Shown here: in pieces, positions 1-64,000 of the stretch
Layout of the letters: each line of letters starts with the position of its first letter
Numbering within the stretch: the first letter of the stretch is position 1
Origin: Thalassobium sp. R2A62
Lineage (GTDB): Bacteria > Pseudomonadota > Alphaproteobacteria > Rhodobacterales > Rhodobacteraceae
Assembly: GCF_000161835.1 (NCBI RefSeq)
Contig: NZ_GG697169.2
Span: 862,418-926,417 of the forward strand
DNA: 64,000 nt
Reading direction: 5' to 3'
Program-made: the position numbers and the translations under genes
Notes under the pieces: model-generated
The model's input: the letters and a program-made list of their open reading frames with translations, nothing else
Told to the model about the DNA's origin: nothing
Databases searched by the model: none

Positions 1-341
1 TTTCGATCGAGCTTAACAGCATCAATGCTCGTGAAGATGCTTGCGAATTGACGTTCTTTTTGTCGAACACAACGGACATCAACATCAACGCCTTTGTATT
101 GGAAACGGTGTTGTTGACCAAAGATGGGGGCGTGGATCGCCTGACGTTGTTCGACATGCGCGATGTCCCGACGGGCCGCCCGCGTGTGCGACAATTCAAT
201 GTCCCCGATCTGCAATGTGACGCCTTGGGGCAAGTTTTGATCAATGGCGTGGCCACGTGCGACGGCGACGGCCTGACGCCGGCCATGTGTTCTGACACCA
301 TGACATTGTCCTCGCGCATCGATGTTGAGGTTTTGGGATGA
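1..341 (+). CDS. Unknown exported-type protein, 5' end missing
   Basis: The frame is open from base 3 to the TGA at 339-341, so this is the C-terminal part of a gene that begins before the window. An internal TTG at 48 is not needed as a start. The visible 112 residues alternate hydrophobic and polar positions as in a beta-rich domain and carry four cysteines, which would suit an oxidised periplasmic fold. I do not recognise the family. Its stop overlaps the exbB start (ATGA), so it is translationally coupled to the exbB-exbD-exbD-tonB genes. A role in the TonB system or in handling the substrate is inference from position only. Confidence 0.6.
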   Translation, partial: SIELNSINAREDACELTFFLSNTTDININAFVLETVLLTKDGGVDRLTLFDMRDVPTGRPRVRQFNVPDLQCDALGQVLINGVATCDGDGLTPAMCSDTMTLSSRIDVEVLG

Positions 342-970
342 CGTTCGTTACAAACCTTCAATCCCAGCTTTGGGCCATCTTTGACCTTGGCGGTCCAGTT
401 GTCGCAATATTAATCGCATTGTCCATCGTGTCGCTGGCTGTGATCCTGTGGAAGCTGTGGCAATTCATGGCGCTTGGTGTCGGCCATCATCGCGACATCA
501 CGCGCGCCATGACCAACTGGGATCACGCCCAACCCGAAGAGGCCAAACACGCGCTGATTCAAAGCAAAAACGCGATGGCGGCGGCACTGGTACGCGGAGA
601 TGACACAACCCAAAAGTCTCGGGTTGAAGCAGGGGCAAGCGCGCATCTAACGCGTTTGGAAGGGGGATTTCGCATCCTCGACAGCATCGCGCAAATCGCG
701 CCACTGCTGGGTCTGTTCGGTACTGTTTTGGGCATGATTGACGCGTTCCAAGCATTGCAGGACGCCGGAAATTCAGTTGATCCGTCTCTGTTGGCAGGTG
801 GCATTTGGGTGGCGCTGCTCACGACGGCTGCGGGTCTTGCGGTTGCGATGCCCACGTCCCTTGCGCTCACGTATTTCGACTCTCGCGTTGCATCTGAACG
901 CACACTTGCAGAAACTGCAATTGAGGCACGTTTTTCACCGCTTAAGCCTGCCACAGCCCATGCCGCTTAG
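338..970 (+). CDS. exbB: ExbB/TolQ-type proton channel subunit
   Basis: MotA/TolQ/ExbB-family inner-membrane protein, 210 aa, near the usual ExbB length. Three hydrophobic segments are visible: about residues 17-45, 117-140 and 150-177. The segment after DSIAQIAPLLGLFGTVLGMI and the following GGIWVALLTTAAGLAVAMP block are typical of the family. With ExbD it converts proton-motive force into motion of TonB, which opens outer-membrane siderophore receptors. The ATG at 338 overlaps the preceding stop, and its own stop overlaps the exbD start. ExbB rather than TolQ is chosen because tonB follows directly and no tolA/tolB is present. Confidence 0.9.
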   Translation: MTFVTNLQSQLWAIFDLGGPVVAILIALSIVSLAVILWKLWQFMALGVGHHRDITRAMTNWDHAQPEEAKHALIQSKNAMAAALVRGDDTTQKSRVEAGASAHLTRLEGGFRILDSIAQIAPLLGLFGTVLGMIDAFQALQDAGNSVDPSLLAGGIWVALLTTAAGLAVAMPTSLALTYFDSRVASERTLAETAIEARFSPLKPATAHAA

Positions 971-1355
971 CGCCTCCCGACCGCGCCGCAAGGCGTTGTC
1001 GATGACCTCCCTCATCGACGTGATCTTTTTACTGTTGCTGTTTTTCATGCTCAGCTCAACGTTCACACGGTTTTCAGAAATCCAATTGTTCGGAGCGAGC
1101 GCTGGAACGCAAAGCACCGCGGCCCAATCCGAAAACACGCCAATCTTTTTGCAACTGGCACCCGAGGATGTGCGGTTGAACGGTCAGGGATTTGATCTCT
1201 CGCGCGTGCCTGATGGCGTTGCCGCATTGCGGGGCTTGGACGAACAGATGGTGTTGATTTCCGCTACATCTGACGACGTGACCGCGCAACGGCTGGTCGA
1301 TGTGCTTATGATTCTAGCAACGGTTCCCAACCTTAATGTTGTGGTACTGGAATAA
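960..1355 (+). CDS. exbD: ExbD biopolymer transport protein, copy 1
   Basis: ExbD/TolR family, 131 aa, with a single N-terminal membrane segment (about residues 17-37) followed by a periplasmic domain. The segment SLIDVIFLLLLFF carries Asp20, the position of the protonatable aspartate of E. coli ExbD (Asp25). The frame stays open far upstream, but the ATG at 960, inside the end of exbB, gives a normal ExbD N-terminus and tight coupling. It is followed two bases later by a second exbD. The pair probably forms the ExbD dimer inside the ExbB ring. Confidence 0.88.
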   Translation: MPLSASRPRRKALSMTSLIDVIFLLLLFFMLSSTFTRFSEIQLFGASAGTQSTAAQSENTPIFLQLAPEDVRLNGQGFDLSRVPDGVAALRGLDEQMVLISATSDDVTAQRLVDVLMILATVPNLNVVVLE

Positions 1356-1357
1356 AC

Positions 1358-1747
1358 ATGGGCTTGCGACACACAACACCGCGCGCACGGCCGGAACCGA
1401 CGATTGCGTTGATCAATATCGTATTCCTCATGCTGATATTCTTCATGATCGCGGGAACACTTGCGCCGCCACTGGATGATCAGGTGACCCTGGTGTCCAC
1501 CGAAAACCTTGACGGGCGTGCGCCGCCCGATGCGACTGTGCTGATGTCTGATGGGCGGCTCATGTATCGCGGCGTGGCCACAACGACACAACAGATCATC
1601 ACGCGCGCGCAGACGAACAGTGGCAGCGTCGAAGTGCGCATCGTGGCCGACCGCGCCGTCTCGGCCAATGTTTTGATGGATCACGTCGCCACCCTGCGCG
1701 CTGCAGGTGCGACATCCGTTTGGATCATCACCGAAAGGGGTCTGTAA
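1358..1747 (+). CDS. exbD: ExbD biopolymer transport protein, copy 2, with Asn at the proton-carrying Asp position
   Basis: Second ExbD/TolR-family protein, 129 aa, one membrane segment at about residues 16-34 and a periplasmic domain of normal size. The segment reads TIALINIVFLMLIFF. The residue aligned with the essential Asp of copy 1 is Asn20 (codon AAT), so this subunit should not carry a proton. ExbD works as a dimer, which suggests a heterodimer with one active and one silent subunit. The gene starts 2 bases after copy 1 and stops one base before the tonB start, within a four-gene operon. Confidence 0.87.
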   Translation: MGLRHTTPRARPEPTIALINIVFLMLIFFMIAGTLAPPLDDQVTLVSTENLDGRAPPDATVLMSDGRLMYRGVATTTQQIITRAQTNSGSVEVRIVADRAVSANVLMDHVATLRAAGATSVWIITERGL

Positions 1748-1748
1748 C

Positions 1749-2774
1749 ATGGGTCTGAAACGGGGGGTGATTGTGTGTGTCTTCGCCTCAGCCGCGATGC
1801 ATACGGCTGCTGTCACCCAGTTTGACATGCCCGACACGACGCTTGCGGCGGCCAGCCCGCCACCGGCCTTGGTCAGCGCCGGCAACAGTTTTGAAGACAT
1901 GGTGATGGGCACAACCGCAACGCCCCCGCCCACGCCAATTGAACCACGTGAGGTTGAGGAGACCGTGGTCGAGGGCAGCGAAGCACAGGCCACCCCTGCC
2001 CCGACACCATCGACCACACCGTCAAATGCGCCAACCCAAACTGCAACAGCGACAACAAGCATCCAGATCAGCCCAGATAGAATTACGGATGGGGCCGCAG
2101 ATGTCGCGGCAACATCGCTTGCGCCAACAGCGGCACAACCACTCGCGCCAGCGGATGCCACACCAGTCGCGACACCATCCGCCGTGTCAGAAACAACGCC
2201 CACACGCCCGTCTGATCAAGTGGCACCAATGCAACCCGAAACCCTTGAAGCATTGCCAGACGTCACGGTGAACAACGTCACCGCAAATACAGTGCGCCCA
2301 CCGGATCGCCCAGCAAATCTAGGGCAAACCCCACCGCCGCCACCTCCGACACCGCAGCGCACGACACAGCGCGCAACACCCGCGGCCCCCAGCGGCAACG
2401 CCCAACAAGACACGACACGCGGCGCACAGGCGCCCGCCGCGGCCCCAACAGCCCAACAAACGACGCAAGGCCAAGGTCAGCAAGCAGATCAAGCCGCAAT
2501 TGCCGCCGCACGTCAGGCCGTCGCGAATTATCCAAATCAGGTGGTACGCCGTATCAGCAATGTGCGCCGAGAAGGCACCCGCGCGCGCGGCGTTGCTGTC
2601 GTGAGCTTTCGGATCGGCGGATCTGGTCAATTGGTGGCTGTCAGTATCGCACGGAGTTCGGGGAATGCAGATCTCGACCGGATTGCCATAAACCACATCC
2701 GCCGCGCAGCCCCGTTTCCAGCTCCACCAAGCGGCGCGCAAACATCATTCTCTTTCGAATTTCAGGGGCGTTAG
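1749..2774 (+). CDS. tonB: TonB energy transducer
   Basis: 341 aa. An N-terminal hydrophobic anchor (about residues 5-22) is followed by a long Pro/Thr/Ala/Gln-rich periplasmic spacer (about 30-255). A C-terminal TonB domain begins near RRISNVRREG and includes SFRIGGSGQLVAVSIARSSG and HIRRAAPFPAPP. The open frame begins earlier, but the ATG at 1749, directly after the second exbD, gives the expected N-terminus. It couples ExbB/ExbD energy to outer-membrane receptors. No receptor gene lies in the window. The stop shares 4 bases (2771-2774) with the stop of the convergent ABC ATPase gene, leaving no room for a terminator. Confidence 0.88.
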   Translation: MGLKRGVIVCVFASAAMHTAAVTQFDMPDTTLAAASPPPALVSAGNSFEDMVMGTTATPPPTPIEPREVEETVVEGSEAQATPAPTPSTTPSNAPTQTATATTSIQISPDRITDGAADVAATSLAPTAAQPLAPADATPVATPSAVSETTPTRPSDQVAPMQPETLEALPDVTVNNVTANTVRPPDRPANLGQTPPPPPPTPQRTTQRATPAAPSGNAQQDTTRGAQAPAAAPTAQQTTQGQGQQADQAAIAAARQAVANYPNQVVRRISNVRREGTRARGVAVVSFRIGGSGQLVAVSIARSSGNADLDRIAINHIRRAAPFPAPPSGAQTSFSFEFQGR

Positions 2775-3538
2775 ATCACGCAGGGCGTCATCACCGGCGT
2801 TCCGGTTTCAGGGTCATCGTACACTCTGACCTTCAGTCCATAGACGTCGCGTATCAGCCCAGATGTGACCACATCACGCGGTGTGCCTTTGGCCAGCATC
2901 CGCCCCTCGCCCATCACAATCAACGTATCCGCATACCGAGCCGCCTGCGCGATGTCATGCAACACCACCACACAAGTTTTCCCCCGTCGGGTCAATGCGG
3001 CAAGCAGATCAAGCGTTTCATATTGAAACCGGATATCCAGAAACGACGTCGGTTCGTCAAACAGCAAATATGGAGTGTCCTGCGCGATCCCCATTGCGAT
3101 AAACACACGCTGACGCTGCCCGCCTGATATTTGCGAAAGTTTGCGATCTTTCAGGTCAGAAATTCCCGCAGCATCCATTGCATCCCCGACGATTTGCACG
3201 TCCGCAGAACTGCGCATCCCGAACATATTTTGATGAGGCGCACGACCGTAGTGCACCAGTTGTTCGACAGATATGGCTGGCGGCACCACCGGGTTCTGGG
3301 CCAGCAACGTCACGTGTTTGGCCAATGTACGGCGTGGTGTCTGCGCCACATCCAACCCACCAATCGCGATGCGACCGGTTTGGGGCAATACGCCTGCAAT
3401 CATATTCAACAATGTCGATTTCCCACACCCGTTCGGCCCAATCAACGCGGTCAGTTGACCCGTTGCAATCTGCGTCGTGATCGGACCCAGTTGAAACGAT
3501 GCATGGCCGCCCTGCACGTCGTTCAGATCAATGCTCAT
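2771..3538 (-). CDS. Iron-chelate ABC transporter ATP-binding protein (FecE-like)
   Basis: 255-aa single-domain ABC ATPase. Walker A is GPNGCGKST (about residues 34-42), the signature is SGGQRQR, and Walker B is LLFDEPTSFLD, with the switch His in VVLHDIAQ. Best fit is the FecE/FhuC/BtuD class that powers siderophore or cobalamin import. It is last in a four-gene operon (binding protein, two permeases, ATPase) whose members overlap by 1-4 bases, and it faces the exb/tonB operon. Ferric siderophore is the likeliest substrate given the TonB genes and the nearby siderophore-interacting protein. Cobalamin or heme is less likely but cannot be excluded. Confidence 0.9.
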   Translation of the reverse strand: MSIDLNDVQGGHASFQLGPITTQIATGQLTALIGPNGCGKSTLLNMIAGVLPQTGRIAIGGLDVAQTPRRTLAKHVTLLAQNPVVPPAISVEQLVHYGRAPHQNMFGMRSSADVQIVGDAMDAAGISDLKDRKLSQISGGQRQRVFIAMGIAQDTPYLLFDEPTSFLDIRFQYETLDLLAALTRRGKTCVVVLHDIAQAARYADTLIVMGEGRMLAKGTPRDVVTSGLIRDVYGLKVRVYDDPETGTPVMTPCVI

Positions 3539-4527
3539 GCCCGTATTTTTCGCTGTGTGGTGATCATTATCATGACAAAAAACGGCGCACCCAACAGGGC
3601 TGTCACGATACCCGCTGAAACCTCAATCGGTGGGGCAATGGCGCGCCCAATGGCGTCCGCCCACACCACCAATCCCATGCCGATCAACATCGCACAGGGC
3701 AACAAACGGGCGTGCCCGCCGCCCAGCACTGTTCGCGCGATATGCGGGGCGATCAGTCCGACAAATCCAAGTACGCCAACAACGCTGACCGATAACGCCG
3801 CAAGCAAAACGGCCAATATCATCAAAGATAGGCGTGCGGCGCGCACATTCTCGCCCAGACCGCTCGCCGTTTGAGGCCCCAGCCGCAGCAGATCAAGGCG
3901 GTAAAACAGCGAAAGCGCTATCGCGATACAGACCAATAACCAAGGCCAGACCAATCCTAAATGTGTCCATCCCCGCGCCCAAAGCGATCCAGTCAACCAG
4001 ATCAGAGGTGCGGAAAACTGCGCATCCGATGATGTGACCAGAATGAAGTCTACGCCAGCATCGCATAAAAACCCAACCGCGATCCCGACTAAAACCAGAC
4101 GCGCAGGCGAAGCGCCGCGCAGGTCAGCCCCAATATAAATAATTGTAGCGGCCAGTATCCCTCCCGCGATGGCGGCTATCGGCAAATAGGCCAATGAAAC
4201 TGACGGCAGCAAAAGCACCATGAGGCACACACCCAATGCCGCGCCAGAATTGATGCCAATGATCTTCGGGCTGGCCAATGGGTTGCGCAACAATGCCTGC
4301 ACAATAGCTCCTGATAACGCCAAAGACGCGCCCGTCAGCAGCGCCAAGACTGTGCGTGGAAGGCGTGATTTCAGGATGATGTAATCCTGCTTCGGGCCAT
4401 CAAGATCAAACAATGTGTTCGCAATGACGGACCATTCAATCGCGACAGCACCCGCCGACAGCGACCAGATCGAGGCCAATAAAACACCAACCACCAAAGC
4501 GACAAACACCAACCCGTCCCGTGTCAT
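3535..4527 (-). CDS. Iron-chelate ABC transporter permease (FecCD family), second copy
   Basis: 330 aa with about nine to ten membrane segments. Family landmarks are SRLPRTVLALLTGASLALSG, RNPLASPKIIG and GFVGLIAPHIAR, the last being the cytoplasmic loop that contacts the ATPase. It forms the inner-membrane channel with the neighbouring FecCD protein, a normal arrangement for siderophore importers with two non-identical permeases. Starts and stops overlap by 4 bases on both sides, so all members should be co-translated. Confidence 0.9.
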   Translation of the reverse strand: MTRDGLVFVALVVGVLLASIWSLSAGAVAIEWSVIANTLFDLDGPKQDYIILKSRLPRTVLALLTGASLALSGAIVQALLRNPLASPKIIGINSGAALGVCLMVLLLPSVSLAYLPIAAIAGGILAATIIYIGADLRGASPARLVLVGIAVGFLCDAGVDFILVTSSDAQFSAPLIWLTGSLWARGWTHLGLVWPWLLVCIAIALSLFYRLDLLRLGPQTASGLGENVRAARLSLMILAVLLAALSVSVVGVLGFVGLIAPHIARTVLGGGHARLLPCAMLIGMGLVVWADAIGRAIAPPIEVSAGIVTALLGAPFFVMIMITTQRKIRA

Positions 4528-5522
4528 TCGATGTCATCCGCAAAAAGGGCTTGGCATAAGAAGAACGGTGCGCCAATCAGAGCCACGACCACACCAACGG
4601 GGATTTCAATCGGGGCCGTCAACCACTTGGACACGCCATCAGCGGCCATCATCAACGTGGCCCCAATGATCGGCACTACAAACACCAAACGGCGATGATC
4701 CGGGCCGATTAGCATACGGCACACATGGGGCACGACCAACCCGACAAACGCAATCGGGCCTGCAACCGCAACGCTGGTTCCCGTCAAAACGGCAGCGACG
4801 AAGGCACCCATCAACAAGGTCATGCGCGGGTCGGCCCCAAGGCCAGCACTGGATGCCTCACCCAAGGCCATCAGGTTCAAACGTTGCGCGATGAATGCGG
4901 TGGCGATCAGGCCCCCACCCGCCCAGACCACGATCAGTTTTACGTCATCCCAACGTACGTCCGTGATACTACCGACCGTCCAGCGCAGCACCTGACGCGA
5001 CAGATCATCCTCAAGCGTGAAGGTGAAGCGCACCATCGCATAGGCAAACGCGCCCACCGCGACACCGCCCAGAACCAGACGCAATCCATCCAAACGGCCA
5101 CCCAAACCACCCGCAATTGCAAAGGTGATGAACCCCGCCGTAAATGCACCCACAATGGCGAGGGTTTGCAAACCCAAAGCATTTGAAACTGGCGCAAACA
5201 CCAAGCCGAAAACAAGCCCAAGCGCTGCCCCCTGATTCACCCCAAGGATCGCGGGTGAGGCCAACGGATTACGGGTCACGGCCTGCAATATCAAACCCGC
5301 CAGCCCCAGATTAACCCCGATACACATCGCAACAACCGTGCGTGGCAGCCGGATGTCCCACATCACGCTTGCCGCTAAAGTATCGCGCGCAAACAGGTCC
5401 CAAAAACCTACGTCGCCCCGACCTCCAGTGGTGATCGAGGCGTACGCACAAAGACAACATGCTAAAATAAGAAGCGACAGGCGGGGCCATCTCACACCCC
5501 CGCTTGCCCGAAATTGCATCAT
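4524..5522 (-). CDS. Iron-chelate ABC transporter permease (FecCD family), first copy
   Basis: 332 aa, about nine to ten membrane segments. Landmarks are IRLPRTVVAMCIGVNLGLAG, RNPLASPAILGVNQGAALG and GPIAFVGLVVPHVCRML. The frame is open for another 29 codons upstream, but the ATG at 5520-5522 overlaps the stop of the binding-protein gene, giving the usual FecCD start. It pairs with the downstream permease to form the channel. The substrate is not fixed by sequence alone; ferric siderophore is favoured from context. Confidence 0.9.
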   Translation of the reverse strand: MMQFRASGGVRWPRLSLLILACCLCAYASITTGGRGDVGFWDLFARDTLAASVMWDIRLPRTVVAMCIGVNLGLAGLILQAVTRNPLASPAILGVNQGAALGLVFGLVFAPVSNALGLQTLAIVGAFTAGFITFAIAGGLGGRLDGLRLVLGGVAVGAFAYAMVRFTFTLEDDLSRQVLRWTVGSITDVRWDDVKLIVVWAGGGLIATAFIAQRLNLMALGEASSAGLGADPRMTLLMGAFVAAVLTGTSVAVAGPIAFVGLVVPHVCRMLIGPDHRRLVFVVPIIGATLMMAADGVSKWLTAPIEIPVGVVVALIGAPFFLCQALFADDIE

Positions 5523-6454
5523 CAGTTCGTCGCGCCAGCCTGTGACATAATCGCGATCAGGTCTTGCGCCATCAGCTCTGCGGCCAACAGCCCACGCAAA
5601 CGCGACCAATTGTGCGCCGTCACAGTATGAACCGCTCCATTGCTAACGGATTTAAGGTTCTCATAAAGCGGCTCACCGACCCAGCCATCAGTAAATGCAG
5701 GGTCCGCGTACTTGCCCAAGATTAGGATATCGGGGTCAACGACGGACAGCTGTTCCAGCGTGGTAGGCACATAATTTGTCTCATACACCTCGCCCTCGCC
5801 TGGCGTCATCGTTGATGAAAACCCGAACATCTCAAGCAGGGACCCGTTATAGGACATGGGGCTGTGCAGCCACAAACCCGTTGCATTGGTTACGCCGAAC
5901 TGTGCGACAACACCGTCCGAAACCTCAGCGATCTGAGCTGCGTAATCATCCATCACCGCCTTGTGGGTCGCGACACGGACGGCGGCCTCATCCGCGCGAC
6001 CAAGGGCGGCACCGATCACTTCCATCTGCTCAAGAGCGGCAAAGTAATCACCGCCCAAACTGTCCAAAACGATTGTCGGGGCAATTTCGCTAAGCGTGTC
6101 ATAGGCGGCCTCATGGCGGGTCAAATCCACGATAATTAGGTCGGGCTGAAGCGATGCGATCACCTCAAGGCTGGGGGTTTTACGCGTGCCCACGGACACC
6201 CATTCATCGCCGATCACATCCGTATACGCAGGAATAATGCGATCACGGTTATTGTCGTCCGCAATCCCAACGGGGGCCACGCCAAGTGACGCCAGTGCAT
6301 CAACGTAGCTAAATTCCAGGACCACAATCCTCTCGGGGGTATCCGGCACGTCCGTAACGCCCATTTCATGGGTGATGCTATCCGCCCAAGACGGCATTGC
6401 CGCACCCAGTGCGAGGCTTGCGAAAGTCGTAAGGAAAGTTCGTCTGATCTGCAT
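5522..6454 (-). CDS. Periplasmic iron-siderophore binding protein (FecB-like)
   Basis: 310 aa with a signal peptide (RRTFLTTFASLALGAAMPSWA) and the two-lobed ligand-binding fold of the FecB/FhuD class. Landmarks are TPERIVVLEFSYVDALASLG, LIIVDLTRHEAAYDTLSEIA and, near the end, WSRLRGLLAAELMA. It captures the ferric chelate in the periplasm and hands it to the two FecCD permeases encoded next. It is the first gene of the operon. The 121 bases upstream contain no TGA-N9-TCA box, but carry two TTTAGAA half-sites on the coding strand that resemble half an Irr control element; this is weak evidence. Confidence 0.9.
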   Translation of the reverse strand: MQIRRTFLTTFASLALGAAMPSWADSITHEMGVTDVPDTPERIVVLEFSYVDALASLGVAPVGIADDNNRDRIIPAYTDVIGDEWVSVGTRKTPSLEVIASLQPDLIIVDLTRHEAAYDTLSEIAPTIVLDSLGGDYFAALEQMEVIGAALGRADEAAVRVATHKAVMDDYAAQIAEVSDGVVAQFGVTNATGLWLHSPMSYNGSLLEMFGFSSTMTPGEGEVYETNYVPTTLEQLSVVDPDILILGKYADPAFTDGWVGEPLYENLKSVSNGAVHTVTAHNWSRLRGLLAAELMAQDLIAIMSQAGATN

Positions 6455-6575
6455 TGTGCACCACCATTTCTAAAGTCAAAAAATGGCTTTTCATGCAGGA
6501 TTGCAGAATGGCTATACATCTTCTAAAAAGACCTAGTGTTTTTATCAACAATAGAGCGGTGGTTCACAAATTATC

Positions 6576-7313
6576 ATGACATATAAGGCGATGACCCTTT
6601 TAAAGCTAATCGTTCTGCGTCTTGTGCTGGCCGTATTGCCGTCGCTTGGAATGGCCTCTCCTATTGACGGAACTGTCATCATCAGCCGGACGGCAACGTC
6701 CATTGATGTATTTTTCAAAATGCCGGCGGATGTGATCGCGCCTCTCACGGGGACCGACTTGACGTTTCTGACACAAGACGACGGGACCGTGGATTTGCGC
6801 GATTTCAGGGTGGAAACCGCACCTTTGGGGGATCGGGTTTTTGCACCTGTTGCATTTAACGTGGGCGTGAACGCAGTAGACGCACAGGCCATTGCGCTTA
6901 TGCTGCACACGGACGACGATGATATTCCGTTTGCCGCACCTTGGGATGCCTTGATGGCTGTGACGCTGTGTTCGGTGTCATATTCCAACGAATTTCCGAC
7001 GCTGGCCGATGTGCAATCCTACCTCGGGTACAGCATGTATCCCGTCGTTGGGACGGCCCTCTTGAACATAACGTTTCCCGAAACGGGGCGTGATCAAATT
7101 CGATTTGAGGTAATTGAATTTATGGACGGCGACAGGATTGCCAGCCATATGATCATCTTGGATGATGGCGGGACACTGCAACTTGGCGCGGTTTATAAAC
7201 CTGTAATACACCCGTTGATGCTGGGCCTCTTAATTGCATGCGTTTGCGTCTGTGGCATCTCAATCGCGCAGCAATCAAACAGACGTCTCACCTCGCCCCT
7301 GTTTGACGATTAA
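6576..7313 (+). CDS. Unknown exported protein with C-terminal membrane anchor
   Basis: 245 aa. A signal peptide (about residues 1-26) is followed by a beta-rich extracytoplasmic region containing DVFFKMPADV and an acidic DDDD stretch. One membrane helix near the C-terminus (about 209-227) leaves a short basic tail, so the protein should be anchored with its body outside the cytoplasm. I do not recognise the family. It is divergent from the siderophore-binding-protein gene, sharing the 121-base region, and its stop shares 4 bases with the convergent Sel1-repeat gene. A role in metal handling is inferred from position only. Confidence 0.6.
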   Translation: MTYKAMTLLKLIVLRLVLAVLPSLGMASPIDGTVIISRTATSIDVFFKMPADVIAPLTGTDLTFLTQDDGTVDLRDFRVETAPLGDRVFAPVAFNVGVNAVDAQAIALMLHTDDDDIPFAAPWDALMAVTLCSVSYSNEFPTLADVQSYLGYSMYPVVGTALLNITFPETGRDQIRFEVIEFMDGDRIASHMIILDDGGTLQLGAVYKPVIHPLMLGLLIACVCVCGISIAQQSNRRLTSPLFDD

Positions 7314-7936
7314 AGATCACACCGTAGACCGGTCGGGAGCAAATCCGAAAGATCGACGCGCGCATCTTGGGCGATCATTTCAGCCGCATCAAACCAATCC
7401 ATCGCCCAACACGTTTCGCGTGTGATACCATGTAACCCACCTGCATAAATATGGCCCAACGCCAGCGCTGCTTTGGCATCGCCCTGTGATGCGGCGGCAC
7501 CCAACCAATACAATGCCTGATCGCGATGATCAGATGTGTGGGCGGTTTCCAAACGGATCATCGCAAATTGAAACTGCGCATTCAGATGGCCGGCCTCAGC
7601 TGCGTTAACCAAGTATGACAATCCCAGCGCAGGATCCTCTGACACGCCAAGCCCGACGATATAGCGCACCCCCAAAAGATAGGACGCGTCTGGGTGATTT
7701 TGGAAGGCCGCATGATGCAATAATTCAAGTGCTTTGGCCTGCTCAGCCAGTGAACAATGCGGCTGATCCAAACGCTGCGACAAATTGAATTGTGCCTGTG
7801 CATCCCCGGCTTGGGCGTAGCGCTGAACCAAATAGCTGCCCGCATCTTCGCACAGCGCGTCCTGCGCAAAGGCAGGAACCACATGTGCGGCACTGAAAAC
7901 AAATATGGCAATATTTCGGAGCAAATCTAATCCCAA
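7310..7936 (-). CDS. Exported Sel1-repeat protein
   Basis: 208 aa with a signal peptide ending near FAQ (residue 25) and four to five Sel1-type repeats of about 36 residues, for example ASYLLGVRYIVGLGV, AQFQFAMIRLE and AALALGHIYAGGLHG. Sel1 repeats form an alpha-solenoid that binds other proteins. The partner is unknown. The ATG at 7936 is used; no close neighbour shares its strand, so it is probably a single-gene unit. Confidence 0.75.
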   Translation of the reverse strand: MGLDLLRNIAIFVFSAAHVVPAFAQDALCEDAGSYLVQRYAQAGDAQAQFNLSQRLDQPHCSLAEQAKALELLHHAAFQNHPDASYLLGVRYIVGLGVSEDPALGLSYLVNAAEAGHLNAQFQFAMIRLETAHTSDHRDQALYWLGAAASQGDAKAALALGHIYAGGLHGITRETCWAMDWFDAAEMIAQDARVDLSDLLPTGLRCDL

Positions 7937-8038
7937 CTAATTTACTCGACTTTAGCATACCACCGCCCTATTTTCTACAGTTAGATACGTTCTGCCAGCC
8001 GCCGCCCGCTGACGTAAGTCACACCACTGGAGAACTTT

Positions 8039-8524
8039 ATGACACTGAGAATGACCCGTAGAACCGCAATCGCAACGGGAACCGCCGCCCTTTTAGCGCG
8101 CCCTGCTTTGGCACAAGACGCGACCGTTCACGAAGTACAAATGCTCAACGCAGATCCAGAAAACCCACGAACCCGCATGGTCTTCCTGCCACGCGTTGTC
8201 GTGGCACAGCCCGGCGACACCATTAAATTTATCGCCACCGACCCCGGCCACAACAGTGAGAGCATCGAAGAAATGATGCCCGAAGGCGTTGAAGGTTGGG
8301 AAGGTGACATCAACGACGATGTTGAATTTGTCGTCGAAACGCCCGGATTTTATGGCTACAAGTGTACGCCCCACAATTCTGTCGGAATGGTTGGGCTGGT
8401 CATCGTGCAAGGCGATGGGATGTCCGACAATCTAGAGGCCGCCAAAGACGTGCGTCAGCGCGGCAAAGCCCGTCAAATCTGGGACGAAATTTGGGAAGAA
8501 GTCGACGCGCTCGACCTCGCCTAA
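8039..8524 (+). CDS. paz: Pseudoazurin, blue copper electron carrier
   Basis: 161 aa. A Tat-like or Sec signal sequence (RRTAIATGTAALLARPALAQ) precedes a cupredoxin domain. The type 1 copper ligands are visible as His71 (DPGHNSE), Cys109, His112 (YKCTPHNSVGM) and Met117, with the spacing of pseudoazurins. It is a periplasmic electron donor, classically to copper nitrite reductase or nitrous-oxide reductase, or to cytochrome c peroxidase. None of those partners is in the window, so its acceptor is unknown. An 11-bp hairpin follows the gene. Confidence 0.9.
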   Translation: MTLRMTRRTAIATGTAALLARPALAQDATVHEVQMLNADPENPRTRMVFLPRVVVAQPGDTIKFIATDPGHNSESIEEMMPEGVEGWEGDINDDVEFVVETPGFYGYKCTPHNSVGMVGLVIVQGDGMSDNLEAAKDVRQRGKARQIWDEIWEEVDALDLA

Positions 8525-8548
8525 GTTGAGCCGACATACCTGACGTGA

Positions 8549-8577
8549 ACCGCCCCGAAGCAAACGTTCGGGGCGGT
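8549..8577. terminator. Hairpin between convergent paz and tpm
   Basis: An 11-bp perfect stem (ACCGCCCCGAA at 8549-8559 pairs with TTCGGGGCGGT at 8567-8577) with a 7-base loop sits between the stop codons of the two convergent genes. There is no clear T-run, so it may act as a bidirectional terminator or an mRNA-stabilising hairpin. Confidence 0.6.
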
Positions 8578-8588
8578 GTGATGTCCAG

Positions 8589-9236
8589 CTATTTGTGCAA
8601 ATGCCAGACAGTGCGTTCAGACCCGGAGGATTGCGAAAGTCGGCCATTGAAACTATCAATTGGCATAGATCTCGAGACCGGTTCAATGCGATAAAACTGG
8701 CCATAAATGCGCGAAATCTCGTGCCCCTTAACAGAAAATGGCGGACCAGCCATAAGCGATTGGTCATATTCAAAACTCAACAGCAATTGCGTGGCACCCC
8801 GTGTCAGGTCGTGAACATGCGGCCCGAACCGGTTGCGCAGATTGCGTGGCAAAGCAACCAAAGCCGCGCGATCATAGACGGCATCAATAGGACCGATTTG
8901 ATGAGGTATCAATTCAAAAATGTCCCCCACAAAAACATCGATCAATGGGGCGCTGTAGCGTCGTACAGAACCATCAGCGACGATTTCAGGGTCGATGCCG
9001 AGATCAGAAAACAACGCCATCACCGCAACCTCGCTGAGTTCGGATGCAACGACGCTGTAACCTTGATCAAGCAGCCATTTGATATCGCGTGTTTTCCCGC
9101 ACAGCGGCACGAAAACCCGTACGGGTGATTTCGAAATCACCGTCGGGAAATATGTTGCAAGCATCGAATTCACCTTTGCGTCGTGAAACCCGATGTTGTT
9201 TTGATGCCATTTATCGTGCCAGAACTGCGGGTCCAT
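8589..9236 (-). CDS. tpm: Thiopurine S-methyltransferase family protein
   Basis: 215 aa, the length of bacterial TPMT. Landmarks are the N-terminal FWHDKWHQNNIGFH, the SAM-binding FVPLCGKTRDIKWLLDQGY with GSV-type strands after it, and YDRAALVALPRNLR. The family methylates thiopurines and, in bacteria, inorganic or organic selenium and tellurium species. The physiological substrate here is unknown. It lies upstream of the siderophore-interacting gene on the same strand in coordinate order but is separated from it by only 19 bases, so co-transcription is possible. Confidence 0.88.
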   Translation of the reverse strand: MDPQFWHDKWHQNNIGFHDAKVNSMLATYFPTVISKSPVRVFVPLCGKTRDIKWLLDQGYSVVASELSEVAVMALFSDLGIDPEIVADGSVRRYSAPLIDVFVGDIFELIPHQIGPIDAVYDRAALVALPRNLRNRFGPHVHDLTRGATQLLLSFEYDQSLMAGPPFSVKGHEISRIYGQFYRIEPVSRSMPIDSFNGRLSQSSGSERTVWHLHK

Positions 9237-9255
9237 AACGTCTCCGATGCGCGCG

Positions 9256-10041
9256 CTATGCAGCGGCTTCTGCGCGTTTCATCTGTTGGTGCTCATCCTC
9301 AATAAGGCCCATTTTCCAATACCCTGAAATGTAGCAATCCTGCTTGGCCAATCCCTTTTCACCGGTCACATAACTGCGCAGCGCTTTGATGACACCACTT
9401 TCACCCGCGATGCAGGTTTGAACAGTTCCGGTGGGCCAGTTCCACGCATGAACGGCGTCAATCAACTGGGTGCTTGGCGCGTGGGGGTCTGGATGAACAA
9501 GCCAATGCAGACGCACACCGTCCGGCGCGTTCATGTCTTGCGCGTCATCAATGTGCGTGACCTCAAAAAAGGCATCACCCTGTGCGTCACGCGGCATCGC
9601 CTCAAGGGTGGCGGCCGCAACTGGCAGCGCGGACATATCAGCAACCACCAGATACCGATCTGCGTAAAACTCTGGCACCTTTACGGGGCCCGGTCCGGCA
9701 AACCCGCAGAACGACCCGATCTTGGCCGCGCGCGCCCATGCGGATGCTGGCCCCGCGTCCCCGTGATCGACAAAATCAATGTCCATTTCACGATCCTCAA
9801 CGCGCATATGGCGCACTGTATACGTGCGCACCGTCGGGCGCGGGCCGTTCATCAATTGCGCGCCAAACGCGGCCTGTGATTGGCCCGCCTCTGGCAAAAA
9901 CACTTTGCAATTGGCGCCTTCACAGCCCGATTGCATGGTGGCGATTGCATCCCCTGCCAATGTCACGCGGATCATATTTGGCGTCAGATGCCATACATCG
10001 ACAACCTGTAACAGATAGGGCGATTTTTTTGGGGGATTCAT
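9256..10041 (-). CDS. Siderophore-interacting protein (NAD(P)H/FAD ferric-siderophore reductase)
   Basis: 261 aa of the SIP/ViuB family. The FAD-binding RPTVRTYTVR motif lies in the N-terminal barrel (about residues 69-78) and the family C-terminal NAD(P)-side motifs are AGESGVIKALR and YISGYWKMG. These cytoplasmic flavoproteins reduce Fe(III)-siderophores so that iron is released after import. The start overlaps the stop of the upstream unknown gene by 4 bases, which ties that Cys-cluster protein to iron release. Together with the exb/tonB and Fec-type genes this supports a siderophore-uptake function for the region. Confidence 0.88.
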   Translation of the reverse strand: MNPPKKSPYLLQVVDVWHLTPNMIRVTLAGDAIATMQSGCEGANCKVFLPEAGQSQAAFGAQLMNGPRPTVRTYTVRHMRVEDREMDIDFVDHGDAGPASAWARAAKIGSFCGFAGPGPVKVPEFYADRYLVVADMSALPVAAATLEAMPRDAQGDAFFEVTHIDDAQDMNAPDGVRLHWLVHPDPHAPSTQLIDAVHAWNWPTGTVQTCIAGESGVIKALRSYVTGEKGLAKQDCYISGYWKMGLIEDEHQQMKRAEAAA

Positions 10042-10574
10042 TGGCGCACCTCAGTTTCTAAACACGTCACCAACAGTGCCAGTGCCGCCAGAAATGGCGC
10101 GTGATCCCCACCCTGACACAACAACAACGCTTGCGTGCGCGCGTCTGACATCCGCCCGCGCCGCGCTGAATGCAACGCCGCAACCAGATATCGTTCTTCC
10201 TTGGTGATGTATTTTGAACAATCCGAACACCCCGGATCACAATAACTGAACCCCGCACTGCGCACAAAGCGCACGGTATTCACCACCTGTAAAACCCGCG
10301 CCGCGATCACCGCGCCTGCCGGAGAATCAAACAACTGTTCGGCCGTGAAAATGGCGGGCATCCACGCCTGTGATGTTGGATAATGAAAGCTGACAAAAAA
10401 CAATCTGGCGATATGCAGCACATGTCGTTCATCAGTATCAAACGGCAGTTGATTTTGCATTTGATACTGATCGTGCCCCGTAGGTATGTGCGCGGCGTAC
10501 GGATGTTGTGTATGCGCCATGACGTTCCACCGTTGTTTGCGTGGCAGGGCCACAAGGGAGATAAAATCTGGCAT
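10038..10574 (-). CDS. Unknown protein with Cys cluster, paralog A
   Basis: 178 aa from the ATG at 10574; an alternative ATG at 10520 would give 160 aa. I do not recognise the family. It carries YCDPGCSDC (Cys112, Cys116, Cys119; C-x3-C-x2-C), then EER and, 30-odd residues later, LLCQGGD with Cys153. The same layout occurs in paralog B (11885-12385) and, without three of the four Cys, in paralog C (11189-11671). Four conserved Cys could bind an Fe-S cluster or a metal; this is inference. The 4-base overlap with the siderophore-interacting gene suggests a shared task in ferric-siderophore reduction. Confidence 0.75.
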   Translation of the reverse strand: MPDFISLVALPRKQRWNVMAHTQHPYAAHIPTGHDQYQMQNQLPFDTDERHVLHIARLFFVSFHYPTSQAWMPAIFTAEQLFDSPAGAVIAARVLQVVNTVRFVRSAGFSYCDPGCSDCSKYITKEERYLVAALHSARRGRMSDARTQALLLCQGGDHAPFLAALALLVTCLETEVRQ

Positions 10575-11182
10575 TGCTTCCTTCTAACGCGGCCGCCCTC
10601 CCCGCTTACCGTGAAGAATTGCGCGGCCTTGGGCGTACCCTTTGGCCGTTGTTGTTTGTATCAGGTGCAGGCGCGATCGTAGGTTCACTTTTGCTGCTCG
10701 TGTCTGATCCGGATTTTTTCGTCGGATTGATCCCGTTTTTGATCCTCTTGGCGACGTTTTTGTTTGCGTTGGGCGATGTGTTGCGCGCATGGGTTTTGAA
10801 GACCGCAGGCGCACACAATGGCAAAATACTGATCTTCGCCGCGCTTTTTATATGTTCGATCTATGGTGGGTACTTTGGTGCAGGTCTTGGCATCATTCTG
10901 TTGGCAATCGCACAGATCATGGGATTTAGCGATTTTCATGTCGCCAACAGTATTAAAAATCTGCTTGCCACCAGCTTCACTGTGCTCAGCATCATCGTGT
11001 TCGGAATTGGCGGTCTAATCGCGTGGCCTGAGGCTGGGGTGATGATGGTCGGTAGTACAATCGGCGGCTACTTTGGCGGGCGCTTTGCCAAACGAGTAAA
11101 TCCAAAAATCCTGCGATGGCTTCTCATTGCCTTCGGCTTGATCCTGTCCGCCGTCTACTTCTGGCGCTTTTTTATTGAATAA
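10574..11182 (+). CDS. TauE/SafE-family permease, N-terminus apparently missing
   Basis: 202 aa with about seven membrane segments; GGYFGAGLGIILLA and GGYFGGRFAKRVNP are typical TauE/SafE positions. The first possible start is the TTG at 10574, just after an in-frame TAA at 10562. From that start the protein begins in the middle of the family's usual first repeat (NAAALPAYREELRG resembles the segment before the third helix), so roughly the first 50 residues of a normal 250-aa member are absent. The start overlaps by one base the divergent start of paralog A. It may be a remnant or a functional short variant. Substrate unknown; the family exports sulfite, sulfoacetate or other organic anions. 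Confidence 0.7.
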   Translation: MLPSNAAALPAYREELRGLGRTLWPLLFVSGAGAIVGSLLLLVSDPDFFVGLIPFLILLATFLFALGDVLRAWVLKTAGAHNGKILIFAALFICSIYGGYFGAGLGIILLAIAQIMGFSDFHVANSIKNLLATSFTVLSIIVFGIGGLIAWPEAGVMMVGSTIGGYFGGRFAKRVNPKILRWLLIAFGLILSAVYFWRFFIE

Positions 11183-11188
11183 AGCGCA

Positions 11189-11671
11189 CTACACCAGCGT
11201 AAGTTGTGGCCGTTTGGACGACCTCAAAACCTCGCCGTCTGAATCAAGTTGTGCAGCCAGCAGAAGACCTTGTGATACAATACGCGACGGAATATGCCCG
11301 CCCGTCAACCGCGCCAGAATTTCACGTGCTTTGGGCGTTTCATCAGCGCGCATCGCCGCAAGCAAAGACAAAACATCGCCTTCATCCAGTGTCAGATGTT
11401 GGCGCGCATCAATATCTAAGGGATCGCAATACGCCAAAGGAACGGGGCGCGCCCGTAAAACAGTCGACAAAAACGTCTGCGTTCCGTTGGCGATGGACAG
11501 TCCGCGCGCTTCGCCCCAAGTCGCTGATGCAGACGCAAACGCAAGCCGCCATCCTTGGCTGTCAGGCTGCATGAATGCGTTGAGGAAATGGCGGACCACC
11601 GGCAGCAAAGCGCGGCTGACGACATCCAATTGGTTTAGATGCACGGGCATATGTGATCTAGACACGCTCAT
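11189..11671 (-). CDS. Unknown protein, paralog C of the Cys-cluster family (Cys mostly lost)
   Basis: 160 aa. It aligns by eye with paralogs A and B over most of its length (for example VVRHFLNAFMQPDSQGW against IARFYFQSFAVPESHSW in B). Only one Cys (Cys82 in YCDPLDID) remains where the others have three, and the later CEGND/CQGGD Cys is gone. It may be a regulatory or structural partner of the Cys-bearing paralogs. Its ATG at 11671 overlaps the stop of the small upstream gene by 4 bases, so the genes 12385-11189 form one coupled operon. Function unknown. Confidence 0.7.
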   Translation of the reverse strand: MSVSRSHMPVHLNQLDVVSRALLPVVRHFLNAFMQPDSQGWRLAFASASATWGEARGLSIANGTQTFLSTVLRARPVPLAYCDPLDIDARQHLTLDEGDVLSLLAAMRADETPKAREILARLTGGHIPSRIVSQGLLLAAQLDSDGEVLRSSKRPQLTLV

Positions 11672-11892
11672 CCGTCACGCCTTTGATCGACGTGGCCATT
11701 GGGAAATAAAACCACCCCATCGGGCAGATTGCCGGCGCCCACATTGGTTGAAAGCGATTGCGCGGGTCCCGCCGACTTCGATGCAAATCTACCCTTATTT
11801 TCGAGCGCAGCGTGTAATTTAGGATTCAACCCAGCCCTCGTCAATTGCGCCAACAGATCCATTGCGAGAGGCGTGTTAACAGCATCAGACAT
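11668..11892 (-). CDS. Small unknown protein between paralogs B and C
   Basis: 74 aa from the ATG at 11890-11892; the frame opens further upstream, but this start overlaps the stop of paralog B by 8 bases and its own stop overlaps the start of paralog C by 4. No membrane segment or Cys; the C-terminal half contains GAGNLPDGVVLFPNGHVDQR. I do not recognise it. The tight overlaps on both sides are the main reason to accept it as a gene. Confidence 0.6.
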   Translation of the reverse strand: MSDAVNTPLAMDLLAQLTRAGLNPKLHAALENKGRFASKSAGPAQSLSTNVGAGNLPDGVVLFPNGHVDQRRDG

Positions 11893-12385
11893 ATGCGGCC
11901 TCGCCGCTTGCCGCGACACGCTTTGGCAACACAGAAACAAGCCGCGTCAATGCATCCAAGGATGGGCGGGTGTCGTTCCCTTCACAAAGCATCATCAATT
12001 CAGTTTTCGCGTGCCCTTTGCGGCCGGTCCGTATCGCCCGTATCGCTGTCGTGAACCGACGTTCATGTTCTGTAACGATAGCTGCGCAATCGGGGCATGT
12101 GGGTGAGTTGAAGCAATATACTGATTTTCGCGCCTGTCGCACCGCCATCAAAGCACCTAGTAATCGGGTCCCCACAAGCGGCCCTTTGATGTCTCCAAAC
12201 GCCGCTTCTGATTCCTGTAGTGCCCCAATCCATGAATGGGACTCAGGCACAGCAAACGATTGAAAATAAAAGCGTGCGATCGTCAGAATATGGGCTTCTA
12301 CAGCGTCTAGATCAGCATCACTGAGCATAATTTCTTTCGACTGCAGCACGCGGTTACAGTGCAGGTTGGTACTACTTTTTGTCAT
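11885..12385 (-). CDS. Unknown protein with Cys cluster, paralog B
   Basis: 166 aa from the ATG at 12385, which has an AGAGG element 8 bases upstream; the frame continues open to 12583 but without a better start. It shares with paralog A the order YC-x5-CPDC (Cys91, Cys97, Cys100), then E-x-ERR in TEHERR, TGR, and LCEGND with Cys134. It is the first gene of a three-gene overlapping operon (B, small gene, C). An Fe-S or metal site is plausible but unproven. I do not recognise the family. Confidence 0.75.
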   Translation of the reverse strand: MTKSSTNLHCNRVLQSKEIMLSDADLDAVEAHILTIARFYFQSFAVPESHSWIGALQESEAAFGDIKGPLVGTRLLGALMAVRQARKSVYCFNSPTCPDCAAIVTEHERRFTTAIRAIRTGRKGHAKTELMMLCEGNDTRPSLDALTRLVSVLPKRVAASGEAAYV

Positions 12386-13055
12386 AGTCGGGCCTCTAAT
12401 TGCAGTTTGGGGTTCACCTATCTGGCGGGTCTTGCAATGGGCTGGACAAAAGTTTGAACCGAATGATACTTTAATCCTGAGTATTTCTATCGGAAAAGCA
12501 AGTGCGAAGTTATGAACGCGACCTAGCCAAAAAGAATAAAGCACTAGCAGGTACAGATGCTTACTGGGCATTGAATGACGCACGGTACTAGCGAGTGATA
12601 GCCTTACGCCAGCCTGTGTTGCCTATTAGGTGCTGGCGTCAGACATTCATTCAGTCAGCTTGGTTCAGGGCTTACTCTGTGCGGCGGTTCTTTGACTTGC
12701 AGGTGCTTGAACAAGATACGCTGTATTGAAAGATGGAGGAACCATTACAACACCAAACGACCACATAGTGCTCTGGGCTATCGCCCACCTGCGCCGGAGG
12801 CCATCGTAACGATGGACCAAAGGACGATCATGCACTAACTTTCAACATGGACCACTCAAGTGGGGCCGCCCAAGGCTACGGTCTCACTGATGGGGATGCC
12901 AAGGACAATTTTAGGGATTGAGGGCAGCGATACGGATTTGAGTTTCCGCAACATGCAGGCCAAAGTCCCGCACCATCAACGAAACCAATCCCGCCCTTAG
13001 AAGACGACCCGAAGTGTGCACCTCCGGGCCGCCCATGCTCCAAAGAAGCATGTGT
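12386..13055. other. 670-base gap with IS debris, no intact gene
   Basis: Upstream of paralog B there is first a plain promoter-like stretch. A perfect 8-bp inverted repeat follows (ACGCCAGC at 12606-12613 and GCTGGCGT at 12632-12639), then the tail of an IS3-type transposase and its terminal repeat (about 12713-12870). A 69-aa open frame at 12911-13120 on - overlaps the AlpA-like gene and has no recognisable features, so it is not called. Confidence 0.6.
12713..12870 (+). mobile_element. 3' remnant of an IS3-family insertion sequence
   Basis: One frame on + reads the C-terminus of an IS3-type OrfB transposase: RWRNHYNTKRPHSALGYRPP then APEAIV, ending at the TAA 12836-12838. Ten bases later comes TGGACCACTCAAGTGGGGCC (12848-12867), which looks like the terminal inverted repeat of such elements. 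The catalytic DDE core and the left end are absent, so this is a dead fragment. It marks a past insertion next to the paralog operon. Confidence 0.75.
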
Positions 13056-13235
13056 TTACTCTCGAGCGAGTAGTCGCTCTTCAAGCCAGTCCAAGACTTC
13101 CTGTTCCACCCATCCGACACGGTTAGGGCCCAGCATTACCCGCTTGGGAAATGTGCCTGCCTTCTCTAATCGAGCGATGTGTTGAAGTGAGTACGAGACC
13201 AACTCTTTGAGCGCTTTCTTTGAGAGTATTTTCAT
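13056..13235 (-). CDS. AlpA-like DNA-binding regulator (orphan)
   Basis: 59 aa from the ATG at 13235, with GGGAGAT about 8 bases upstream; the frame is open to 13421 but that extension has no family support. It is a short winged-helix protein of the AlpA/MerR-like excisionase class: LVSYSLQHIARLEKAGTFPKR is the recognition region, followed by GPNRVGWVEQEVLDWLEERL. Such proteins control integrase or excision genes of prophages and islands. No integrase is present nearby, only an IS fragment, so it is probably left from a decayed element. Confidence 0.75.
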   Translation of the reverse strand: MKILSKKALKELVSYSLQHIARLEKAGTFPKRVMLGPNRVGWVEQEVLDWLEERLLARE

Positions 13236-13296
13236 AACGATATCTCCCTGAATTAAGGAGCATCGCGATGCCCCAAGGGTTGAGCCTCGTGAAAAT

Positions 13297-13446
13297 TCAT
13301 CCCGTAGAGTTATCTTCCTCGCGCGCGGCCACTTCGGCCCAATCGGTCGTACTGAACTTCCATTGGACGATGCAGGCGCCGGCGATAAACAGAACGCCCC
13401 AAAACGCTTCGCCTTTGGCAATCTCGAATGCGCCCCAGCCCACCAT
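13297..13446 (-). CDS. Possible small membrane protein at the end of the sugar ABC operon
   Basis: 49 aa from the ATG at 13446 (a GTG at 13458 is also in frame). It has one hydrophobic segment (EAFWGVLFIAGACIVQW) and an acidic tail with DWAEVAAREED. It follows the ABC ATPase gene by 77 bases on the same strand. No clear ribosome-binding site is visible. An in-frame TAG lies just upstream, and the frame before it still reads like protein (PRRPVFLPA), so the ancestral gene may have been longer. Family not recognised. Confidence 0.4.
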   Translation of the reverse strand: MVGWGAFEIAKGEAFWGVLFIAGACIVQWKFSTTDWAEVAAREEDNSTG

Positions 13447-13523
13447 GACGACGATCACTGCGATACGCCGCTATGCTGGAAGGAAAACGGGACGTCTAGG
13501 TCGAGAAACCCACGGCGTGCCAC

Positions 13524-14300
13524 TTATGCAGCACCCTCGTATTCGGCACCTGTCTTGGCCCCTGTGATATAGGCCACCACATCATTGCCATCGGTGTCTT
13601 CCTTGCGCAGGTTCGCACAAATGCGTCCCCGCCGGAAAACGATGATCCGGTCAACCAGATCAAACACCTGCCGCATGTTGTGGCTAACAAGGATCAGGCT
13701 TTCGCCCTGCTCTTTCAGCGTACGCACGATGTTTTCTACCTGTGCGGTTTCTTGCACACCCAAGGCAGCCGTTGGCTCGTCCATGATCGTCAGCTTGGAC
13801 GCAAACGTCGCAGTCCGAGCAATGGCAACACATTGACGTTGTCCGCCCGACATATTGGCAATGGCGTTTTTGATGTTGGGAATTTTCACGCCCGTTTTCA
13901 CCAATCCAGCCATCGTGTCGTCGCGCATGCCTTTGTAGTCCAGCAAACGAAACGGCCCTAACCAGTCGAACTTGGTCTTTTCACGTCCCAAGAACAGGTT
14001 GTCTGGCACGTTCAGATCGTCCGCCAACGCAAGCGTTTGGAACACGGTCTCGATGCCTGCTTCTCGCGCATCAAGGGGACCGGAAAAGTTCACCTCGTTG
14101 CCGTCAAAGACCACTGTGCCGCTCGTGCGCTGCTCAACCCCGGTAATCTGACGGACAAAGGTAGACTTGCCCGCACCGTTGTCGCCCATGATTGCCACGT
14201 GTTCGCCCTTGTGTAGGACAAAATTCGCGTCATTGAGCGCCTGCACACCACCGTAGTGTTTTGTCAGGCCTTTGGTTTCAAGTACGATATCATCGCTCAT
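13524..14300 (-). CDS. Sugar ABC transporter ATP-binding protein (FrcA-like, single domain)
   Basis: 258 aa with one ABC domain: Walker A GDNGAGKST, signature MSGGQRQCVAIART, Walker B LTIMDEPTAALG and VSHNMRQVFDLVDRI. Importers of the ribose class usually have a two-domain ATPase of about 500 aa; the single-domain form here matches the FrcA type, in which it probably acts as a homodimer. It lies 13 bases after the permease gene in an operon with a binding protein and a TIM-barrel isomerase. Confidence 0.88.
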   Translation of the reverse strand: MSDDIVLETKGLTKHYGGVQALNDANFVLHKGEHVAIMGDNGAGKSTFVRQITGVEQRTSGTVVFDGNEVNFSGPLDAREAGIETVFQTLALADDLNVPDNLFLGREKTKFDWLGPFRLLDYKGMRDDTMAGLVKTGVKIPNIKNAIANMSGGQRQCVAIARTATFASKLTIMDEPTAALGVQETAQVENIVRTLKEQGESLILVSHNMRQVFDLVDRIIVFRRGRICANLRKEDTDGNDVVAYITGAKTGAEYEGAA

Positions 14301-14313
14301 ATCAATGCCCTCC

Positions 14314-15387
14314 TTATGCGCGGTTTCGTTGTCTGTATTGATCGAGGATCACGGCTGCGACAATGATCGAGCCCATGGCCATCAGCTGATACGAGCCGTC
14401 GAGCTTGATATAGGTAAAGCCGGACCGGATCACACCGAGCACCATAGCCCCCAACACCGTACCGATGATCGAGCCACGACCACCCTGCAGACTGATCCCA
14501 CCGATAACGGCCATCGCAATCGCAAAGAGTTCGTAGAATTCGCCCATGCCAGCCTGCGCTGTCACAGCCTTAGAACTCAGTACGATACCAGCAAAGGCTG
14601 CCAGCATTGACGCGATCATATAAACCATCAGCTTGTGACGCTTGACGTTGATGCCGGACATCCGTGCGGCTTCTTCGTTTGATCCGATTGCGTAGGTATG
14701 CTTGCCGTAGACCGTGTAGCTCATGATCAGCTGGAACACGATTGCCAGAATAACAAACCAGACAACTGGCATCATGCCGGACCCGATCCAAGCATATGAA
14801 TCTGTCGGGAATGAAATCGGGTTACCACCGGACCACCACAGCGCAATACCGCGGCAGAACAGGAACATGCCCAACGTCGCAATAAAGGGTGGGATGCGGA
14901 AATACGCAATGAATGTCCCGTTGATCAGGCCAATCATCGCACCAAACGCAAGGCCCACGACCACCGGTATGATGACGGGCAAGTCCATGGCCCATGAGCC
15001 AAACAGTGCCTTGGGGTTTGCAAAGCCGTTGACCAGCTCTGTTTGACCAAAACTCATCGCAATCATCGCCGTCGCCGCAACCAGCGGTCCGGATGACAGG
15101 TCGATACCTGCTGTAATGATGACTTGCGTCACACCCAGCGCAATGATGCCAATGATGGCAACCTGCAAAATGATAATCTGCAGCCGGGCTTCGTTAAAGA
15201 TACTGTCAAAGCGACCCTTGGTATCAAACAAGAAGCTTTGGCCATTCATATAAGGCGCGATTTGACCGATCGCCTCGAAGACGATGATGATGATGAACAG
15301 TGCTAGAAGAATATTCAGCTCGTTTGGCCACGACCGTTTTGATTTGTCAAAGGTCAGACCACCGGTGCCTTGGCTTGTGTCAGCCAT
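14314..15387 (-). CDS. Sugar ABC transporter permease (ribose/FrcC class)
   Basis: 357 aa, about nine to ten membrane segments. Landmarks are GVTQVIITAGIDLSSGPLVA, GLINGTFIAYFRIPPFIATLG and the C-terminal VIGGISLQGGRGSIIGTVLG, all of the BPD_transp_2 family used for ribose-, fructose- and inositol-type sugars. It is the inner-membrane channel partner of the flanking ATPase and binding protein. A strong purine-rich ribosome site (GAGGCGAG) precedes the start. Confidence 0.9.
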   Translation of the reverse strand: MADTSQGTGGLTFDKSKRSWPNELNILLALFIIIIVFEAIGQIAPYMNGQSFLFDTKGRFDSIFNEARLQIIILQVAIIGIIALGVTQVIITAGIDLSSGPLVAATAMIAMSFGQTELVNGFANPKALFGSWAMDLPVIIPVVVGLAFGAMIGLINGTFIAYFRIPPFIATLGMFLFCRGIALWWSGGNPISFPTDSYAWIGSGMMPVVWFVILAIVFQLIMSYTVYGKHTYAIGSNEEAARMSGINVKRHKLMVYMIASMLAAFAGIVLSSKAVTAQAGMGEFYELFAIAMAVIGGISLQGGRGSIIGTVLGAMVLGVIRSGFTYIKLDGSYQLMAMGSIIVAAVILDQYRQRNRA

Positions 15388-15465
15388 GCTCGCCTCCTCG
15401 GTATTGGCGGTAATAGAATGGGCGGCGCACGATCGCGCCGCCCGATGTTTTCAAGACAATAGAAC

Positions 15466-16404
15466 TTAGTTCTTGTCGAGGAAGTCGCCCATGTTGTCTG
15501 GAGTAACCAGAACGAATGGGATGTAGACTTTCGAGTCAACGTCTTCGCCAGCGATCAGCTTCAACGCTGCGTCGATGGAACCTGTACCTTGGCCAACAGA
15601 GTCTTGAAACACTGTGACGTCGTAGTCGCCAGAAGCCATAACAAGCAACGCGTCCTGAGATGCGTCAACACCGCCGACCTGTACGGCATCCATATCCATG
15701 CCTGCAGCTTTCATCGCCTGGATCGCGCCGATTGCCATTTCGTCGTTGTTCGCAAGAACGAAGTCGAACGGCTCGCCGGAAGACATCCAGTTTGTCATCA
15801 AGTCTTGCGCTTCGTCGCGCGACCAGTTTGCTGGTGCTTCGTCGATGATTGTCATGAAGTTACACATGTCCATGCCGATCACGTCGTGAACGTCCTTGGA
15901 ACGCTGAACAGCAGCTTGGTTAGACAGCTGACCGTTCATCAGGTAGCCACGTGCGTTGTTGCCAAGACCGGCTGCGCGCAGGTTCTTACAAACTTCGAAC
16001 GCGGACAATGTGCCGGATTCGATTTCGTTAGAAGCAACGAAAGCCTGAGTTGCTGGCAGTTCGTTCACGTTGTCAGGCTCACGGTTAACGTAGACAAGTG
16101 GAGTGTCGCCAGCCGCCGCAGAAACAGCTGCACCGGCAGATGTGTCAACGATGTTTACGATGATCGCGTCAACGCCCTGAGCAACAAAGTTTTTCACTTG
16201 GTCGATCTGCTTTGCAAGGTCGTCAGATGCGTCTTCCTGCTGGTAAGACAAACCGTCGATTGTGCCTGCATACTCAACCATGCCGGTCCGCAGAACTGTC
16301 AGCCAGTTGTCGTCGAAACGCGAGAACGTTGCGCCGATTTCTTGTGACATCGCAGATGTTGCCATCATGGCTGTCAGGCCTGTCGCGAGTAGATACTTTT
16401 TCAT
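15466..16404 (-). CDS. Sugar ABC transporter substrate-binding protein (rhizopine/inositol-like)
   Basis: 312 aa from the ATG at 16404, which has GGGAGG 6-7 bases upstream and begins a clear signal peptide (MKKYLLATGLTAMMATSAMS). The body is a type I periplasmic binding fold: FVAQGVDAIIVNIVDTSAG, NNDEMAIGAIQAMKAAGMD, VGGVDASQDALLVM and DVTVFQDSVGQG. From memory this looks most like MocB-type rhizopine-binding proteins, so an inositol or amino-inositol ligand is a reasonable guess. The open frame continues upstream to 16695 but that part overlaps the isomerase gene. Confidence 0.88.
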   Translation of the reverse strand: MKKYLLATGLTAMMATSAMSQEIGATFSRFDDNWLTVLRTGMVEYAGTIDGLSYQQEDASDDLAKQIDQVKNFVAQGVDAIIVNIVDTSAGAAVSAAAGDTPLVYVNREPDNVNELPATQAFVASNEIESGTLSAFEVCKNLRAAGLGNNARGYLMNGQLSNQAAVQRSKDVHDVIGMDMCNFMTIIDEAPANWSRDEAQDLMTNWMSSGEPFDFVLANNDEMAIGAIQAMKAAGMDMDAVQVGGVDASQDALLVMASGDYDVTVFQDSVGQGTGSIDAALKLIAGEDVDSKVYIPFVLVTPDNMGDFLDKN

Positions 16405-16480
16405 GTTTTCCTCCCTAGGAAACGTGCCCGGCGCACGCCAAAAATTATACCGGGTCCCCTGTTGGGGCGTTACATTCACC

Positions 16481-17248
16481 TCAGGTCCACTCTGCTTTGA
16501 GCATGGTGATGGACTGGTCGATGAAGCGAATAGACGTCTCGAGAGCACCTTTGATGTCAGGTGCGGAATGCAGGTCGGGCGAAAACGCCTCGAATGAAAA
16601 GGCGCCGCGGTAGCCTGCGCGCAACAGGGCAGCAATCTGCGCAACGGTGCCGAGTTGGTCGCCCGAACAGACCAAGCCGCGATCGGCGTCGGCATAGTCA
16701 GCCGGCCGTCCAGAGCGGGTCACGCCCGAGATATGAACAATATTCGTCAGAGCCGGATAAAACTCGGTTTCGCCTGCGAGCGTGTGATGGAACGTGTCAT
16801 GGACCAAACCGAACTGGTCCGCATAGCCACAGGTCTCAATCGCGCGGACCACTTCTGCTTTGGTGCGGATGGTGCTCGTCGCAAACCCAATCGGCTCGAT
16901 CAGCCCAGTCAATCCACGCGCGGCCAATTCAGGCCCCAACAGATCAAGCAAGTCAGTCAGCTCGCTCGTCTCCGTCTCGCGCATGCCCACCTGTGGGATC
17001 AGAACGATCGATCCAATGTCATGGGCAACGGCCATATCCATCAGCTTAACGGCGCGGTCCAAAACGCTCGCCTCTGCTGCGTTGAATGCAGCAACCTCAG
17101 CCAAGGCCAGAACAGTCGTATCTGTGCCTGCCACACCCCGTTCGATGCGCAACTCAACACCAACCATACCCAACTGCTCTGACAGGTCCACCATCTGTGG
17201 AACTGACAGCGCCGGGGCGGTCGCATGATTTAGCGCAAATGACAGCAT
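16481..17248 (-). CDS. TIM-barrel sugar isomerase/epimerase (IolI/hydroxypyruvate-isomerase-like)
   Basis: 255 aa of the xylose-isomerase-like TIM-barrel family. Metal-ligand-type positions are visible in LIEPIGF (Glu), LVHDTFHH (His-Asp...His), VHISGV (His) and FSFEAF (Glu). Family members interconvert keto-sugars, such as 2-keto-inositol (IolI) or hydroxypyruvate. Being first in the operon with a rhizopine/inositol-like transporter, it probably acts on the imported sugar. A GGGAGGTG element precedes the ATG, and a LacI-type operator sits 59 bases upstream of the start. Confidence 0.8.
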   Translation of the reverse strand: MLSFALNHATAPALSVPQMVDLSEQLGMVGVELRIERGVAGTDTTVLALAEVAAFNAAEASVLDRAVKLMDMAVAHDIGSIVLIPQVGMRETETSELTDLLDLLGPELAARGLTGLIEPIGFATSTIRTKAEVVRAIETCGYADQFGLVHDTFHHTLAGETEFYPALTNIVHISGVTRSGRPADYADADRGLVCSGDQLGTVAQIAALLRAGYRGAFSFEAFSPDLHSAPDIKGALETSIRFIDQSITMLKAEWT

Positions 17249-17306
17249 GATTTGACGACACCTCCCAATGTGTTCGCCCTCTCAGGTTAACGCGCCCTAA
17301 AAAAAT

Positions 17307-17320
17307 TGCAACCGGTTGCA
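17307..17320. promoter_or_regulatory. LacI-family operator of the sugar operon
   Basis: TGCAACCGGTTGCA is a perfect 14-bp palindrome with the central CG and TGCAA/TTGCA arms typical of LacI/GalR operators. It lies 59 bases upstream of the isomerase start codon, where a repressor would block the promoter of the whole isomerase-transporter operon. The regulator gene is not in the neighbourhood. Confidence 0.7.
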
Positions 17321-17671
17321 GAAAAATATGTGTTTTGGCAGAAATCCGGCTCATCGAGCGCGCTTGAGGTGATTTTTAATCATTTTATAACAACAACTTA
17401 TAGATATAAACTACATCTCTCACACCCTCAATTCCGGTGAAAACGAACACCAAAATCCGACCCTTTCAGCCGCCCAATCACTACAAGTTTTGTGACTGAC
17501 CCACCCAACTTGCTTTTGACAGACAGCTCACCAGATTCTCTTTGATCACGACCATCCTGCCGCCAACCCAGATTTTACCTCGTTGTTACTGACGCCTTTC
17601 CAACTCAAAACGCATCCCGCAACACGCCGCCGACAGACGGTGTAGCACCACGATTCAGCACCTCGAAAATA
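17321..17671. other. 350-base gap with no gene seen
   Basis: Between the LacI operator and the terminator of the protease pseudogene I see no open frame with a plausible start, no tRNA-like fold and no repeat. The first third is AT-rich and may hold the sugar operon's upstream promoter elements. Confidence 0.5.
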
Positions 17672-17704
17672 CAAAAAGGCGACCAGTTTCATGGCCGCCT
17701 TTTG
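17672..17704 (-). terminator. Rho-independent terminator after the protease pseudogene
   Basis: On the - strand AAAAGGCGGCC pairs with GGTCGCCTTTTT around a short loop and the 3' arm ends in a T-run. It lies 38 bases beyond the ancestral stop of the serralysin-type pseudogene. Confidence 0.7.
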
Positions 17705-17741
17705 AATGGGCAGCTGCAGCCGCCCTACATGAATTCACTGG

Positions 17742-19649
17742 TTAGGTGATGACGATATCCAGGCCCAAGGTCGTCTCATCAATACCCGCACCGTTCTAAA
17801 CTTCGAGAATGTCACCATTGCCAAAATCAAGGGACAATGCGGTGCCACCTGCATTCATGGTGCCAAACGTGTCGACAACTTCTCGCTCGGTCAGCACACC
17901 GTGTGTGTTCAGCCACAACGCATCGTCCAGCTCGATCCGGTCGGTGCCTACCTGACCAAAACCAATGATCCGGTCCGAGTCGTAGTCAACACCGAAGACG
18001 AATGTGTCACGAGCCGCATCGTTGCCACCGCTCAGACGGTCACTGCCTGCGCCGCCATCCAATGTGTCAGCGCCGTTGCCGCCATACAGCTCATCGTCAC
18101 CGTCGCCACCATTCATAATGTCCGAACCAGCCTGACCCTGCATAAAGTCAGCGCCGTCGCCACCATTCAGAGTGTCGTTGTTGCCGCCACCACGCAGTGT
18201 GTCGTCATCCGCACCGCCAGACAGTTCATTATTACCAGAACCGCCAAGCAATTCGTCTTCGCCAGCGCCACCATCCAAAATGTCGTCTTGGCCCTGACCC
18301 GAGATAAAGTCATCGCCATCGTCGCCATTAAGAGTGTCGGTTCAAACGCCGCCATAGACGTCATCATTGCCTTCGCCCGCGTTGACTTCGTCGTTGCCTG
18401 CACTGGCGATCACGCTGTCATTGCCGTCTCCGGCCTCGACGATGTCGTCGCCGCCGCCAACACTGATACTGTCATCGCCGTCGCCGCCGTCCATCAGGTT
18501 TACCACAGACGCACCGATCAGAATGTCACCGTATTCCGAACCCTGAACGCCCTGGATGCCGGTCAGTGTGTCGCCCTGAGCATAGCCGCTGTTCGCGTTG
18601 CCAGCTCCAAGATTCACAGTCACCGCAGCGTCTGACGCGATATAAGACACGATATCCGTACCAGCCCCGCCATAGTTGTCGTTGCCAACGTCGTTGGCAT
18701 AAACCACGTCATCACCACTGCCCATCACAACGTTCTCGATCTCAGTCCCATCCATGATCGACATATTGCCGACATTGCCAGCAATACTGGAAATCGAATT
18801 GCCGTTCAGGTTGATCATTTGATCGCTGCCAAAGACCGACACATCAATCGTGTCCACGCCGCCATCATCCACAACGGTAAAGGTCACGGGATTGGCGAGC
18901 CCCAGCACGGTGTCATAGTAGCCACCCGCGGTTGAGCCGACACCATAGATCGTATCCGTATCGCGAATGTTGCCTGATGTGTTGTACAACTGATGAATCG
19001 CCTGAATGTCAGCCAACATCGGCGTGACAACATAGGCAAACGTCGCATCGATGAACGTATTCTCGGTCTGCGAGAAATACGACATGACACTCATCTGCCA
19101 GCTGTCGTTGATAAATGCGGCGTCCCCGCCCTCAAACTGGGTGTAATCTGCGGAACCATTGTATGGGCCCGCATGTCCTAGACCCAATGCGTGGCCAATC
19201 TCGTGTATGTATGTCTGGAACGAATAGCTATCCAGATCGACACCATCATTCAGAGTCCAATCGTCTTCGATCCAGTCCTTGCCGATGTTGATTGATGCAT
19301 CAACAATCAAGCCTGTGCCATTTGCATTTGTGCCGCCCATGTTATCCAAATTGAACGACGCATACGCATTGCCCAGATCTTCATCGTCAAAGACCAAATC
19401 CGCGGTGACGGACTGAACAAAGTGGATACCCGTGGCCATGGTCCACGCTTCCATCGTAAAAGCCTGCCCCCCCCAACGTCCAAAGCATCGATGTTGTAGC
19501 TGATTGTGGAACTCGCATCACCTGCCGTCACACCCCAAGCGTAACCCATTTGTTCGACCCAGAATTCGTAGGCAAGCTGGCCCGCAGCCTGCACCGTGAC
19601 CAGAGGCGCTTTCAGCTTCCAGATTCAAAAACATCAATTTCTCTGTCAT
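17742..19649 (-). pseudogene. Serralysin-type RTX metalloprotease, broken
   Basis: The parts of one M10-family secreted zinc protease lie in order on -. An N-terminal piece contains QLAYEFWVEQMGYAWG. Next comes the catalytic domain with HEIGHALGLGH, and then RTX calcium-binding nonapeptides (GGDGDD, GAGNDE, GEGNDD types). A short C-terminal secretion-like tail ends at TAA 17742-17744. Lesions: a frameshift at the run of C at about 19467-19474, joining the N-terminal piece to the catalytic frame; an in-frame TGA at 18342-18344 inside the RTX repeats; and an in-frame TAG at 17796-17798, 17 codons before the old stop. A further shift near the start at 19649 is possible. The type I secretion export genes are absent. 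Confidence 0.85.
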
Positions 19650-20347
19650 TACTCAGATCTCTAATCGAATGGATCTTTGTATTTTACACCGGCCCCACTC
19701 AACACAAGGCCTCCCATCGTTCCGTGTAATAGAGCTTGGGAAAAAGTAACGTGAAAAAAGCGCGAAGAGTGTCGCAGGTGGGTTTGCGCTCAAGCGAGAT
19801 TGGTGACCAGTCAAAACGCCGCTCAAAGCCCTGCCACCTATATGTCATTTGGCTAAAATTCGGGTTGGCACTGTCACCTGAATGCCCCCAAAGCCCCTCA
19901 CCAACCACCCAATTTGAAGGCTGACAAGGCTCTGGCCCTATTGTCGCGCAAGGCTCGCAAGCCACGCTACACCAGCTGCCACAAAATTGCCTTATTTGCG
20001 CCCTTCTACCGGCACATCCACGTTGCAGCCTGCCCCCAAGGACCAGAAAACTGGCCACGCCCGCGGACAGAGTCACCCCAGAGGCGACCTTAGAGCAGAG
20101 CAGCGATGGCAACCGCAAAGGCTCCAACACAGACACGACGACCCGTTCTACGGCCTGCACCGGCGCCTGTATTCACGGATTACGCAAGCATTTGATCGGC
20201 TTCAATGGCCTCCTCCTCACTGGGCCGTTGACACACAACCAGACTGGGCTTTGGCGCGCGGGATTTAACTCTGCCTACCGCGCCGCCCGTCTGGTTCTTT
20301 TTTGTCAAATCCTTGGAAACTTTGGCCACCGTAGCTAGGCTGTTTGC
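19650..20347. other. About 700-base gap with no supported gene
   Basis: A 153-codon frame on - (19699-20160) and shorter ones on + exist, but none has a ribosome-binding site or a recognisable domain. The composition of the frames (runs of Cys, Trp and Arg) looks like chance. The right-hand end, before 20348, probably holds the promoter of the TfoX-C gene. Confidence 0.5.
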
Positions 20348-20677
20348 ATGTCTGACCTCACCACCATCCGCAACATCGGCCCTGCCTTTGAACGAGAGCT
20401 CATTGCCGCTGGCATCAAAACAGCCGATCAGCTGCGCGAAACCGGTGCGGATGCCGCCTATGCCCGCCTGTTGGGAAATGGCACGAAACCGCACTTTATA
20501 GGCTACTACGTTCTGGTCATGGCGCTTCGGGGGCGCCCATGGAACGACTGCAAGGGCGACGAAAAGAAAGCCCTGCGCAAACGGTTTGAAGCGATCAAAT
20601 CAAGCAACTTTGATACTGGCCAATCAGAGTTCGAAAAGATGCTAGATATTATTGGCGTCGTTCCGTCCAAAAAATGA
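20348..20677 (+). CDS. TfoX C-terminal-domain protein
   Basis: 109 aa. The first 70 residues (MSDLTTIRNIGPAFERELIA, TADQLRETGADAAYARLL) match the helix-hairpin-helix-like TfoX C-terminal domain, found alone in many alphaproteobacteria. The N-terminal TfoX domain is absent. TfoX/Sxy activates competence genes in gammaproteobacteria, but the stand-alone C-terminal domain has no settled role. The start is the ATG at 20348. Confidence 0.8.
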   Translation: MSDLTTIRNIGPAFERELIAAGIKTADQLRETGADAAYARLLGNGTKPHFIGYYVLVMALRGRPWNDCKGDEKKALRKRFEAIKSSNFDTGQSEFEKMLDIIGVVPSKK

Positions 20678-20723
20678 AATAATACGGCTTAATGTAAACA
20701 TCCTTCACATCCACGTTGGAGAC

Positions 20724-21143
20724 GTGTATATTAACGACGTAAACATTGAAGCGAACATAGATTTTGAACTCGCACGTCTCGCCAAATTGGCGCGGCGCAT
20801 GGATGCTATTTTTACCATCCCTCGGACCCGCGTGACGATTGGTCTCGACAACATTTTTGGATTGATACCCGTGATCGGAGACACGGCGGCGTTCTTACCC
20901 GCTGCCTATATCGTCTACCGCGCTCACAAGATTGGCGCCTCACCGGGCACGGTGACATTGATGTCTCTCAATCTCGTCGCTGACCTGCTGATTGGCTCGA
21001 TCCCAATTGCGGGCGACATTTTTGACGTGCTCTGTAACGCCAACCTGCGTAATTACCGACTGCTTGAAAACAATCTCAATAAAAAAGCCGCTCGCGCCAA
21101 ATTGGTGCGAACGGCCTATGTTTTAAACGGGTCGACGGCCTAA
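20724..21143 (+). CDS. DUF4112 membrane protein
   Basis: About 139 aa from a GTG at 20724, preceded by GGAG; the frame opens earlier at a TTG (20652) overlapping the TfoX-C gene, so the start is uncertain. The conserved block RMDAIFTIPRTRVTIGLD then GLIPVIGDTAAFLPAAYIVY, and a second hydrophobic stretch with GSIPIAGDIFDVL, match DUF4112, a small family with two membrane segments. Function unknown. Confidence 0.75.
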   Translation: MYINDVNIEANIDFELARLAKLARRMDAIFTIPRTRVTIGLDNIFGLIPVIGDTAAFLPAAYIVYRAHKIGASPGTVTLMSLNLVADLLIGSIPIAGDIFDVLCNANLRNYRLLENNLNKKAARAKLVRTAYVLNGSTA

Positions 21144-21164
21144 ACCGCCCTACCCCGATGGCGC

Positions 21165-21587
21165 TTATCCAACCAGCTCGAGACCGGAGAAGAAGAACGC
21201 GATCTCTTCTGCAGCTGTCTCAGGTGCATCCGAGCCGTGTACCGAGTTTTCACCGATCGACATAGCGAACTCTTTACGGATTGTGCCGTCAGCAGCGTCT
21301 GCTGGGTTTGTAGCACCCATGACTTCACGGTTTTTAGCGATTGCGTCTTCGCCTTCGAGAACCTGAACAACGATCGGCTCAGAGATCATGAACTCACAAA
21401 GTTCGCCAAAGAACGGACGCTCAGAGTGAACGCCGTAGAACTGCTGTGCTTGGGCCAGTGTCAACTGGATGCGCTTGGATGCGACGATACGCAGACCAGC
21501 TTCCTCGAACTTGGCCGCGATCTGGCCTGTCAGGTTACGCTTGGTTGCGTCGGGTTTGATGATCGAAAAAGTACGTTGAATTGCCAT
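21165..21587 (-). CDS. ndk: Nucleoside diphosphate kinase
   Basis: 140 aa, full length. It transfers the terminal phosphate of ATP to other nucleoside diphosphates through a phospho-histidine. N-terminal [29 protein letters not shown] and the C-terminal [17 protein letters not shown] are clear family motifs. The active-site His is the one in RP-type proteins' nucleotide pocket region near the HGSD loop. It is a single gene, convergent with the DUF4112 gene and divergent from the ABC-F gene. Confidence 0.95.
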
Positions 21588-21695
21588 GATGGGCCTCGTC
21601 TTACTGGGTTTGAATTTCGCCGCTGCCCTAACATGGGTATCCCCCCTTGAAAAGCGGTGATTGACGCGCCCCCGAAGCTAGGGCAAAGCACGCCC

Positions 21696-23540
21696 ATGCT
21701 TAAAATCAACGACATCACCTATTCCGTCGCGGGCCGCACCTTGGTCGAGAACGCAACCGCCGTTATCCCCACGGGTCACAAAGTTGGCCTTGTGGGTCGC
21801 AATGGTACGGGTAAGACCACCCTCTTTAACGTGATCCGCGGCCATATCGTGCTGGACACCGGTGCAATCTCTTTGCCCCGCGGCAGCCGCATTGGCGGTG
21901 TGTCCCAAGAGGTGCCCGGCAACGAGGTCTCGCTAATCGATACGGTGCTCAAGGCCGATGTCGAACGGACCGACCTGTTGGCCGAGGCCGAAACCGCCAC
22001 TGACCCCAACCGCATTGCAGAAATTCAAACCCGCCTTGCAGATATTGATGCATGGTCAGCCGAGGCTCGCGGCTCGGCAATTCTCAAGGGGCTGGGCTTC
22101 ACTGAATCCGAACAAAAGATGCCATGTTCTGCCTTTTCTGGCGGCTGGCGGATGCGCGTGGCTCTGGCCGCCGTGCTGTTTTCCGAACCTGACCTACTGC
22201 TCTTGGACGAACCGACCAACTACCTCGATCTCGAAGGTGCGCTGTGGCTCGAGGCCTATCTCGCCAAATACCCGCATACGGTTTTGATTGTCAGTCACGA
22301 CCGCGAGCTGCTGAACCGTGCGGTTGGTGGCATTCTGCATCTCGAAGACAAAGACCTCACCTACTACACCGGCAACTACGATACTTTCGTCAAACAACGC
22401 GCCGAGAAACGCGCGCTTTTGACCGCCGCTGCGAAAAAGCAGGATCTGCAACGCGCCCACCTTCAGTCCTTCGTCGACCGGTTCAAGGCCAAGGCTTCCA
22501 AAGCAAAGCAGGCCCAGTCCCGCGTCAAAATGCTAGAGAAAATGGAAACCATCCGCGCACCCGAAGACGCTGCGCGCACCGTGTTCACATTTCCATCCCC
22601 AGAGGAACTCTCGCCACCGATCATCGCACTTGAAAACGGCTCGACTGGTTACGGCGAAACCGTGATCCTCAAGGGGCTGAACCTGCGCATTGACCAAGAC
22701 GACCGCATCGCTCTCTTGGGGCGCAACGGTGAAGGAAAGTCTACTCTTTCCAAACTTTTATTCGGCCAACTTGAAGTTATGACAGGCAAGATGAGTACCT
22801 CGAACAAGCTGCGCATTGGCTTTTTCGCACAGCACCAAGTCGAAGAATTGCACATCGACGAAACACCGCTCCAGCACCTTATTCGAGTTAAATCTGAAGA
22901 AGGTCAGCCGCGCCTGCGCGCACGTCTCGCGGGCTTTGGTCTGGGCGCAGATCAGGCCGATACAGAGGTCAGACGCCTCTCTGGTGGGCAAAAGGCGCGT
23001 CTCTCGCTGCTGCTTGCGACAATCCACGCGCCGCACCTCTTGATCCTCGACGAACCGACCAACCACCTCGACATCGAAAGCCGCGAGGCTCTGGTAGAGG
23101 CGCTGACCGCCTATACCGGCGCGGTCATCCTTGTCAGCCACGACATGCACCTTTTGTCTATGGTGGCCGATCGTCTTTGGCTGGTCCGCAACGGTTCGGT
23201 CACGCCCTATGACGAGGATCTACAGGAATACCGCAAACTGTTGCTGGCCCCAGACAAGCCCAAGGCAGACAAGCCTAAAGAAAAGCCCAAAAAGGCCAGC
23301 CGCGATCAAGTTCTCGCCTTACGTTCCGAAGTCCGCAAAGGTGAAGAACGCGTGGCCAAAATCAACGACATGCGTGACAAACTGGCCAAAAAACTGGCCG
23401 ACCCTGCCCTCTACGAGGATGCCCGCAAAGGCGAAGTTGAAGTTTGGCAAAAGAAATATGCCGAGGTTATGGGCGCACTTGAACGGGCCGAATCCATCTG
23501 GATGGCATCCTTGGAAAAACTAGAGAAAGCAGAGACTTAA
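21696..23540 (+). CDS. ABC-F family ATPase (Uup/YheS-like)
   Basis: 614 aa from the ATG at 21696; the earlier start at 21657 would add 13 unsupported residues. Two ABC domains: Walker A GRNGTGKTT and GRNGEGKST, signatures FSGGWRMRVALA and LSGGQKARLSLL, Walker B LLLDEPTNYLDL and LILDEPTNHLDI. A linker is present between the domains and a Lys-rich coiled-coil tail (about residues 520-614). There are no membrane segments. ABC-F proteins act on ribosomes or DNA rather than in transport. Which subfamily this is cannot be fixed by eye. Confidence 0.9.
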   Translation: MLKINDITYSVAGRTLVENATAVIPTGHKVGLVGRNGTGKTTLFNVIRGHIVLDTGAISLPRGSRIGGVSQEVPGNEVSLIDTVLKADVERTDLLAEAETATDPNRIAEIQTRLADIDAWSAEARGSAILKGLGFTESEQKMPCSAFSGGWRMRVALAAVLFSEPDLLLLDEPTNYLDLEGALWLEAYLAKYPHTVLIVSHDRELLNRAVGGILHLEDKDLTYYTGNYDTFVKQRAEKRALLTAAAKKQDLQRAHLQSFVDRFKAKASKAKQAQSRVKMLEKMETIRAPEDAARTVFTFPSPEELSPPIIALENGSTGYGETVILKGLNLRIDQDDRIALLGRNGEGKSTLSKLLFGQLEVMTGKMSTSNKLRIGFFAQHQVEELHIDETPLQHLIRVKSEEGQPRLRARLAGFGLGADQADTEVRRLSGGQKARLSLLLATIHAPHLLILDEPTNHLDIESREALVEALTAYTGAVILVSHDMHLLSMVADRLWLVRNGSVTPYDEDLQEYRKLLLAPDKPKADKPKEKPKKASRDQVLALRSEVRKGEERVAKINDMRDKLAKKLADPALYEDARKGEVEVWQKKYAEVMGALERAESIWMASLEKLEKAET

Positions 23541-24161
23541 ATGGACCCCACTACCATCATCCCCGCTTTTGTGACCCTCTTTGTGGTCATTGATCCCATC
23601 GGCCTGGCACCGCTCTTTGCGGCGCTGACCCAAGGCATGACAGATGCGCAACGCCGCTCCATCGCGATCCGGTCGTGCCTAACTGCCATTGGCATCCTGT
23701 TGGTCTTTACCTTCTTTGGCGAGGCCGTTCTCGGCTTTGTCGGCATCTCCTTCCCTGCGTTCCGCATTGCGGGTGGTGTTTTGTTATTCCTCACAGCGCT
23801 CGACATGCTGTTCAACCGCCGCCAAGAAAGGCGTGAGGATCAGGCAGATGAGCCCCAAGTGGATGACCCGTCGGTCTTTCCACTCGCCATTCCACTGATT
23901 GCAGGCCCCGGCTCTATCGCCACAATGATCCTGCTCGCAGGCGAAGCAGAAGGGGCCACAGGTCTCGCAGTGTCAATCGCGATCATGATCGCCGTTGTGT
24001 TCCTCGGCTTCCTTCTGTTCCTGATGGCAGGTCCGCTTGAACGGCTCCTGGGCAAAACAGGCATCAACGTGGTCACGCGCCTCTTGGGCATGTTGCTCGC
24101 CGCACTATCGGTGCAGTTCATTCTCGACGGCCTTGCCTCTTTCGGTCTGGGCGGCGCGTAA
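23541..24161 (+). CDS. MarC-family membrane protein
   Basis: 206 aa with six hydrophobic segments. Landmarks are the N-terminal FVTLFVVIDPIGLAPLFAAL, FPAFRIAGGVLLFLTALDML and PLAIPLIAGPGSIATMILLA. The family (MarC/UPF0056, also NAAT) has no firmly established transport substrate. The start follows the ABC-F stop with no gap, so the two are likely co-transcribed. Confidence 0.9.
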   Translation: MDPTTIIPAFVTLFVVIDPIGLAPLFAALTQGMTDAQRRSIAIRSCLTAIGILLVFTFFGEAVLGFVGISFPAFRIAGGVLLFLTALDMLFNRRQERREDQADEPQVDDPSVFPLAIPLIAGPGSIATMILLAGEAEGATGLAVSIAIMIAVVFLGFLLFLMAGPLERLLGKTGINVVTRLLGMLLAALSVQFILDGLASFGLGGA

Positions 24162-24174
24162 CTATATCAACGCT

Positions 24175-24753
24175 ATGACGTCAGATCAGATTGCCAATTT
24201 CGCCTATCTCGCCCTAATGGGTACCGCTGTTGCCGGTTGGTTTTTTGCGCAAAGCCGCCAAGGTTTGGGCAAATCCCTGCAACAGGCGATCATTTGGGGC
24301 ATGATTTTTCTTGGTGTGATCGCGGCTGTCGGGCTCTGGACCGACATCCAAGGCACGGTCTCGCCTCGTCACACCACCCATGAAAACGGCATCATTGAAA
24401 TCCCTCGCAGCTTTGACGGCCACTACAATCTTACTGTTGGCATCAACGGTGTTGAGGCAGATTTCGTCGTCGATACGGGTGCGACGATGATGGTTCTAAC
24501 ATTGGATGATGCGGCCGCTGCTGGGATCGAATTGAACGACAGATCGTTCTTTGGCTCGGCCAGTACCGCCAACGGCATCGTGCGCACCGCACCTATTGTT
24601 CTCGACAGCGTCACGTTGGGCCACCTCGTCGACCGCAATGTCCGCGCGACTGTGAATGAAGGTGAACTCGACAAATCCCTGCTGGGCATGTCCTATCTCA
24701 GTCGCTTTAGCCGGATCGAGATTGCTGGCAACAAAATGCTACTGACGCCCTAG
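24175..24753 (+). CDS. Retropepsin-like aspartic protease, membrane anchored
   Basis: 192 aa from the ATG at 24175, 13 bases after marC; the frame is open upstream inside marC. Two hydrophobic segments (about residues 8-24 and 38-56) precede a periplasmic clan AA protease domain with the catalytic FVVDTGATMMVL (one Asp per chain, so it should act as a dimer) and LLGMSYLSRFSRIEI, as in the TIGR02281 family. Substrate unknown. Its stop shares 4 bases with holC. Confidence 0.82.
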   Translation: MTSDQIANFAYLALMGTAVAGWFFAQSRQGLGKSLQQAIIWGMIFLGVIAAVGLWTDIQGTVSPRHTTHENGIIEIPRSFDGHYNLTVGINGVEADFVVDTGATMMVLTLDDAAAAGIELNDRSFFGSASTANGIVRTAPIVLDSVTLGHLVDRNVRATVNEGELDKSLLGMSYLSRFSRIEIAGNKMLLTP

Positions 24754-25208
24754 GCTTTTTCGGCCTTCATTTCCCAACGCCCACCTTCTTGTGACCAATA
24801 TTGCGCTGGCGCACCTGCATCGGTCAGCGCCTTCCATTGCTCGCGTGCACGTGCCAACGCATTGCCGTCCAGCCCGTCAAAAAGAATACAAACCCGCTCG
24901 CAAGCGGCGACTTCTCCCGCGGTGACCTCGGCGCCGTCTACGGCCATCAAACACCCATCGATCACGGTTTGCGTGTCCGCGCGCAACAATACGGGCTGAT
25001 CCGCATCATGATCCCCACCCGCAATGCCATGGGGTAGAAAACTGGTTGGATCGCCGGCCCAAAGTTTTTCATCCAGCCACACGATCCGCGCCGCATCGCG
25101 ACCGCGCACAACAACGCGCCAACCGGCGCCCTGCGCCTTGCCAATCAACATCGGCAACGTCTGCTCAAGCGGTGCCGCCGTCAGATGATAGAAATATGCG
25201 GCGCCCAT
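24750..25208 (-). CDS. holC: DNA polymerase III subunit chi
   Basis: 152 aa. N-terminal AAYFYHLTAAPLEQTLPMLI, WRVVVRG, WLDEKLWAGDPTSFLPHGIA and QPVLL match HolC. Chi links the clamp loader to single-stranded DNA-binding protein. It lies 4 bases downstream of pepA on the same strand, an arrangement common in this family of bacteria. Confidence 0.9.
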   Translation of the reverse strand: MGAAYFYHLTAAPLEQTLPMLIGKAQGAGWRVVVRGRDAARIVWLDEKLWAGDPTSFLPHGIAGGDHDADQPVLLRADTQTVIDGCLMAVDGAEVTAGEVAACERVCILFDGLDGNALARAREQWKALTDAGAPAQYWSQEGGRWEMKAEKA

Positions 25209-25212
25209 TGGC

Positions 25213-26679
25213 TTAGCCCTCGAACACGTCGCGGATCATCCGGTCTAGGCTCATCACGCCCCAACCCGTGGCACCTGCGGGCGCCAATGCAGTCTCGGCC
25301 TTAACGCTTGCGACACCCGCGATGTCCAGATGGATCCATGGCGTGCCATCCTGCACAAACCGTTGCAAGAATTGCGCCGCAGTGATCGAACCAGCTGTCC
25401 GCCCACCAACATTCTTGATATCTGCGATCCGCGAGTTCAGCAGCTTGTCATAAGCCGGTGACAACGGCAGGCGCCATGCGCCTTCGCTTTCATTTCCAGC
25501 GGCCTTAAAAAACTGCCCTACAAGACTGTCATCATTAGAGAAAACACCTGCATTCTCGTGACCCAGACCGACAATGACCGCACCTGTCAACGTCGCAAGA
25601 TCGATCATACCTGTCGGCTTGAAGCGCTCTTGCGCGTACCACATGACATCCGCCAGAACCAAACGGCCCTCAGCATCAGTGTTGATGACTTCGATCGTGT
25701 CACCCTTCATCGAGGTCACCACATCACCCGGTCGCGTCGCGCGGTCGCTCGGCATGTTCTCGACCAGACCAACCAGACCGACAACATTCGCCTTGGCCCC
25801 GCGCATTGCGAGCGTTTTCATAACACCTGACACGACGCCAGCGCCGCCCATGTCCATGGTCATATCTTCCATGCCGCCCGCCGGTTTCAGCGAAATGCCA
25901 CCTGTATCGAACACGACGCCCTTGCCGATCAACGCAAACGGCGCCTCATCGCCGCCGCCGTTCCACTGCATCACCACGACCTTGGACGGGCTTGCAGATC
26001 CCAAGCCAACGCACAGCAGTGATCCCATGCCCAGCTCTTCCAACTGGTCGTCTTCCAACACTTCAACCTCCAGCCCCAATTCTTTGAGCGCGACCAACCG
26101 TTCGGCAAATTCGGTTGTTGTCAGCACATTCGCTGGCTCGTTTGTTAGATCGCGCGTGAAAAACGCGCCTTGTGCGACGGCTTGCATAGGCGCTGCGCGC
26201 TCGGTCACGTCCTCGGGTTCGCCAACCATGAACGAGACCCCGCCCACCGGATCAGCCTCTGCCGTTTTGTGAGCGCCAAAGCTATAGGCCCGCATTGCAA
26301 TGCCAAAACCGACATCCGCAGCGCGTTGATCGCTGGCATCCAGAACTATCAAATCACCTTTGCCCATAACTTTGGCCAATCCTGCACCGCCTTTGCGGGC
26401 ATCTTCGATGCTCGACTTTTTGTCCAACCGCAAAACGATCACGGCCTCGGCGGCCATACCAACGGGATACCCCAACACACGGGTGTCGCCTTCTTTGAGC
26501 TTGGCCCACGCATCGCTTTCGACCAAACGCGCAATCGCGCCCTTCATCCGGCTATTGGCCCGACGAGCCCCGCGCCCCAGCTTGCCATCTGCACCAATAC
26601 AGACGGCAACGCGGCCTTCATGGGCGTCAATCGCGTCCAAATCCACTGCGGCAAAGGTCGGGGCAATCGGGTTGGTCAT
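25213..26679 (-). CDS. pepA: Leucyl aminopeptidase (M17)
   Basis: 488 aa. The catalytic C-terminal domain contains the metal-binding and active-site motifs IGKGVVFDTGGISLKPAGGM, MDMGGAGVV and VINTDAEGRLVLADVMWYA, followed by DLATLTGA. It is a cytoplasmic two-metal enzyme that removes N-terminal residues and is a hexamer in known members. It is divergent from lptF and followed by holC. Confidence 0.95.
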   Translation of the reverse strand: MTNPIAPTFAAVDLDAIDAHEGRVAVCIGADGKLGRGARRANSRMKGAIARLVESDAWAKLKEGDTRVLGYPVGMAAEAVIVLRLDKKSSIEDARKGGAGLAKVMGKGDLIVLDASDQRAADVGFGIAMRAYSFGAHKTAEADPVGGVSFMVGEPEDVTERAAPMQAVAQGAFFTRDLTNEPANVLTTTEFAERLVALKELGLEVEVLEDDQLEELGMGSLLCVGLGSASPSKVVVMQWNGGGDEAPFALIGKGVVFDTGGISLKPAGGMEDMTMDMGGAGVVSGVMKTLAMRGAKANVVGLVGLVENMPSDRATRPGDVVTSMKGDTIEVINTDAEGRLVLADVMWYAQERFKPTGMIDLATLTGAVIVGLGHENAGVFSNDDSLVGQFFKAAGNESEGAWRLPLSPAYDKLLNSRIADIKNVGGRTAGSITAAQFLQRFVQDGTPWIHLDIAGVASVKAETALAPAGATGWGVMSLDRMIRDVFEG

Positions 26680-26835
26680 TTAGGGGCCTCTTGGGGTCAA
26701 ATTTCATATATTCCCCAACAGCTAGCGCGGCTCCTCGCCGATGACCAGATAGCAGTTTGCCCGCGCCACAGAATCCGCTATTCATGATGTATTCCGCTGC
26801 AAGACGGATGAACAACCTTGGGGGGTTGCAGGCAC

Positions 26836-27960
26836 GTGGCACGACTAGACAGATATATGCTGTCACAGCTGATGATGCTGTTTGGCTTTTTTAGCCTAGT
26901 CCTGATTATGGTTTATTGGGTCAATCGCGCCGTAATCTTGTTCGACCAATTGATCGCAGACGGCCAATCCGCCGGTGTGTTTTTAGAATTCACAGCGCTT
27001 TCGTTGCCAAACGTGATCCGACTGGTTCTGCCACTTTCTGCCTTTGCCGCCTCGGTCTACGTCACCAATAGGCTTAGCACTGACTCCGAGCTGACCGTCA
27101 TGCAGGCAACAGGTCATTCCGCCGTGCGGCTCGCCCGCCCCGTGATCGTCTTTGGCCTGCTCGTCACCGCATTGATGATGGTCCTGACCCATGTTCTGGT
27201 GCCAACCTCGCTAAGCCGCCTGAATGATCGCGAGGCCGAGATCGCAGAAAACGTAACCGCCCGCCTGCTGACCGAAGGGACATTCCTCAATCCCGCCAGC
27301 GGCATTACGTTCTATGTCCGCGAGATTTCTGCGTCAGGCGAATTGCTGGACATCTTCCTGACGGACACACGTAATCCTAAACGACAAATCACCTACACCG
27401 CTGAACAGTCGTTTCTTGTGCGCTCGGACGATGGCCCCCAGCTTGTGATGATCAACGGCCTTACACAAACATTAACGCTGGAAACCCAGCGCCTGACGAC
27501 GACGACATTTGCTGACAGTACGTTTGATATTGGTGGTCTGATCGACAGCGGCAGTCGCGGTCGTGTGAACATCCGCGAAGTCGCCACCATGGACCTGCTC
27601 TACCCCACCCAAGAAATTCGTGATCTCACCCGACGCGATGACGCGACATTGATCCACGAGGGTCACGGCCGATTTCTTCAGGCACTTTTGGCAGTTGTCG
27701 CGGCCCTTGTCGGGTTCTCGACCCTTCTGATCGGTGGCTTTTCCCGCTTTGGTATTTCGAAGCAAATCGTCATCGCGATTTTTCTGCTCATCGCGATCAA
27801 AACAGTCGAAAGCGTGGCTGTCGGTGCGATCAGAGGTCAGGCACATCTCTGGCCGATCATCTACACGCCAATCGCAGTCGGGTTGGTGATTTCAGCGGCC
27901 CAGCTTTATTGGGCCGACCACCCTAGCCTGTTCAAACGACGTGTGCGGGGGTTTGCATGA
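26836..27960 (+). CDS. lptF: LPS export permease LptF
   Basis: 374 aa from a GTG at 26836, giving the family N-terminus ARLDRYMLSQLMMLFGFF; an upstream TTG in the same frame is less likely. It is a YjgP/YjgQ-family protein with three membrane helices at each end and a large periplasmic domain between. With LptG and the ATPase LptB it extracts lipopolysaccharide from the inner membrane. Its stop overlaps the lptG start by 4 bases. Confidence 0.92.
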   Translation: MARLDRYMLSQLMMLFGFFSLVLIMVYWVNRAVILFDQLIADGQSAGVFLEFTALSLPNVIRLVLPLSAFAASVYVTNRLSTDSELTVMQATGHSAVRLARPVIVFGLLVTALMMVLTHVLVPTSLSRLNDREAEIAENVTARLLTEGTFLNPASGITFYVREISASGELLDIFLTDTRNPKRQITYTAEQSFLVRSDDGPQLVMINGLTQTLTLETQRLTTTTFADSTFDIGGLIDSGSRGRVNIREVATMDLLYPTQEIRDLTRRDDATLIHEGHGRFLQALLAVVAALVGFSTLLIGGFSRFGISKQIVIAIFLLIAIKTVESVAVGAIRGQAHLWPIIYTPIAVGLVISAAQLYWADHPSLFKRRVRGFA

Positions 27961-29048
27961 TTCTGCACCGCTACTTTGCACGCCGCTTTTTCCTCGCCTT
28001 CCTTGGTGTGTTCGTGATCTTCTTTGCGATCTTGGGCTTTTTGGACATGGTCGAACAACTGGGCAAGTTTTCCGGCGACGACGTCAGTTTCACCCAGACT
28101 GTAGGTTTGACGCTGCTTAACACCCCCCAAGCACTCTACCGGATTTTGCCGCTCGTGATGATCCTGTCGACCATAGCACTGTTCCTTTCTTTGGCGCGGT
28201 CATCCGAAATGGTTGTGACCCGCGCTGCTGGTCGTTCAGCGATCCGCGCTTTGTCGGCGCCGATCTTTGTTGCAGTCCTGATTGGGCTCTTTGCCGTGGC
28301 CGTTCTCAACCCAATCGTCGCCGCCACTAGCCAAGAATACGAAAAACGCGCCAGCGATTACCGCAGTGACGACGCCCAAGTGCTGTCGGTCAGCGCCGAA
28401 GGCCTATGGCTGCGCCAAGGCGACAACACCCAACAGACCGTGATCCGTGCCGAGGCCGCCACCCTTGAGGGAACCGAACTTAGCCGTGTCACCTTCCTTA
28501 GCTTTACCGACGCAGGCCCAATCACTCGGATTGAGGCGGACAGCGCACGACTAACCCCCGGCGCATGGGAATTGACCAACGCCAAATCATGGCCGCTTGA
28601 TGCCCCCAACCCCGAGGCCAGCTCGACCAAGCATGACGTTTTGCGCGTGCCATCGACACTGACCCGCGACCAGATCCGCGACGGCTTTGGCACCCCAAGC
28701 GCAATCCCAATCTGGGAGTTGCCCGCCTTTATCAAACAGCTAGAGACCGCTGGATTTTCTGCGCGACGCCATGCGGTATGGTTCAACATGGAACTGGCAT
28801 TGCCAGCCTTCATGGTGTCGATGGTGATGGTGGCCGCGGGCCTGACAATGCGTCACCAGCGCGGCGGTCGTGTTGGCCTGTCGGTACTGGCCGCGATCAT
28901 GCTGGGCTTTGCGTTCTACTTTTTGCGGAACTTTGCGCAGATCCTTGGCGAGAATGGCCAGATCAGCGCGACCCTCGCTGCATGGGCCACCCCAGCCGCC
29001 GCGATCTGCCTCGCCCTTGGTATGCTCTTGCACTTGGAGGACGGCTGA
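27957..29048 (+). CDS. lptG: LPS export permease LptG
   Basis: 363 aa. The N-terminal ILHRYFARRFFLAFLGVFVI and the second helix pair near TPQALYRILPLVMILSTIAL are typical LptG. A central periplasmic domain is followed by three C-terminal helices. It forms the heterodimeric channel with LptF. lptD starts one base after its stop. Confidence 0.92.
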   Translation: MILHRYFARRFFLAFLGVFVIFFAILGFLDMVEQLGKFSGDDVSFTQTVGLTLLNTPQALYRILPLVMILSTIALFLSLARSSEMVVTRAAGRSAIRALSAPIFVAVLIGLFAVAVLNPIVAATSQEYEKRASDYRSDDAQVLSVSAEGLWLRQGDNTQQTVIRAEAATLEGTELSRVTFLSFTDAGPITRIEADSARLTPGAWELTNAKSWPLDAPNPEASSTKHDVLRVPSTLTRDQIRDGFGTPSAIPIWELPAFIKQLETAGFSARRHAVWFNMELALPAFMVSMVMVAAGLTMRHQRGGRVGLSVLAAIMLGFAFYFLRNFAQILGENGQISATLAAWATPAAAICLALGMLLHLEDG

Positions 29049-29049
29049 T

Positions 29050-31161
29050 ATGCGCGCCCTACTCGCCTTCTTTCTGACGCTGCTTCCGGTGCTTGCATCG
29101 GCCCAAGGGGTGGCAACGCTTGTGGCTGACACAGTGTTCATCGCTGGTGGTAGCTCGACACTTGTGGCCGAAGGCAACGTTGAAGTTCTCTATGACGACA
29201 CCCGCCTGACAGCCAGTCGCGTGACCTATAAACAAGACACCGACGCCATGACGATCGAGGGTCCAATCGCTATTGTGACAGGCGACAACGACACGATCAT
29301 CCTCGCCAATGCGGCGCAAATCGATCCAACTTTGCAAAACGGCCTGCTGCGGGGCGCGCGGCTGGTTCTGGATCAACAGCTGCAACTCGCGGCCAGCCAG
29401 ATGAACCGTGTCGAGGGGCGCTATACCCAGCTCTACCAAGTCGCGGCGACCTCTTGCAATGTTTGCCAGAACAAACCGCCGCTTTGGTCGATCCGCGCCA
29501 GCCGCGTGATCCACGACGAGGCCGAAAGACAGTTATATTTCGAGAACGCGCAATTCCGAATCTATGACGTGCCCGTGCTTTGGGTGCCGCGGATGCGTCT
29601 GCCCGACCCCACGCTAGAACGTGCGACCGGTTTGCTGATCCCGAAACTACGGACAACAACCGGTCTGGGTATCGGACTAAAGTTGCCGTATTTCATTACG
29701 CTGGGCAAACACCGCGACCTGACCCTCACCCCGTATTTCAGCCGTGAGACCCGCACGCTCGAGGCGCGCTATCGTCAGGCCTTTGTGCGCGGCAACATCG
29801 AAATTAATGGCGCGATCAGTCGCGACTCTATTCGCCCCGATACCAACCGCGGATACATTCGGGCCAACGGTGTCTTTGCATTGAACCGCGATTTCCGGCT
29901 CAGCTTTGATGTCACCGCCGTCTCGGATGACGGGTATTTGCTCGATTATGACTACTCGGACCGTGACCGCATCGACAGCCGGATCCAAGTTGACCGTGTC
30001 CGCCGCGATGAATTCTTCGAAATGGCCTTGATCCACTTTGAATCGCTCCGCTCTGGTGACAACAACGCGATCCTGCCCAGCGTCATCACCCAATTGAATT
30101 ATGATCGACGCCTGTTCCCTCGGGCATTAGGTGGCGAGCTGTCATTGGGGATCAATGCGCAAACGCTCTATCGGTATTCGGACACCATTGGGGACGATGG
30201 CCGCGACGTGGGTCGTTTCGGCGCCTCAGCTGATTGGCAGCGGCAATGGACCCTCAACAACGGCCTACAAATCACAGCGCAGGGCAACCTTGCCGTTGAT
30301 CACTTTGAAGTATCCCAAGACACCAACTTTCCTGACCGCGCGACCCACGTGACCCCGTCAGCCGCACTGACACTGCGCTACCCTGTGGCAAAAACCACCG
30401 CGCGCGGCGTTCGTCATGTGATCGAACCAACGATGCAAGTCGTATGGTCAGACAGCAGCAACATCGACGCCCCGAACGAAGACAGCACAATCGCCAAGCT
30501 GGACGAGGCGAACCTCTTTAGCCTGTCGCGCTACCCCGGTCTGGACCGTCGCGAGCATGGGCTGCGTGGCAACATCGGTTTGACCTATAGCCGCTTTGCA
30601 CCGTCAGGTTGGTCATCGACGCTGACCTTGGGTCGTGTCATCCGCGACGAAAACGAGAATGAATTCACGACCACATCCGGCCTTGATGGTGTCAATTCCG
30701 ACTGGTTGCTGGCAGGGCAATTGAACATGCCAAATGGATTGGCTTTGGTAAGCCGCTCTTTGTTAGACAGCAGTTTTGACTTTGCTAAATCCGAAACCCG
30801 CTTGGCATGGGCGGCCTCTGACCTGAAATTGGGCGCCTCCTATACATGGCTTACAGCCGACACCGCCGAAGACCGCCCCGATGCCGTTTCCGAGTTTAGT
30901 CTCGATTTTGACTACCGCGCGAATGACATCTGGTCCGTTTCGGGCGATGTACGCTATGATTTAACCGAAGATCGCCCTGCCCGCGCGGGCATCGGCATCG
31001 GCTACCGCATCGAATGTGCAGAGGTCGATTTTTCGGTCTCGCGCCGCTACACCTCTTCTACTAGTGTAGACCCAACCACTGACTTTGGCCTATCGGTCGC
31101 ACTGCGCGGGTTCTCCGCTGGACGTGCGGCGGGTGGATCATCGCGCAGCTGTAAACACTAA
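29050..31161 (+). CDS. lptD: LPS-assembly outer-membrane protein LptD
   Basis: 703 aa from the ATG at 29050, which begins a signal peptide (MRALLAFFLTLLPVLASAQ). The N-terminal OstA/jellyroll part (about 25-200) has the SCNVCQNKPPLWSIRA block with paired Cys. The rest is a beta-barrel with alternating aromatic strands to the C-terminus, where a further Cys (SRSCKH) is present. It inserts LPS into the outer leaflet. It is followed 20 bases later by surA, whose product helps fold outer-membrane proteins. Confidence 0.92.
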   Translation: MRALLAFFLTLLPVLASAQGVATLVADTVFIAGGSSTLVAEGNVEVLYDDTRLTASRVTYKQDTDAMTIEGPIAIVTGDNDTIILANAAQIDPTLQNGLLRGARLVLDQQLQLAASQMNRVEGRYTQLYQVAATSCNVCQNKPPLWSIRASRVIHDEAERQLYFENAQFRIYDVPVLWVPRMRLPDPTLERATGLLIPKLRTTTGLGIGLKLPYFITLGKHRDLTLTPYFSRETRTLEARYRQAFVRGNIEINGAISRDSIRPDTNRGYIRANGVFALNRDFRLSFDVTAVSDDGYLLDYDYSDRDRIDSRIQVDRVRRDEFFEMALIHFESLRSGDNNAILPSVITQLNYDRRLFPRALGGELSLGINAQTLYRYSDTIGDDGRDVGRFGASADWQRQWTLNNGLQITAQGNLAVDHFEVSQDTNFPDRATHVTPSAALTLRYPVAKTTARGVRHVIEPTMQVVWSDSSNIDAPNEDSTIAKLDEANLFSLSRYPGLDRREHGLRGNIGLTYSRFAPSGWSSTLTLGRVIRDENENEFTTTSGLDGVNSDWLLAGQLNMPNGLALVSRSLLDSSFDFAKSETRLAWAASDLKLGASYTWLTADTAEDRPDAVSEFSLDFDYRANDIWSVSGDVRYDLTEDRPARAGIGIGYRIECAEVDFSVSRRYTSSTSVDPTTDFGLSVALRGFSAGRAAGGSSRSCKH

Positions 31162-31181
31162 GATCAATAGGAAAAACCCCT

Positions 31182-32396
31182 ATGAGACGCATCCTTCTTG
31201 GCCTTGCCCTGATCCTGACCTCGCTCACCACGGCACCCGCCATGGCCCAAGGTCTGTTTTCCCCCGCCATCATCGTCAATGACGAGGTGATCACCCGCTA
31301 CGAATTGGACCAACGCGCCAAGCTGTTGGGCGTTCTTCGAACACCCGGCAATTTGTCCGAACTCGCCCAAGAGCAGCTGATCGAAGATCGCCTCAAGGCG
31401 CGTCTCATTCGCAATGCAGGTCTGCAACTGACCGGCGACGGCTTGCAGCAGGCCTTGTCGGATTTTGCAGGTCGCGCCAATCTGGACCTTGCGACCTTTA
31501 CCCAAGTGCTGAACCAAAACGGCGTCGAGCAGGAGACGCTGCGTGATCTGGTCGCCACTGGCGTCAGCTGGCGTGAATACATCCGCACCCGTTACGGCAA
31601 CCGCGCGCAAATCACTGACAACGAAATTGACCGCGCTTTGTCGAGCACCGGCGGACGTGCAGGCATTCGCGTCTTGATCTCAGAAATCATCATGGACGCA
31701 CGCCCCCAAGTCGCCACCTCGGCCCAAGCACGGGCAGAACGGATTTCAAAGCTGACATCGACGGCCGCATTCTCCGCCGAGGCCCGCCGCGTGTCGCTCT
31801 TGCCATCGCGTGAAAATGGTGGACGCCTCGACTGGCTGCCATTGTCTGATCTGCCGCCGACCGTGCAGCCAATCATCCTGAACCTCTCCCCTGGTGAAAT
31901 CACACCGCCGCTGCCGATCCCGAATGCACTGGCCTTGTTCCAGTTGCGCGCTATCGAAGAGACCAGCGTGACGCCGCCAACCTATTCCGCGATCGAATAC
32001 GCCGCCTACTACATGGCGGGTGGCCGTTCCGAGAGCACGCTGCAACAGGCCGCACGCCTGCGCGACCGCGTGGACACCTGCGATGACCTCTATGGTTTGG
32101 CCAAAGGCCAGCCAGCCGAGGTTCTGCAACGTGACACCCTGCCGCCGGCTGACATTCCACAAGACGTCGCTTTCGAATTGGCCAAGCTTGATCCCGGTGA
32201 GATTTCGACCGTCTTGACCCGCTCGAACGGTGAAACACTGGTGTTCTTGATGCTCTGTGGCCGTACCCCAGAATTGGGTGGTGCCGAGGTCAACCGCGAA
32301 GGTGTGCGCGATCAACTTCGTTCGCGCCGCTTGAACGGCTATGCCGACGCATTGCTTTCAGAACTGCGCGCTGACGCGAACATCCGTTTTGAGTAA
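31182..32396 (+). CDS. surA: SurA-type periplasmic chaperone/peptidyl-prolyl isomerase
   Basis: 404 aa with a signal peptide ending at AMAQ (residue 22-23). The SurA N-terminal domain (IIVNDEVITRYELDQRAKLL) is followed by a parvulin-type region with ISEIIMDARPQVATSAQAR, GGRLDWLPLSDLPP and LSPGEITPPLPIPNALALFQ. Context between lptD and pdxA is the classical surA position. It folds outer-membrane beta-barrel proteins. Parvulin catalytic residues are poorly conserved to the eye, so chaperone activity is the safer claim. Confidence 0.88.
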   Translation: MRRILLGLALILTSLTTAPAMAQGLFSPAIIVNDEVITRYELDQRAKLLGVLRTPGNLSELAQEQLIEDRLKARLIRNAGLQLTGDGLQQALSDFAGRANLDLATFTQVLNQNGVEQETLRDLVATGVSWREYIRTRYGNRAQITDNEIDRALSSTGGRAGIRVLISEIIMDARPQVATSAQARAERISKLTSTAAFSAEARRVSLLPSRENGGRLDWLPLSDLPPTVQPIILNLSPGEITPPLPIPNALALFQLRAIEETSVTPPTYSAIEYAAYYMAGGRSESTLQQAARLRDRVDTCDDLYGLAKGQPAEVLQRDTLPPADIPQDVAFELAKLDPGEISTVLTRSNGETLVFLMLCGRTPELGGAEVNREGVRDQLRSRRLNGYADALLSELRADANIRFE

Positions 32397-33390
32397 GCCT
32401 CCAATTGCGCTGACCTGCGGTGAACCCGCAGGCATCGGCCCCGAAATTGCGGTCACCGCGTGGGATACCCTGCGCGGTGACCTGCCTTTCGTCTGGATCG
32501 GTGATCCAGCACACCTGCCCGAAAACACGCCTTGGGCCGAACTCTCAGATCCCACAACCGCGGCCGAGGTTGCCAAGTCAGCCTTGCCAGTGCTGCGCCA
32601 TGACTTTGCCGGTGCCTATACCCCCGGCACACCAGATCCCGCCAACGCGGCAGGTGTCGTCGACGTCATCGCCCGCGCTGTTGATCTGACCCAATCAGGC
32701 GAATGCTCTGCTGTTTGCACTCTGCCGATCCACAAAAAGGCGTTAAAGGACGGCGCAAATTTCGCCTATCCCGGTCACACGGAATACCTCGCCGCTTTGG
32801 CTGGTATTGACCGCGTCGTCATGATGCTTGCCTGCGATCAGCTGCGCGTGGTGCCCACGACCATTCACATCGCAATTGATCAGGTCCCTGATCAACTGAC
32901 CGCCAGTCTACTCACGGATACGATCCTGATCACCCACGCCGCATTGCGCCGCGACTTTGGCATCACGTCCCCGCGCATCGCTGTGGCGGGCCTGAACCCG
33001 CATGCGGGCGAAGGTGGTTCCATGGGGATGGATGAAATCGACATGATCACCCCGACACTGGAAGCGCTGCGTGCCAATGGCATTGATATCACTGGGCCGC
33101 TGTCCGCTGATACGATGTTTCACGCAGCCGCACGCGCACGCTATGACGTTGCCGTCTGCATGTATCATGATCAGGCCCTCATCCCGATCAAGACCTTGGA
33201 TTTTTCGGGCGGCGTGAATGTCACGCTAGGTCTGCCGTTCGTTCGGACATCACCGGATCACGGCACCGCCTTTGATATCGCAGGCACTGGTTCGGCAGAT
33301 GCAACCAGCCTGATCGCTGCCCTGCGCCAAGCCAATGAGATGGCAGCCGCACGAAACACGATTGCAGCACCGTCAGGACCCCAGACATGA
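32389..33390 (+). CDS. pdxA: 4-hydroxythreonine-4-phosphate dehydrogenase
   Basis: 333 aa from a TTG at 32389 overlapping the surA stop by 8 bases; the earlier in-frame ATG at 32341 lies well inside surA. N-terminal [16 protein letters not shown], metal-binding His in GHTEYLA, and [20 protein letters not shown] are PdxA motifs. It catalyses an NAD-dependent step of pyridoxal phosphate synthesis in the cytoplasm. It overlaps the rsmA start by 4 bases. Confidence 0.93.
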
Positions 33391-34235
33391 GCCAGATCGA
33401 CGGCCTGCCGCCCCTCAGCGAGGTGATCCAAACGCATGGATTGGCGGCAAAGAAATCATTGGGGCAGAACTTTTTGCTCGATCTAAACCTCACGGCTAAA
33501 ATCGCGCGACAAGCGGGTGATCTGTCGGATTGTGATGTGCTCGAGATTGGCCCGGGGCCCGGTGGTCTGACCCGTGGCCTGTTGGCCGAAGGCGCACGCC
33601 GCGTGCTGGCCATTGAAAAAGACCCGCGCTGTTTACCCGCCCTTGATGAAATTTCCCAAGCCTACCCAAACAGATTGCACGTGATCGAAGGCGACGCATT
33701 GGACATTGATCCTCTCGCCCATTTGACGCCCCCCATCCGCGTGTCCGCCAATCTGCCCTACAATGTCGGGACCGAGCTTTTGGTGCGCTGGCTTACCCCA
33801 CGGGATTGGCCCCCTTTTTGGGAGAGCCTGACCCTGATGTTCCAGCGCGAGGTTGCACAACGGATCGTCGCAGAACCCGGCAGCAAGGCTTACGGCCGCC
33901 TCGCAATCCTTGCTCAATGGCGCGCGGATGCTCGGATCGTGATCAACCTGCCACCCGAGGCATTCTCGCCCCCTCCCAAAGTGTCATCTGCTGTTGTGCA
34001 TCTGACTGCATTGGCAGAGCCGCGCTATCCGGCTGATGCCGCAACGCTCAACCGTATCGTCGCCGCAGGGTTCAACCAACGCCGCAAAATGCTACGCGCC
34101 TCGCTCAAAGGGGTGGCACCAAATATTCAGGGTTATATTGAAGCGGCGGGTCTCAGGCCCACCGATCGGGCCGAGCAAATCTCGCTCGAAGGGTTTTGCG
34201 CATTGGCGCGACAGATCAAACCTGTAACGACCTAG
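33387..34235 (+). CDS. rsmA: 16S rRNA dimethyladenosine transferase
   Basis: 282 aa. [11 protein letters not shown], the SAM-binding [14 protein letters not shown] and the catalytic [11 protein letters not shown] are clear KsgA/RsmA motifs; [20 protein letters not shown] follows. It dimethylates two adjacent adenines near the 3' end of 16S rRNA. It is the last gene of the lptF-rsmA group and is followed by a strong terminator. Confidence 0.95.
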
Positions 34236-34294
34236 CATATTTCCCTGATTGTCGACGGTCGCGGCATAGCACCCCCGTCAGGTCACGCACAAAA

Positions 34295-34331
34295 GAGAAA
34301 CCCCGGACCAATTTGATCCGGGGTTTCTTTT
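34295..34331. terminator. Bidirectional terminator between rsmA and the DUF4167 gene
   Basis: A stem of AGAAACCCCGGA and TCCGGGGTTTCT with a short loop is flanked by A-run and T-run, so it can stop transcription from both sides. Confidence 0.85.
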
Positions 34332-34860
34332 ATTCTGCGGCCTCTGGAGTGTCGCCTTGCGCATCATCACTCGGCTTGGGCGTCGGAGACGTCCGCGTGC
34401 GCGGTTTGCGCGGCTTGCGGGGTTTAGGCTGTGCCTCTGGCGTCTCGACCAATCCACTGTCACCCTCGTCTGCGACAGGCTGCTCTTTAGCCTCTTCCAC
34501 ATTTGACTGGTGTTGCGATTCATGGGCTTGCTGACGCCCAGCCCGCTCGCGGTCGCGCTCGGCTTGGCGTTCGCGGTTTTGACGGTCCGCTTCTTCGCGC
34601 TTCGCCTCTTGCTCGCGCAGGGCTTCGGCCAACATACGTGTGTAATGCTCGGCGTGCTGCGCATAGGCTTCGACCAGCACCCGATCACCAGCAAGCTGCG
34701 CATCGCGGTGCAACTGGTTGTACTTGTCGATGATTTGTTGCGGCGTACCGCGCACTTTGCCTTCGGGGCCAGAGCTATCGAAAACGCGGTTTACGATATT
34801 GGCGCCTGAAGGGCGATTGCGGTTCTTATTGCCCCGCGAACGTGACTTAGATGATCTCAT
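34330..34860 (-). CDS. DUF4167 protein
   Basis: 176 aa from the ATG at 34860; the frame continues upstream but that extension lacks family similarity. The N-terminal RSSKSRSRGNKNRNRPSG and FDSSGPEGKVRGTPQQIIDK match DUF4167. The middle is an Arg/Glu/Gln-rich likely helical region (about 75-130) and the C-terminus is Pro/Lys-rich. The strong basic character suggests RNA binding, which is inference. It is typically found near prmC-prfA in alphaproteobacteria, as here. Confidence 0.87.
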   Translation of the reverse strand: MRSSKSRSRGNKNRNRPSGANIVNRVFDSSGPEGKVRGTPQQIIDKYNQLHRDAQLAGDRVLVEAYAQHAEHYTRMLAEALREQEAKREEADRQNRERQAERDRERAGRQQAHESQHQSNVEEAKEQPVADEGDSGLVETPEAQPKPRKPRKPRTRTSPTPKPSDDAQGDTPEAAE

Positions 34861-35067
34861 ATGATGTGTCGTCCGGCCTAAGTTTTCTTTGGCATCCCGT
34901 TCCGCGCGTGTTGCGTGGAAAATAGCGGTCATGCAATGTTCTGGCGGGTTATCGGGGGAGAGCAAATGCCCAGTCCCAACCGATGCCTTACTCAAAGCAC
35001 TGTTCCACCGACCTCGCAAGGGAAAACTGCGTGATTCAGCTTTCAACCCGCTGTTTTTCGCCGATTA

Positions 35068-35901
35068 TTACCGGTTTCGCCCCAATACGACACGATTGCG
35101 TCCATCCAGATCGGGGCGAATCTCTATTTCGACCAACCCAGCCTCTTGCATCATCAGTGCCACAGCGTCCCCTTGGGTCGGCCCAATTTCAACCGCAAGG
35201 CGACCACCAGATACCATTTTAGCAAGCGCCCCATCACAAATGATCCGGTAACATGTCAGGCCATCCGCCTCGTCTGTCAGGGCCATGCGCGGGTCATGCC
35301 CTCGGACCTCTGGCGCGAGACCCGTCATTTCCGCCAACGCAATATAAGGCGGGTTAGATACGATCAGATCATAGCATCCGTCGACCGCATCAAACCAATC
35401 AGAGCCAACAAACTCGATCCGTGCGCCAACATCGTGGCGCACCGCATTCTGACGCGCGACATCCAAAGCTGCATGGCTCAGGTCCGTTGCGGTGACCGCC
35501 GCCGCATCCCATTCAGCGGCCAGCGTTACAGCGATCGCACCACTGCCGGTTCCCAAATCCAAAACGCGCGCCGCAGGCCCTGCCCCCAAACATGCCTCGA
35601 TCAGACATTCCGTTTCAGGACGCGGATCTAGAACATCCGGCGTAACAGCAAAGTCGCGTCCCCAGAACGCACGCTGACCGATCAGTTTGGAGACGGGTTC
35701 ATGCGCAGCACGACGGGCAATCAACACATGTAACTGCGCTTTTTGACCAGCTGTTACATCATCGCCCATGTGCAACGTCATCCGGTCCGGCGAGACCTGT
35801 AGAACATGTGCCGCCAACCGCCTGATATCGCGCACAGCATCTGCCCTAGGAAACGCCGCCATTTGACGCACCAACGCGGGCATCAAATCTTGCAGGGTCA
35901 T
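35068..35901 (-). CDS. prmC: Release factor glutamine methyltransferase
   Basis: 277 aa. SAM-binding [16 protein letters not shown] and the catalytic [15 protein letters not shown] are the PrmC signature. It methylates the Gln of the GGQ motif of the release factor encoded just upstream (prfA); the two genes overlap by 4 bases. Confidence 0.95.
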
Positions 35902-36953
35902 CCGCCCATCTCCGCCATCAGCGTCGCTTGGGCATCCGCCGTCAACGCCTCGATCGTCTCGTCCAAGTCGCCCTGCATCACCTGATCCAGCTTGTACAGC
36001 GTCAGGTTGATCCGGTGATCTGTCATGCGCCCTTGTGGGAAATTATAGGTCCTGATCCGTTCTGATCGATCCCCCGAGCCGATTTGGGCCGCGCGGTCCG
36101 CCGACCGTTCGCCATCAACACGCTGACGCTCGGCATCATAGAGCCGCGTTTTCAACGTAAGCATCGCAATCTCGCGGTTCCGGTGCTGGGATTTTTCCGA
36201 ACTCACCACCACAATCCCTGATGGGATATGTGTGATCCGCACCGCCGAATCCGTGGTGTTGACGTGCTGGCCACCCGATCCGCTCGCGCGCATTGTATCG
36301 ATCCGCAGGTCACCAGGATCAATCTGGATATCCACGTCTTCGGCTTCGGGCAGAACCGCAACTGTCGCTGCTGATGTGTGAATGCGTCCGCCACTTTCGG
36401 TCGTGGGGACCCGTTGGACACGGTGCACGCCACTTTCATATTTCATCCGCGCAAAGACGCCCTCGCCTTTGACATGCGCGGTGACCTCTTTGATCCCGCC
36501 CAGCTCGGTCGATTGCTCTTCGATAATCTCAAACGTCCAACCGCGTGCCTCGGCATAGCGTTGGTACATCCGCAACAAATCGCCTGCAAACAGCGCAGCT
36601 TCGTCCCCGCCTGTTCCGGGGCGAATTTCGATCATCGCAGGACGCGCATCGGCGGCGTCCTTGGGCAACAAGGCGATCTGCAAATTCTGCTCGATCTCGG
36701 GCAGCCGCGCGCGCAACATCGGCAGCTCTTCTTCTGCCAGCTCTTTCATATCGGGATCCGACATCATCAGCTCGGCTTCGGCCAAATCTGCCTCGAGCGT
36801 TTGATACTCGGTGATCACATCAATCACAGGCCGCAGATCAGAATACTCTTTGGCCAGCGCTGCGATGTCATCAGCAGCATCACCGCTGGCCATCTTCGCT
36901 TCGAGAAACTGGAACCGGCCCAGAATTTGTTCAAGTTTGTCCTGAGGTATCAT
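35898..36953 (-). CDS. prfA: Peptide chain release factor 1
   Basis: 351 aa from the ATG at 36953 ([13 protein letters not shown] is the usual N-terminus); the frame is open a further 19 codons upstream with poorer support. The peptidyl-hydrolysis loop [18 protein letters not shown] contains the GGQ, and the tripeptide stop-codon reader region lies before it. It terminates translation at UAA/UAG. It overlaps prmC by 4 bases. Confidence 0.95.
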
Positions 36954-37029
36954 GACCTTGGCATCCCCCATTGGCTGTTGGGGGTCAAGTGGATTTGGTG
37001 TTTCAGGCAAATCGTGCTACCGTCTGATC

Positions 37030-37323
37030 ATGCGCACCACTGTCCTACTCTCTTTGATCATGGTCGCCCTTGCGGCGCCGATCTCGGCTGACGTCACCAG
37101 TGGCGGACGCACGATCGAGTGCTTTTGCACTGACAGTTCAGGGGGCCGGATCGAATTGGGCGAAAGCATTTGCCTACAGGTCGACGGCCGGATGTTCACC
37201 GCTCAATGCCAAATGTCGCTGAACGTCCCTATGTGGCGTGAAACCCAACAAGGGTGCCTGACGGGGTCCTACAACGCCCCGCAAATGTCCCCGTTTCCGG
37301 CAGATATCCCGTCACTCGGATAA
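37030..37323 (+). CDS. Small exported Cys-containing protein
   Basis: 97 aa from the ATG at 37030, divergent from prfA. A signal peptide (about residues 1-20, ending APISA) precedes a mature part with five Cys (IECFCTD, SICLQ, TAQCQMS, QGCLTG), suited to disulfides in the periplasm. Family not recognised. Its end overlaps the convergent DUF1499 gene by 12 bases. Confidence 0.65.
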   Translation: MRTTVLLSLIMVALAAPISADVTSGGRTIECFCTDSSGGRIELGESICLQVDGRMFTAQCQMSLNVPMWRETQQGCLTGSYNAPQMSPFPADIPSLG

Positions 37324-37779
37324 TCCGGCATCGGCCACCCACGCCTCTATGCGCTGACGGTTTAAGCCTAAATCTGCCTTTCCAAACCGTAATCGTCCAC
37401 GAATAGAAACCAGCCACGATTCCGTGTCTTGGGATAGACCAGCCTCGCCTTTCTCGACTACAGACACAGTCGTCAGGTCCGGAAAATGCCAAACCGCGCT
37501 TCGGCTCACATAGCTGACCAGTCCATCGCCGACTTCTCCGGCCAGCACGTTTGTTCGCGGCGCACGACGGATCACCTGATCCAGGGTCTGCACTGCCGTC
37601 AGTGCCGCGTCCCGATCTGGAAAAGCAAAAACGATTTCATGGCCCCCAATGTCAGGAAACACCCCTGCCTCGGTGCGGTTGGGCATTTGGTGCCACCTAG
37701 CGGGGTCGATCGGCGCCAAACGCACGTAGAGCGACGCCATCAGGATGACGACAACGACCAGGATCACAGCCAATTTCAC
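37312..37779 (-). CDS. DUF1499 family protein
   Basis: 155 aa with one N-terminal membrane segment (about residues 3-22) and a periplasmic domain. RLAPIDPARWHQMP and the later VSYVSRSAVWHFPDLTTVSV and ESWLVSIRGRLRFGKADLGLNRQR match DUF1499. Function unknown. No operon partner is apparent. Confidence 0.8.
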   Translation of the reverse strand: MKLAVILVVVVILMASLYVRLAPIDPARWHQMPNRTEAGVFPDIGGHEIVFAFPDRDAALTAVQTLDQVIRRAPRTNVLAGEVGDGLVSYVSRSAVWHFPDLTTVSVVEKGEAGLSQDTESWLVSIRGRLRFGKADLGLNRQRIEAWVADAGLSE

Positions 37780-37890
37780 CTACTCAAATCCCACCGCAAT
37801 CCTGAACGCTGGGCCAGCCCAAATTCAGACAACATAACGAAGTACGCAAATTACATATTTTTGGACCAAAAATTCACAAATTACATGAAA

Positions 37891-38832
37891 CTAACGATAT
37901 GGAACGCCCGGAAGGATGCTCAAGAGCTCGAACATCAGATTGGCACCCGTCAATGCGGTGTTACCCGATGGGTCATAGGGCGGCGACACTTCAACCAAAT
38001 CACAGCCCACGATGTTTAACCCATTGATACCACGTATTAATTCCATCGCCTGGGGCGTCGTAAGTCCGCCGATTTCCGGCGTCCCCGTGCCCGGTGCATA
38101 AGCTGGGTCAAGGCTGTCGATGTCATAGGTGATGTAGCATGGCTGGTCACCAATCGCGTCCTTGATCGTTTTCGCCAATGGGGTCAGAGACTTATGCCAT
38201 AGATCTTTGGCCAGAACGGTATTGAATCCCCATCCCTCGGCCTCGGTAAAATCTTCGGACGTATAGCCTGTGCCTCGCAGCCCGATTTGGTACACTTTAG
38301 AAGGCGTTATGAGGTTTTCTTCGTATGCGCGACGGAAAACGGTGCCATGAGTCTCGCGCTCACCGAACATCTCGTCGTTCACATCGGCATGTGCATCAAC
38401 ATGGACCAAGGCAACCGGCCCATGTTTTTTCGCGATCGACCGCAGGATCGGCAAGGTCAACGAATGATCACCGCCCAAGGTCATCGGGATAAAATTATGC
38501 TTTAGGTGTTTGTCGTAAGTCTCTGTAATAATGCGCAAGCTATCAGACAATGAGAACGTATTGATTGCAACGTCCCCAAGGTCTGCACACTGCAACGCAT
38601 CGAACGGCGCAGCCCCCGTTTGGATATTGTATGGCCGGATCATCGCCGACTGCTCGCGCACTTGCTTGGGGCCCATCCGCGTGCCTGACCGCCAGCTGGT
38701 ACCAATGTCCATCGGAATGCCGATAAAACCAACGTCCAGCCCTTCGGGTGTTTCGGCCTCAGGCAGTCGCATAAACGTTTGTGGACCTGCAAAACGGGCC
38801 AGGTCATTTCCGCTAATCGGTTGATTAGGCAT
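37891..38832 (-). CDS. Ureohydrolase, guanidinobutyrase-like
   Basis: 313 aa of the arginase/agmatinase family with the di-manganese motifs GGDHSLT, VHVDAHADVND and YDIDSLDPAYAPGTGTPEIG. The sequence closely follows what I remember of Pseudomonas GbuA (MIRPYN, TGAAPFDAL, FGERETHGTVFRR, IGLRGTGYT), so 4-guanidinobutyrate, giving 4-aminobutyrate and urea, is the best guess. 3-guanidinopropionate is an alternative. Last gene of a four-gene operon, overlapping the second ureohydrolase by 8 bases. Confidence 0.85.
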   Translation of the reverse strand: MPNQPISGNDLARFAGPQTFMRLPEAETPEGLDVGFIGIPMDIGTSWRSGTRMGPKQVREQSAMIRPYNIQTGAAPFDALQCADLGDVAINTFSLSDSLRIITETYDKHLKHNFIPMTLGGDHSLTLPILRSIAKKHGPVALVHVDAHADVNDEMFGERETHGTVFRRAYEENLITPSKVYQIGLRGTGYTSEDFTEAEGWGFNTVLAKDLWHKSLTPLAKTIKDAIGDQPCYITYDIDSLDPAYAPGTGTPEIGGLTTPQAMELIRGINGLNIVGCDLVEVSPPYDPSGNTALTGANLMFELLSILPGVPYR

Positions 38833-39799
38833 TTTTTTTCTCTCTTTTGTTCCAGCAGTACAGGCACATCAATTCAGTCGCAACGTGCGCGCCAGCGATG
38901 GCAGTGGCGCCCGTCGTGTCATAGGGTGGAGACACCTCAACCACGTCCCCACCCACCATTTTGATCCCCGCCAAATCACGCAGCATCATCGCCGCCTGAG
39001 CGGAACTCAATCCACCCCAAACCGGCGTCCCTGTTCCCGGCGCATAAGCAGGGTCTAGGCAGTCGATATCAAACGTGAGGTATGTCGGGTAATCCCCTAT
39101 AATATAACGTATTTTTGCAACCGCAGCCGTTGTCCCGTACTCATGAATTTCACGCGCATCAATCGTTGGAACCCCTAGGTTGTCAGCGTTGGTCGTCCGA
39201 ATGCCAACCTGCACTGATCGGTCCACATCAATCAGCCCCTCTTTGACGGCCTTGTAGAACATCGTGCCATGATCGATCCGGTCCATGTCATCGTCCGGCC
39301 ACGTGTCTGAATGGGCGTCGAAATGAAGCAGCGAGAGCGGCCCAAATTTCTCTGCATATGCACGCAATATCGGGAACGAAATATAATGGTCCCCTCCGAG
39401 AACGAGACTGCCCGCACCCGAAGCTAGGATTGTGCGAATATGTTCCGTCAAAGCCGTAGGAAAGTCCGAAACGCGGGCGTAATCAAACGCGAGATCCCCG
39501 TAGTCAACGATATCAAACTCGGACAGTGGATCGATATCCCATCCATACGGGGGATCATAAGGCTGCAATGTCGACGCCTCGCGGATCGCCCTTGGTCCCA
39601 GCCGTGTGCCGGGCCGATTGGTCACCGCTTGGTCAAACGGCACGCCAGTCACCGCGAGATCCACGCCTGTCAGATCTTTGGTGTATTGCCGACGCAAAAA
39701 CGATGTCGCCCCTGCAAAGGTGTTTTCATAGGTTAACCCACGCCGCTCTGTACGGGTAAAGGCCGCATCGACCTGAGTTTTTGCGTCTTCGAGTGACAT
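38825..39799 (-). CDS. speB: Ureohydrolase, agmatinase-like
   Basis: 324 aa with GGDHYISFP, LHFDAHSDTWPDD and FDIDCLDPAYAPGTGTPVWG binding the metal pair. It follows the E. coli SpeB pattern (DHGTMFYKAVKEGLID, VQVGIRT) rather than the guanidinobutyrase pattern of its neighbour. It probably hydrolyses agmatine to putrescine and urea. The start overlaps the stop of the aminotransferase gene by one base. Confidence 0.85.
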   Translation of the reverse strand: MSLEDAKTQVDAAFTRTERRGLTYENTFAGATSFLRRQYTKDLTGVDLAVTGVPFDQAVTNRPGTRLGPRAIREASTLQPYDPPYGWDIDPLSEFDIVDYGDLAFDYARVSDFPTALTEHIRTILASGAGSLVLGGDHYISFPILRAYAEKFGPLSLLHFDAHSDTWPDDDMDRIDHGTMFYKAVKEGLIDVDRSVQVGIRTTNADNLGVPTIDAREIHEYGTTAAVAKIRYIIGDYPTYLTFDIDCLDPAYAPGTGTPVWGGLSSAQAAMMLRDLAGIKMVGGDVVEVSPPYDTTGATAIAGAHVATELMCLYCWNKREKKNA

Positions 39800-41172
39800 T
39801 AGCCGATCTTTACATGTTCGCGCACAAGGCCATCCATCACATCGACAATGGCACCCCGCAGGTTTTCAGAAATGAAATCAACATCTTGGCGTTTCAAAAT
39901 GAGCGGTGGAGACATCACATTCAATGCCCCAATGGGCCGCACCAAAAGCCCACGCTTTTCAGCAGCGTCCGAAATCCTGCGACCAATATCCAGATCATCA
40001 CCCAAGGGGCGTTTGGTCACTTTGTCGGCGACGTTCTCAACACATCCGATCAGACCCCGACCGCGTGTGTCACCAACAATGGCGAGATCGTTCAGGCCCG
40101 CGAGTTGTTCTTGGAAATAAGGCCCAACATCACGCACATGAGGCAGAATCTCCTCTCGCTCGAGAATCTCGATGTTCTTGAGCGCCGCCGCACACGCGAC
40201 AGGATGGCCGGAATAGGTATACCCCGACGTATACCAGGGCTGGCTGGTGATCGCCTTGTGCACCGCGTCCGAGAGCAGCACCGCACCAATGGGTTGGTAA
40301 CCCGAGCTCAAACCTTTGGCACAACAGATCAAATCAGGTGTGACGCCGTATTCACCATAGCTCGCAAACCAATGGCCGAGCCGTCCATAGGCCGTCACCA
40401 CTTCGTCCGCGACAAAGAGAATGCCATTGTCCTGACAGACCTGCCACATCCGTTTTAGATAGTCGTCCTCAGGAACCAAAACGCCGCCAGACGCTTGGAT
40501 CGGTTCTGCAAAAAACGCGGCGATCCGGTCTGCGCCAATTTCTTCGATTTTCGCCTCAAACTCGGCAATCAGATGATCGGTAAAGGCGGCGGCGTCCATC
40601 CCGTCAGGTCGGCGGTACATATAGGGCGCGCCAATATGATGGATCGTGTCTGTCACATGGGTGAAACCGGGCGCTCGATCACCATCGCGCAGCCCCAGCG
40701 ACATCGCAGCATGGGTTGAGCCATGATAGCTGTGATGGCGGGCAATCATATGGGTACGTTCTGGATGACCCAGTGCCGCTTGGGTGAAATGCGCCATGCG
40801 ATACGCACTATCTATTGCGGTTGAACCGCCCGTCGTGAAATGGACGTGGTCCAATGAGGGCGGCGCCAATGCAGCCAGCTTTGCAGCCAACAACGTCATG
40901 GGGGCATTTGTCATGTCCACAAACGTCGACGAGAACGCGAGGTTCATCGCCTGCTCGGCAATTGCATCCGCCATTTCACGGCGGCCCAAGCCAATGTTCG
41001 TGCACCACAGGCCACCAACGGCATCAAAGTACCGGTTGCCGCTATCGTCCCACAGGTGACACCGCTCGCCCCGTGCAATCACAAGCGGATGATCGGTGTT
41101 CCCGAGTTCGTCCCACGGATGCAACACATGTGCTGCGTCCAGCGCTCCAAGATCATTGATTAGCTCTGTCAT
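39799..41172 (-). CDS. Class III PLP aminotransferase
   Basis: 457 aa. The PLP lysine lies in CCAKGLSSGYQPIGA, preceded by ILFVADEVVTAYGRLG with the conserved Asp, and the FTTGGSTAIDSAYRMA phosphate-binding region. The class includes putrescine, 4-aminobutyrate and taurine transaminases. Here, between an M20 hydrolase and two ureohydrolases, a polyamine- or agmatine-type amine with pyruvate is the likely pair. That is inference from context. Confidence 0.88.
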   Translation of the reverse strand: MTELINDLGALDAAHVLHPWDELGNTDHPLVIARGERCHLWDDSGNRYFDAVGGLWCTNIGLGRREMADAIAEQAMNLAFSSTFVDMTNAPMTLLAAKLAALAPPSLDHVHFTTGGSTAIDSAYRMAHFTQAALGHPERTHMIARHHSYHGSTHAAMSLGLRDGDRAPGFTHVTDTIHHIGAPYMYRRPDGMDAAAFTDHLIAEFEAKIEEIGADRIAAFFAEPIQASGGVLVPEDDYLKRMWQVCQDNGILFVADEVVTAYGRLGHWFASYGEYGVTPDLICCAKGLSSGYQPIGAVLLSDAVHKAITSQPWYTSGYTYSGHPVACAAALKNIEILEREEILPHVRDVGPYFQEQLAGLNDLAIVGDTRGRGLIGCVENVADKVTKRPLGDDLDIGRRISDAAEKRGLLVRPIGALNVMSPPLILKRQDVDFISENLRGAIVDVMDGLVREHVKIG

Positions 41173-41203
41173 GACATCACTTGATCCTGCGGGTTCAAAC
41201 AGG

Positions 41204-42370
41204 TCAAGAGGCGATCGGCTGTGCCCGTTCTACTAGTCGCGCAAAGAATGACGCGCCACTGGTCGCAGTTTTGTCGTCAAAATCGTAGGCTGGATGGTGC
41301 ACACCAGCGGTATCGCCGTTCCCAACGAACAAATATGCCCCAGGTCGGTGCTCTAGCATATAGGCGAAGTCTTCGGCCCCCATTTCACGCCCACCATCAG
41401 GTTCGACGTTGGCCTCGCCCGCAATTTCGACTGCGACATTTGCTGCAAAGCCCGCCTCGTCTGGGCTGTTGATCGTCGCGGGATATCCAATTTCATAGTC
41501 GATCTCGACCGTGACACCAAAACTGGCCGCTTGGCCTTGGATGATTTCAGGAAGACGCTTGCGCACCATCGCTTGGACGTCTTTATCAAACGTACGCACG
41601 GTTCCGTTGATCCATGCCGTTGCCGGAATGATGTTGTCTGCCGAACCAGAATGAATCTGCGTCACCGAGACCACCAGATCGTCAAAGGTGCGGTGATTGC
41701 GGCTGACGATGGTCTGGACGGCTTGGATCATACTGGCCGCCGCTATGATCGGATCGATCGTGTCTTGGGGATAGGCACCGTGGCCACCGACACCAGTGAC
41801 AGTAATCGAAAACGTATCAACGGCCGCCATGATCGGGCCCGGTGTCGTGTAGAAATGACCAACAGGTGTGCCGGGCGCATTGTGTAGCGCATAGACAGAA
41901 CCGATGTCGTAGGTGTCGAGGATCCCCTCGTTCACCATCACCTGCGCACCGCCGCCATTTTCCTCAGCCGGTTGGAAAATCAACGCAACGCGGCCTGCGA
42001 AATTACGGGTCTCAGCCAGATAGCGCGCAGCCCCCAAAAGCATAGTCGTGTGCCCGTCATGCCCGCAGGCGTGCATGCGCCCGTCAATCTTAGAGGCATA
42101 GGGCAACCCAGTTTCCTCTTGCATAGGTAGCGCGTCCATATCCGCACGCAGGCCGATGGTCGGGCCGTCCCCCTGCCCGTTGATGATCGCCACCAGCCCA
42201 GAAGACGCGATCCCCTCATGTATTTCATCAACACCAAAGTCGCGCAGGCGGGCCGCGACAAACTTGGCCGTCTCATAACATTCCATTCCCAATTCCGGCA
42301 TCTCGTGCAGATGTCTGCGCCAAGTTGTCATGTCGTTCTGAAATTCTGCGATACGATTGAGGATCGGCAT
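41204..42370 (-). CDS. M20-family amidohydrolase (HipO-like)
   Basis: 388 aa. Metal ligands and motifs are visible as RADMDALPMQE, MHACGHDGHTTMLLGA, FQPAEENGGGAQVM and GAEDFAYML, all of the M20D amidohydrolase subfamily. It removes acyl groups from N-acyl amino acids or amines. As the first gene of this operon it may free an amine or guanidino compound from an acylated form. The substrate cannot be read from sequence. Confidence 0.87.
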   Translation of the reverse strand: MPILNRIAEFQNDMTTWRRHLHEMPELGMECYETAKFVAARLRDFGVDEIHEGIASSGLVAIINGQGDGPTIGLRADMDALPMQEETGLPYASKIDGRMHACGHDGHTTMLLGAARYLAETRNFAGRVALIFQPAEENGGGAQVMVNEGILDTYDIGSVYALHNAPGTPVGHFYTTPGPIMAAVDTFSITVTGVGGHGAYPQDTIDPIIAAASMIQAVQTIVSRNHRTFDDLVVSVTQIHSGSADNIIPATAWINGTVRTFDKDVQAMVRKRLPEIIQGQAASFGVTVEIDYEIGYPATINSPDEAGFAANVAVEIAGEANVEPDGGREMGAEDFAYMLEHRPGAYLFVGNGDTAGVHHPAYDFDDKTATSGASFFARLVERAQPIAS

Positions 42371-42433
42371 GGCTGGCTCTCTGTGATTGGGGCGATTACG
42401 ATGTCACAAAACCGCAAAGCGAGGGTGCATGCA

Positions 42434-43249
42434 ATGAATGAACTGCTGATCTTTGATCCAAAGGGTGGGATGCCGCGATTGTTGATGATCATGGAGCGGT
42501 TGCGCGACCCTGATACAGGCTGTCCTTGGGACATTGAACAGGATTTCGCCAGCATCGCGCCCTATACGATTGAAGAAGCCTATGAAGTCGCGGACGTAAT
42601 CGAACGCCAAGATTGGGACGAGCTTGAAGGTGAGCTGGGCGATCTGTTGTTGCAGGTCGTCTATTTCGCGCAAATGGGGCGCGAGGTCGGCCATTTTGAC
42701 TTTGCCAGCATTGCAGATGCGATTTCTGACAAGATGGTTGCGCGACATCCCCATGTCTTTGGTGACGAGAACCGCGACAAGAGCGCAGAGCAACAGGTTG
42801 TGGATTGGGAAAAGATCAAAGCGGCCGAACGTGCGGGCAAATCACAAGGTGGCGCACTAGAGGGTGTCGCCCTTGGCCTGCCTGCATTGCTGCGTGCAAC
42901 CAAATTGCAAAAGCGGGCCGCGCGAGTGGGATTTGATTGGCCCGAGACAGAACAAGTCTTGGACAAGATAATTGAGGAATCACGCGAGCTGATCGAGGCC
43001 AAAGACACGCTGACCCAAGCTGACGTCGAAGAAGAATTTGGTGATCTGATGTTTGTCATGGCGAACCTCGGGCGGCATCTGGGATTGGACCCCGAGGCCG
43101 CCTTGCGTGCCGCCAACGCTAAATTTACCAAACGGTTTGAAGGTGTTGAAGAACGCCTTGCTGCGATGGGGAAGACGCCAAACGATAGCAATCTCGCTGA
43201 AATGGACGCCCTTTGGGATGCCGTAAAAGTTGCCCAGAAGAATATCTGA
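42434..43249 (+). CDS. mazG: Nucleoside triphosphate pyrophosphohydrolase MazG
   Basis: 271 aa from the ATG at 42434, which gives the family start (NELLIFDPKGGMPRLLMIM); an earlier in-frame ATG at 42401 exists. Two MazG domains show the EExxE-type metal sites: EEAYEVADVIERQDWDELEG in the first and EESRELIEAKDTL with EEEFGDLMFVMANL in the second. It hydrolyses aberrant NTPs. Its stop codon TGA is also the left half of the first iron box for the next gene. Confidence 0.92.
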   Translation: MNELLIFDPKGGMPRLLMIMERLRDPDTGCPWDIEQDFASIAPYTIEEAYEVADVIERQDWDELEGELGDLLLQVVYFAQMGREVGHFDFASIADAISDKMVARHPHVFGDENRDKSAEQQVVDWEKIKAAERAGKSQGGALEGVALGLPALLRATKLQKRAARVGFDWPETEQVLDKIIEESRELIEAKDTLTQADVEEEFGDLMFVMANLGRHLGLDPEAALRAANAKFTKRFEGVEERLAAMGKTPNDSNLAEMDALWDAVKVAQKNI

Positions 43250-43261
43250 TTTTTTTAATCA
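43247..43261. promoter_or_regulatory. TGA-N9-TCA box 1 (Iron-Rhodo-box candidate)
   Basis: TGA, nine A/T bases, TCA; with flanking C and G it forms CTGAT...ATCAG. TGA-N9-TCA is the Iron-Rhodo-box pattern predicted by comparative genomics in Rhodobacterales for iron-regulated genes. The TGA doubles as the mazG stop codon. Confidence 0.55.
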
Positions 43262-43271
43262 GGTATTGACC

Positions 43272-43286
43272 TGACTAAAAAAGTCA
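43272..43286. promoter_or_regulatory. TGA-N9-TCA box 2 (Iron-Rhodo-box candidate)
   Basis: Second copy 25 bases further on, inside a perfect inverted repeat (ACCTGAC, seven-base A/T spacer, GTCAGGT). It lies 43 bases before the iron-binding protein's ATG, so it would overlap the promoter. Two boxes in tandem argue against chance. Confidence 0.65.
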
Positions 43287-43328
43287 GGTTTACCCGTGGC
43301 ACCGCAACAAACCACTAAGGACGTCGTT

Positions 43329-44333
43329 ATGCTACGCTCATCCATTTTCTCTCTGACACTTTCCGCGCTTGCCATGCCGGTCATCGCAGACGAGGTGAAC
43401 ATCTATTCCTACCGCCAGCCAGAGCTCTTGGCGCCACTGACTGACGCATTCACAGCCGAGACAGGCATCGACGTGAACGTAGCCTATCTCGCCAAAGGTA
43501 TGATCGAACGTCTCCAAGCTGAGGGCGACCGCTCTCCTGCCGACGTGATCCTGACTGTCGACATCTCTCGCTTGACGGACGCTGTAAATGCAGGCGTGAC
43601 ACAGCCCGTTACATCTGACGTTTTGACTGCAAACGTACCTGCAGAGCTGCGCGATCCCGAGGGTCAGTGGTTCGGCGTCACGACACGTGCTCGCATCGTA
43701 TACGCAAGCAAGGAAAACGTAGCTGACGGCGAAATCACAACCTACGAAGATCTCGCCGATCCCAAGTGGGAGGGCCGCATCTGTACACGCTCGGGCACAC
43801 ACGCATACACATTGGCGTTGGTCGCAGGCATGCTGCACCACCACGGTGAAGAAGAAACCCGCACATGGCTCGAAGGCGTCAAGAGCAACCTTTCCCGCAA
43901 GCCGCAAGGCAACGATCGTGCACAGGTCAAAGCGATCTGGGCTGGCGAATGCGACATCAGCCTTGGCAACACATACTACATGGGCAAAATGCTTGAAGAT
44001 CCAGAGCAGCAGGACTGGGCCAATGCCGTCCGCATCACCTTCCCCGAGTTCGAAGATGGCGGCACACACGTCAACGTATCGGGCATTGCGATGGTCAAAG
44101 GTTCGCCAAACAAAGAGAACGCATTGAAGCTGATGGAATTCCTCGCGTCGCCAGCGGCACAGGAAATCTACGCCGAGGCAAACTATGAGTACCCGATCGC
44201 ACCAGGCACAGAGCCTACTGAACTGGTTGCAAGCTGGGGCACATTCACGGCAGACGACGTGAGCCTAGCAACCTTGGGCGGCTTGCGTGCAGACGCATTG
44301 CGCCTGATGCAAGAAGTCGATTTCGACGGCTAA
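43329..44333 (+). CDS. Ferric-iron ABC transporter substrate-binding protein (FutA-like), orphan
   Basis: 334 aa from the ATG at 43329 with a signal peptide ending VIADE (about residue 20). The N-terminal NIYSYRQPELLAPLTDAFTA, ICTRSGTHAYTLALVAGM and GNTYYMGKML with the YY pair are typical of Fe3+-binding FutA/FbpA proteins, where tyrosines hold the iron. No permease or ATPase gene follows. The two TGA-N9-TCA boxes upstream suggest iron control. A strong terminator follows. Confidence 0.88.
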   Translation: MLRSSIFSLTLSALAMPVIADEVNIYSYRQPELLAPLTDAFTAETGIDVNVAYLAKGMIERLQAEGDRSPADVILTVDISRLTDAVNAGVTQPVTSDVLTANVPAELRDPEGQWFGVTTRARIVYASKENVADGEITTYEDLADPKWEGRICTRSGTHAYTLALVAGMLHHHGEEETRTWLEGVKSNLSRKPQGNDRAQVKAIWAGECDISLGNTYYMGKMLEDPEQQDWANAVRITFPEFEDGGTHVNVSGIAMVKGSPNKENALKLMEFLASPAAQEIYAEANYEYPIAPGTEPTELVASWGTFTADDVSLATLGGLRADALRLMQEVDFDG

Positions 44334-44358
44334 GCTTTGCGTCACGAAACAAGACGAT

Positions 44359-44394
44359 CGACCCCGTGCGCGCCCGCACGGGGTCTTTTTGTTT
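44359..44394 (+). terminator. Rho-independent terminator after the FutA-like gene
   Basis: GACCCCGTGCG pairs with CGCACGGGGTC, followed by a T5 run and more T; the gene therefore stands as its own transcription unit. Confidence 0.88.
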
Positions 44395-44456
44395 GGTCCT
44401 ACCCTTGAGCCACCCTAGCCTGCGTGTCAGATGTAGCGGGACACAAAGGGACGGCT

Positions 44457-45389
44457 ATGACACGCAAGATTATCATCGACACGGACCCCGGACAGGACGA
44501 CGCGATTGCAATCCTGTTGGCGCTCGCCTCGCCAAACGACATTGATGTTTTGGGTATCACGGCAGTTGCGGGCAATGTGCCGCTGCCATTGACCCAACGC
44601 AATGTACGTGTGGTTTGCGAATTGGCCGGACGCCCTGATATGACCGTTTGTGCTGGGTGCGATGCACCCATGCAGCGGCCGCTTGTGACTGCAGAGCACG
44701 TCCATGGCACCACTGGGCTAGACGGGCCAGAGATGATCGCCCCGACAATGCCACTGTCAGATCAACACGCTGTGGATTTCATTATCGAAACCGCTCGCGA
44801 GCAGGACGGCATCACCCTTTGCCCGCTGGGACCGCTGACAAATATCGCAACGGCGTTGGAACGCGCGCCCGAGATTGCCGACAAGATTGATGAAATCATT
44901 TTGATGGGTGGCGCCTATTTCGAAGTAGGCAACATCACCCCTGCTGCCGAATTCAACATCTATGTTGATCCCGAAGCCGCAGATATCGTCTTTCGGTCCG
45001 GGATCAAACTGACCGTTCTTCCGTTGGACACAACGCACAAGGTTCTCGCCACGGCAGAGCGTACAGCAGCGATCCGCGCGATTGGTGGCCCTGTCGCAGA
45101 AACAGTTGCAGCTTGGACTGAATTCTTTGAGCGCTTTGACACCGAAAAATACGGCAGCGCAGGCGCACCGCTGCACGACCCCTGTGTCATTGCCTATTTG
45201 CTGAAACCAGATCTGTTTTCAGGACGGCAATGCAATGTTCAGGTCGAGGTCAGCTCGCCTTTAACTCTGGGCATGACAGTCGCCGATTGGTGGCACATAA
45301 CAGACCATCCGCGAAACGCCTTCTTTTGTGGCGACGTGGATGCAAACGGCTTCTTTGATCTTTTGACAGAACGGTTGGCACGACTATGA
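44457..45389 (+). CDS. Nucleoside hydrolase (inosine-uridine type)
   Basis: 310 aa from the ATG at 44457. The calcium-binding N-terminal IIIDTDPGQDDAIAIL is the family signature, with GGAYFEVGNITPAAEFNIYV and PLHDPCVIAYLL further on. It splits ribonucleosides into base and ribose in the cytoplasm. It overlaps the GNAT gene by 4 bases. Confidence 0.92.
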   Translation: MTRKIIIDTDPGQDDAIAILLALASPNDIDVLGITAVAGNVPLPLTQRNVRVVCELAGRPDMTVCAGCDAPMQRPLVTAEHVHGTTGLDGPEMIAPTMPLSDQHAVDFIIETAREQDGITLCPLGPLTNIATALERAPEIADKIDEIILMGGAYFEVGNITPAAEFNIYVDPEAADIVFRSGIKLTVLPLDTTHKVLATAERTAAIRAIGGPVAETVAAWTEFFERFDTEKYGSAGAPLHDPCVIAYLLKPDLFSGRQCNVQVEVSSPLTLGMTVADWWHITDHPRNAFFCGDVDANGFFDLLTERLARL

Positions 45390-45835
45390 GCACGGCATTG
45401 CATCTGGCAAAACCAACAGATTTTGAGCGCGTCGACGCATTAGTCTCTCAATTCCACCAAGAATTCGGATTGGACATCTCTGACAGTCACCGCGCCGGAG
45501 CGATCCAACCGCTTCTGGATGGGGTGCCTCACGGAATGATCTATCTGCTGGGCCTGCCACGAGCGCCGGTTGGCTACATCGTTGTGTCGTTAGGGTGGTC
45601 GATTGAATTGGGCGGCCTAGACGGGTTTGTCGACGAATTCTTTGTTCGGCCCAGCGTGCGCGGCCGCGGCATCGCCACCGAAGTCCTACACGAACTCAGC
45701 CATGCATTGGGCGCCGCTGGGGTGAAAGCGCTGCATCTCGAGGTTGACGCCGAGGCGGACAATGCGCAGCGGCTTTATAAACGGGCGGGCTTTGAGCCAC
45801 GAGAACGGTATTCATTGATGTCGAGGTATCTCTAG
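45386..45835 (+). CDS. GNAT-family N-acetyltransferase
   Basis: 149 aa. The acetyl-CoA loop is FVRPSVRGRGIATEVLHEL, followed by LHLEVDAEADNAQRLYKRAGF and the C-terminal SLMSRYL. It transfers an acetyl group to an unknown amine. It overlaps both neighbours by 1-4 bases in an operon with nucleoside hydrolase and selO. Confidence 0.87.
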   Translation: MSTALHLAKPTDFERVDALVSQFHQEFGLDISDSHRAGAIQPLLDGVPHGMIYLLGLPRAPVGYIVVSLGWSIELGGLDGFVDEFFVRPSVRGRGIATEVLHELSHALGAAGVKALHLEVDAEADNAQRLYKRAGFEPRERYSLMSRYL

Positions 45836-47250
45836 TGGCAATCAGCATCCCCTTTGACAACAGTTATGGCCGTCTGCCGGACGGCTTCTACACACGCCAA
45901 AACGCAGGTCACGTCAGCGCCCCCAGCATGATGGCGTGGAATGCAGATCTGGCGGACCTTATGGGAATAAAAGCTGACGATCTGGCCGAGGCCGCGCAGG
46001 TGTTTGGCGGCAATGTGATCCCAGACGGGGCTGACCCGCTGGCCCAAGTCTATGCCGGCCATCAATTTGGCGGCTGGTCCGCACAATTGGGCGACGGGCG
46101 TGCCCTGCTGCTAGGAGAAACGATTGGAACCGACGGTCAGCGCCGCGATATCCAGCTAAAGGGATCGGGTCCGACACCCTATTCACGGGCTGGCGACGGG
46201 CGGGCCGGATTGGGCCCTGTTGTGCGCGAATACCTGATGAGCGAAGCGATGCATGCGCTGGGTGTGCCCACGACACGAGCCTTGGCTGCCGTACGCACGG
46301 GTGATCAAGTGTTCCGCGACACGATGTTGCCGGGTGCGGTTTTGACCCGCGTTGCTGCCAGCCATATTCGTGTGGGCACGTTCCAGTATTTCGCAGCGCG
46401 CGGTGATACGGTCGCCCTACAGGCGTTGCTCGACCATGTGATTGCGCGGCACTACCCAGAGGCTATGGGCCCAGCCCAATTGTTAAAGGCTGTGATGCGG
46501 CGTCAGGCCAAACTGATCGCTCATTGGATGTCGCTGGGGTTCATCCACGGCGTCATGAACACTGACAACGTGCAGATCGCGGGGGAAACCATCGACTATG
46601 GACCCTGCGCGTTTATGGACATCTATCACCCCCAACGCGTGTTCAGTTCTATTGACCGCAGTGGCCGCTATGCCTACGGCAACCAGCCAAACATCGCGAT
46701 TTGGAATGTTGCGCAATTTGCGACCTCGCTGATCCCATTGATGACAGACCGAGAGGCGGCGATCGAAGAGTTTACAGAGATCGTCAACGGGTTCCCTGCC
46801 ATCTACCAAGAGGAATGGATTGCACGGTTCCGCGCCAAACTGGGCCTTACCCGCCAAGAAGATGATGATTTGCAGTTGATCGAGGAGCTGCTTGCCTTGA
46901 TGACCGAGGGTCAGGCGGATTTTACCAATCTATTTGCGGCTCTGCCCAATGGCACCGCACGTGATCACATCACCGATCCTGCGCAGTTTGACGCCTGGGC
47001 AGAACTGCGGCACGCGCGGCTGGTCGGAGAAGATGGTGCCGACGCATTGATGCGCCGGACCAATCCCATCGTCATCCCCCGTACCCACCTGATCGAAGAG
47101 GCGATCGTGCGTGCCGCAGCCGGTGATGACGATATGTTCCATGATATGCACAGCATCCTCGGGACCCCATTTGAGATGCCGGATGATCCCAAATGGACAC
47201 GTCCACCCACCCCAGAGGAAATTGTCCCAGCGACGTTTTGCGGGACCTAA
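45835..47250 (+). CDS. selO: SelO-family protein adenylyltransferase
   Basis: 471 aa from a GTG sharing a base with the GNAT stop. SelO is a pseudokinase fold that transfers AMP to proteins. Visible motifs are QVYAGHQFGGWSAQLGDGRA, QLKGSGPTPYSRAGDGRAGL, HGVMNTDN and DYGPCAFMD, the last two being the catalytic and metal loops. No selenocysteine codon is evident at the C-terminus (ends VPATFCGT). Confidence 0.92.
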   Translation: MAISIPFDNSYGRLPDGFYTRQNAGHVSAPSMMAWNADLADLMGIKADDLAEAAQVFGGNVIPDGADPLAQVYAGHQFGGWSAQLGDGRALLLGETIGTDGQRRDIQLKGSGPTPYSRAGDGRAGLGPVVREYLMSEAMHALGVPTTRALAAVRTGDQVFRDTMLPGAVLTRVAASHIRVGTFQYFAARGDTVALQALLDHVIARHYPEAMGPAQLLKAVMRRQAKLIAHWMSLGFIHGVMNTDNVQIAGETIDYGPCAFMDIYHPQRVFSSIDRSGRYAYGNQPNIAIWNVAQFATSLIPLMTDREAAIEEFTEIVNGFPAIYQEEWIARFRAKLGLTRQEDDDLQLIEELLALMTEGQADFTNLFAALPNGTARDHITDPAQFDAWAELRHARLVGEDGADALMRRTNPIVIPRTHLIEEAIVRAAAGDDDMFHDMHSILGTPFEMPDDPKWTRPPTPEEIVPATFCGT

Positions 47251-47367
47251 GTCCGGTAACGATTGGACCGCAACAGGCTCTAAGAATATCCAGCGCGATT
47301 GGCACGCCGCTGGATTAAATTGGACCTGCCGTGCTAGGGCGATGCAACTCTATTCAAAGGACATCTT

Positions 47368-48615
47368 ATGACCCTGTTGCAAATTGCCTCGCTGTTGATT
47401 GTTTTGGCAGGCGCTTTCGGCGCAATCAACTATCTGTTTTTGCGCCTTCCTTCGTCGATTGGCATCTTGGTTGTCGCACTTTTGGCATCGCTGGCTGTTA
47501 TGGGGGTCGATCTATTGGTCCCGTCATTGGGCATGGCTGATCAAGTCCGCGACACTGTCCTTGGCATTGAGTTTTCTGAGGCCCTGCTCGAAGGCATGTT
47601 GGGGTTGTTGCTGTTTGCAGGCGCCCTGCATGTCAAACTGTCGGACCTTAAACAGGAATGGTTGGTTGTCCTATTGATGGCCACGATTGGCGTGGGTCTA
47701 TCCACCGTCATTTTTGGCGTCGGGTTTAGCTGGCTGACAGGCATGCCACTGTTGATCGCGTTGGTCTTTGGATCCTTGATTTCGCCGACCGATCCGGTGG
47801 CCGTTCTGAGTGTTTTGCGCGAGGCAGACCTTCAAAAATCGCTAGAGACCAAGATCGCAGGCGAAAGCTTGTTTAACGACGGTGTTGGCTATGTTGTGTT
47901 TCTTGTCCTTGTGGGCCTCGCCTTTCCCAGCGGCGACCATCATGGATCGGGTCTCGCGGATGCAGCGACCCTCTTTGTCCAAGAAGCGGTTGGCGGTGCT
48001 GTTCTAGGCCTCGTGCTGGGATGGCTGACATTTCGTGTCATGCGCCGCATTGATGACTATTCACTCGAAGTGCTGATCACCCTTGGCCTCGCCTTCGGAG
48101 GCTACGAACTGGCCGTCTATTTGCATGTGTCTGCACCTATTATGGCGGTTTGTGCTGGCCTGCTGATCGGCGATATCGGAATGAAGAACGGCATGTCGGA
48201 AGAGACGCGACAGTACGTCGACGGCTTCTGGAAACTCATCGACGAGATTCTGAACGCGGTTCTGTTCCTGATGATTGGCTTTGAGGTCTTTGCCATCGCC
48301 TTTGACATAAGCTTTGTTACAACGGGTGTCTTGTCGATCGGGCTGGCGCTGCTGGCACGTTTGGCGGCTGTTGCTGTTCCAATCCTGATCCTACGCCCCT
48401 TCCGCGAGTTTAGCCGCGGCGTGACCCCCATCATGACATGGGGCGGGCTCAAAGGTGGTATCTCGGTCGCTCTGGCGCTGTCGCTGCCCGAAGGTGAATG
48501 GAAGCCGCTGATCCTGACAGTGACCTATGTGATCGTGATCTTCTCGATCATCATTCAGGGCCTAACGATCGCTCCATTGGCCAAACGGCTTAACCGTGAA
48601 CCAGATCTGATGTGA
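47368..48615 (+). CDS. Na+/H+ antiporter (CPA1/NhaP type)
   Basis: 415 aa with about twelve membrane segments. The ion-binding segment SLISPTDPVAVLSVLREADL and GESLFNDGVGYVVF are typical of CPA1 sodium-proton exchangers. GGLKGGISVALALSLPEG follows near the C-terminus. It helps sodium and pH balance, as expected for a marine bacterium. It stands alone, with a terminator after it. Confidence 0.9.
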   Translation: MTLLQIASLLIVLAGAFGAINYLFLRLPSSIGILVVALLASLAVMGVDLLVPSLGMADQVRDTVLGIEFSEALLEGMLGLLLFAGALHVKLSDLKQEWLVVLLMATIGVGLSTVIFGVGFSWLTGMPLLIALVFGSLISPTDPVAVLSVLREADLQKSLETKIAGESLFNDGVGYVVFLVLVGLAFPSGDHHGSGLADAATLFVQEAVGGAVLGLVLGWLTFRVMRRIDDYSLEVLITLGLAFGGYELAVYLHVSAPIMAVCAGLLIGDIGMKNGMSEETRQYVDGFWKLIDEILNAVLFLMIGFEVFAIAFDISFVTTGVLSIGLALLARLAAVAVPILILRPFREFSRGVTPIMTWGGLKGGISVALALSLPEGEWKPLILTVTYVIVIFSIIIQGLTIAPLAKRLNREPDLM

Positions 48616-48635
48616 TCAGACCCATCCAAATGGAA

Positions 48636-48668
48636 AAAAAGAGGCCGAACAATCGGCCCCTTTTCTAT
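48636..48668. terminator. Bidirectional terminator between antiporter and helicase genes
   Basis: AGGCCGA pairs with TCGGCCC across a short loop, with an A-run on one side and T4 on the other, so it can serve both convergent genes. Confidence 0.8.
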
Positions 48669-48669
48669 T

Positions 48670-50010
48670 TTATGCTGCGCTGCGGGTCTTGTTGCCGCCG
48701 CCGGAACGACGTCTGCGGTTACCGCCACCGGGCTTGGCCCCACCAGCGTTGGGTTTTGAGCTCCCACCACCAGGTTTGCCGCCGGGCTTGCCACGGCCAC
48801 CGCCGCCGCCACCACCGCCGGGACGTCCGGCACCGAACCGACGTCCACCACCGCCACCGCGTTTTGGCTTGGGCTCTTCATGCTCCCACACACGACCGGA
48901 CGCGACGGGAATATCCATCTTCATCACCTTTTGAATTGAACGCAGTTCGCTCATCTCATCAGGTGCGCAGAATGCAATCGCCATGCCCTCGGCCCCAGCA
49001 CGTGCTGTCCGGCCAATACGGTGGACATAGTTTTCGGGAACATTGGGCAGGTCAAAGTTATAGACGTGTTTGACGTCTGGAATATCCAGACCACGCGCTG
49101 CAACATCAGTCGCAACAAGTACGGTAACCTTGCCCTCGCGGAACGCAACGATTGCGCGCTCGCGTTGACCTTGGGATTTGTTGCCGTGGATAGACACCGC
49201 ATCAAAGCCCGCCTTTTCCAACGTCTTGTAGAGCTTTTCACAGCCATGCTTTGTGCGGCCAAAAACAATCGCACGCTCGCCTTTGTGTTTGCCCAACAGC
49301 TCGATCAGCAGCTTGGGCTTTTCCGACTTGGCGATATAGTGCAGCGACTGTTCGATCTTATCAGCGGCTTTGCCCGGAGGGTTCACTTCGACGCGAACTG
49401 GGCTTCTGAGGTAAGCTGCTGCCAGTTCGTTCATCTGCTTGGGCATCGTCGCCGAAAACAGCATTGTCTGACGGTCATCCGCCAGCAAAGGCGCGATTTT
49501 GCGCAGCGCGTGAATGAACCCGAGATCCAGCATCTGGTCCGCTTCGTCCAGCACCAGATAGTGCGTCTCGGACAGGCTTAGTGCTTTGCGGTCCAACAAG
49601 TCGATCAAACGACCCGGGGTCGCGACCAACAGATCAACACCACGCTCGAGGCGTTTCATCTGAGCCACGATGCCAGCACCGCCAACAACCAGAGCGACCT
49701 TGAGGTGCGATCCCTGTGTGTAGTCCCGCAGATTGTCGCTGATCTGCTTGGCCAGCTCGCGCGTTGGAGCGAGGATCAGTCCGCGCACTGTTTTGGGTTC
49801 GGGTTTGACGCCAGCGCGCATCAGCGCGTCAATCATAGGCAAACCAAACGCCGCTGTTTTACCTGTACCAGTTTGTGCCAGACCCATCACATCGCGCCCG
49901 TTCATAGCGTGCGGGATCGCCTGTGCCTGAATAGGGGTTGGGTCTGTGATGCCTTGGTCGGCAAGCTTCTTAACGAGGCGGGGCATCAGCCCCAGCATAT
50001 CGAAATCCAT
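48670..50010 (-). CDS. DEAD-box RNA helicase (RhlE-like)
   Basis: 446 aa from the ATG at 50010 (DFDMLGLMPRLVKKLAD), preceded by AAGGA. The helicase core has motif I AQTGTGKTAAF, motif II LDEADQMLD, motif III SATMPKQ and motif VI HRIGRTARAG. The last 75 residues are a Gly/Arg/Pro-rich tail of RGG-like repeats that should bind RNA. It probably acts in ribosome assembly or mRNA turnover in the cold. A 300-base leader with hairpins lies upstream. Confidence 0.9.
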   Translation of the reverse strand: MDFDMLGLMPRLVKKLADQGITDPTPIQAQAIPHAMNGRDVMGLAQTGTGKTAAFGLPMIDALMRAGVKPEPKTVRGLILAPTRELAKQISDNLRDYTQGSHLKVALVVGGAGIVAQMKRLERGVDLLVATPGRLIDLLDRKALSLSETHYLVLDEADQMLDLGFIHALRKIAPLLADDRQTMLFSATMPKQMNELAAAYLRSPVRVEVNPPGKAADKIEQSLHYIAKSEKPKLLIELLGKHKGERAIVFGRTKHGCEKLYKTLEKAGFDAVSIHGNKSQGQRERAIVAFREGKVTVLVATDVAARGLDIPDVKHVYNFDLPNVPENYVHRIGRTARAGAEGMAIAFCAPDEMSELRSIQKVMKMDIPVASGRVWEHEEPKPKRGGGGGRRFGAGRPGGGGGGGGRGKPGGKPGGGSSKPNAGGAKPGGGNRRRRSGGGNKTRSAA

Positions 50011-50334
50011 GTATATCCTTGTGCGGGGCCGCAGCCCCATAAATGAGGTTCACCCGATGCCAACATGACAACGGGATCGCAATTGGGTTACGCGAACGCT
50101 CTGACAGACATGCCGAATTGCATGTGGGCCGAACCTGCGTCGGACCCCCTGCGTGACTGTGGGAACCAGTGGTGTTTTCCGTGTCGGTCGCCCATCGGGG
50201 CGGTCTGCTCACGCGGCAGAGGAACACGGATGAGAGCCACATGAGGGTTTGAGCTGCCTTTGTCAACGATTGCTTTGGGGTGGAAACCTGTGGCGACCGG
50301 CGTTAAACGGGACCCAGATGACCCCGAGGGCGTG
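50011..50334. other. Divergent leader region of helicase and fur/mur, with hairpins
   Basis: No firm gene is called. A GGGGC/GCCCC stem lies close to the helicase start (about 50026-50037). Further on is a longer TCCGTGT/ACACGGA pairing (about 50178-50232). Such structure would suit a cold-responsive helicase leader. A possible 35-codon frame within it is listed separately. Confidence 0.4.
50088..50195 (-). CDS. Possible 35-aa leader peptide upstream of the helicase
   Basis: ATG at 50195 to TAA at 50088, reading GDRHGKHHWFPQSRRGSDAG then SAHMQFGMSVRAFA. It lies 77 bases before the helicase start on the same strand. It has no clear ribosome-binding site and no family I recognise. The frame is compact, basic and His-rich. 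It could be chance, or a leader whose translation affects the downstream hairpins. Confidence 0.3.
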   Translation of the reverse strand: MGDRHGKHHWFPQSRRGSDAGSAHMQFGMSVRAFA

Positions 50335-50757
50335 ATGACCGACACCATTCTTTCGCGTAGCGCGGCCCGTGGCTTGCGTATGACCGACCAGAGACGCACC
50401 ATTGCGAGTGTGCTCGAAGAGGCCGACGACCACCCTGATGTAGAAGAGCTGTTTGCGCGCGCCTCTGCCCGTGATCCACGCATCTCCATCGCCACGGTCT
50501 ACCGAACAGTCAAACTGTTCGAAGAGAGCGGCATTCTGGAAAAACACGAGTTCAGAGACGGCCGCGCGCGGTACGAAGCCGCCGACCGCGACCACCACGA
50601 TCACCTGATTGACATGAATTCTGGCAAAGTGATCGAATTTGTAGACCCAGAGATCGAAGCGCTGCAGGAAAAGATCGCAGAAAAGTTAGGTTACCAACTC
50701 AGAGGGCATCGGCTCGAGCTCTATGGTGTACCCTTGAAAAAAGGCACAAGCTCCTGA
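50335..50757 (+). CDS. Fur-family metal regulator (Fur/Mur type)
   Basis: 140 aa from the ATG at 50335; the frame opens at 50260 but this start gives the usual N-terminus. The DNA-binding helices are in RGLRMTDQRRTIASVLEEAD and ISIATVYRTVKLFEESGIL. The metal site is in YEAADRDHHDHLID. There is no CxxC zinc pair, as in alphaproteobacterial Fur/Mur proteins, which sense manganese or iron. In this group iron control is shared with Irr and RirA/IscR-type regulators. Confidence 0.87.
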   Translation: MTDTILSRSAARGLRMTDQRRTIASVLEEADDHPDVEELFARASARDPRISIATVYRTVKLFEESGILEKHEFRDGRARYEAADRDHHDHLIDMNSGKVIEFVDPEIEALQEKIAEKLGYQLRGHRLELYGVPLKKGTSS

Positions 50758-50774
50758 CACAGTCGCCCGCCTCT

Positions 50775-51653
50775 GTGGCCCCTGCCCCTTTGCGGCAGAA
50801 CATTCGCAACATCGGATGGATGATCCTTTCTATGCTGGGCTTTGCGCTGAGCGACAGCGTGATCAAGGTCTTGGTCCGTGATGTCCCAACGGGTCAGATC
50901 ATCTTGATGGTCGGCACCGGTGGCACAGCGATCTTTGCGCTCCTTGCCCTAAGGCAAAAGGTGCGCATCTTTTCCCGCGATTTTTTTGCGCCCGCTGTCT
51001 TGGTCCGCAATATGGCCGAAGGGTTGGGCACGGTTCTCTTTGTTTCTGCCTTGGCTGCTGCCCCCTTGATCACCCTGTCGTCGATCCAACAGGCCGGCCC
51101 GTTGATTGTAACGCTGGGCGCTGCGGTCTTTCTCAAGGAACATGTGGGACCTCGCCGTTGGACCGCCGTTTTGATCGGTCTGGTTGGTGTCCTAATCATT
51201 CTGCGCCCGACATCCGACGAATTAAACGCGGGCGCACTGCTGGGTGTGAGCGCAGTTGTCATGCTTAGCGTCCGTGATCTGACCACACGAATTGCGCCCC
51301 CCAACCTGCACACATTGCAGCTGGCCACGTGGGGGTTTTCAATGTTGATCCCCGCTGGCGCATTGCTGTTGTTCACAACTTCAGCGCCCGTTGCCTTGGA
51401 TCTGCGGATTTCGGGCTTGGTTGCAGCAACCATTGCCCTGACGATGTTGGCCTATTTTGCAATCACCGCCTCGATGCGGACGGGTGATCTGTCCGTGGTC
51501 AGCCCGTTTCGCTATACACGCCTTATCTTTGCACTGATCCTTGGCATCTTGTTTCTGGGCGAACGTCCTGACAGTTGGACCCTGATCGGCGCTGCTATTG
51601 TCATCTTGTCCGGCCTCTATGTCTTTGCAAGAGAACGGCGCAAACCGCTTTAA
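50775..51653 (+). CDS. DMT-superfamily (EamA) membrane transporter
   Basis: 292 aa, ten predicted membrane segments in two EamA repeats (GWMILSMLGFALSDSVIKVL at the start; FRYTRLIFALILGILFLGERP near the end). These proteins export metabolites, often amino acids. Start is the GTG at 50775, 18 bases after the regulator's stop, so co-transcription with fur/mur is likely. Confidence 0.87.
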   Translation: MAPAPLRQNIRNIGWMILSMLGFALSDSVIKVLVRDVPTGQIILMVGTGGTAIFALLALRQKVRIFSRDFFAPAVLVRNMAEGLGTVLFVSALAAAPLITLSSIQQAGPLIVTLGAAVFLKEHVGPRRWTAVLIGLVGVLIILRPTSDELNAGALLGVSAVVMLSVRDLTTRIAPPNLHTLQLATWGFSMLIPAGALLLFTTSAPVALDLRISGLVAATIALTMLAYFAITASMRTGDLSVVSPFRYTRLIFALILGILFLGERPDSWTLIGAAIVILSGLYVFARERRKPL

Positions 51654-51674
51654 CTTTTCAACGATGCGCGATAG

Positions 51675-52991
<1,317 letters not shown>

Positions 52992-53011
52992 GCGCGACCT
53001 CTGACATTCAA

Positions 53012-53049
53012 GAGCCCCCGCCGTGATGCACAACGGCGGGGGCTTTTTG
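53012..53049 (+). terminator. Rho-independent terminator after eno
   Basis: AGCCCCCGCCGT pairs with ACGGCGGGGGCT around a short loop, followed by TTTTT. Confidence 0.92.
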
Positions 53050-53063
53050 TCTGATCGCAAATC

Positions 53064-53099
53064 AAAAAAGAAAAAAGGGAGGGCAATCGCCCTCCCTTG
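53064..53099 (-). terminator. Rho-independent terminator facing nrdJ
   Basis: On -, AAGGGAGGGC pairs with GCCCTCCCTT around a four-base loop and is followed by a T-rich run. It lies about 160 bases beyond the nrdJ stop. A coding-like frame without a start codon fills the space between. Confidence 0.85.
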
Positions 53100-53259
53100 A
53101 GTTTCGCCACTCAGGCTCATTCTAGTGTACCGCCCGGTTTATTTGCCTGCGGCCTGAGTGTCGTCAGAAGCAAGCGCACCCGCTTCCTTGTCTGTGTGCA
53201 CCACTTGGGTGTGATGCGATGAGACGGCCGCCGATAAGTTCGACGACCGCCCCGAGAGT

Positions 53260-56200
53260 TTAGCTACAGCCGGATGTTCCGCCGCAGGTGTTGCACTTCA
53301 TGCAAGTGCCGTTGCGCACCAGCGTGTAGTTGCCGCATTCGCCACATGGATCGCCCTCGTAGCCTTGCATTTTTGCCTTGTCGCGCGCGGTCAAGCTGAC
53401 CGAACCGGTAGACAATGACGTTGTAGCGGCTACCGCAACCGCGGCGTTGCCAACCTCTGGCACCAATGTCTGCAATGCCGCAACTGGATCCGCTGACTCA
53501 TCCAGCACCGTCGCCCCCATGCCACCCTGCAGCACAACCAGTTCCTGAGGAACACGCTTGCGCAGATAGCCAGTCGAGCTGATCTGCTTGAGCACTTCGA
53601 GCGATTTCGAAGCTGCAGTTTCCGATACGGATCCTACATTGCTCTTGCCCTCTTCTTCGCCACGGCCAAGGTCGTCGAATGTCTCGCCTGTTGGCTTAAC
53701 ATGCGCCAGATCGGTCCGGTCGAGGTAGGACACAGCCAATTCGCGGAAGATATAGTCAAGGATCGACGTCGCATTCTTAATGCTGTCATTGCCCTGAACC
53801 ATGCCTGCTGGCTCGAACTTGGTGAAGGTGAAGGCATCGACGAACTCTTCGAGCGGCACGCCGTACTGAAGGCCAACAGAGACTGCGATAGCAAAGTTAT
53901 TCATCATCGCACGGAAGCCCGCACCCTCTTTGTGCATATCGATAAAGATTTCGCCGAGCGCGCCATCCTCATATTCGCCAGTGCGCAGGTAGACCTTGTG
54001 ACCACCGACGATTGCCTTTTGCGTATAGCCCTTGCGACGCTCTGGCATCTTGGTGCGGGCCTGTTCCTTTTCGATCTCTTTGATGATGATCTTTTCGACG
54101 ATTTTCTCGGCGAGAACAGTTGCTTTTTCGTGGTGGTTGCCGCTCTCGAGTGTCTCGAGCGCTTCGTCGTCATCCTCGACCAACGCTGCAGCCAGAGGTT
54201 GAGACAGTTTCGAGCCATCACGGTAGAGCGCGTTGGCTTTGATCGCGAGAGACCAAGACAGTTCGTAAGCCTTTTGGCAGTCTTCGATCGTTGCATCGTT
54301 CGGCATGTTGATCGTCTTGGAAATCGCGCCAGAGATGAACGACTGAGCTGCGGCCATCATATAGATGTGACTGTCAACACTCAGGAAACGCTTACCTTTT
54401 TTGCCACAAGGGTTGGCACAGTCGAACACGTTGTAGTGCTCTTCCTTGAGGTGTGGTGCACCTTCGAGGGTCATTGTACCGCACACGTGGTCGTTTGCCG
54501 CGTCGATATCTGCCCTGGTAAAGCCGAGGTGGCGCAGCAGATCAAAAGACGGATCGTTCAGCTTGTCCTGCGGAATGCCCAGCGGGCCGGTGCAAAACTC
54601 TTCGCCCAGTGTCCACTGGTTAAAGACAAAGCGGATGTCAAAGGCAGACGCGAGCGCTGCTTCGATCTTGTTCAGCTCGTTTTGGCCAAAGCCGTGACCG
54701 ATCAACGAGGTGTGGTTGATGCCCGGTGCGTTGCCCATCGAGGCGTGACCGACAGCGTAGGACACGATCTCTTCGATCTGGGCAGAGCCGTAACCGAGTT
54801 TTTCAAGAGATGCAGGGACCGATTGGTTGATGATTTTGAAGTAACCACCGCCAGCGAGCTTTTTAAACTTCACCAGAGCAAAGTCAGGCTCGATACCGGT
54901 TGTATCGCAATCCATGACCAGACCGATGGTGCCTGTAGGGGCAATCACCGAAACCTGCGCGTTGCGATAGCCGTGCTTTTCGCCAAGGCTCAGCGCTTCG
55001 TCCCATGAGGACATCGCCAGCTCAACCAAACGGCTGTCTGGGCAACCAGCGTGATCCAGTGGCACAGGTTTCGTCGCCAGCTTTTCATAGCCGCCGGTTG
55101 CACCATACGCCGCATTGCGGTGGTTACGGATGACCCGCAGCATGTGATCCTTGTTTTTGCCGTATCCAGCAAAGGCACCAAGCTCGCCCGCGATTTCAGC
55201 CGACGTAGCGTAAGAAACACCCGTCAGGATCGCTGTCAGAGCACCACAGAGCGCGCGGCCCTCGCTGCTATCATAGCCGTGACCCATGTTCATCAGCAGG
55301 CCGCCGATGTTGGCATAACCCAGACCCAATGTACGGAAGTCATAAGACCGCTGCGCGATCTCTTTGGATGGGAACTGGGCCATCATGACCGAGATTTCCA
55401 ATGTCACAGTCCACAGACGCGTGGCGTGCATGTATTCTTCAACCTGAAACTGACCATCTGTGTAGAATGTCAGCAGGTTCATCGACGCAAGGTTACAAGC
55501 CGTGTCATCGAGGAACATGTATTCGGAACACGGGTTTGAGCCGCGGATCGCACCGTCTTCTGGGCAAGTGTGCCAGTCGTTGACGGTGTCGTGGTACTGG
55601 ATGCCCGGATCGGCACAAGCCCACGCTGCGTGACCAACCTGCTCCCACAGATCGCGCGCCTTGATAGTCTTGGAGACATTGCCGTTCTTGCGGTTGACCA
55701 ATTCCCAGTCCGCGTCTACTTCAACGGCTTTGAGGAACGCGTCCGTGACACGGATCGAGTTGTTGGAGTTCTGGCCAGAGACCGAGTTATATGCCTCAGA
55801 GTCCCAGTCAGTATCGTAGGTTGGAAACTCAATGCTTGTGTGACCCTGTTTGGCATAGTCCAACACGCGTTTGACGTAAGTCTCTGGAATTGAAACCTTT
55901 TTTGCGGACCTCACGGCGTCTTTCAACGCTGAGTTCACTTTAGGATCATATGCATCCGCTTCGGCACCATCCCAGCTGCGGATCGCAGCAAAGATCGCAT
56001 TCAACTTTTCTTCGTGCATTTTCGAGCCAGCCACGATCGACGCGACCTTTTGCTCTTCAAGCACCTTCCAATTGATGAAGTCCTCGATATCTGGGTGATC
56101 AGCATCGATGATAACCATCTTGGCCGCGCGGCGTGTTGTGCCGCCCGATTTGATCGCACCAGCGGCGCGGTCACCGATTTTCAGGAAGCCCATCAAGCCA

Positions 56201-56931
56201 GAGGATTTACCACCACCTGACAGCGCCTCACCTGCGCCACGCAGGGACGAGAAGTTTGTGCCAGTGCCTGAACCATATTTGAAGAGACGTGCTTCACGAA
56301 CCCAAAGATCCATGATCCCGCCTTCGTTCACCAGATCGTCTTCGACCGACTGAATGAAACACGCGTGCGGCTGTGGGTGCTCGTAGGACGACTTGGACTT
56401 GGTCAAAACGCCGGTCTCGTGGTCGACATAGTGGTGACCCTGTGCCGGGCCGTCGATGCCATACGCCCAATGCAGGCCCGTGTTGAACCACTGTGGCGAA
56501 TTTGGTGCTGCGCGCTGTGTCGCGAGCATATAGCGCATTTCGTCAAAATAAGCCTGAGCGTCGTCCTCGGTGGTGAAATAGCCACCCTTCCAACCCCAGT
56601 ACGTCCATGCACCTGCAAGACGGTCAAAAACCTGCTTGGCGGATGTTTCCCCAGCGATCTCTGCGTCGTCTGTCGCCTCACCGCGCCATAGGAATTCAGG
56701 AACACCCTTTTCCTCAATGCACTTGAGCTTTGATGGAACGCCCGCTTTGCGGAAATACTTCTGTGCGATGACGTCGCTAGCGACTTGGGACCAACCAGAA
56801 GGGATTTCGCAGTCATCCAGTTTGAACACAATAGTTCCATCAGGATTTCGAATTTCGGACGTTGTCGTCACGAATTCGAGGTCTGCATATGCGTCCTGTC
56901 CGGATTTGGTAAACTTGCGTTCAATCTTCAT
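53260..56931 (-). CDS. nrdJ: Adenosylcobalamin-dependent (class II) ribonucleotide reductase
   Basis: 1223 aa from the ATG at 56931; the frame opens 79 codons earlier without support. N-terminal [16 protein letters not shown], the substrate-region [38 protein letters not shown] and [20 protein letters not shown] are class II signatures. The C-terminus has a Cys-rich tail ([24 protein letters not shown]) that re-reduces the active site. It makes deoxyribonucleotides without oxygen dependence, needing B12. No other nrd gene is in the window. Confidence 0.95.
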
Positions 56932-57575
56932 GGTCGTCTGCCCCTTGTCACAATGCCCCGTGCCGTTTGTCGGACGGTGGCCTCTTGAATTAATGCCCTG
57001 AAATCTCACGGCGTTCGCGGCGTTAACCGGACGCTGAAACGACAAAAACAGAGAGCAAACCGATAGGTCTTGCGGATACATGGAGCCATTTACTGACTGC
57101 TTTGATTGTAATCTGTCCCTGCGGCCCCTGCCACTAAATCTAGTGGGTGTCCCAGTACGCTCATACAAACTGACGTATAGCCCCCTACAGGGTCAACGAG
57201 TATTTTATTAAAAGTTCAGGAAAAATTAATTGACGTCAGAACCAATTTTAAGGCGTCAGGCTGGTCACCGATTCATCCACAGACTTGCCCACAAATGAGC
57301 CGACTTTTCGAACCGATAAAAACTCAACGTATCAAGGGCGTTAGGTCAAAAACTTGATCAAACAGTTTAACAACTGCCCGATTCTTATTCCCCTTACGTC
57401 AATAATTATTAACGCCGAAACAATCTGTTGTAACAGGCTCACAGTTTGACATTGGAACGGTCCAGCCCAGTTTTTCAAAGCCGCCGAGCGCGACAAACCA
57501 CCCCATATGTAGTGGGTCAAAGCCATCTACCACCCATAGGTGTAGTGGTCTGCCGAAATTAGAAGGCGAAGTGAT
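56932..57575. other. nrdJ leader and intergenic region, no gene
   Basis: About 640 bases separate nrdJ from the end of the CoA-ligase gene. The part next to nrdJ is GC-rich, the middle is AT-rich with promoter-like hexamers on -. I found no cobalamin-riboswitch B12 box. NrdR-like boxes are described separately. No open frame with a credible start was found. Confidence 0.5.
57131..57146. promoter_or_regulatory. NrdR-box-like palindrome upstream of nrdJ
   Basis: CCACTAAATCTAGTGG has the NrdR pattern CACTA-N4-TAGTG with symmetric outer C/G. It lies 200 bases upstream of the nrdJ start, where the repressor NrdR would control ribonucleotide reductase expression. Confidence 0.6.
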
Positions 57576-59060
57576 TCACAACATCTCGGCCAATTTGAGC
57601 CGTTGGATTTTGCCTGACGGCCCTTTTGGTAGCTCGTCCAAGATGTGCACGACATCCGGTGCTTTGAACCGACCGACGCTTTGCGTGCACAGCGCGATCA
57701 ACATATCACCTGCGACCCCTGACCCCTCACGCAGGCGAACTGCCGCCTCGACCCGCTCACCGTATGTGCCGCAAGGCCGCGCAAAGGCTGCGGCCTCGAC
57801 CACGTCAGGATGCCCATATAGAGCCTCGTCAATTTCGCGCGGCGCGATATTTTCACCGCCCTTGATGATCAGCTCTTTGAGCCGCCCAGTGACATAGATA
57901 TAGCCGTCGGCGTCCATCCGGCCCAAGTCACCAGTGCGCAACCATTCGCCCGCAAAACTCGCCGCAGTGGCTTCGGCATTATTGAGGTATTCCAACATTA
58001 CATTCGGGCCACGCACGACGATCTCGCCCTCTTGGTCAATTGGCGCGGTTGTCTGATCGCTCGCCCAGATCTGCACATCGTTGCCAAAGGCCTGACCGGG
58101 TGAACCGATCTTGCGGACACCAGGTGGCAGTGGGTTCGATAATATCTGCGCTGCAGTTTCCGTCAAACCCATCGTTTCAACGATCGGTACGCCAAATCGG
58201 TCTTCGAAACCGCGCTGGGTTTCGACGGCCAGCGCGGAAGATGCTGAACGCCCAAATCGCAAACGATCAATCGTCGCCTGATCTGGATTCACCTCGGCAT
58301 GGAGCAGGTGACTAATGATGGTCGGCACGACCGAGAACCAAGTGACCTGCGTATCCCGGGCCTGCTCCCAAAACCGGCTGGCAGAAAACTTTGGCACGAT
58401 TGTCAGTGAACCACCCGACACCAGCGCGCCCATCACAGTCACGCAAAGTCCATTTATGTGACAAATCGGAAGAACGCAAAAACCACGATCTTGGGGTTTT
58501 AGTGCATGAGCCGTGGCCGACGTCCAGCCGCCAGCCAACAAACTGGCGTGCGTGTGAACAACCCCCTTGGGCTTGCCTGTCGTGCCAGAAGTGTACATCA
58601 GCAGCGCATGATCCTGCGGTTCGATCTCGCAAAGCTCTACATCGACGGGCGCCGTCGTCGTGACCCTAGATAATCCGTCAGGGGCCACGTCATTGAATGC
58701 AGGCACCGTGTTGTCATGCACCAAGGCCAGTCGCGCGCCGCAGTGATCCAAAGAATAAGCGATAGCGTCTCGCCCAGCTGCGAGATTGATCATCGTTGCA
58801 CGGAACCCACCATAGAGCGCCGCATAAAGCGCAATCAGCCCCTCGCGACCATTGGGATGTAAAATGGCAATGCTATCGCTCTTTTCCGCACCTTCCGACG
58901 TCAGAACAGTGGCCAGAGCGCGCGCTTCATCCCGCAATGCTCGCCAATCCAGTTCTTCACCTGTTTCTGGAAACACAGCAGCCACGCCCACCTCAGTCGC
59001 CCGATAATCCAGCCAATCACGGACGGTGCCTTCTGGGGGTAAGAGCGGGCTTGTTTTCAT
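57576..59060 (-). CDS. AMP-forming CoA ligase, SauT-like
   Basis: 494 aa from the ATG at 59060 (overlapping the aldehyde dehydrogenase stop by 4 bases). The A3 motif is LLMYTSGTTGKPKGVVHTHA, then GLTETAAQIL, RTGDLGRMDADGYIYVTGR with KELIIKGGENIAPREID, and the C-terminal catalytic Lys region PKGPSGKIQRLKL. It activates an organic acid with ATP and CoA. Sulfoacetate is the proposed substrate because of the adjacent SauS-like dehydrogenase; other short acids are possible. Confidence 0.85.
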   Translation of the reverse strand: MKTSPLLPPEGTVRDWLDYRATEVGVAAVFPETGEELDWRALRDEARALATVLTSEGAEKSDSIAILHPNGREGLIALYAALYGGFRATMINLAAGRDAIAYSLDHCGARLALVHDNTVPAFNDVAPDGLSRVTTTAPVDVELCEIEPQDHALLMYTSGTTGKPKGVVHTHASLLAGGWTSATAHALKPQDRGFCVLPICHINGLCVTVMGALVSGGSLTIVPKFSASRFWEQARDTQVTWFSVVPTIISHLLHAEVNPDQATIDRLRFGRSASSALAVETQRGFEDRFGVPIVETMGLTETAAQILSNPLPPGVRKIGSPGQAFGNDVQIWASDQTTAPIDQEGEIVVRGPNVMLEYLNNAEATAASFAGEWLRTGDLGRMDADGYIYVTGRLKELIIKGGENIAPREIDEALYGHPDVVEAAAFARPCGTYGERVEAAVRLREGSGVAGDMLIALCTQSVGRFKAPDVVHILDELPKGPSGKIQRLKLAEML

Positions 59061-60460
59061 GCGCCAGTCTCGGCCCAATAGGTGGCAAAAATATCTTCGA
59101 CAGCCGGTTCGCGTGCAGGAATCTCGCGTACGATTTTGGTTGTTTGCAAGAAGTGCTTCCAATGCAGGTTGTCGTCGATGGAATTTCCACCCCAAGATCC
59201 ACAGCCCATTGAGAGCGAGAAAGGCATCCCGTTGTTAAAGGCGCCGCCCGTCGCAAAACAGTGCGCTTGGTTCACGATAACACGACAGGTGGGGATCGCG
59301 TTCGCCAAAGTCAGCGCCCGTTCGTCATCTGACGAATGTAACCCCACCGAATGCCCCGCCCCCATATGCAATTGAATTCGTTGTGTAATCTCAACCGCGT
59401 CGTCAAAATCGCGTGCGCGATACATGGCAAGGACGCGGCTCAGCTTTTCGCCAGACAACGGGTGGTCAGGTCCAATGCCCGATGTCTCTACGCCAATAAA
59501 CTCGGTGCCCTCTGGCACAGATCCTGTCAGGCCCAGTGCTTGGATCATGTCAGATGCGTCTTGGGCGATGACCTCGCGGTTCAAATGCCCATCGGGCCAA
59601 AGCTTGGACACGATGCCTGCTTCGTCCTCGACGATTGCGCCACCTGTACGCGCCATTGCTGCGACAAAGTCATCCCAGATCGCATCTAGGATCACCACAG
59701 CGTTCTCAGACGAACAGGACGTTGCATTGTCAAACGTCTTGGACGCCGTGATTTTCGTGGCAGCCTGATCCAGATCTGCGGTCTCGTCGACGATCACAGT
59801 TACATTGCCAGCCCCGACAGCCACGGCTGGCGTGCCACAGGTATATGCACGTTTGACGTTGTTTTGTGATCCCGTGACCACAACGAGATCCGACACTTCG
59901 AGCAAGCGCTGCGTGCCTTCTTTGGAACCACGACCAGGCAGCATCTGAACGAGATCACGATTAATACCCGTCTTGTCGAATTCCGCGTAGATATGTTCGA
60001 TCAACCGTACACAAGTCGGCACCCCCTTTGGCGATGGCGACAGAACAATAGCATTGCCGCATTTGAGCGCGTTGATGATGTTGTTGGCTGGCGTTGCGCC
60101 TGGGTTTGTTGATGGGACCACAGCCCCGATCACGCCAATCGCGCGCGCGATCTCGGTTATGCCGGTCTCTGCATCGTCTGAGATGACACCAAACGTCTTA
60201 GCACTTTGGATGTCGCGCATCAGGCCCAGTGTCTTGCGGTGGTTCTTGGTCAATTTGTCGGGGACGTTGCCCAGACCAGTTGTTTGAACAGCCAGTTCGG
60301 CTAGTTCCAGATTACGTGCGGGTTCCATGATAGCCCACGCAGCAGCCGCAGCCGCGCGGTCATAAAGAGCCTGAGAGCCTGTCGCCTCGAATTGCTGTTG
60401 CGCAGCACGTGCGCGGACAACGATTTCTTCTACCTCGGCAATCGGGTCTGGGGCGGTCAT
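59057..60460 (-). CDS. Acylating aldehyde dehydrogenase, SauS-like (sulfoacetaldehyde dehydrogenase)
   Basis: 467 aa of the CoA-acylating ALDH family (as in AdhE N-domains and SauS). The catalytic Cys lies in KTFDNATSCSSENAVVIL. NAD-binding residues are near VPSTNPGATPANNIINALKC. VTGSQNNVKRAYTCGTPAVA and GVGAGNVTV-type segments follow the SauS pattern. It would reduce sulfoacetyl-CoA to sulfoacetaldehyde. The next enzyme, Xsc, is not in the window. Assignment rests on resemblance and on the neighbouring ligase and TTT transporter. Confidence 0.82.
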   Translation of the reverse strand: MTAPDPIAEVEEIVVRARAAQQQFEATGSQALYDRAAAAAAWAIMEPARNLELAELAVQTTGLGNVPDKLTKNHRKTLGLMRDIQSAKTFGVISDDAETGITEIARAIGVIGAVVPSTNPGATPANNIINALKCGNAIVLSPSPKGVPTCVRLIEHIYAEFDKTGINRDLVQMLPGRGSKEGTQRLLEVSDLVVVTGSQNNVKRAYTCGTPAVAVGAGNVTVIVDETADLDQAATKITASKTFDNATSCSSENAVVILDAIWDDFVAAMARTGGAIVEDEAGIVSKLWPDGHLNREVIAQDASDMIQALGLTGSVPEGTEFIGVETSGIGPDHPLSGEKLSRVLAMYRARDFDDAVEITQRIQLHMGAGHSVGLHSSDDERALTLANAIPTCRVIVNQAHCFATGGAFNNGMPFSLSMGCGSWGGNSIDDNLHWKHFLQTTKIVREIPAREPAVEDIFATYWAETGA

Positions 60461-60529
60461 GAAAGAATATCCTTGGGGCTAAAATGGCAGAGCGCGAGAT
60501 TCGCGCCCTGCCCTGTTAATATTTGTCGC

Positions 60530-61498
60530 TTACAGACCAGCGAGCAACTCTTCGAGAGTTTCCTGACGTGCGGCCCACATGGACAGCACTTCTTGGCGGT
60601 TCATGATGTGCATGGGCGATCCGCCTGCTTTCATCTTGCCCGCAACACGGCCATTTTCGAACATGGTTGGAACCACAGCAGCGAGATGATCGATCACCTC
60701 TTGTGGTGTGCCCTTCGGCACCATCACACCGCGGAAGTTGACCGACGCATTGTCGATGTCAAAGCCTTGTTCTTGCATCGTTGGGACGTCTTCCATGAAC
60801 GCATTGCGTTCGATGTCGAACACACCAAGGATTTTGATGTTGCCAGCTTCACGTGCGCGGAACGCATCCGAGAGGTTGTTGACGCCACCCAGAACTTCGC
60901 CAGCAATGACCGATTTCATCGCACCGGCACCACCCGCATTGGACGGGATATAGGCCAGATCAACGCCAGCTGCTTTTTCCAGCTGAAGCGCTGCAATGTG
61001 GTGACCCACAAACAGACCCGCGCCAGAGAATGTCAGCCCACCTGGGTTTTCCTTGGCATAGTTTACGACGTCATCCATTGAGTTGAACGGGCTGTCCGCA
61101 CCAACAACGAATACGGCAGGGTCAGCACCCCAATTGGCGATAGGCTCAAAGCTATCTGCGCCATACTCAACACCGCCCTCGATGGACTGCGCGATAAAGT
61201 GCGGAATGTTGTAGGCACCCAGCGTATAGCCGTCTGCTTCAGCCTGCGATGCAAACCAGTTCCAACCAACACGGCCACCCGCACCTGGTTTGTTGATGAT
61301 GGCAATTGGCATACCCAGCGCATCATCATTGCCCGCTGTCATTGTAACGATACGGGCCTGAAAGTCAGTCGCACCACCGGCACCATAGCTGACCATCAAC
61401 ATGATCGGGCGCTCTGGGAAATCGCCGTGGCCTTCTGCGACGGCTGCGCCGCCCATCATCATCAGGGCCGTTGCGGCCCCTGCGATCCATTTTTTCAT
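60530..61498 (-). CDS. Tripartite tricarboxylate transporter binding protein (TctC)
   Basis: 322 aa with a signal peptide ending AVAEG (about residue 22). FPERPIMLMVSYGAGGATDFQAR, NKPGAGGRVGWNWFA and GGLTFSGAGLFVGHHIAALQ are typical TctC/Bug motifs. It captures the substrate in the periplasm. The substrate is probably a small organic anion. It lies 69 bases upstream of the SauS-like gene. Confidence 0.9.
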   Translation of the reverse strand: MKKWIAGAATALMMMGGAAVAEGHGDFPERPIMLMVSYGAGGATDFQARIVTMTAGNDDALGMPIAIINKPGAGGRVGWNWFASQAEADGYTLGAYNIPHFIAQSIEGGVEYGADSFEPIANWGADPAVFVVGADSPFNSMDDVVNYAKENPGGLTFSGAGLFVGHHIAALQLEKAAGVDLAYIPSNAGGAGAMKSVIAGEVLGGVNNLSDAFRAREAGNIKILGVFDIERNAFMEDVPTMQEQGFDIDNASVNFRGVMVPKGTPQEVIDHLAAVVPTMFENGRVAGKMKAGGSPMHIMNRQEVLSMWAARQETLEELLAGL

Positions 61499-61539
61499 AG
61501 TCTTTCCTCCCTAAGGGTTTGCTCTGCCGCTTTTGCGGT

Positions 61540-62004
61540 TCAGAAAAAGATCTCTCGCGGTGTGTAGACATTGAGTAGTGCCGCGAAGAGGCCATACATC
61601 ACTGCCAGAAACCCGGCTGTGATGATGATGCGTTTGATCCAGCTACGCATTTCGCGGTGCGGTGCTGGGTCGTATAGGCTGAGTAGAATGAAGAATGTGA
61701 TGGTTGAGGCGGTATAGAACCCCAACCCTTTGGCCGCCCAAAAGACATAGATCACCATGATGATCAGGCCTGGTAGGATGTTGCGCATGTCTTGGCCCGA
61801 CAGACCCTGCCCCACACGGCTGCGGCCCATGACCGCCTTGGCAAAGGTCCAAATCGCAAGCACCACAAACAAGCTCGAGATCATCCGCGGGAATAGAAAT
61901 GCCGCCGCGGGCTCTTGGGTGAAACTGATATAGGCGATCCAGACACCGACTACGGCAACACTGCCGGACATGATTATGTGCTGGTTGCGGGGTAGATCGT
62001 TCAT
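61540..62004 (-). CDS. Tripartite tricarboxylate transporter small membrane subunit (TctB)
   Basis: 154 aa from the ATG at 62004, overlapping the tctA stop by 4 bases. Four membrane segments (GSVAVVGVWIAYISF, MISSLFVVLAIWTFAKAVM, ILPGLIIMVIYVFWAAKGLG, and a C-terminal pair). The family is poorly conserved in sequence; size, topology and position between tctA and tctC support the call. Confidence 0.85.
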   Translation of the reverse strand: MNDLPRNQHIIMSGSVAVVGVWIAYISFTQEPAAAFLFPRMISSLFVVLAIWTFAKAVMGRSRVGQGLSGQDMRNILPGLIIMVIYVFWAAKGLGFYTASTITFFILLSLYDPAPHREMRSWIKRIIITAGFLAVMYGLFAALLNVYTPREIFF

Positions 62005-63512
62005 CCGATGATCTCTTCTTTTGAGGTAAAGCGACGATTGCGCAGCTCCATCCATGCCGAATAGGCAACCGACAGGACCACGATTGCGATCAGCGTTACG
62101 TTCAATTTCCCTGTAAAGAAGTAGCTACCTATGCTGGATGTCGCATTGGCAATCATTGACCCTTGGACAAAGTTCGCCTCGGCAATCGGTCCTAGGATCA
62201 GACCCAGAACAAGCGGTGCCGCTGAAAAGCCGAAGCGTTCTAGGCAATACATCCCCAAGCCCAACGAGGCCATCACATAGACATCCCCCATCGAGTGCTG
62301 CACCGAATAGCTGCCGAAGACAGCGAGGCCTAGAACAACGGCGGCCATCACAGAATGCGGCACACGCGCGACGCTGGCCGCCAGCCCAGCAACATATAGG
62401 CCAAAGATACACATCAAGATCTGACCGATCAGCATCGAGTTGATGAACGTCCAAGCCACATCAGGGTGATTGTTGAACAAATCCGGCCCCGGAAAGATCC
62501 CGTGGATCAACAGGCCACCCAGTAGGACCGCAGCAGTTGGCGACCCTGGGATTGACAGCGTCAGCAGCGGCACCAAGGACGGGCCAACCATCGCATTGTT
62601 TGCGGATTCAGCGGCAATAACGCCTTCGCTATGGCCTGTTCCGAACTTACCGCGCTCGGGGCTAAATTTCTTGGACTGATCATATGCAACCAAACCGGCG
62701 ATTTGACCGCCCACACCGGGGATCAATCCAATGATGCTGCCGACGGCGGTACCAATGCCCAACGCGCGGTAGCGCTTAGCAACCTCGGCCACAGCCTCGC
62801 GGATCGGTGATTTTTTGACCGTGATGACTTCGGCGTTGCTGGTCGTGCGTCCTTTGGCAAACATCGTGATGACCTGCGGGATCGCAAAGAGACCAATCAA
62901 GGCAGGGATCACATTGATGCCGCCCCCCACTGCTGGGTGAAAGATAAACCGCTGCGCACCCATGATGTCATCAAACCCAATCGTGGCGAGCCACAGGCCA
63001 ATGCATCCGGACAAAAGGCCTTTTACCACCGAACTGGAATCAAGTGATCCGATGACCGTGACGCCGAGGATTGCGAGCCAGAACAGGTGGGATGGTCCAA
63101 ATTTAAGCGCCCATTCCGCCAGCACAGGTGTCAGAAAGATCAGCAATAGAACGCCAAAGACGCCGCCCACTGCCGAGGCCAAGAACGACAATTGCAGGGC
63201 TTTGGCGCCTTCGCCCTTTTGCGCCATCGTGTGCCCATCGAGCGTGGTCGCAATGTTTGCGGGTGCCCCGGGTATCTTGAGCAGGATCGCACTGACAGCG
63301 CCCCCTGCGACAGTCGACGTATATGCAGCCCCCAGCAAGATTAGGCCCTGCGCCGGTTCAAGTTTGAACGTAAACGGGATCAACAATGCGACCGCCATTG
63401 TGGGGGACAAACCGGGGGTCGCACCCAATATCAGGCCCCCGATGGTCCCAACCATCAACAGCAAAAAGTTAAAGGGCGTGAACACGTCGCCCATGTAGCT
63501 GAGAAATTCCAA
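62001..63512 (-). CDS. Tripartite tricarboxylate transporter large membrane subunit (TctA)
   Basis: 503 aa from a TTG at 63512, which has an AGAGGG element 9-10 bases upstream; an ATG at 63494 is an alternative. About eleven to twelve membrane segments. GATPGLSPTMAVALLIPFTF, GIGTAVGSIIGLIPGVGGQIAG, and LTLSIPGSPTAAVLLGGLLI are the TctA signature. It forms the inner-membrane channel. First gene of the operon tctA-tctB-tctC-sauS-sauT, divergent from a LacI-family regulator. Confidence 0.92.
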   Translation of the reverse strand: MEFLSYMGDVFTPFNFLLLMVGTIGGLILGATPGLSPTMAVALLIPFTFKLEPAQGLILLGAAYTSTVAGGAVSAILLKIPGAPANIATTLDGHTMAQKGEGAKALQLSFLASAVGGVFGVLLLIFLTPVLAEWALKFGPSHLFWLAILGVTVIGSLDSSSVVKGLLSGCIGLWLATIGFDDIMGAQRFIFHPAVGGGINVIPALIGLFAIPQVITMFAKGRTTSNAEVITVKKSPIREAVAEVAKRYRALGIGTAVGSIIGLIPGVGGQIAGLVAYDQSKKFSPERGKFGTGHSEGVIAAESANNAMVGPSLVPLLTLSIPGSPTAAVLLGGLLIHGIFPGPDLFNNHPDVAWTFINSMLIGQILMCIFGLYVAGLAASVARVPHSVMAAVVLGLAVFGSYSVQHSMGDVYVMASLGLGMYCLERFGFSAAPLVLGLILGPIAEANFVQGSMIANATSSIGSYFFTGKLNVTLIAIVVLSVAYSAWMELRNRRFTSKEEIIG

Positions 63513-63560
63513 AGCGGCAGCCCTCTTCCAAAAGCAGCAATTGACCTTTGAGGTTAGGTA

Positions 63561-63588
63561 ATGAAAATAGTTTTGCAAATGTTTTCAT
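63561..63588. promoter_or_regulatory. Possible operator between tctA and the LacI-family gene
   Basis: ATGAAAA (63561-63567) and TTTTCAT (63582-63588) form a perfect inverted repeat with a TTTGCAAA palindrome in between, all within the 100-base divergent region. It is the likely binding site for the adjacent LacI-family regulator. Confidence 0.5.
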
Positions 63589-63612
63589 AAATTCACTGAA
63601 TTTTGGTGTTAT

Positions 63613-64000
63613 ATGTCTGATAATAAAACTAAAAGAGCCGATATTGTCGATGTTGCAAACGCCGCAAAGGTGTCGCCAGCAACAGTGTCGAGATTCTTTA
63701 ATCGCCCCGAATTAGTAAACAGCGCCACCCGCAAAAAAATTGATCGGGCGGTCAAACGGCTGGGTTATATTCGCAATCGCGCGGCTCAGACGATCCACGG
63801 AATCCGTTCTGGCACCATTGGTCTGCTGGTGCCGACGATCAATCACGCGATCTTTGCTGAGTTGGTCCAAGCCTTTTCAGACACCGTGGCCGAACACGGC
63901 TTTACCATTCTGCTGAGTTCGCACAATTACGACAAAGCCAACGAGTACGCGATCCTGCGCAAGTTTCTGGAACACCGCGTGGACGGGGTTGCGCTTGTGG
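63613..64000 (+). CDS. LacI-family transcriptional regulator, 3' end missing
   Basis: The ATG at 63613 opens a frame that runs off the window end (129 residues visible). The N-terminal helix-turn-helix is ADIVDVANAAKVSPATVSRF with FNRPELVNSATRKKIDRAVK and the hinge GYIRNRAAQ after it. The ligand-binding domain begins with GTIGLLVPTINHAIFAELV. It probably senses the TTT substrate or a pathway intermediate and represses the divergent tctA-sauT operon through the inverted repeat in the shared intergenic region. Confidence 0.9.
   Translation, partial: MSDNKTKRADIVDVANAAKVSPATVSRFFNRPELVNSATRKKIDRAVKRLGYIRNRAAQTIHGIRSGTIGLLVPTINHAIFAELVQAFSDTVAEHGFTILLSSHNYDKANEYAILRKFLEHRVDGVALV

Follow-up and report, generated by a model that had tools for sequence, protein, structure and literature searches.

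The window analysed here, a 64-kb stretch of the Thalassobium sp. R2A62 genome, contains three members of one protein family, encoded by genes A, B, and C, all on the minus strand and at the coordinates given in an earlier sequence-only reading. Gene B (11885..12385) encodes a Cys-type member of 166 aa with cysteines C10, C97xxC100, and C134, and gene C (11189..11671) a Cys-poor paralogue of 160 aa. Between them, on the same strand, lies gene S (11668..11892), coding for a 74-aa companion and overlapping B by 8 bases and C by 4. Gene A (10038..10574) encodes a further Cys-type member, with a His-rich N-terminus and at most 178 aa, the true start of which may be internal. The stop of A overlaps by 4 bases the start (10041) of a downstream minus-strand gene (9256..10041), the product of which carries both domains of a siderophore-interacting flavoprotein, hereafter SIP (Pfam SIP, 2e-33; FAD_binding_9, 2e-29). 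All these overlaps and the position of the 74-aa gene, as previously read, agree with the ORF coordinates.

A TPMT-like methyltransferase gene (8589..9236, minus strand; Pfam TPMT, 1e-55) follows 19 bases after SIP and is probably part of the same transcript; its linkage to the family was seen in the window and is absent from the other family loci. On the plus strand, a TauE/SafE-like ORF (10574..11182) lacking the first 45 profile positions overlaps the start of A; TauE/SafE genes were found near the family in four loci, two of them the same locus. At one end of the window, Pfam searches identified genes for ExbB, ExbD-like, and TonB energy-transfer proteins (338..2774, plus strand; MotA_ExbB, ExbD, TonB_C) and a siderophore-type ABC uptake system with an ATPase, two FecCD permeases, and a periplasmic binding protein (2771..6454, minus strand).

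Extent and Conservation of the Family

A search of the source genome with A as query recovered B (E = 1.6e-24) and C (1.6e-8), far above chance, and B and C match each other at 2e-8 by BLASTP. A plain BLASTP pair of A and C finds nothing, their relation being visible only through the family. The homology proposed for the three proteins was thus borne out, but the family is larger than three, with five members in this genome: a second pair, A' and C', lies about 145 kb away. In the search with A, the other four members ranged from 2e-41 to 5e-7, A' being the closest (2.0e-41). Gene A' is intact and adjoins another SIP gene, SIP', whose reading frame is broken by an in-frame TAG; C' lies next to it on the opposite strand.

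Among Rhodobacteraceae, 32 of 298 genomes matched the A/B profile and 40 of 397 the C profile, so that about 10% of them carry a family member, versus one of about 285 alphaproteobacterial genomes outside this group. The family is largely confined to the Rhodobacteraceae. Its holders include Roseovarius, Tateyamaria, Octadecabacter, Loktanella, Lentibacter, Salipiger, Rhodovulum, Sagittula, and the like, in addition to one Hyphomicrobiales MAG and Labrenzia plasmids; no second genome from the genus of the window was among the relatives searched. A tree of 78 members resolved a B clade, an A clade (A, A', L037, L038, and a second Octadecabacter gene), and a single C clade, in which one Cys-bearing row stands among C-type, Cys-poor members (20 of 22). 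Most member pairs are only 25–40% identical. Compared with their Octadecabacter orthologues, A, B, and C showed dN values of 0.20–0.29 with dS at or near saturation, and are under purifying selection.

Fold and Database Comparisons

Searches of A, B, C, and S against Pfam and NCBIfam, and of the aligned members against Pfam, NCBIfam, and PADLOC, returned only sub-threshold noise, as did a profile search of the PDB (best E 0.33, to ferritin). The plasmid relatives are labelled "hypothetical protein" in RefSeq. The suggestion that the family is undescribed is supported by these results.

AlphaFold models of B (pLDDT 93.4, pTM 0.87) and C (pLDDT 87.8, pTM 0.82) are all-helical, with the helices in the same order in both, and Foldseek comparisons of B with the PDB and viral models, and of C with the PDB, gave nothing below E 0.1. 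In the model of B, the residues immediately following C10 are positioned with confidence, and a short strand at 19–20 appears together with another at 103–104, just after the CxxC knuckle, an arrangement that makes convergence of the cysteines plausible in the predicted structure.

Four known protein types were considered and rejected. For a thioredoxin or DsbA-like protein, Thioredoxin_4 was matched by one of 26 members (B) at E = 0.066, with 13.8 bits against a cut-off of 23.2, and the model is all-helical. The AhpD/CMD alkylhydroperoxidases, like the family, are helical and carry a CxxC, and were among its weak fold matches; these were at the level of noise (Foldseek E 0.34 or worse, TM < 0.3), and Pfam gave no such match. 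The FhuF/FSR reductases carry a C-C-x10-C-x2-C motif at the C-terminus and have another fold (PMC8068687); this motif is absent from the member alignments, and there was no Pfam match to FhuF or FhuF_C. Finally, no BFD-like [2Fe-2S] domain, as in a Bfd-type ferredoxin, was found by Pfam or NCBIfam.

Conserved Cysteines and Other Residues

The presence of CxxC defines the Cys type (56 of the 78 members), the remaining 22 being of the C type. Most Cys-type proteins also have one Cys preceding "EGND" and another at the N-terminus. Four shared cysteines had been proposed on the basis of A and B. The CxxC pair (56/56) and the Cys in LCxG (47/56) stood up in the alignment, but the first Cys of the C-x3/5-C-x2-C pattern did not: it occupies different positions in A (C112) and B (C91), is Arg in A', and corresponds to the single Cys of C (AYCDP). 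An N-terminal Cys, counted when located at most 22 residues before the domain, is present in 42/56 Cys-type versus 2/22 C-type members (p = 1e-7). Gene product A has no such Cys, its N-terminus being His-rich instead, as in most of the A clade, which would fit a metal ligand. Three positions of B (R38, R86, and E108) are invariant among Cys-type members. The C type shares E108 and, with a single truncated row as the exception, R38, and it keeps R86 in 19/22.

Since 9/56 Cys-type members are devoid of the LC Cys and 14/56 of the N-terminal one, the site may be no strict four-ligand cluster, and these losses count against the metal-binding role that we propose below. They would also suit a protein-binding adaptor in which the cysteines form a zinc site of structural function; iron regulation would then reflect which complexes need the adaptor and not iron chemistry. 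CPxC knuckles often bind zinc, members that lose one ligand nevertheless persist, and the Cys-poor C type retains the helix order. We nonetheless regard a zinc adaptor as very unlikely, as it leaves the tie of the whole family to iron starvation unexplained.

Companion Gene and Operon Structure

A profile built from S and its relatives detected a companion of about 70–100 aa at other family loci. In six loci (L006, L062, L063, L064, L080, and the window), S or a relative directly precedes a C-type gene and overlaps it by 4 bases. At other loci, relatives were found next to some Cys-type genes, either upstream or downstream, and they appeared again in two unseen genomes (L186 and L194). Gene S is, thus, a real gene and a conserved companion, not a spurious ORF. 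In addition, ten C-type genes follow a Cys-type gene within the same operon, with S relatives between or before several of them, so that B-S-C is an overlapping operon that recurs elsewhere.

Gene Neighbourhood of Family Loci

Genes flanking the family were searched for SIP, FecCD permease, periplasmic binding protein, TonB receptor, HmuS, imelysin, di-heme oxidoreductase, DUF1513, and ExbB. Iron or heme acquisition genes of this set were detected near 26 of 57 distinct family loci versus 1 of 40 loci drawn at random from these genomes (p 7e-7), a test that is biased when taken alone because the query families were picked after the loci had been viewed. The recurrent link to iron acquisition that had been expected from the window is thus present in the survey. 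Of seven distinct plasmid loci annotated by others, four belong to siderophore or heme clusters (Alloyangia, Paracoccus, Cereibacter, Labrenzia), and iron genes were found near the family in four of eight genomes identified later. The remaining plasmid loci are near cobalamin, molybdenum-cofactor, or unrelated genes. The cobalamin and molybdenum-cofactor regions argue against a role of the family in iron handling, as does the lack of any nearby iron gene in about half of the loci, most of which still carry the iron box described below.

The siderophore reductase had been put forward as the specific partner of the family, and this was not supported: SIP was near 10/57 family loci only, with HmuS (heme uptake) near 8/57 and imelysin operons near 5/57, and the boxed loci devoid of iron genes speak against it too. 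In its sharpest form, this idea would have A serve SIP alone, either as an Fe-S electron donor or as a docking partner, B and C being its variants for different substrates. The overlap of A with SIP, the position of A' beside SIP', the absence of SIP from all 40 control loci, and the intergenic region shared by a Cys-type gene and SIP in L186 are what such a donor would predict, and FhuF, a 2Fe-2S ferric-siderophore reductase induced in low iron, provides a precedent (PMC8068687). However, most members are not near SIP, and many are in heme uptake operons, where reduction of ferric siderophores is not needed. Furthermore, the SIP-linked A clade lacks the CxR-type N-terminal Cys, A' has stayed intact beside a broken SIP', and SIPs use NADH or NADPH directly (PMC11965169). 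Because heme operons are linked to the family as much as siderophore operons, we rank a dedicated SIP donor, which seems distinctly improbable, below an accessory shared among uptake routes.

Three family loci are near a catalase-peroxidase gene and a LysR regulator, the best hint for a different explanation, in which B or A would act as a metal- or redox-responsive switch and C as its non-sensing counterpart, tuning uptake or oxidative-stress genes. Location beside many different uptake systems or alone, mostly under the same box, would suit such a regulator, and Cys motifs together with a Cys-free paralogue would suit a sensing/non-sensing pair. Against this, Pfam and PDB searches revealed no DNA-binding domain, a link to any one regulator was not seen, and the family genes are themselves targets of the iron box. 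A sensor is, in our estimation, rather unlikely.

An Iron Box Upstream of Family Genes

The first sign of a regulatory site was a perfect palindrome, TTTCTGACAATATTTGTCAGAAA, upstream of A'. A matrix trained on six non-family boxes only (imelysin, SIP, HmuS region, TonB receptor, ABC transporter, and ChuX) was used to call boxes with a score of at least 13 within 400 bases upstream. Such a box was detected in 53 of the 78 members overall, corresponding to 53/68 members that are first in their transcription unit versus 0/10 operon-internal ones. Promoter-proximal members of loci devoid of any iron gene carried it in 30 of 34 cases, and in eight unseen genomes it preceded 8 of 11 family genes. 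Among control upstream regions of other genes, 0/328 reached a score of 13, and 600 kb of control DNA contained one site at or above it. Because family members share ancestry and a genome may contribute more than one locus, Fisher p-values for these counts overstate independence, a concern tempered by the low identity (25–40%) of most pairs.

Three groups of sites reach this score in the 64-kb window. One is the palindromic box ATCCTGAGTATTTCTATCGGAAA (12474..12496; score 16.9) upstream of B, which resembles the published Rhodobacter IscR site GACTATTTCTGTCGG, bound in vitro (PMC6956336); the latter scores 15.9 on the matrix, versus 12.6 for the 99.99th percentile of random 15-mers. Another is a pair of adjacent boxes (43243..43290; scores 25.3 and 24.0) upstream of a plus-strand gene for a periplasmic solute-binding protein similar to iron-binding AfuA/FutA (43296-44333). 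This pair serves as a control, indicating that in this genome the box goes with iron genes; in R. sphaeroides, afuA is IscR-responsive and carries an iron box (PMC4618611). The third is a borderline site (13.0) before a cupredoxin gene. Judged from its likeness to the one printed IscR site and from the genes that carry it, the box resembles an IscR target, and the family module is probably IscR-controlled.

Upstream of A in the window, the best score was 9.5, not a convincing box, which is a point against our reading of the family. The Octadecabacter orthologue of A has a box of score 23.6 beside a divergent YeiH-like gene, and its place is occupied in the window by the TauE/SafE-like ORF without its start. 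The upstream palindromic box of the Iron-Rhodo-box regulon is therefore present at B-S-C, and A alone does not have it. Because A has lost its own box, the A-SIP pair is perhaps expressed here by read-through.

Proposed Role in Iron Starvation

Scarce iron is a challenge for the roseobacters and related organisms, which are major ocean bacteria, and its intracellular fate in them is poorly known. An unannotated family present in about one tenth of Rhodobacteraceae genomes and tied by promoter boxes and neighbourhoods to the iron-starvation regulon would probably represent a shared and unstudied part of the handling of scarce iron, as its genes mostly carry the iron-starvation-like box, and with this tie, simple deletions can put its role to a direct test. 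The reading that we favour, with belief and doubt about evenly balanced, is that of an unnamed iron-starvation module that supplies a cytosolic metal-binding accessory downstream of all uptake routes, its chemistry being putative. When iron is short, the repressor reading the Iron-Rhodo-box (IscR in Rhodobacter sphaeroides) would let go, and B-S-C would be made together with the A-SIP pair. B and A would be small, soluble proteins with CxxC, the LCxG Cys, and the N-terminal Cys (His residues in A) as ligands of a metal ion or Fe-S cluster, and C a paralogue of the same fold without the metal site, most likely forming with S and B a mixed complex. Such a complex would serve iron entering by any route, whether as siderophore, heme, or ferric iron, and would most likely take over, reduce, or hand on cytosolic iron, as Bfd or FhuF do in their respective systems.

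In a more far-reaching version, which we advance as a tentative possibility, these proteins would form an iron-handling complex of a new class, its fold absent from solved structures. Metal-bearing helical A/B, metal-less C, and small S would then be common to the siderophore, heme, and ferric-iron routes of uptake in Rhodobacteraceae, with the Iron-Rhodo-box as their switch. The proteins are undescribed and perhaps the fold as well, and the kind of system, an iron-starvation accessory, is already known. Among its known examples, FhuF/FSR proteins would share with the family a cytosolic location, induction in low iron, and a Cys metal site (putative in A/B), and like it have a link to siderophores. 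Bfd is likewise a small Cys protein of an iron-box regulon, bfd belonging to the IscR/iron-box regulon in R. sphaeroides (PMC4618611), but it has no sequence match to the family, which consists of all-helical domains of about 160 aa with a Cys-poor paralogue and S. In the literature searched, the family was not found described within the Iron-Rhodo-box/IscR regulon. In R. sphaeroides, this regulon includes hypothetical genes (RSP_3076-3078 and others), and measurements of IscR dependence exist for RSP_3076-3078, RSP_1543, and RSP_6006. The family shares with this regulon a palindromic box of the same form and the same kinds of neighbours, including imelysin/irpA-type operons, SIP, afuA, and TonB receptors.

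Gene surroundings of A, B and C in the window

Upstream of B, window positions 12620-13241 hold a stretch resembling, by eye, the end of an IS3-type transposase, as well as a gene for an AlpA-like regulator (Pfam Phage_AlpA, 3e-10); the module of B thus borders mobile-element debris. The start of A is overlapped by a TauE/SafE-like ORF (window 10574-11182) that lacks the first 45 positions of the profile and may be the remnant of a rearrangement that took away A's own promoter box. The window also encodes a cupredoxin (8039-8524) preceded by an iron box (7930-7952) with a borderline score of 13.0, and cupredoxin genes of the same type were detected close to family members at loci L042 and L050.

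Family members at other loci

At L006 (G000:C1:1008000-1027999), the locus of the second pair, A' and C', the second siderophore-interacting protein gene, SIP' (10086-10940), adjoins A' and is broken by an in-frame TAG around 57 codons in, whereas the reading frames of A' and C' are open. One transposase-like and one integrase-like ORF were also found in this region. In addition, a divergent gene for a YeiH-like membrane protein (Pfam Cons_hypoth698) adjoins the A-clade gene at three loci (L006 11617-12648, L037 1046-2059 and L076 7561-8655), with the iron box sitting between the two genes in L006.

The stand-alone C-type genes of L065, L067, and L070 all occupy the same position in the chromosome, ahead of genes for sulfurtransferase-like and aminotransferase-like proteins; they carry strong iron boxes, but these loci have no iron genes. 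In L195 (67-1319), two family genes lie back to back around one common intergenic region containing box-like sites that score 14.9 and 13.2. Finally, L046, L063, and L069 showed genes for a catalase-peroxidase (KatG) and an OxyR-like LysR regulator near the family genes, which suggests a tie of the family to oxidative stress.
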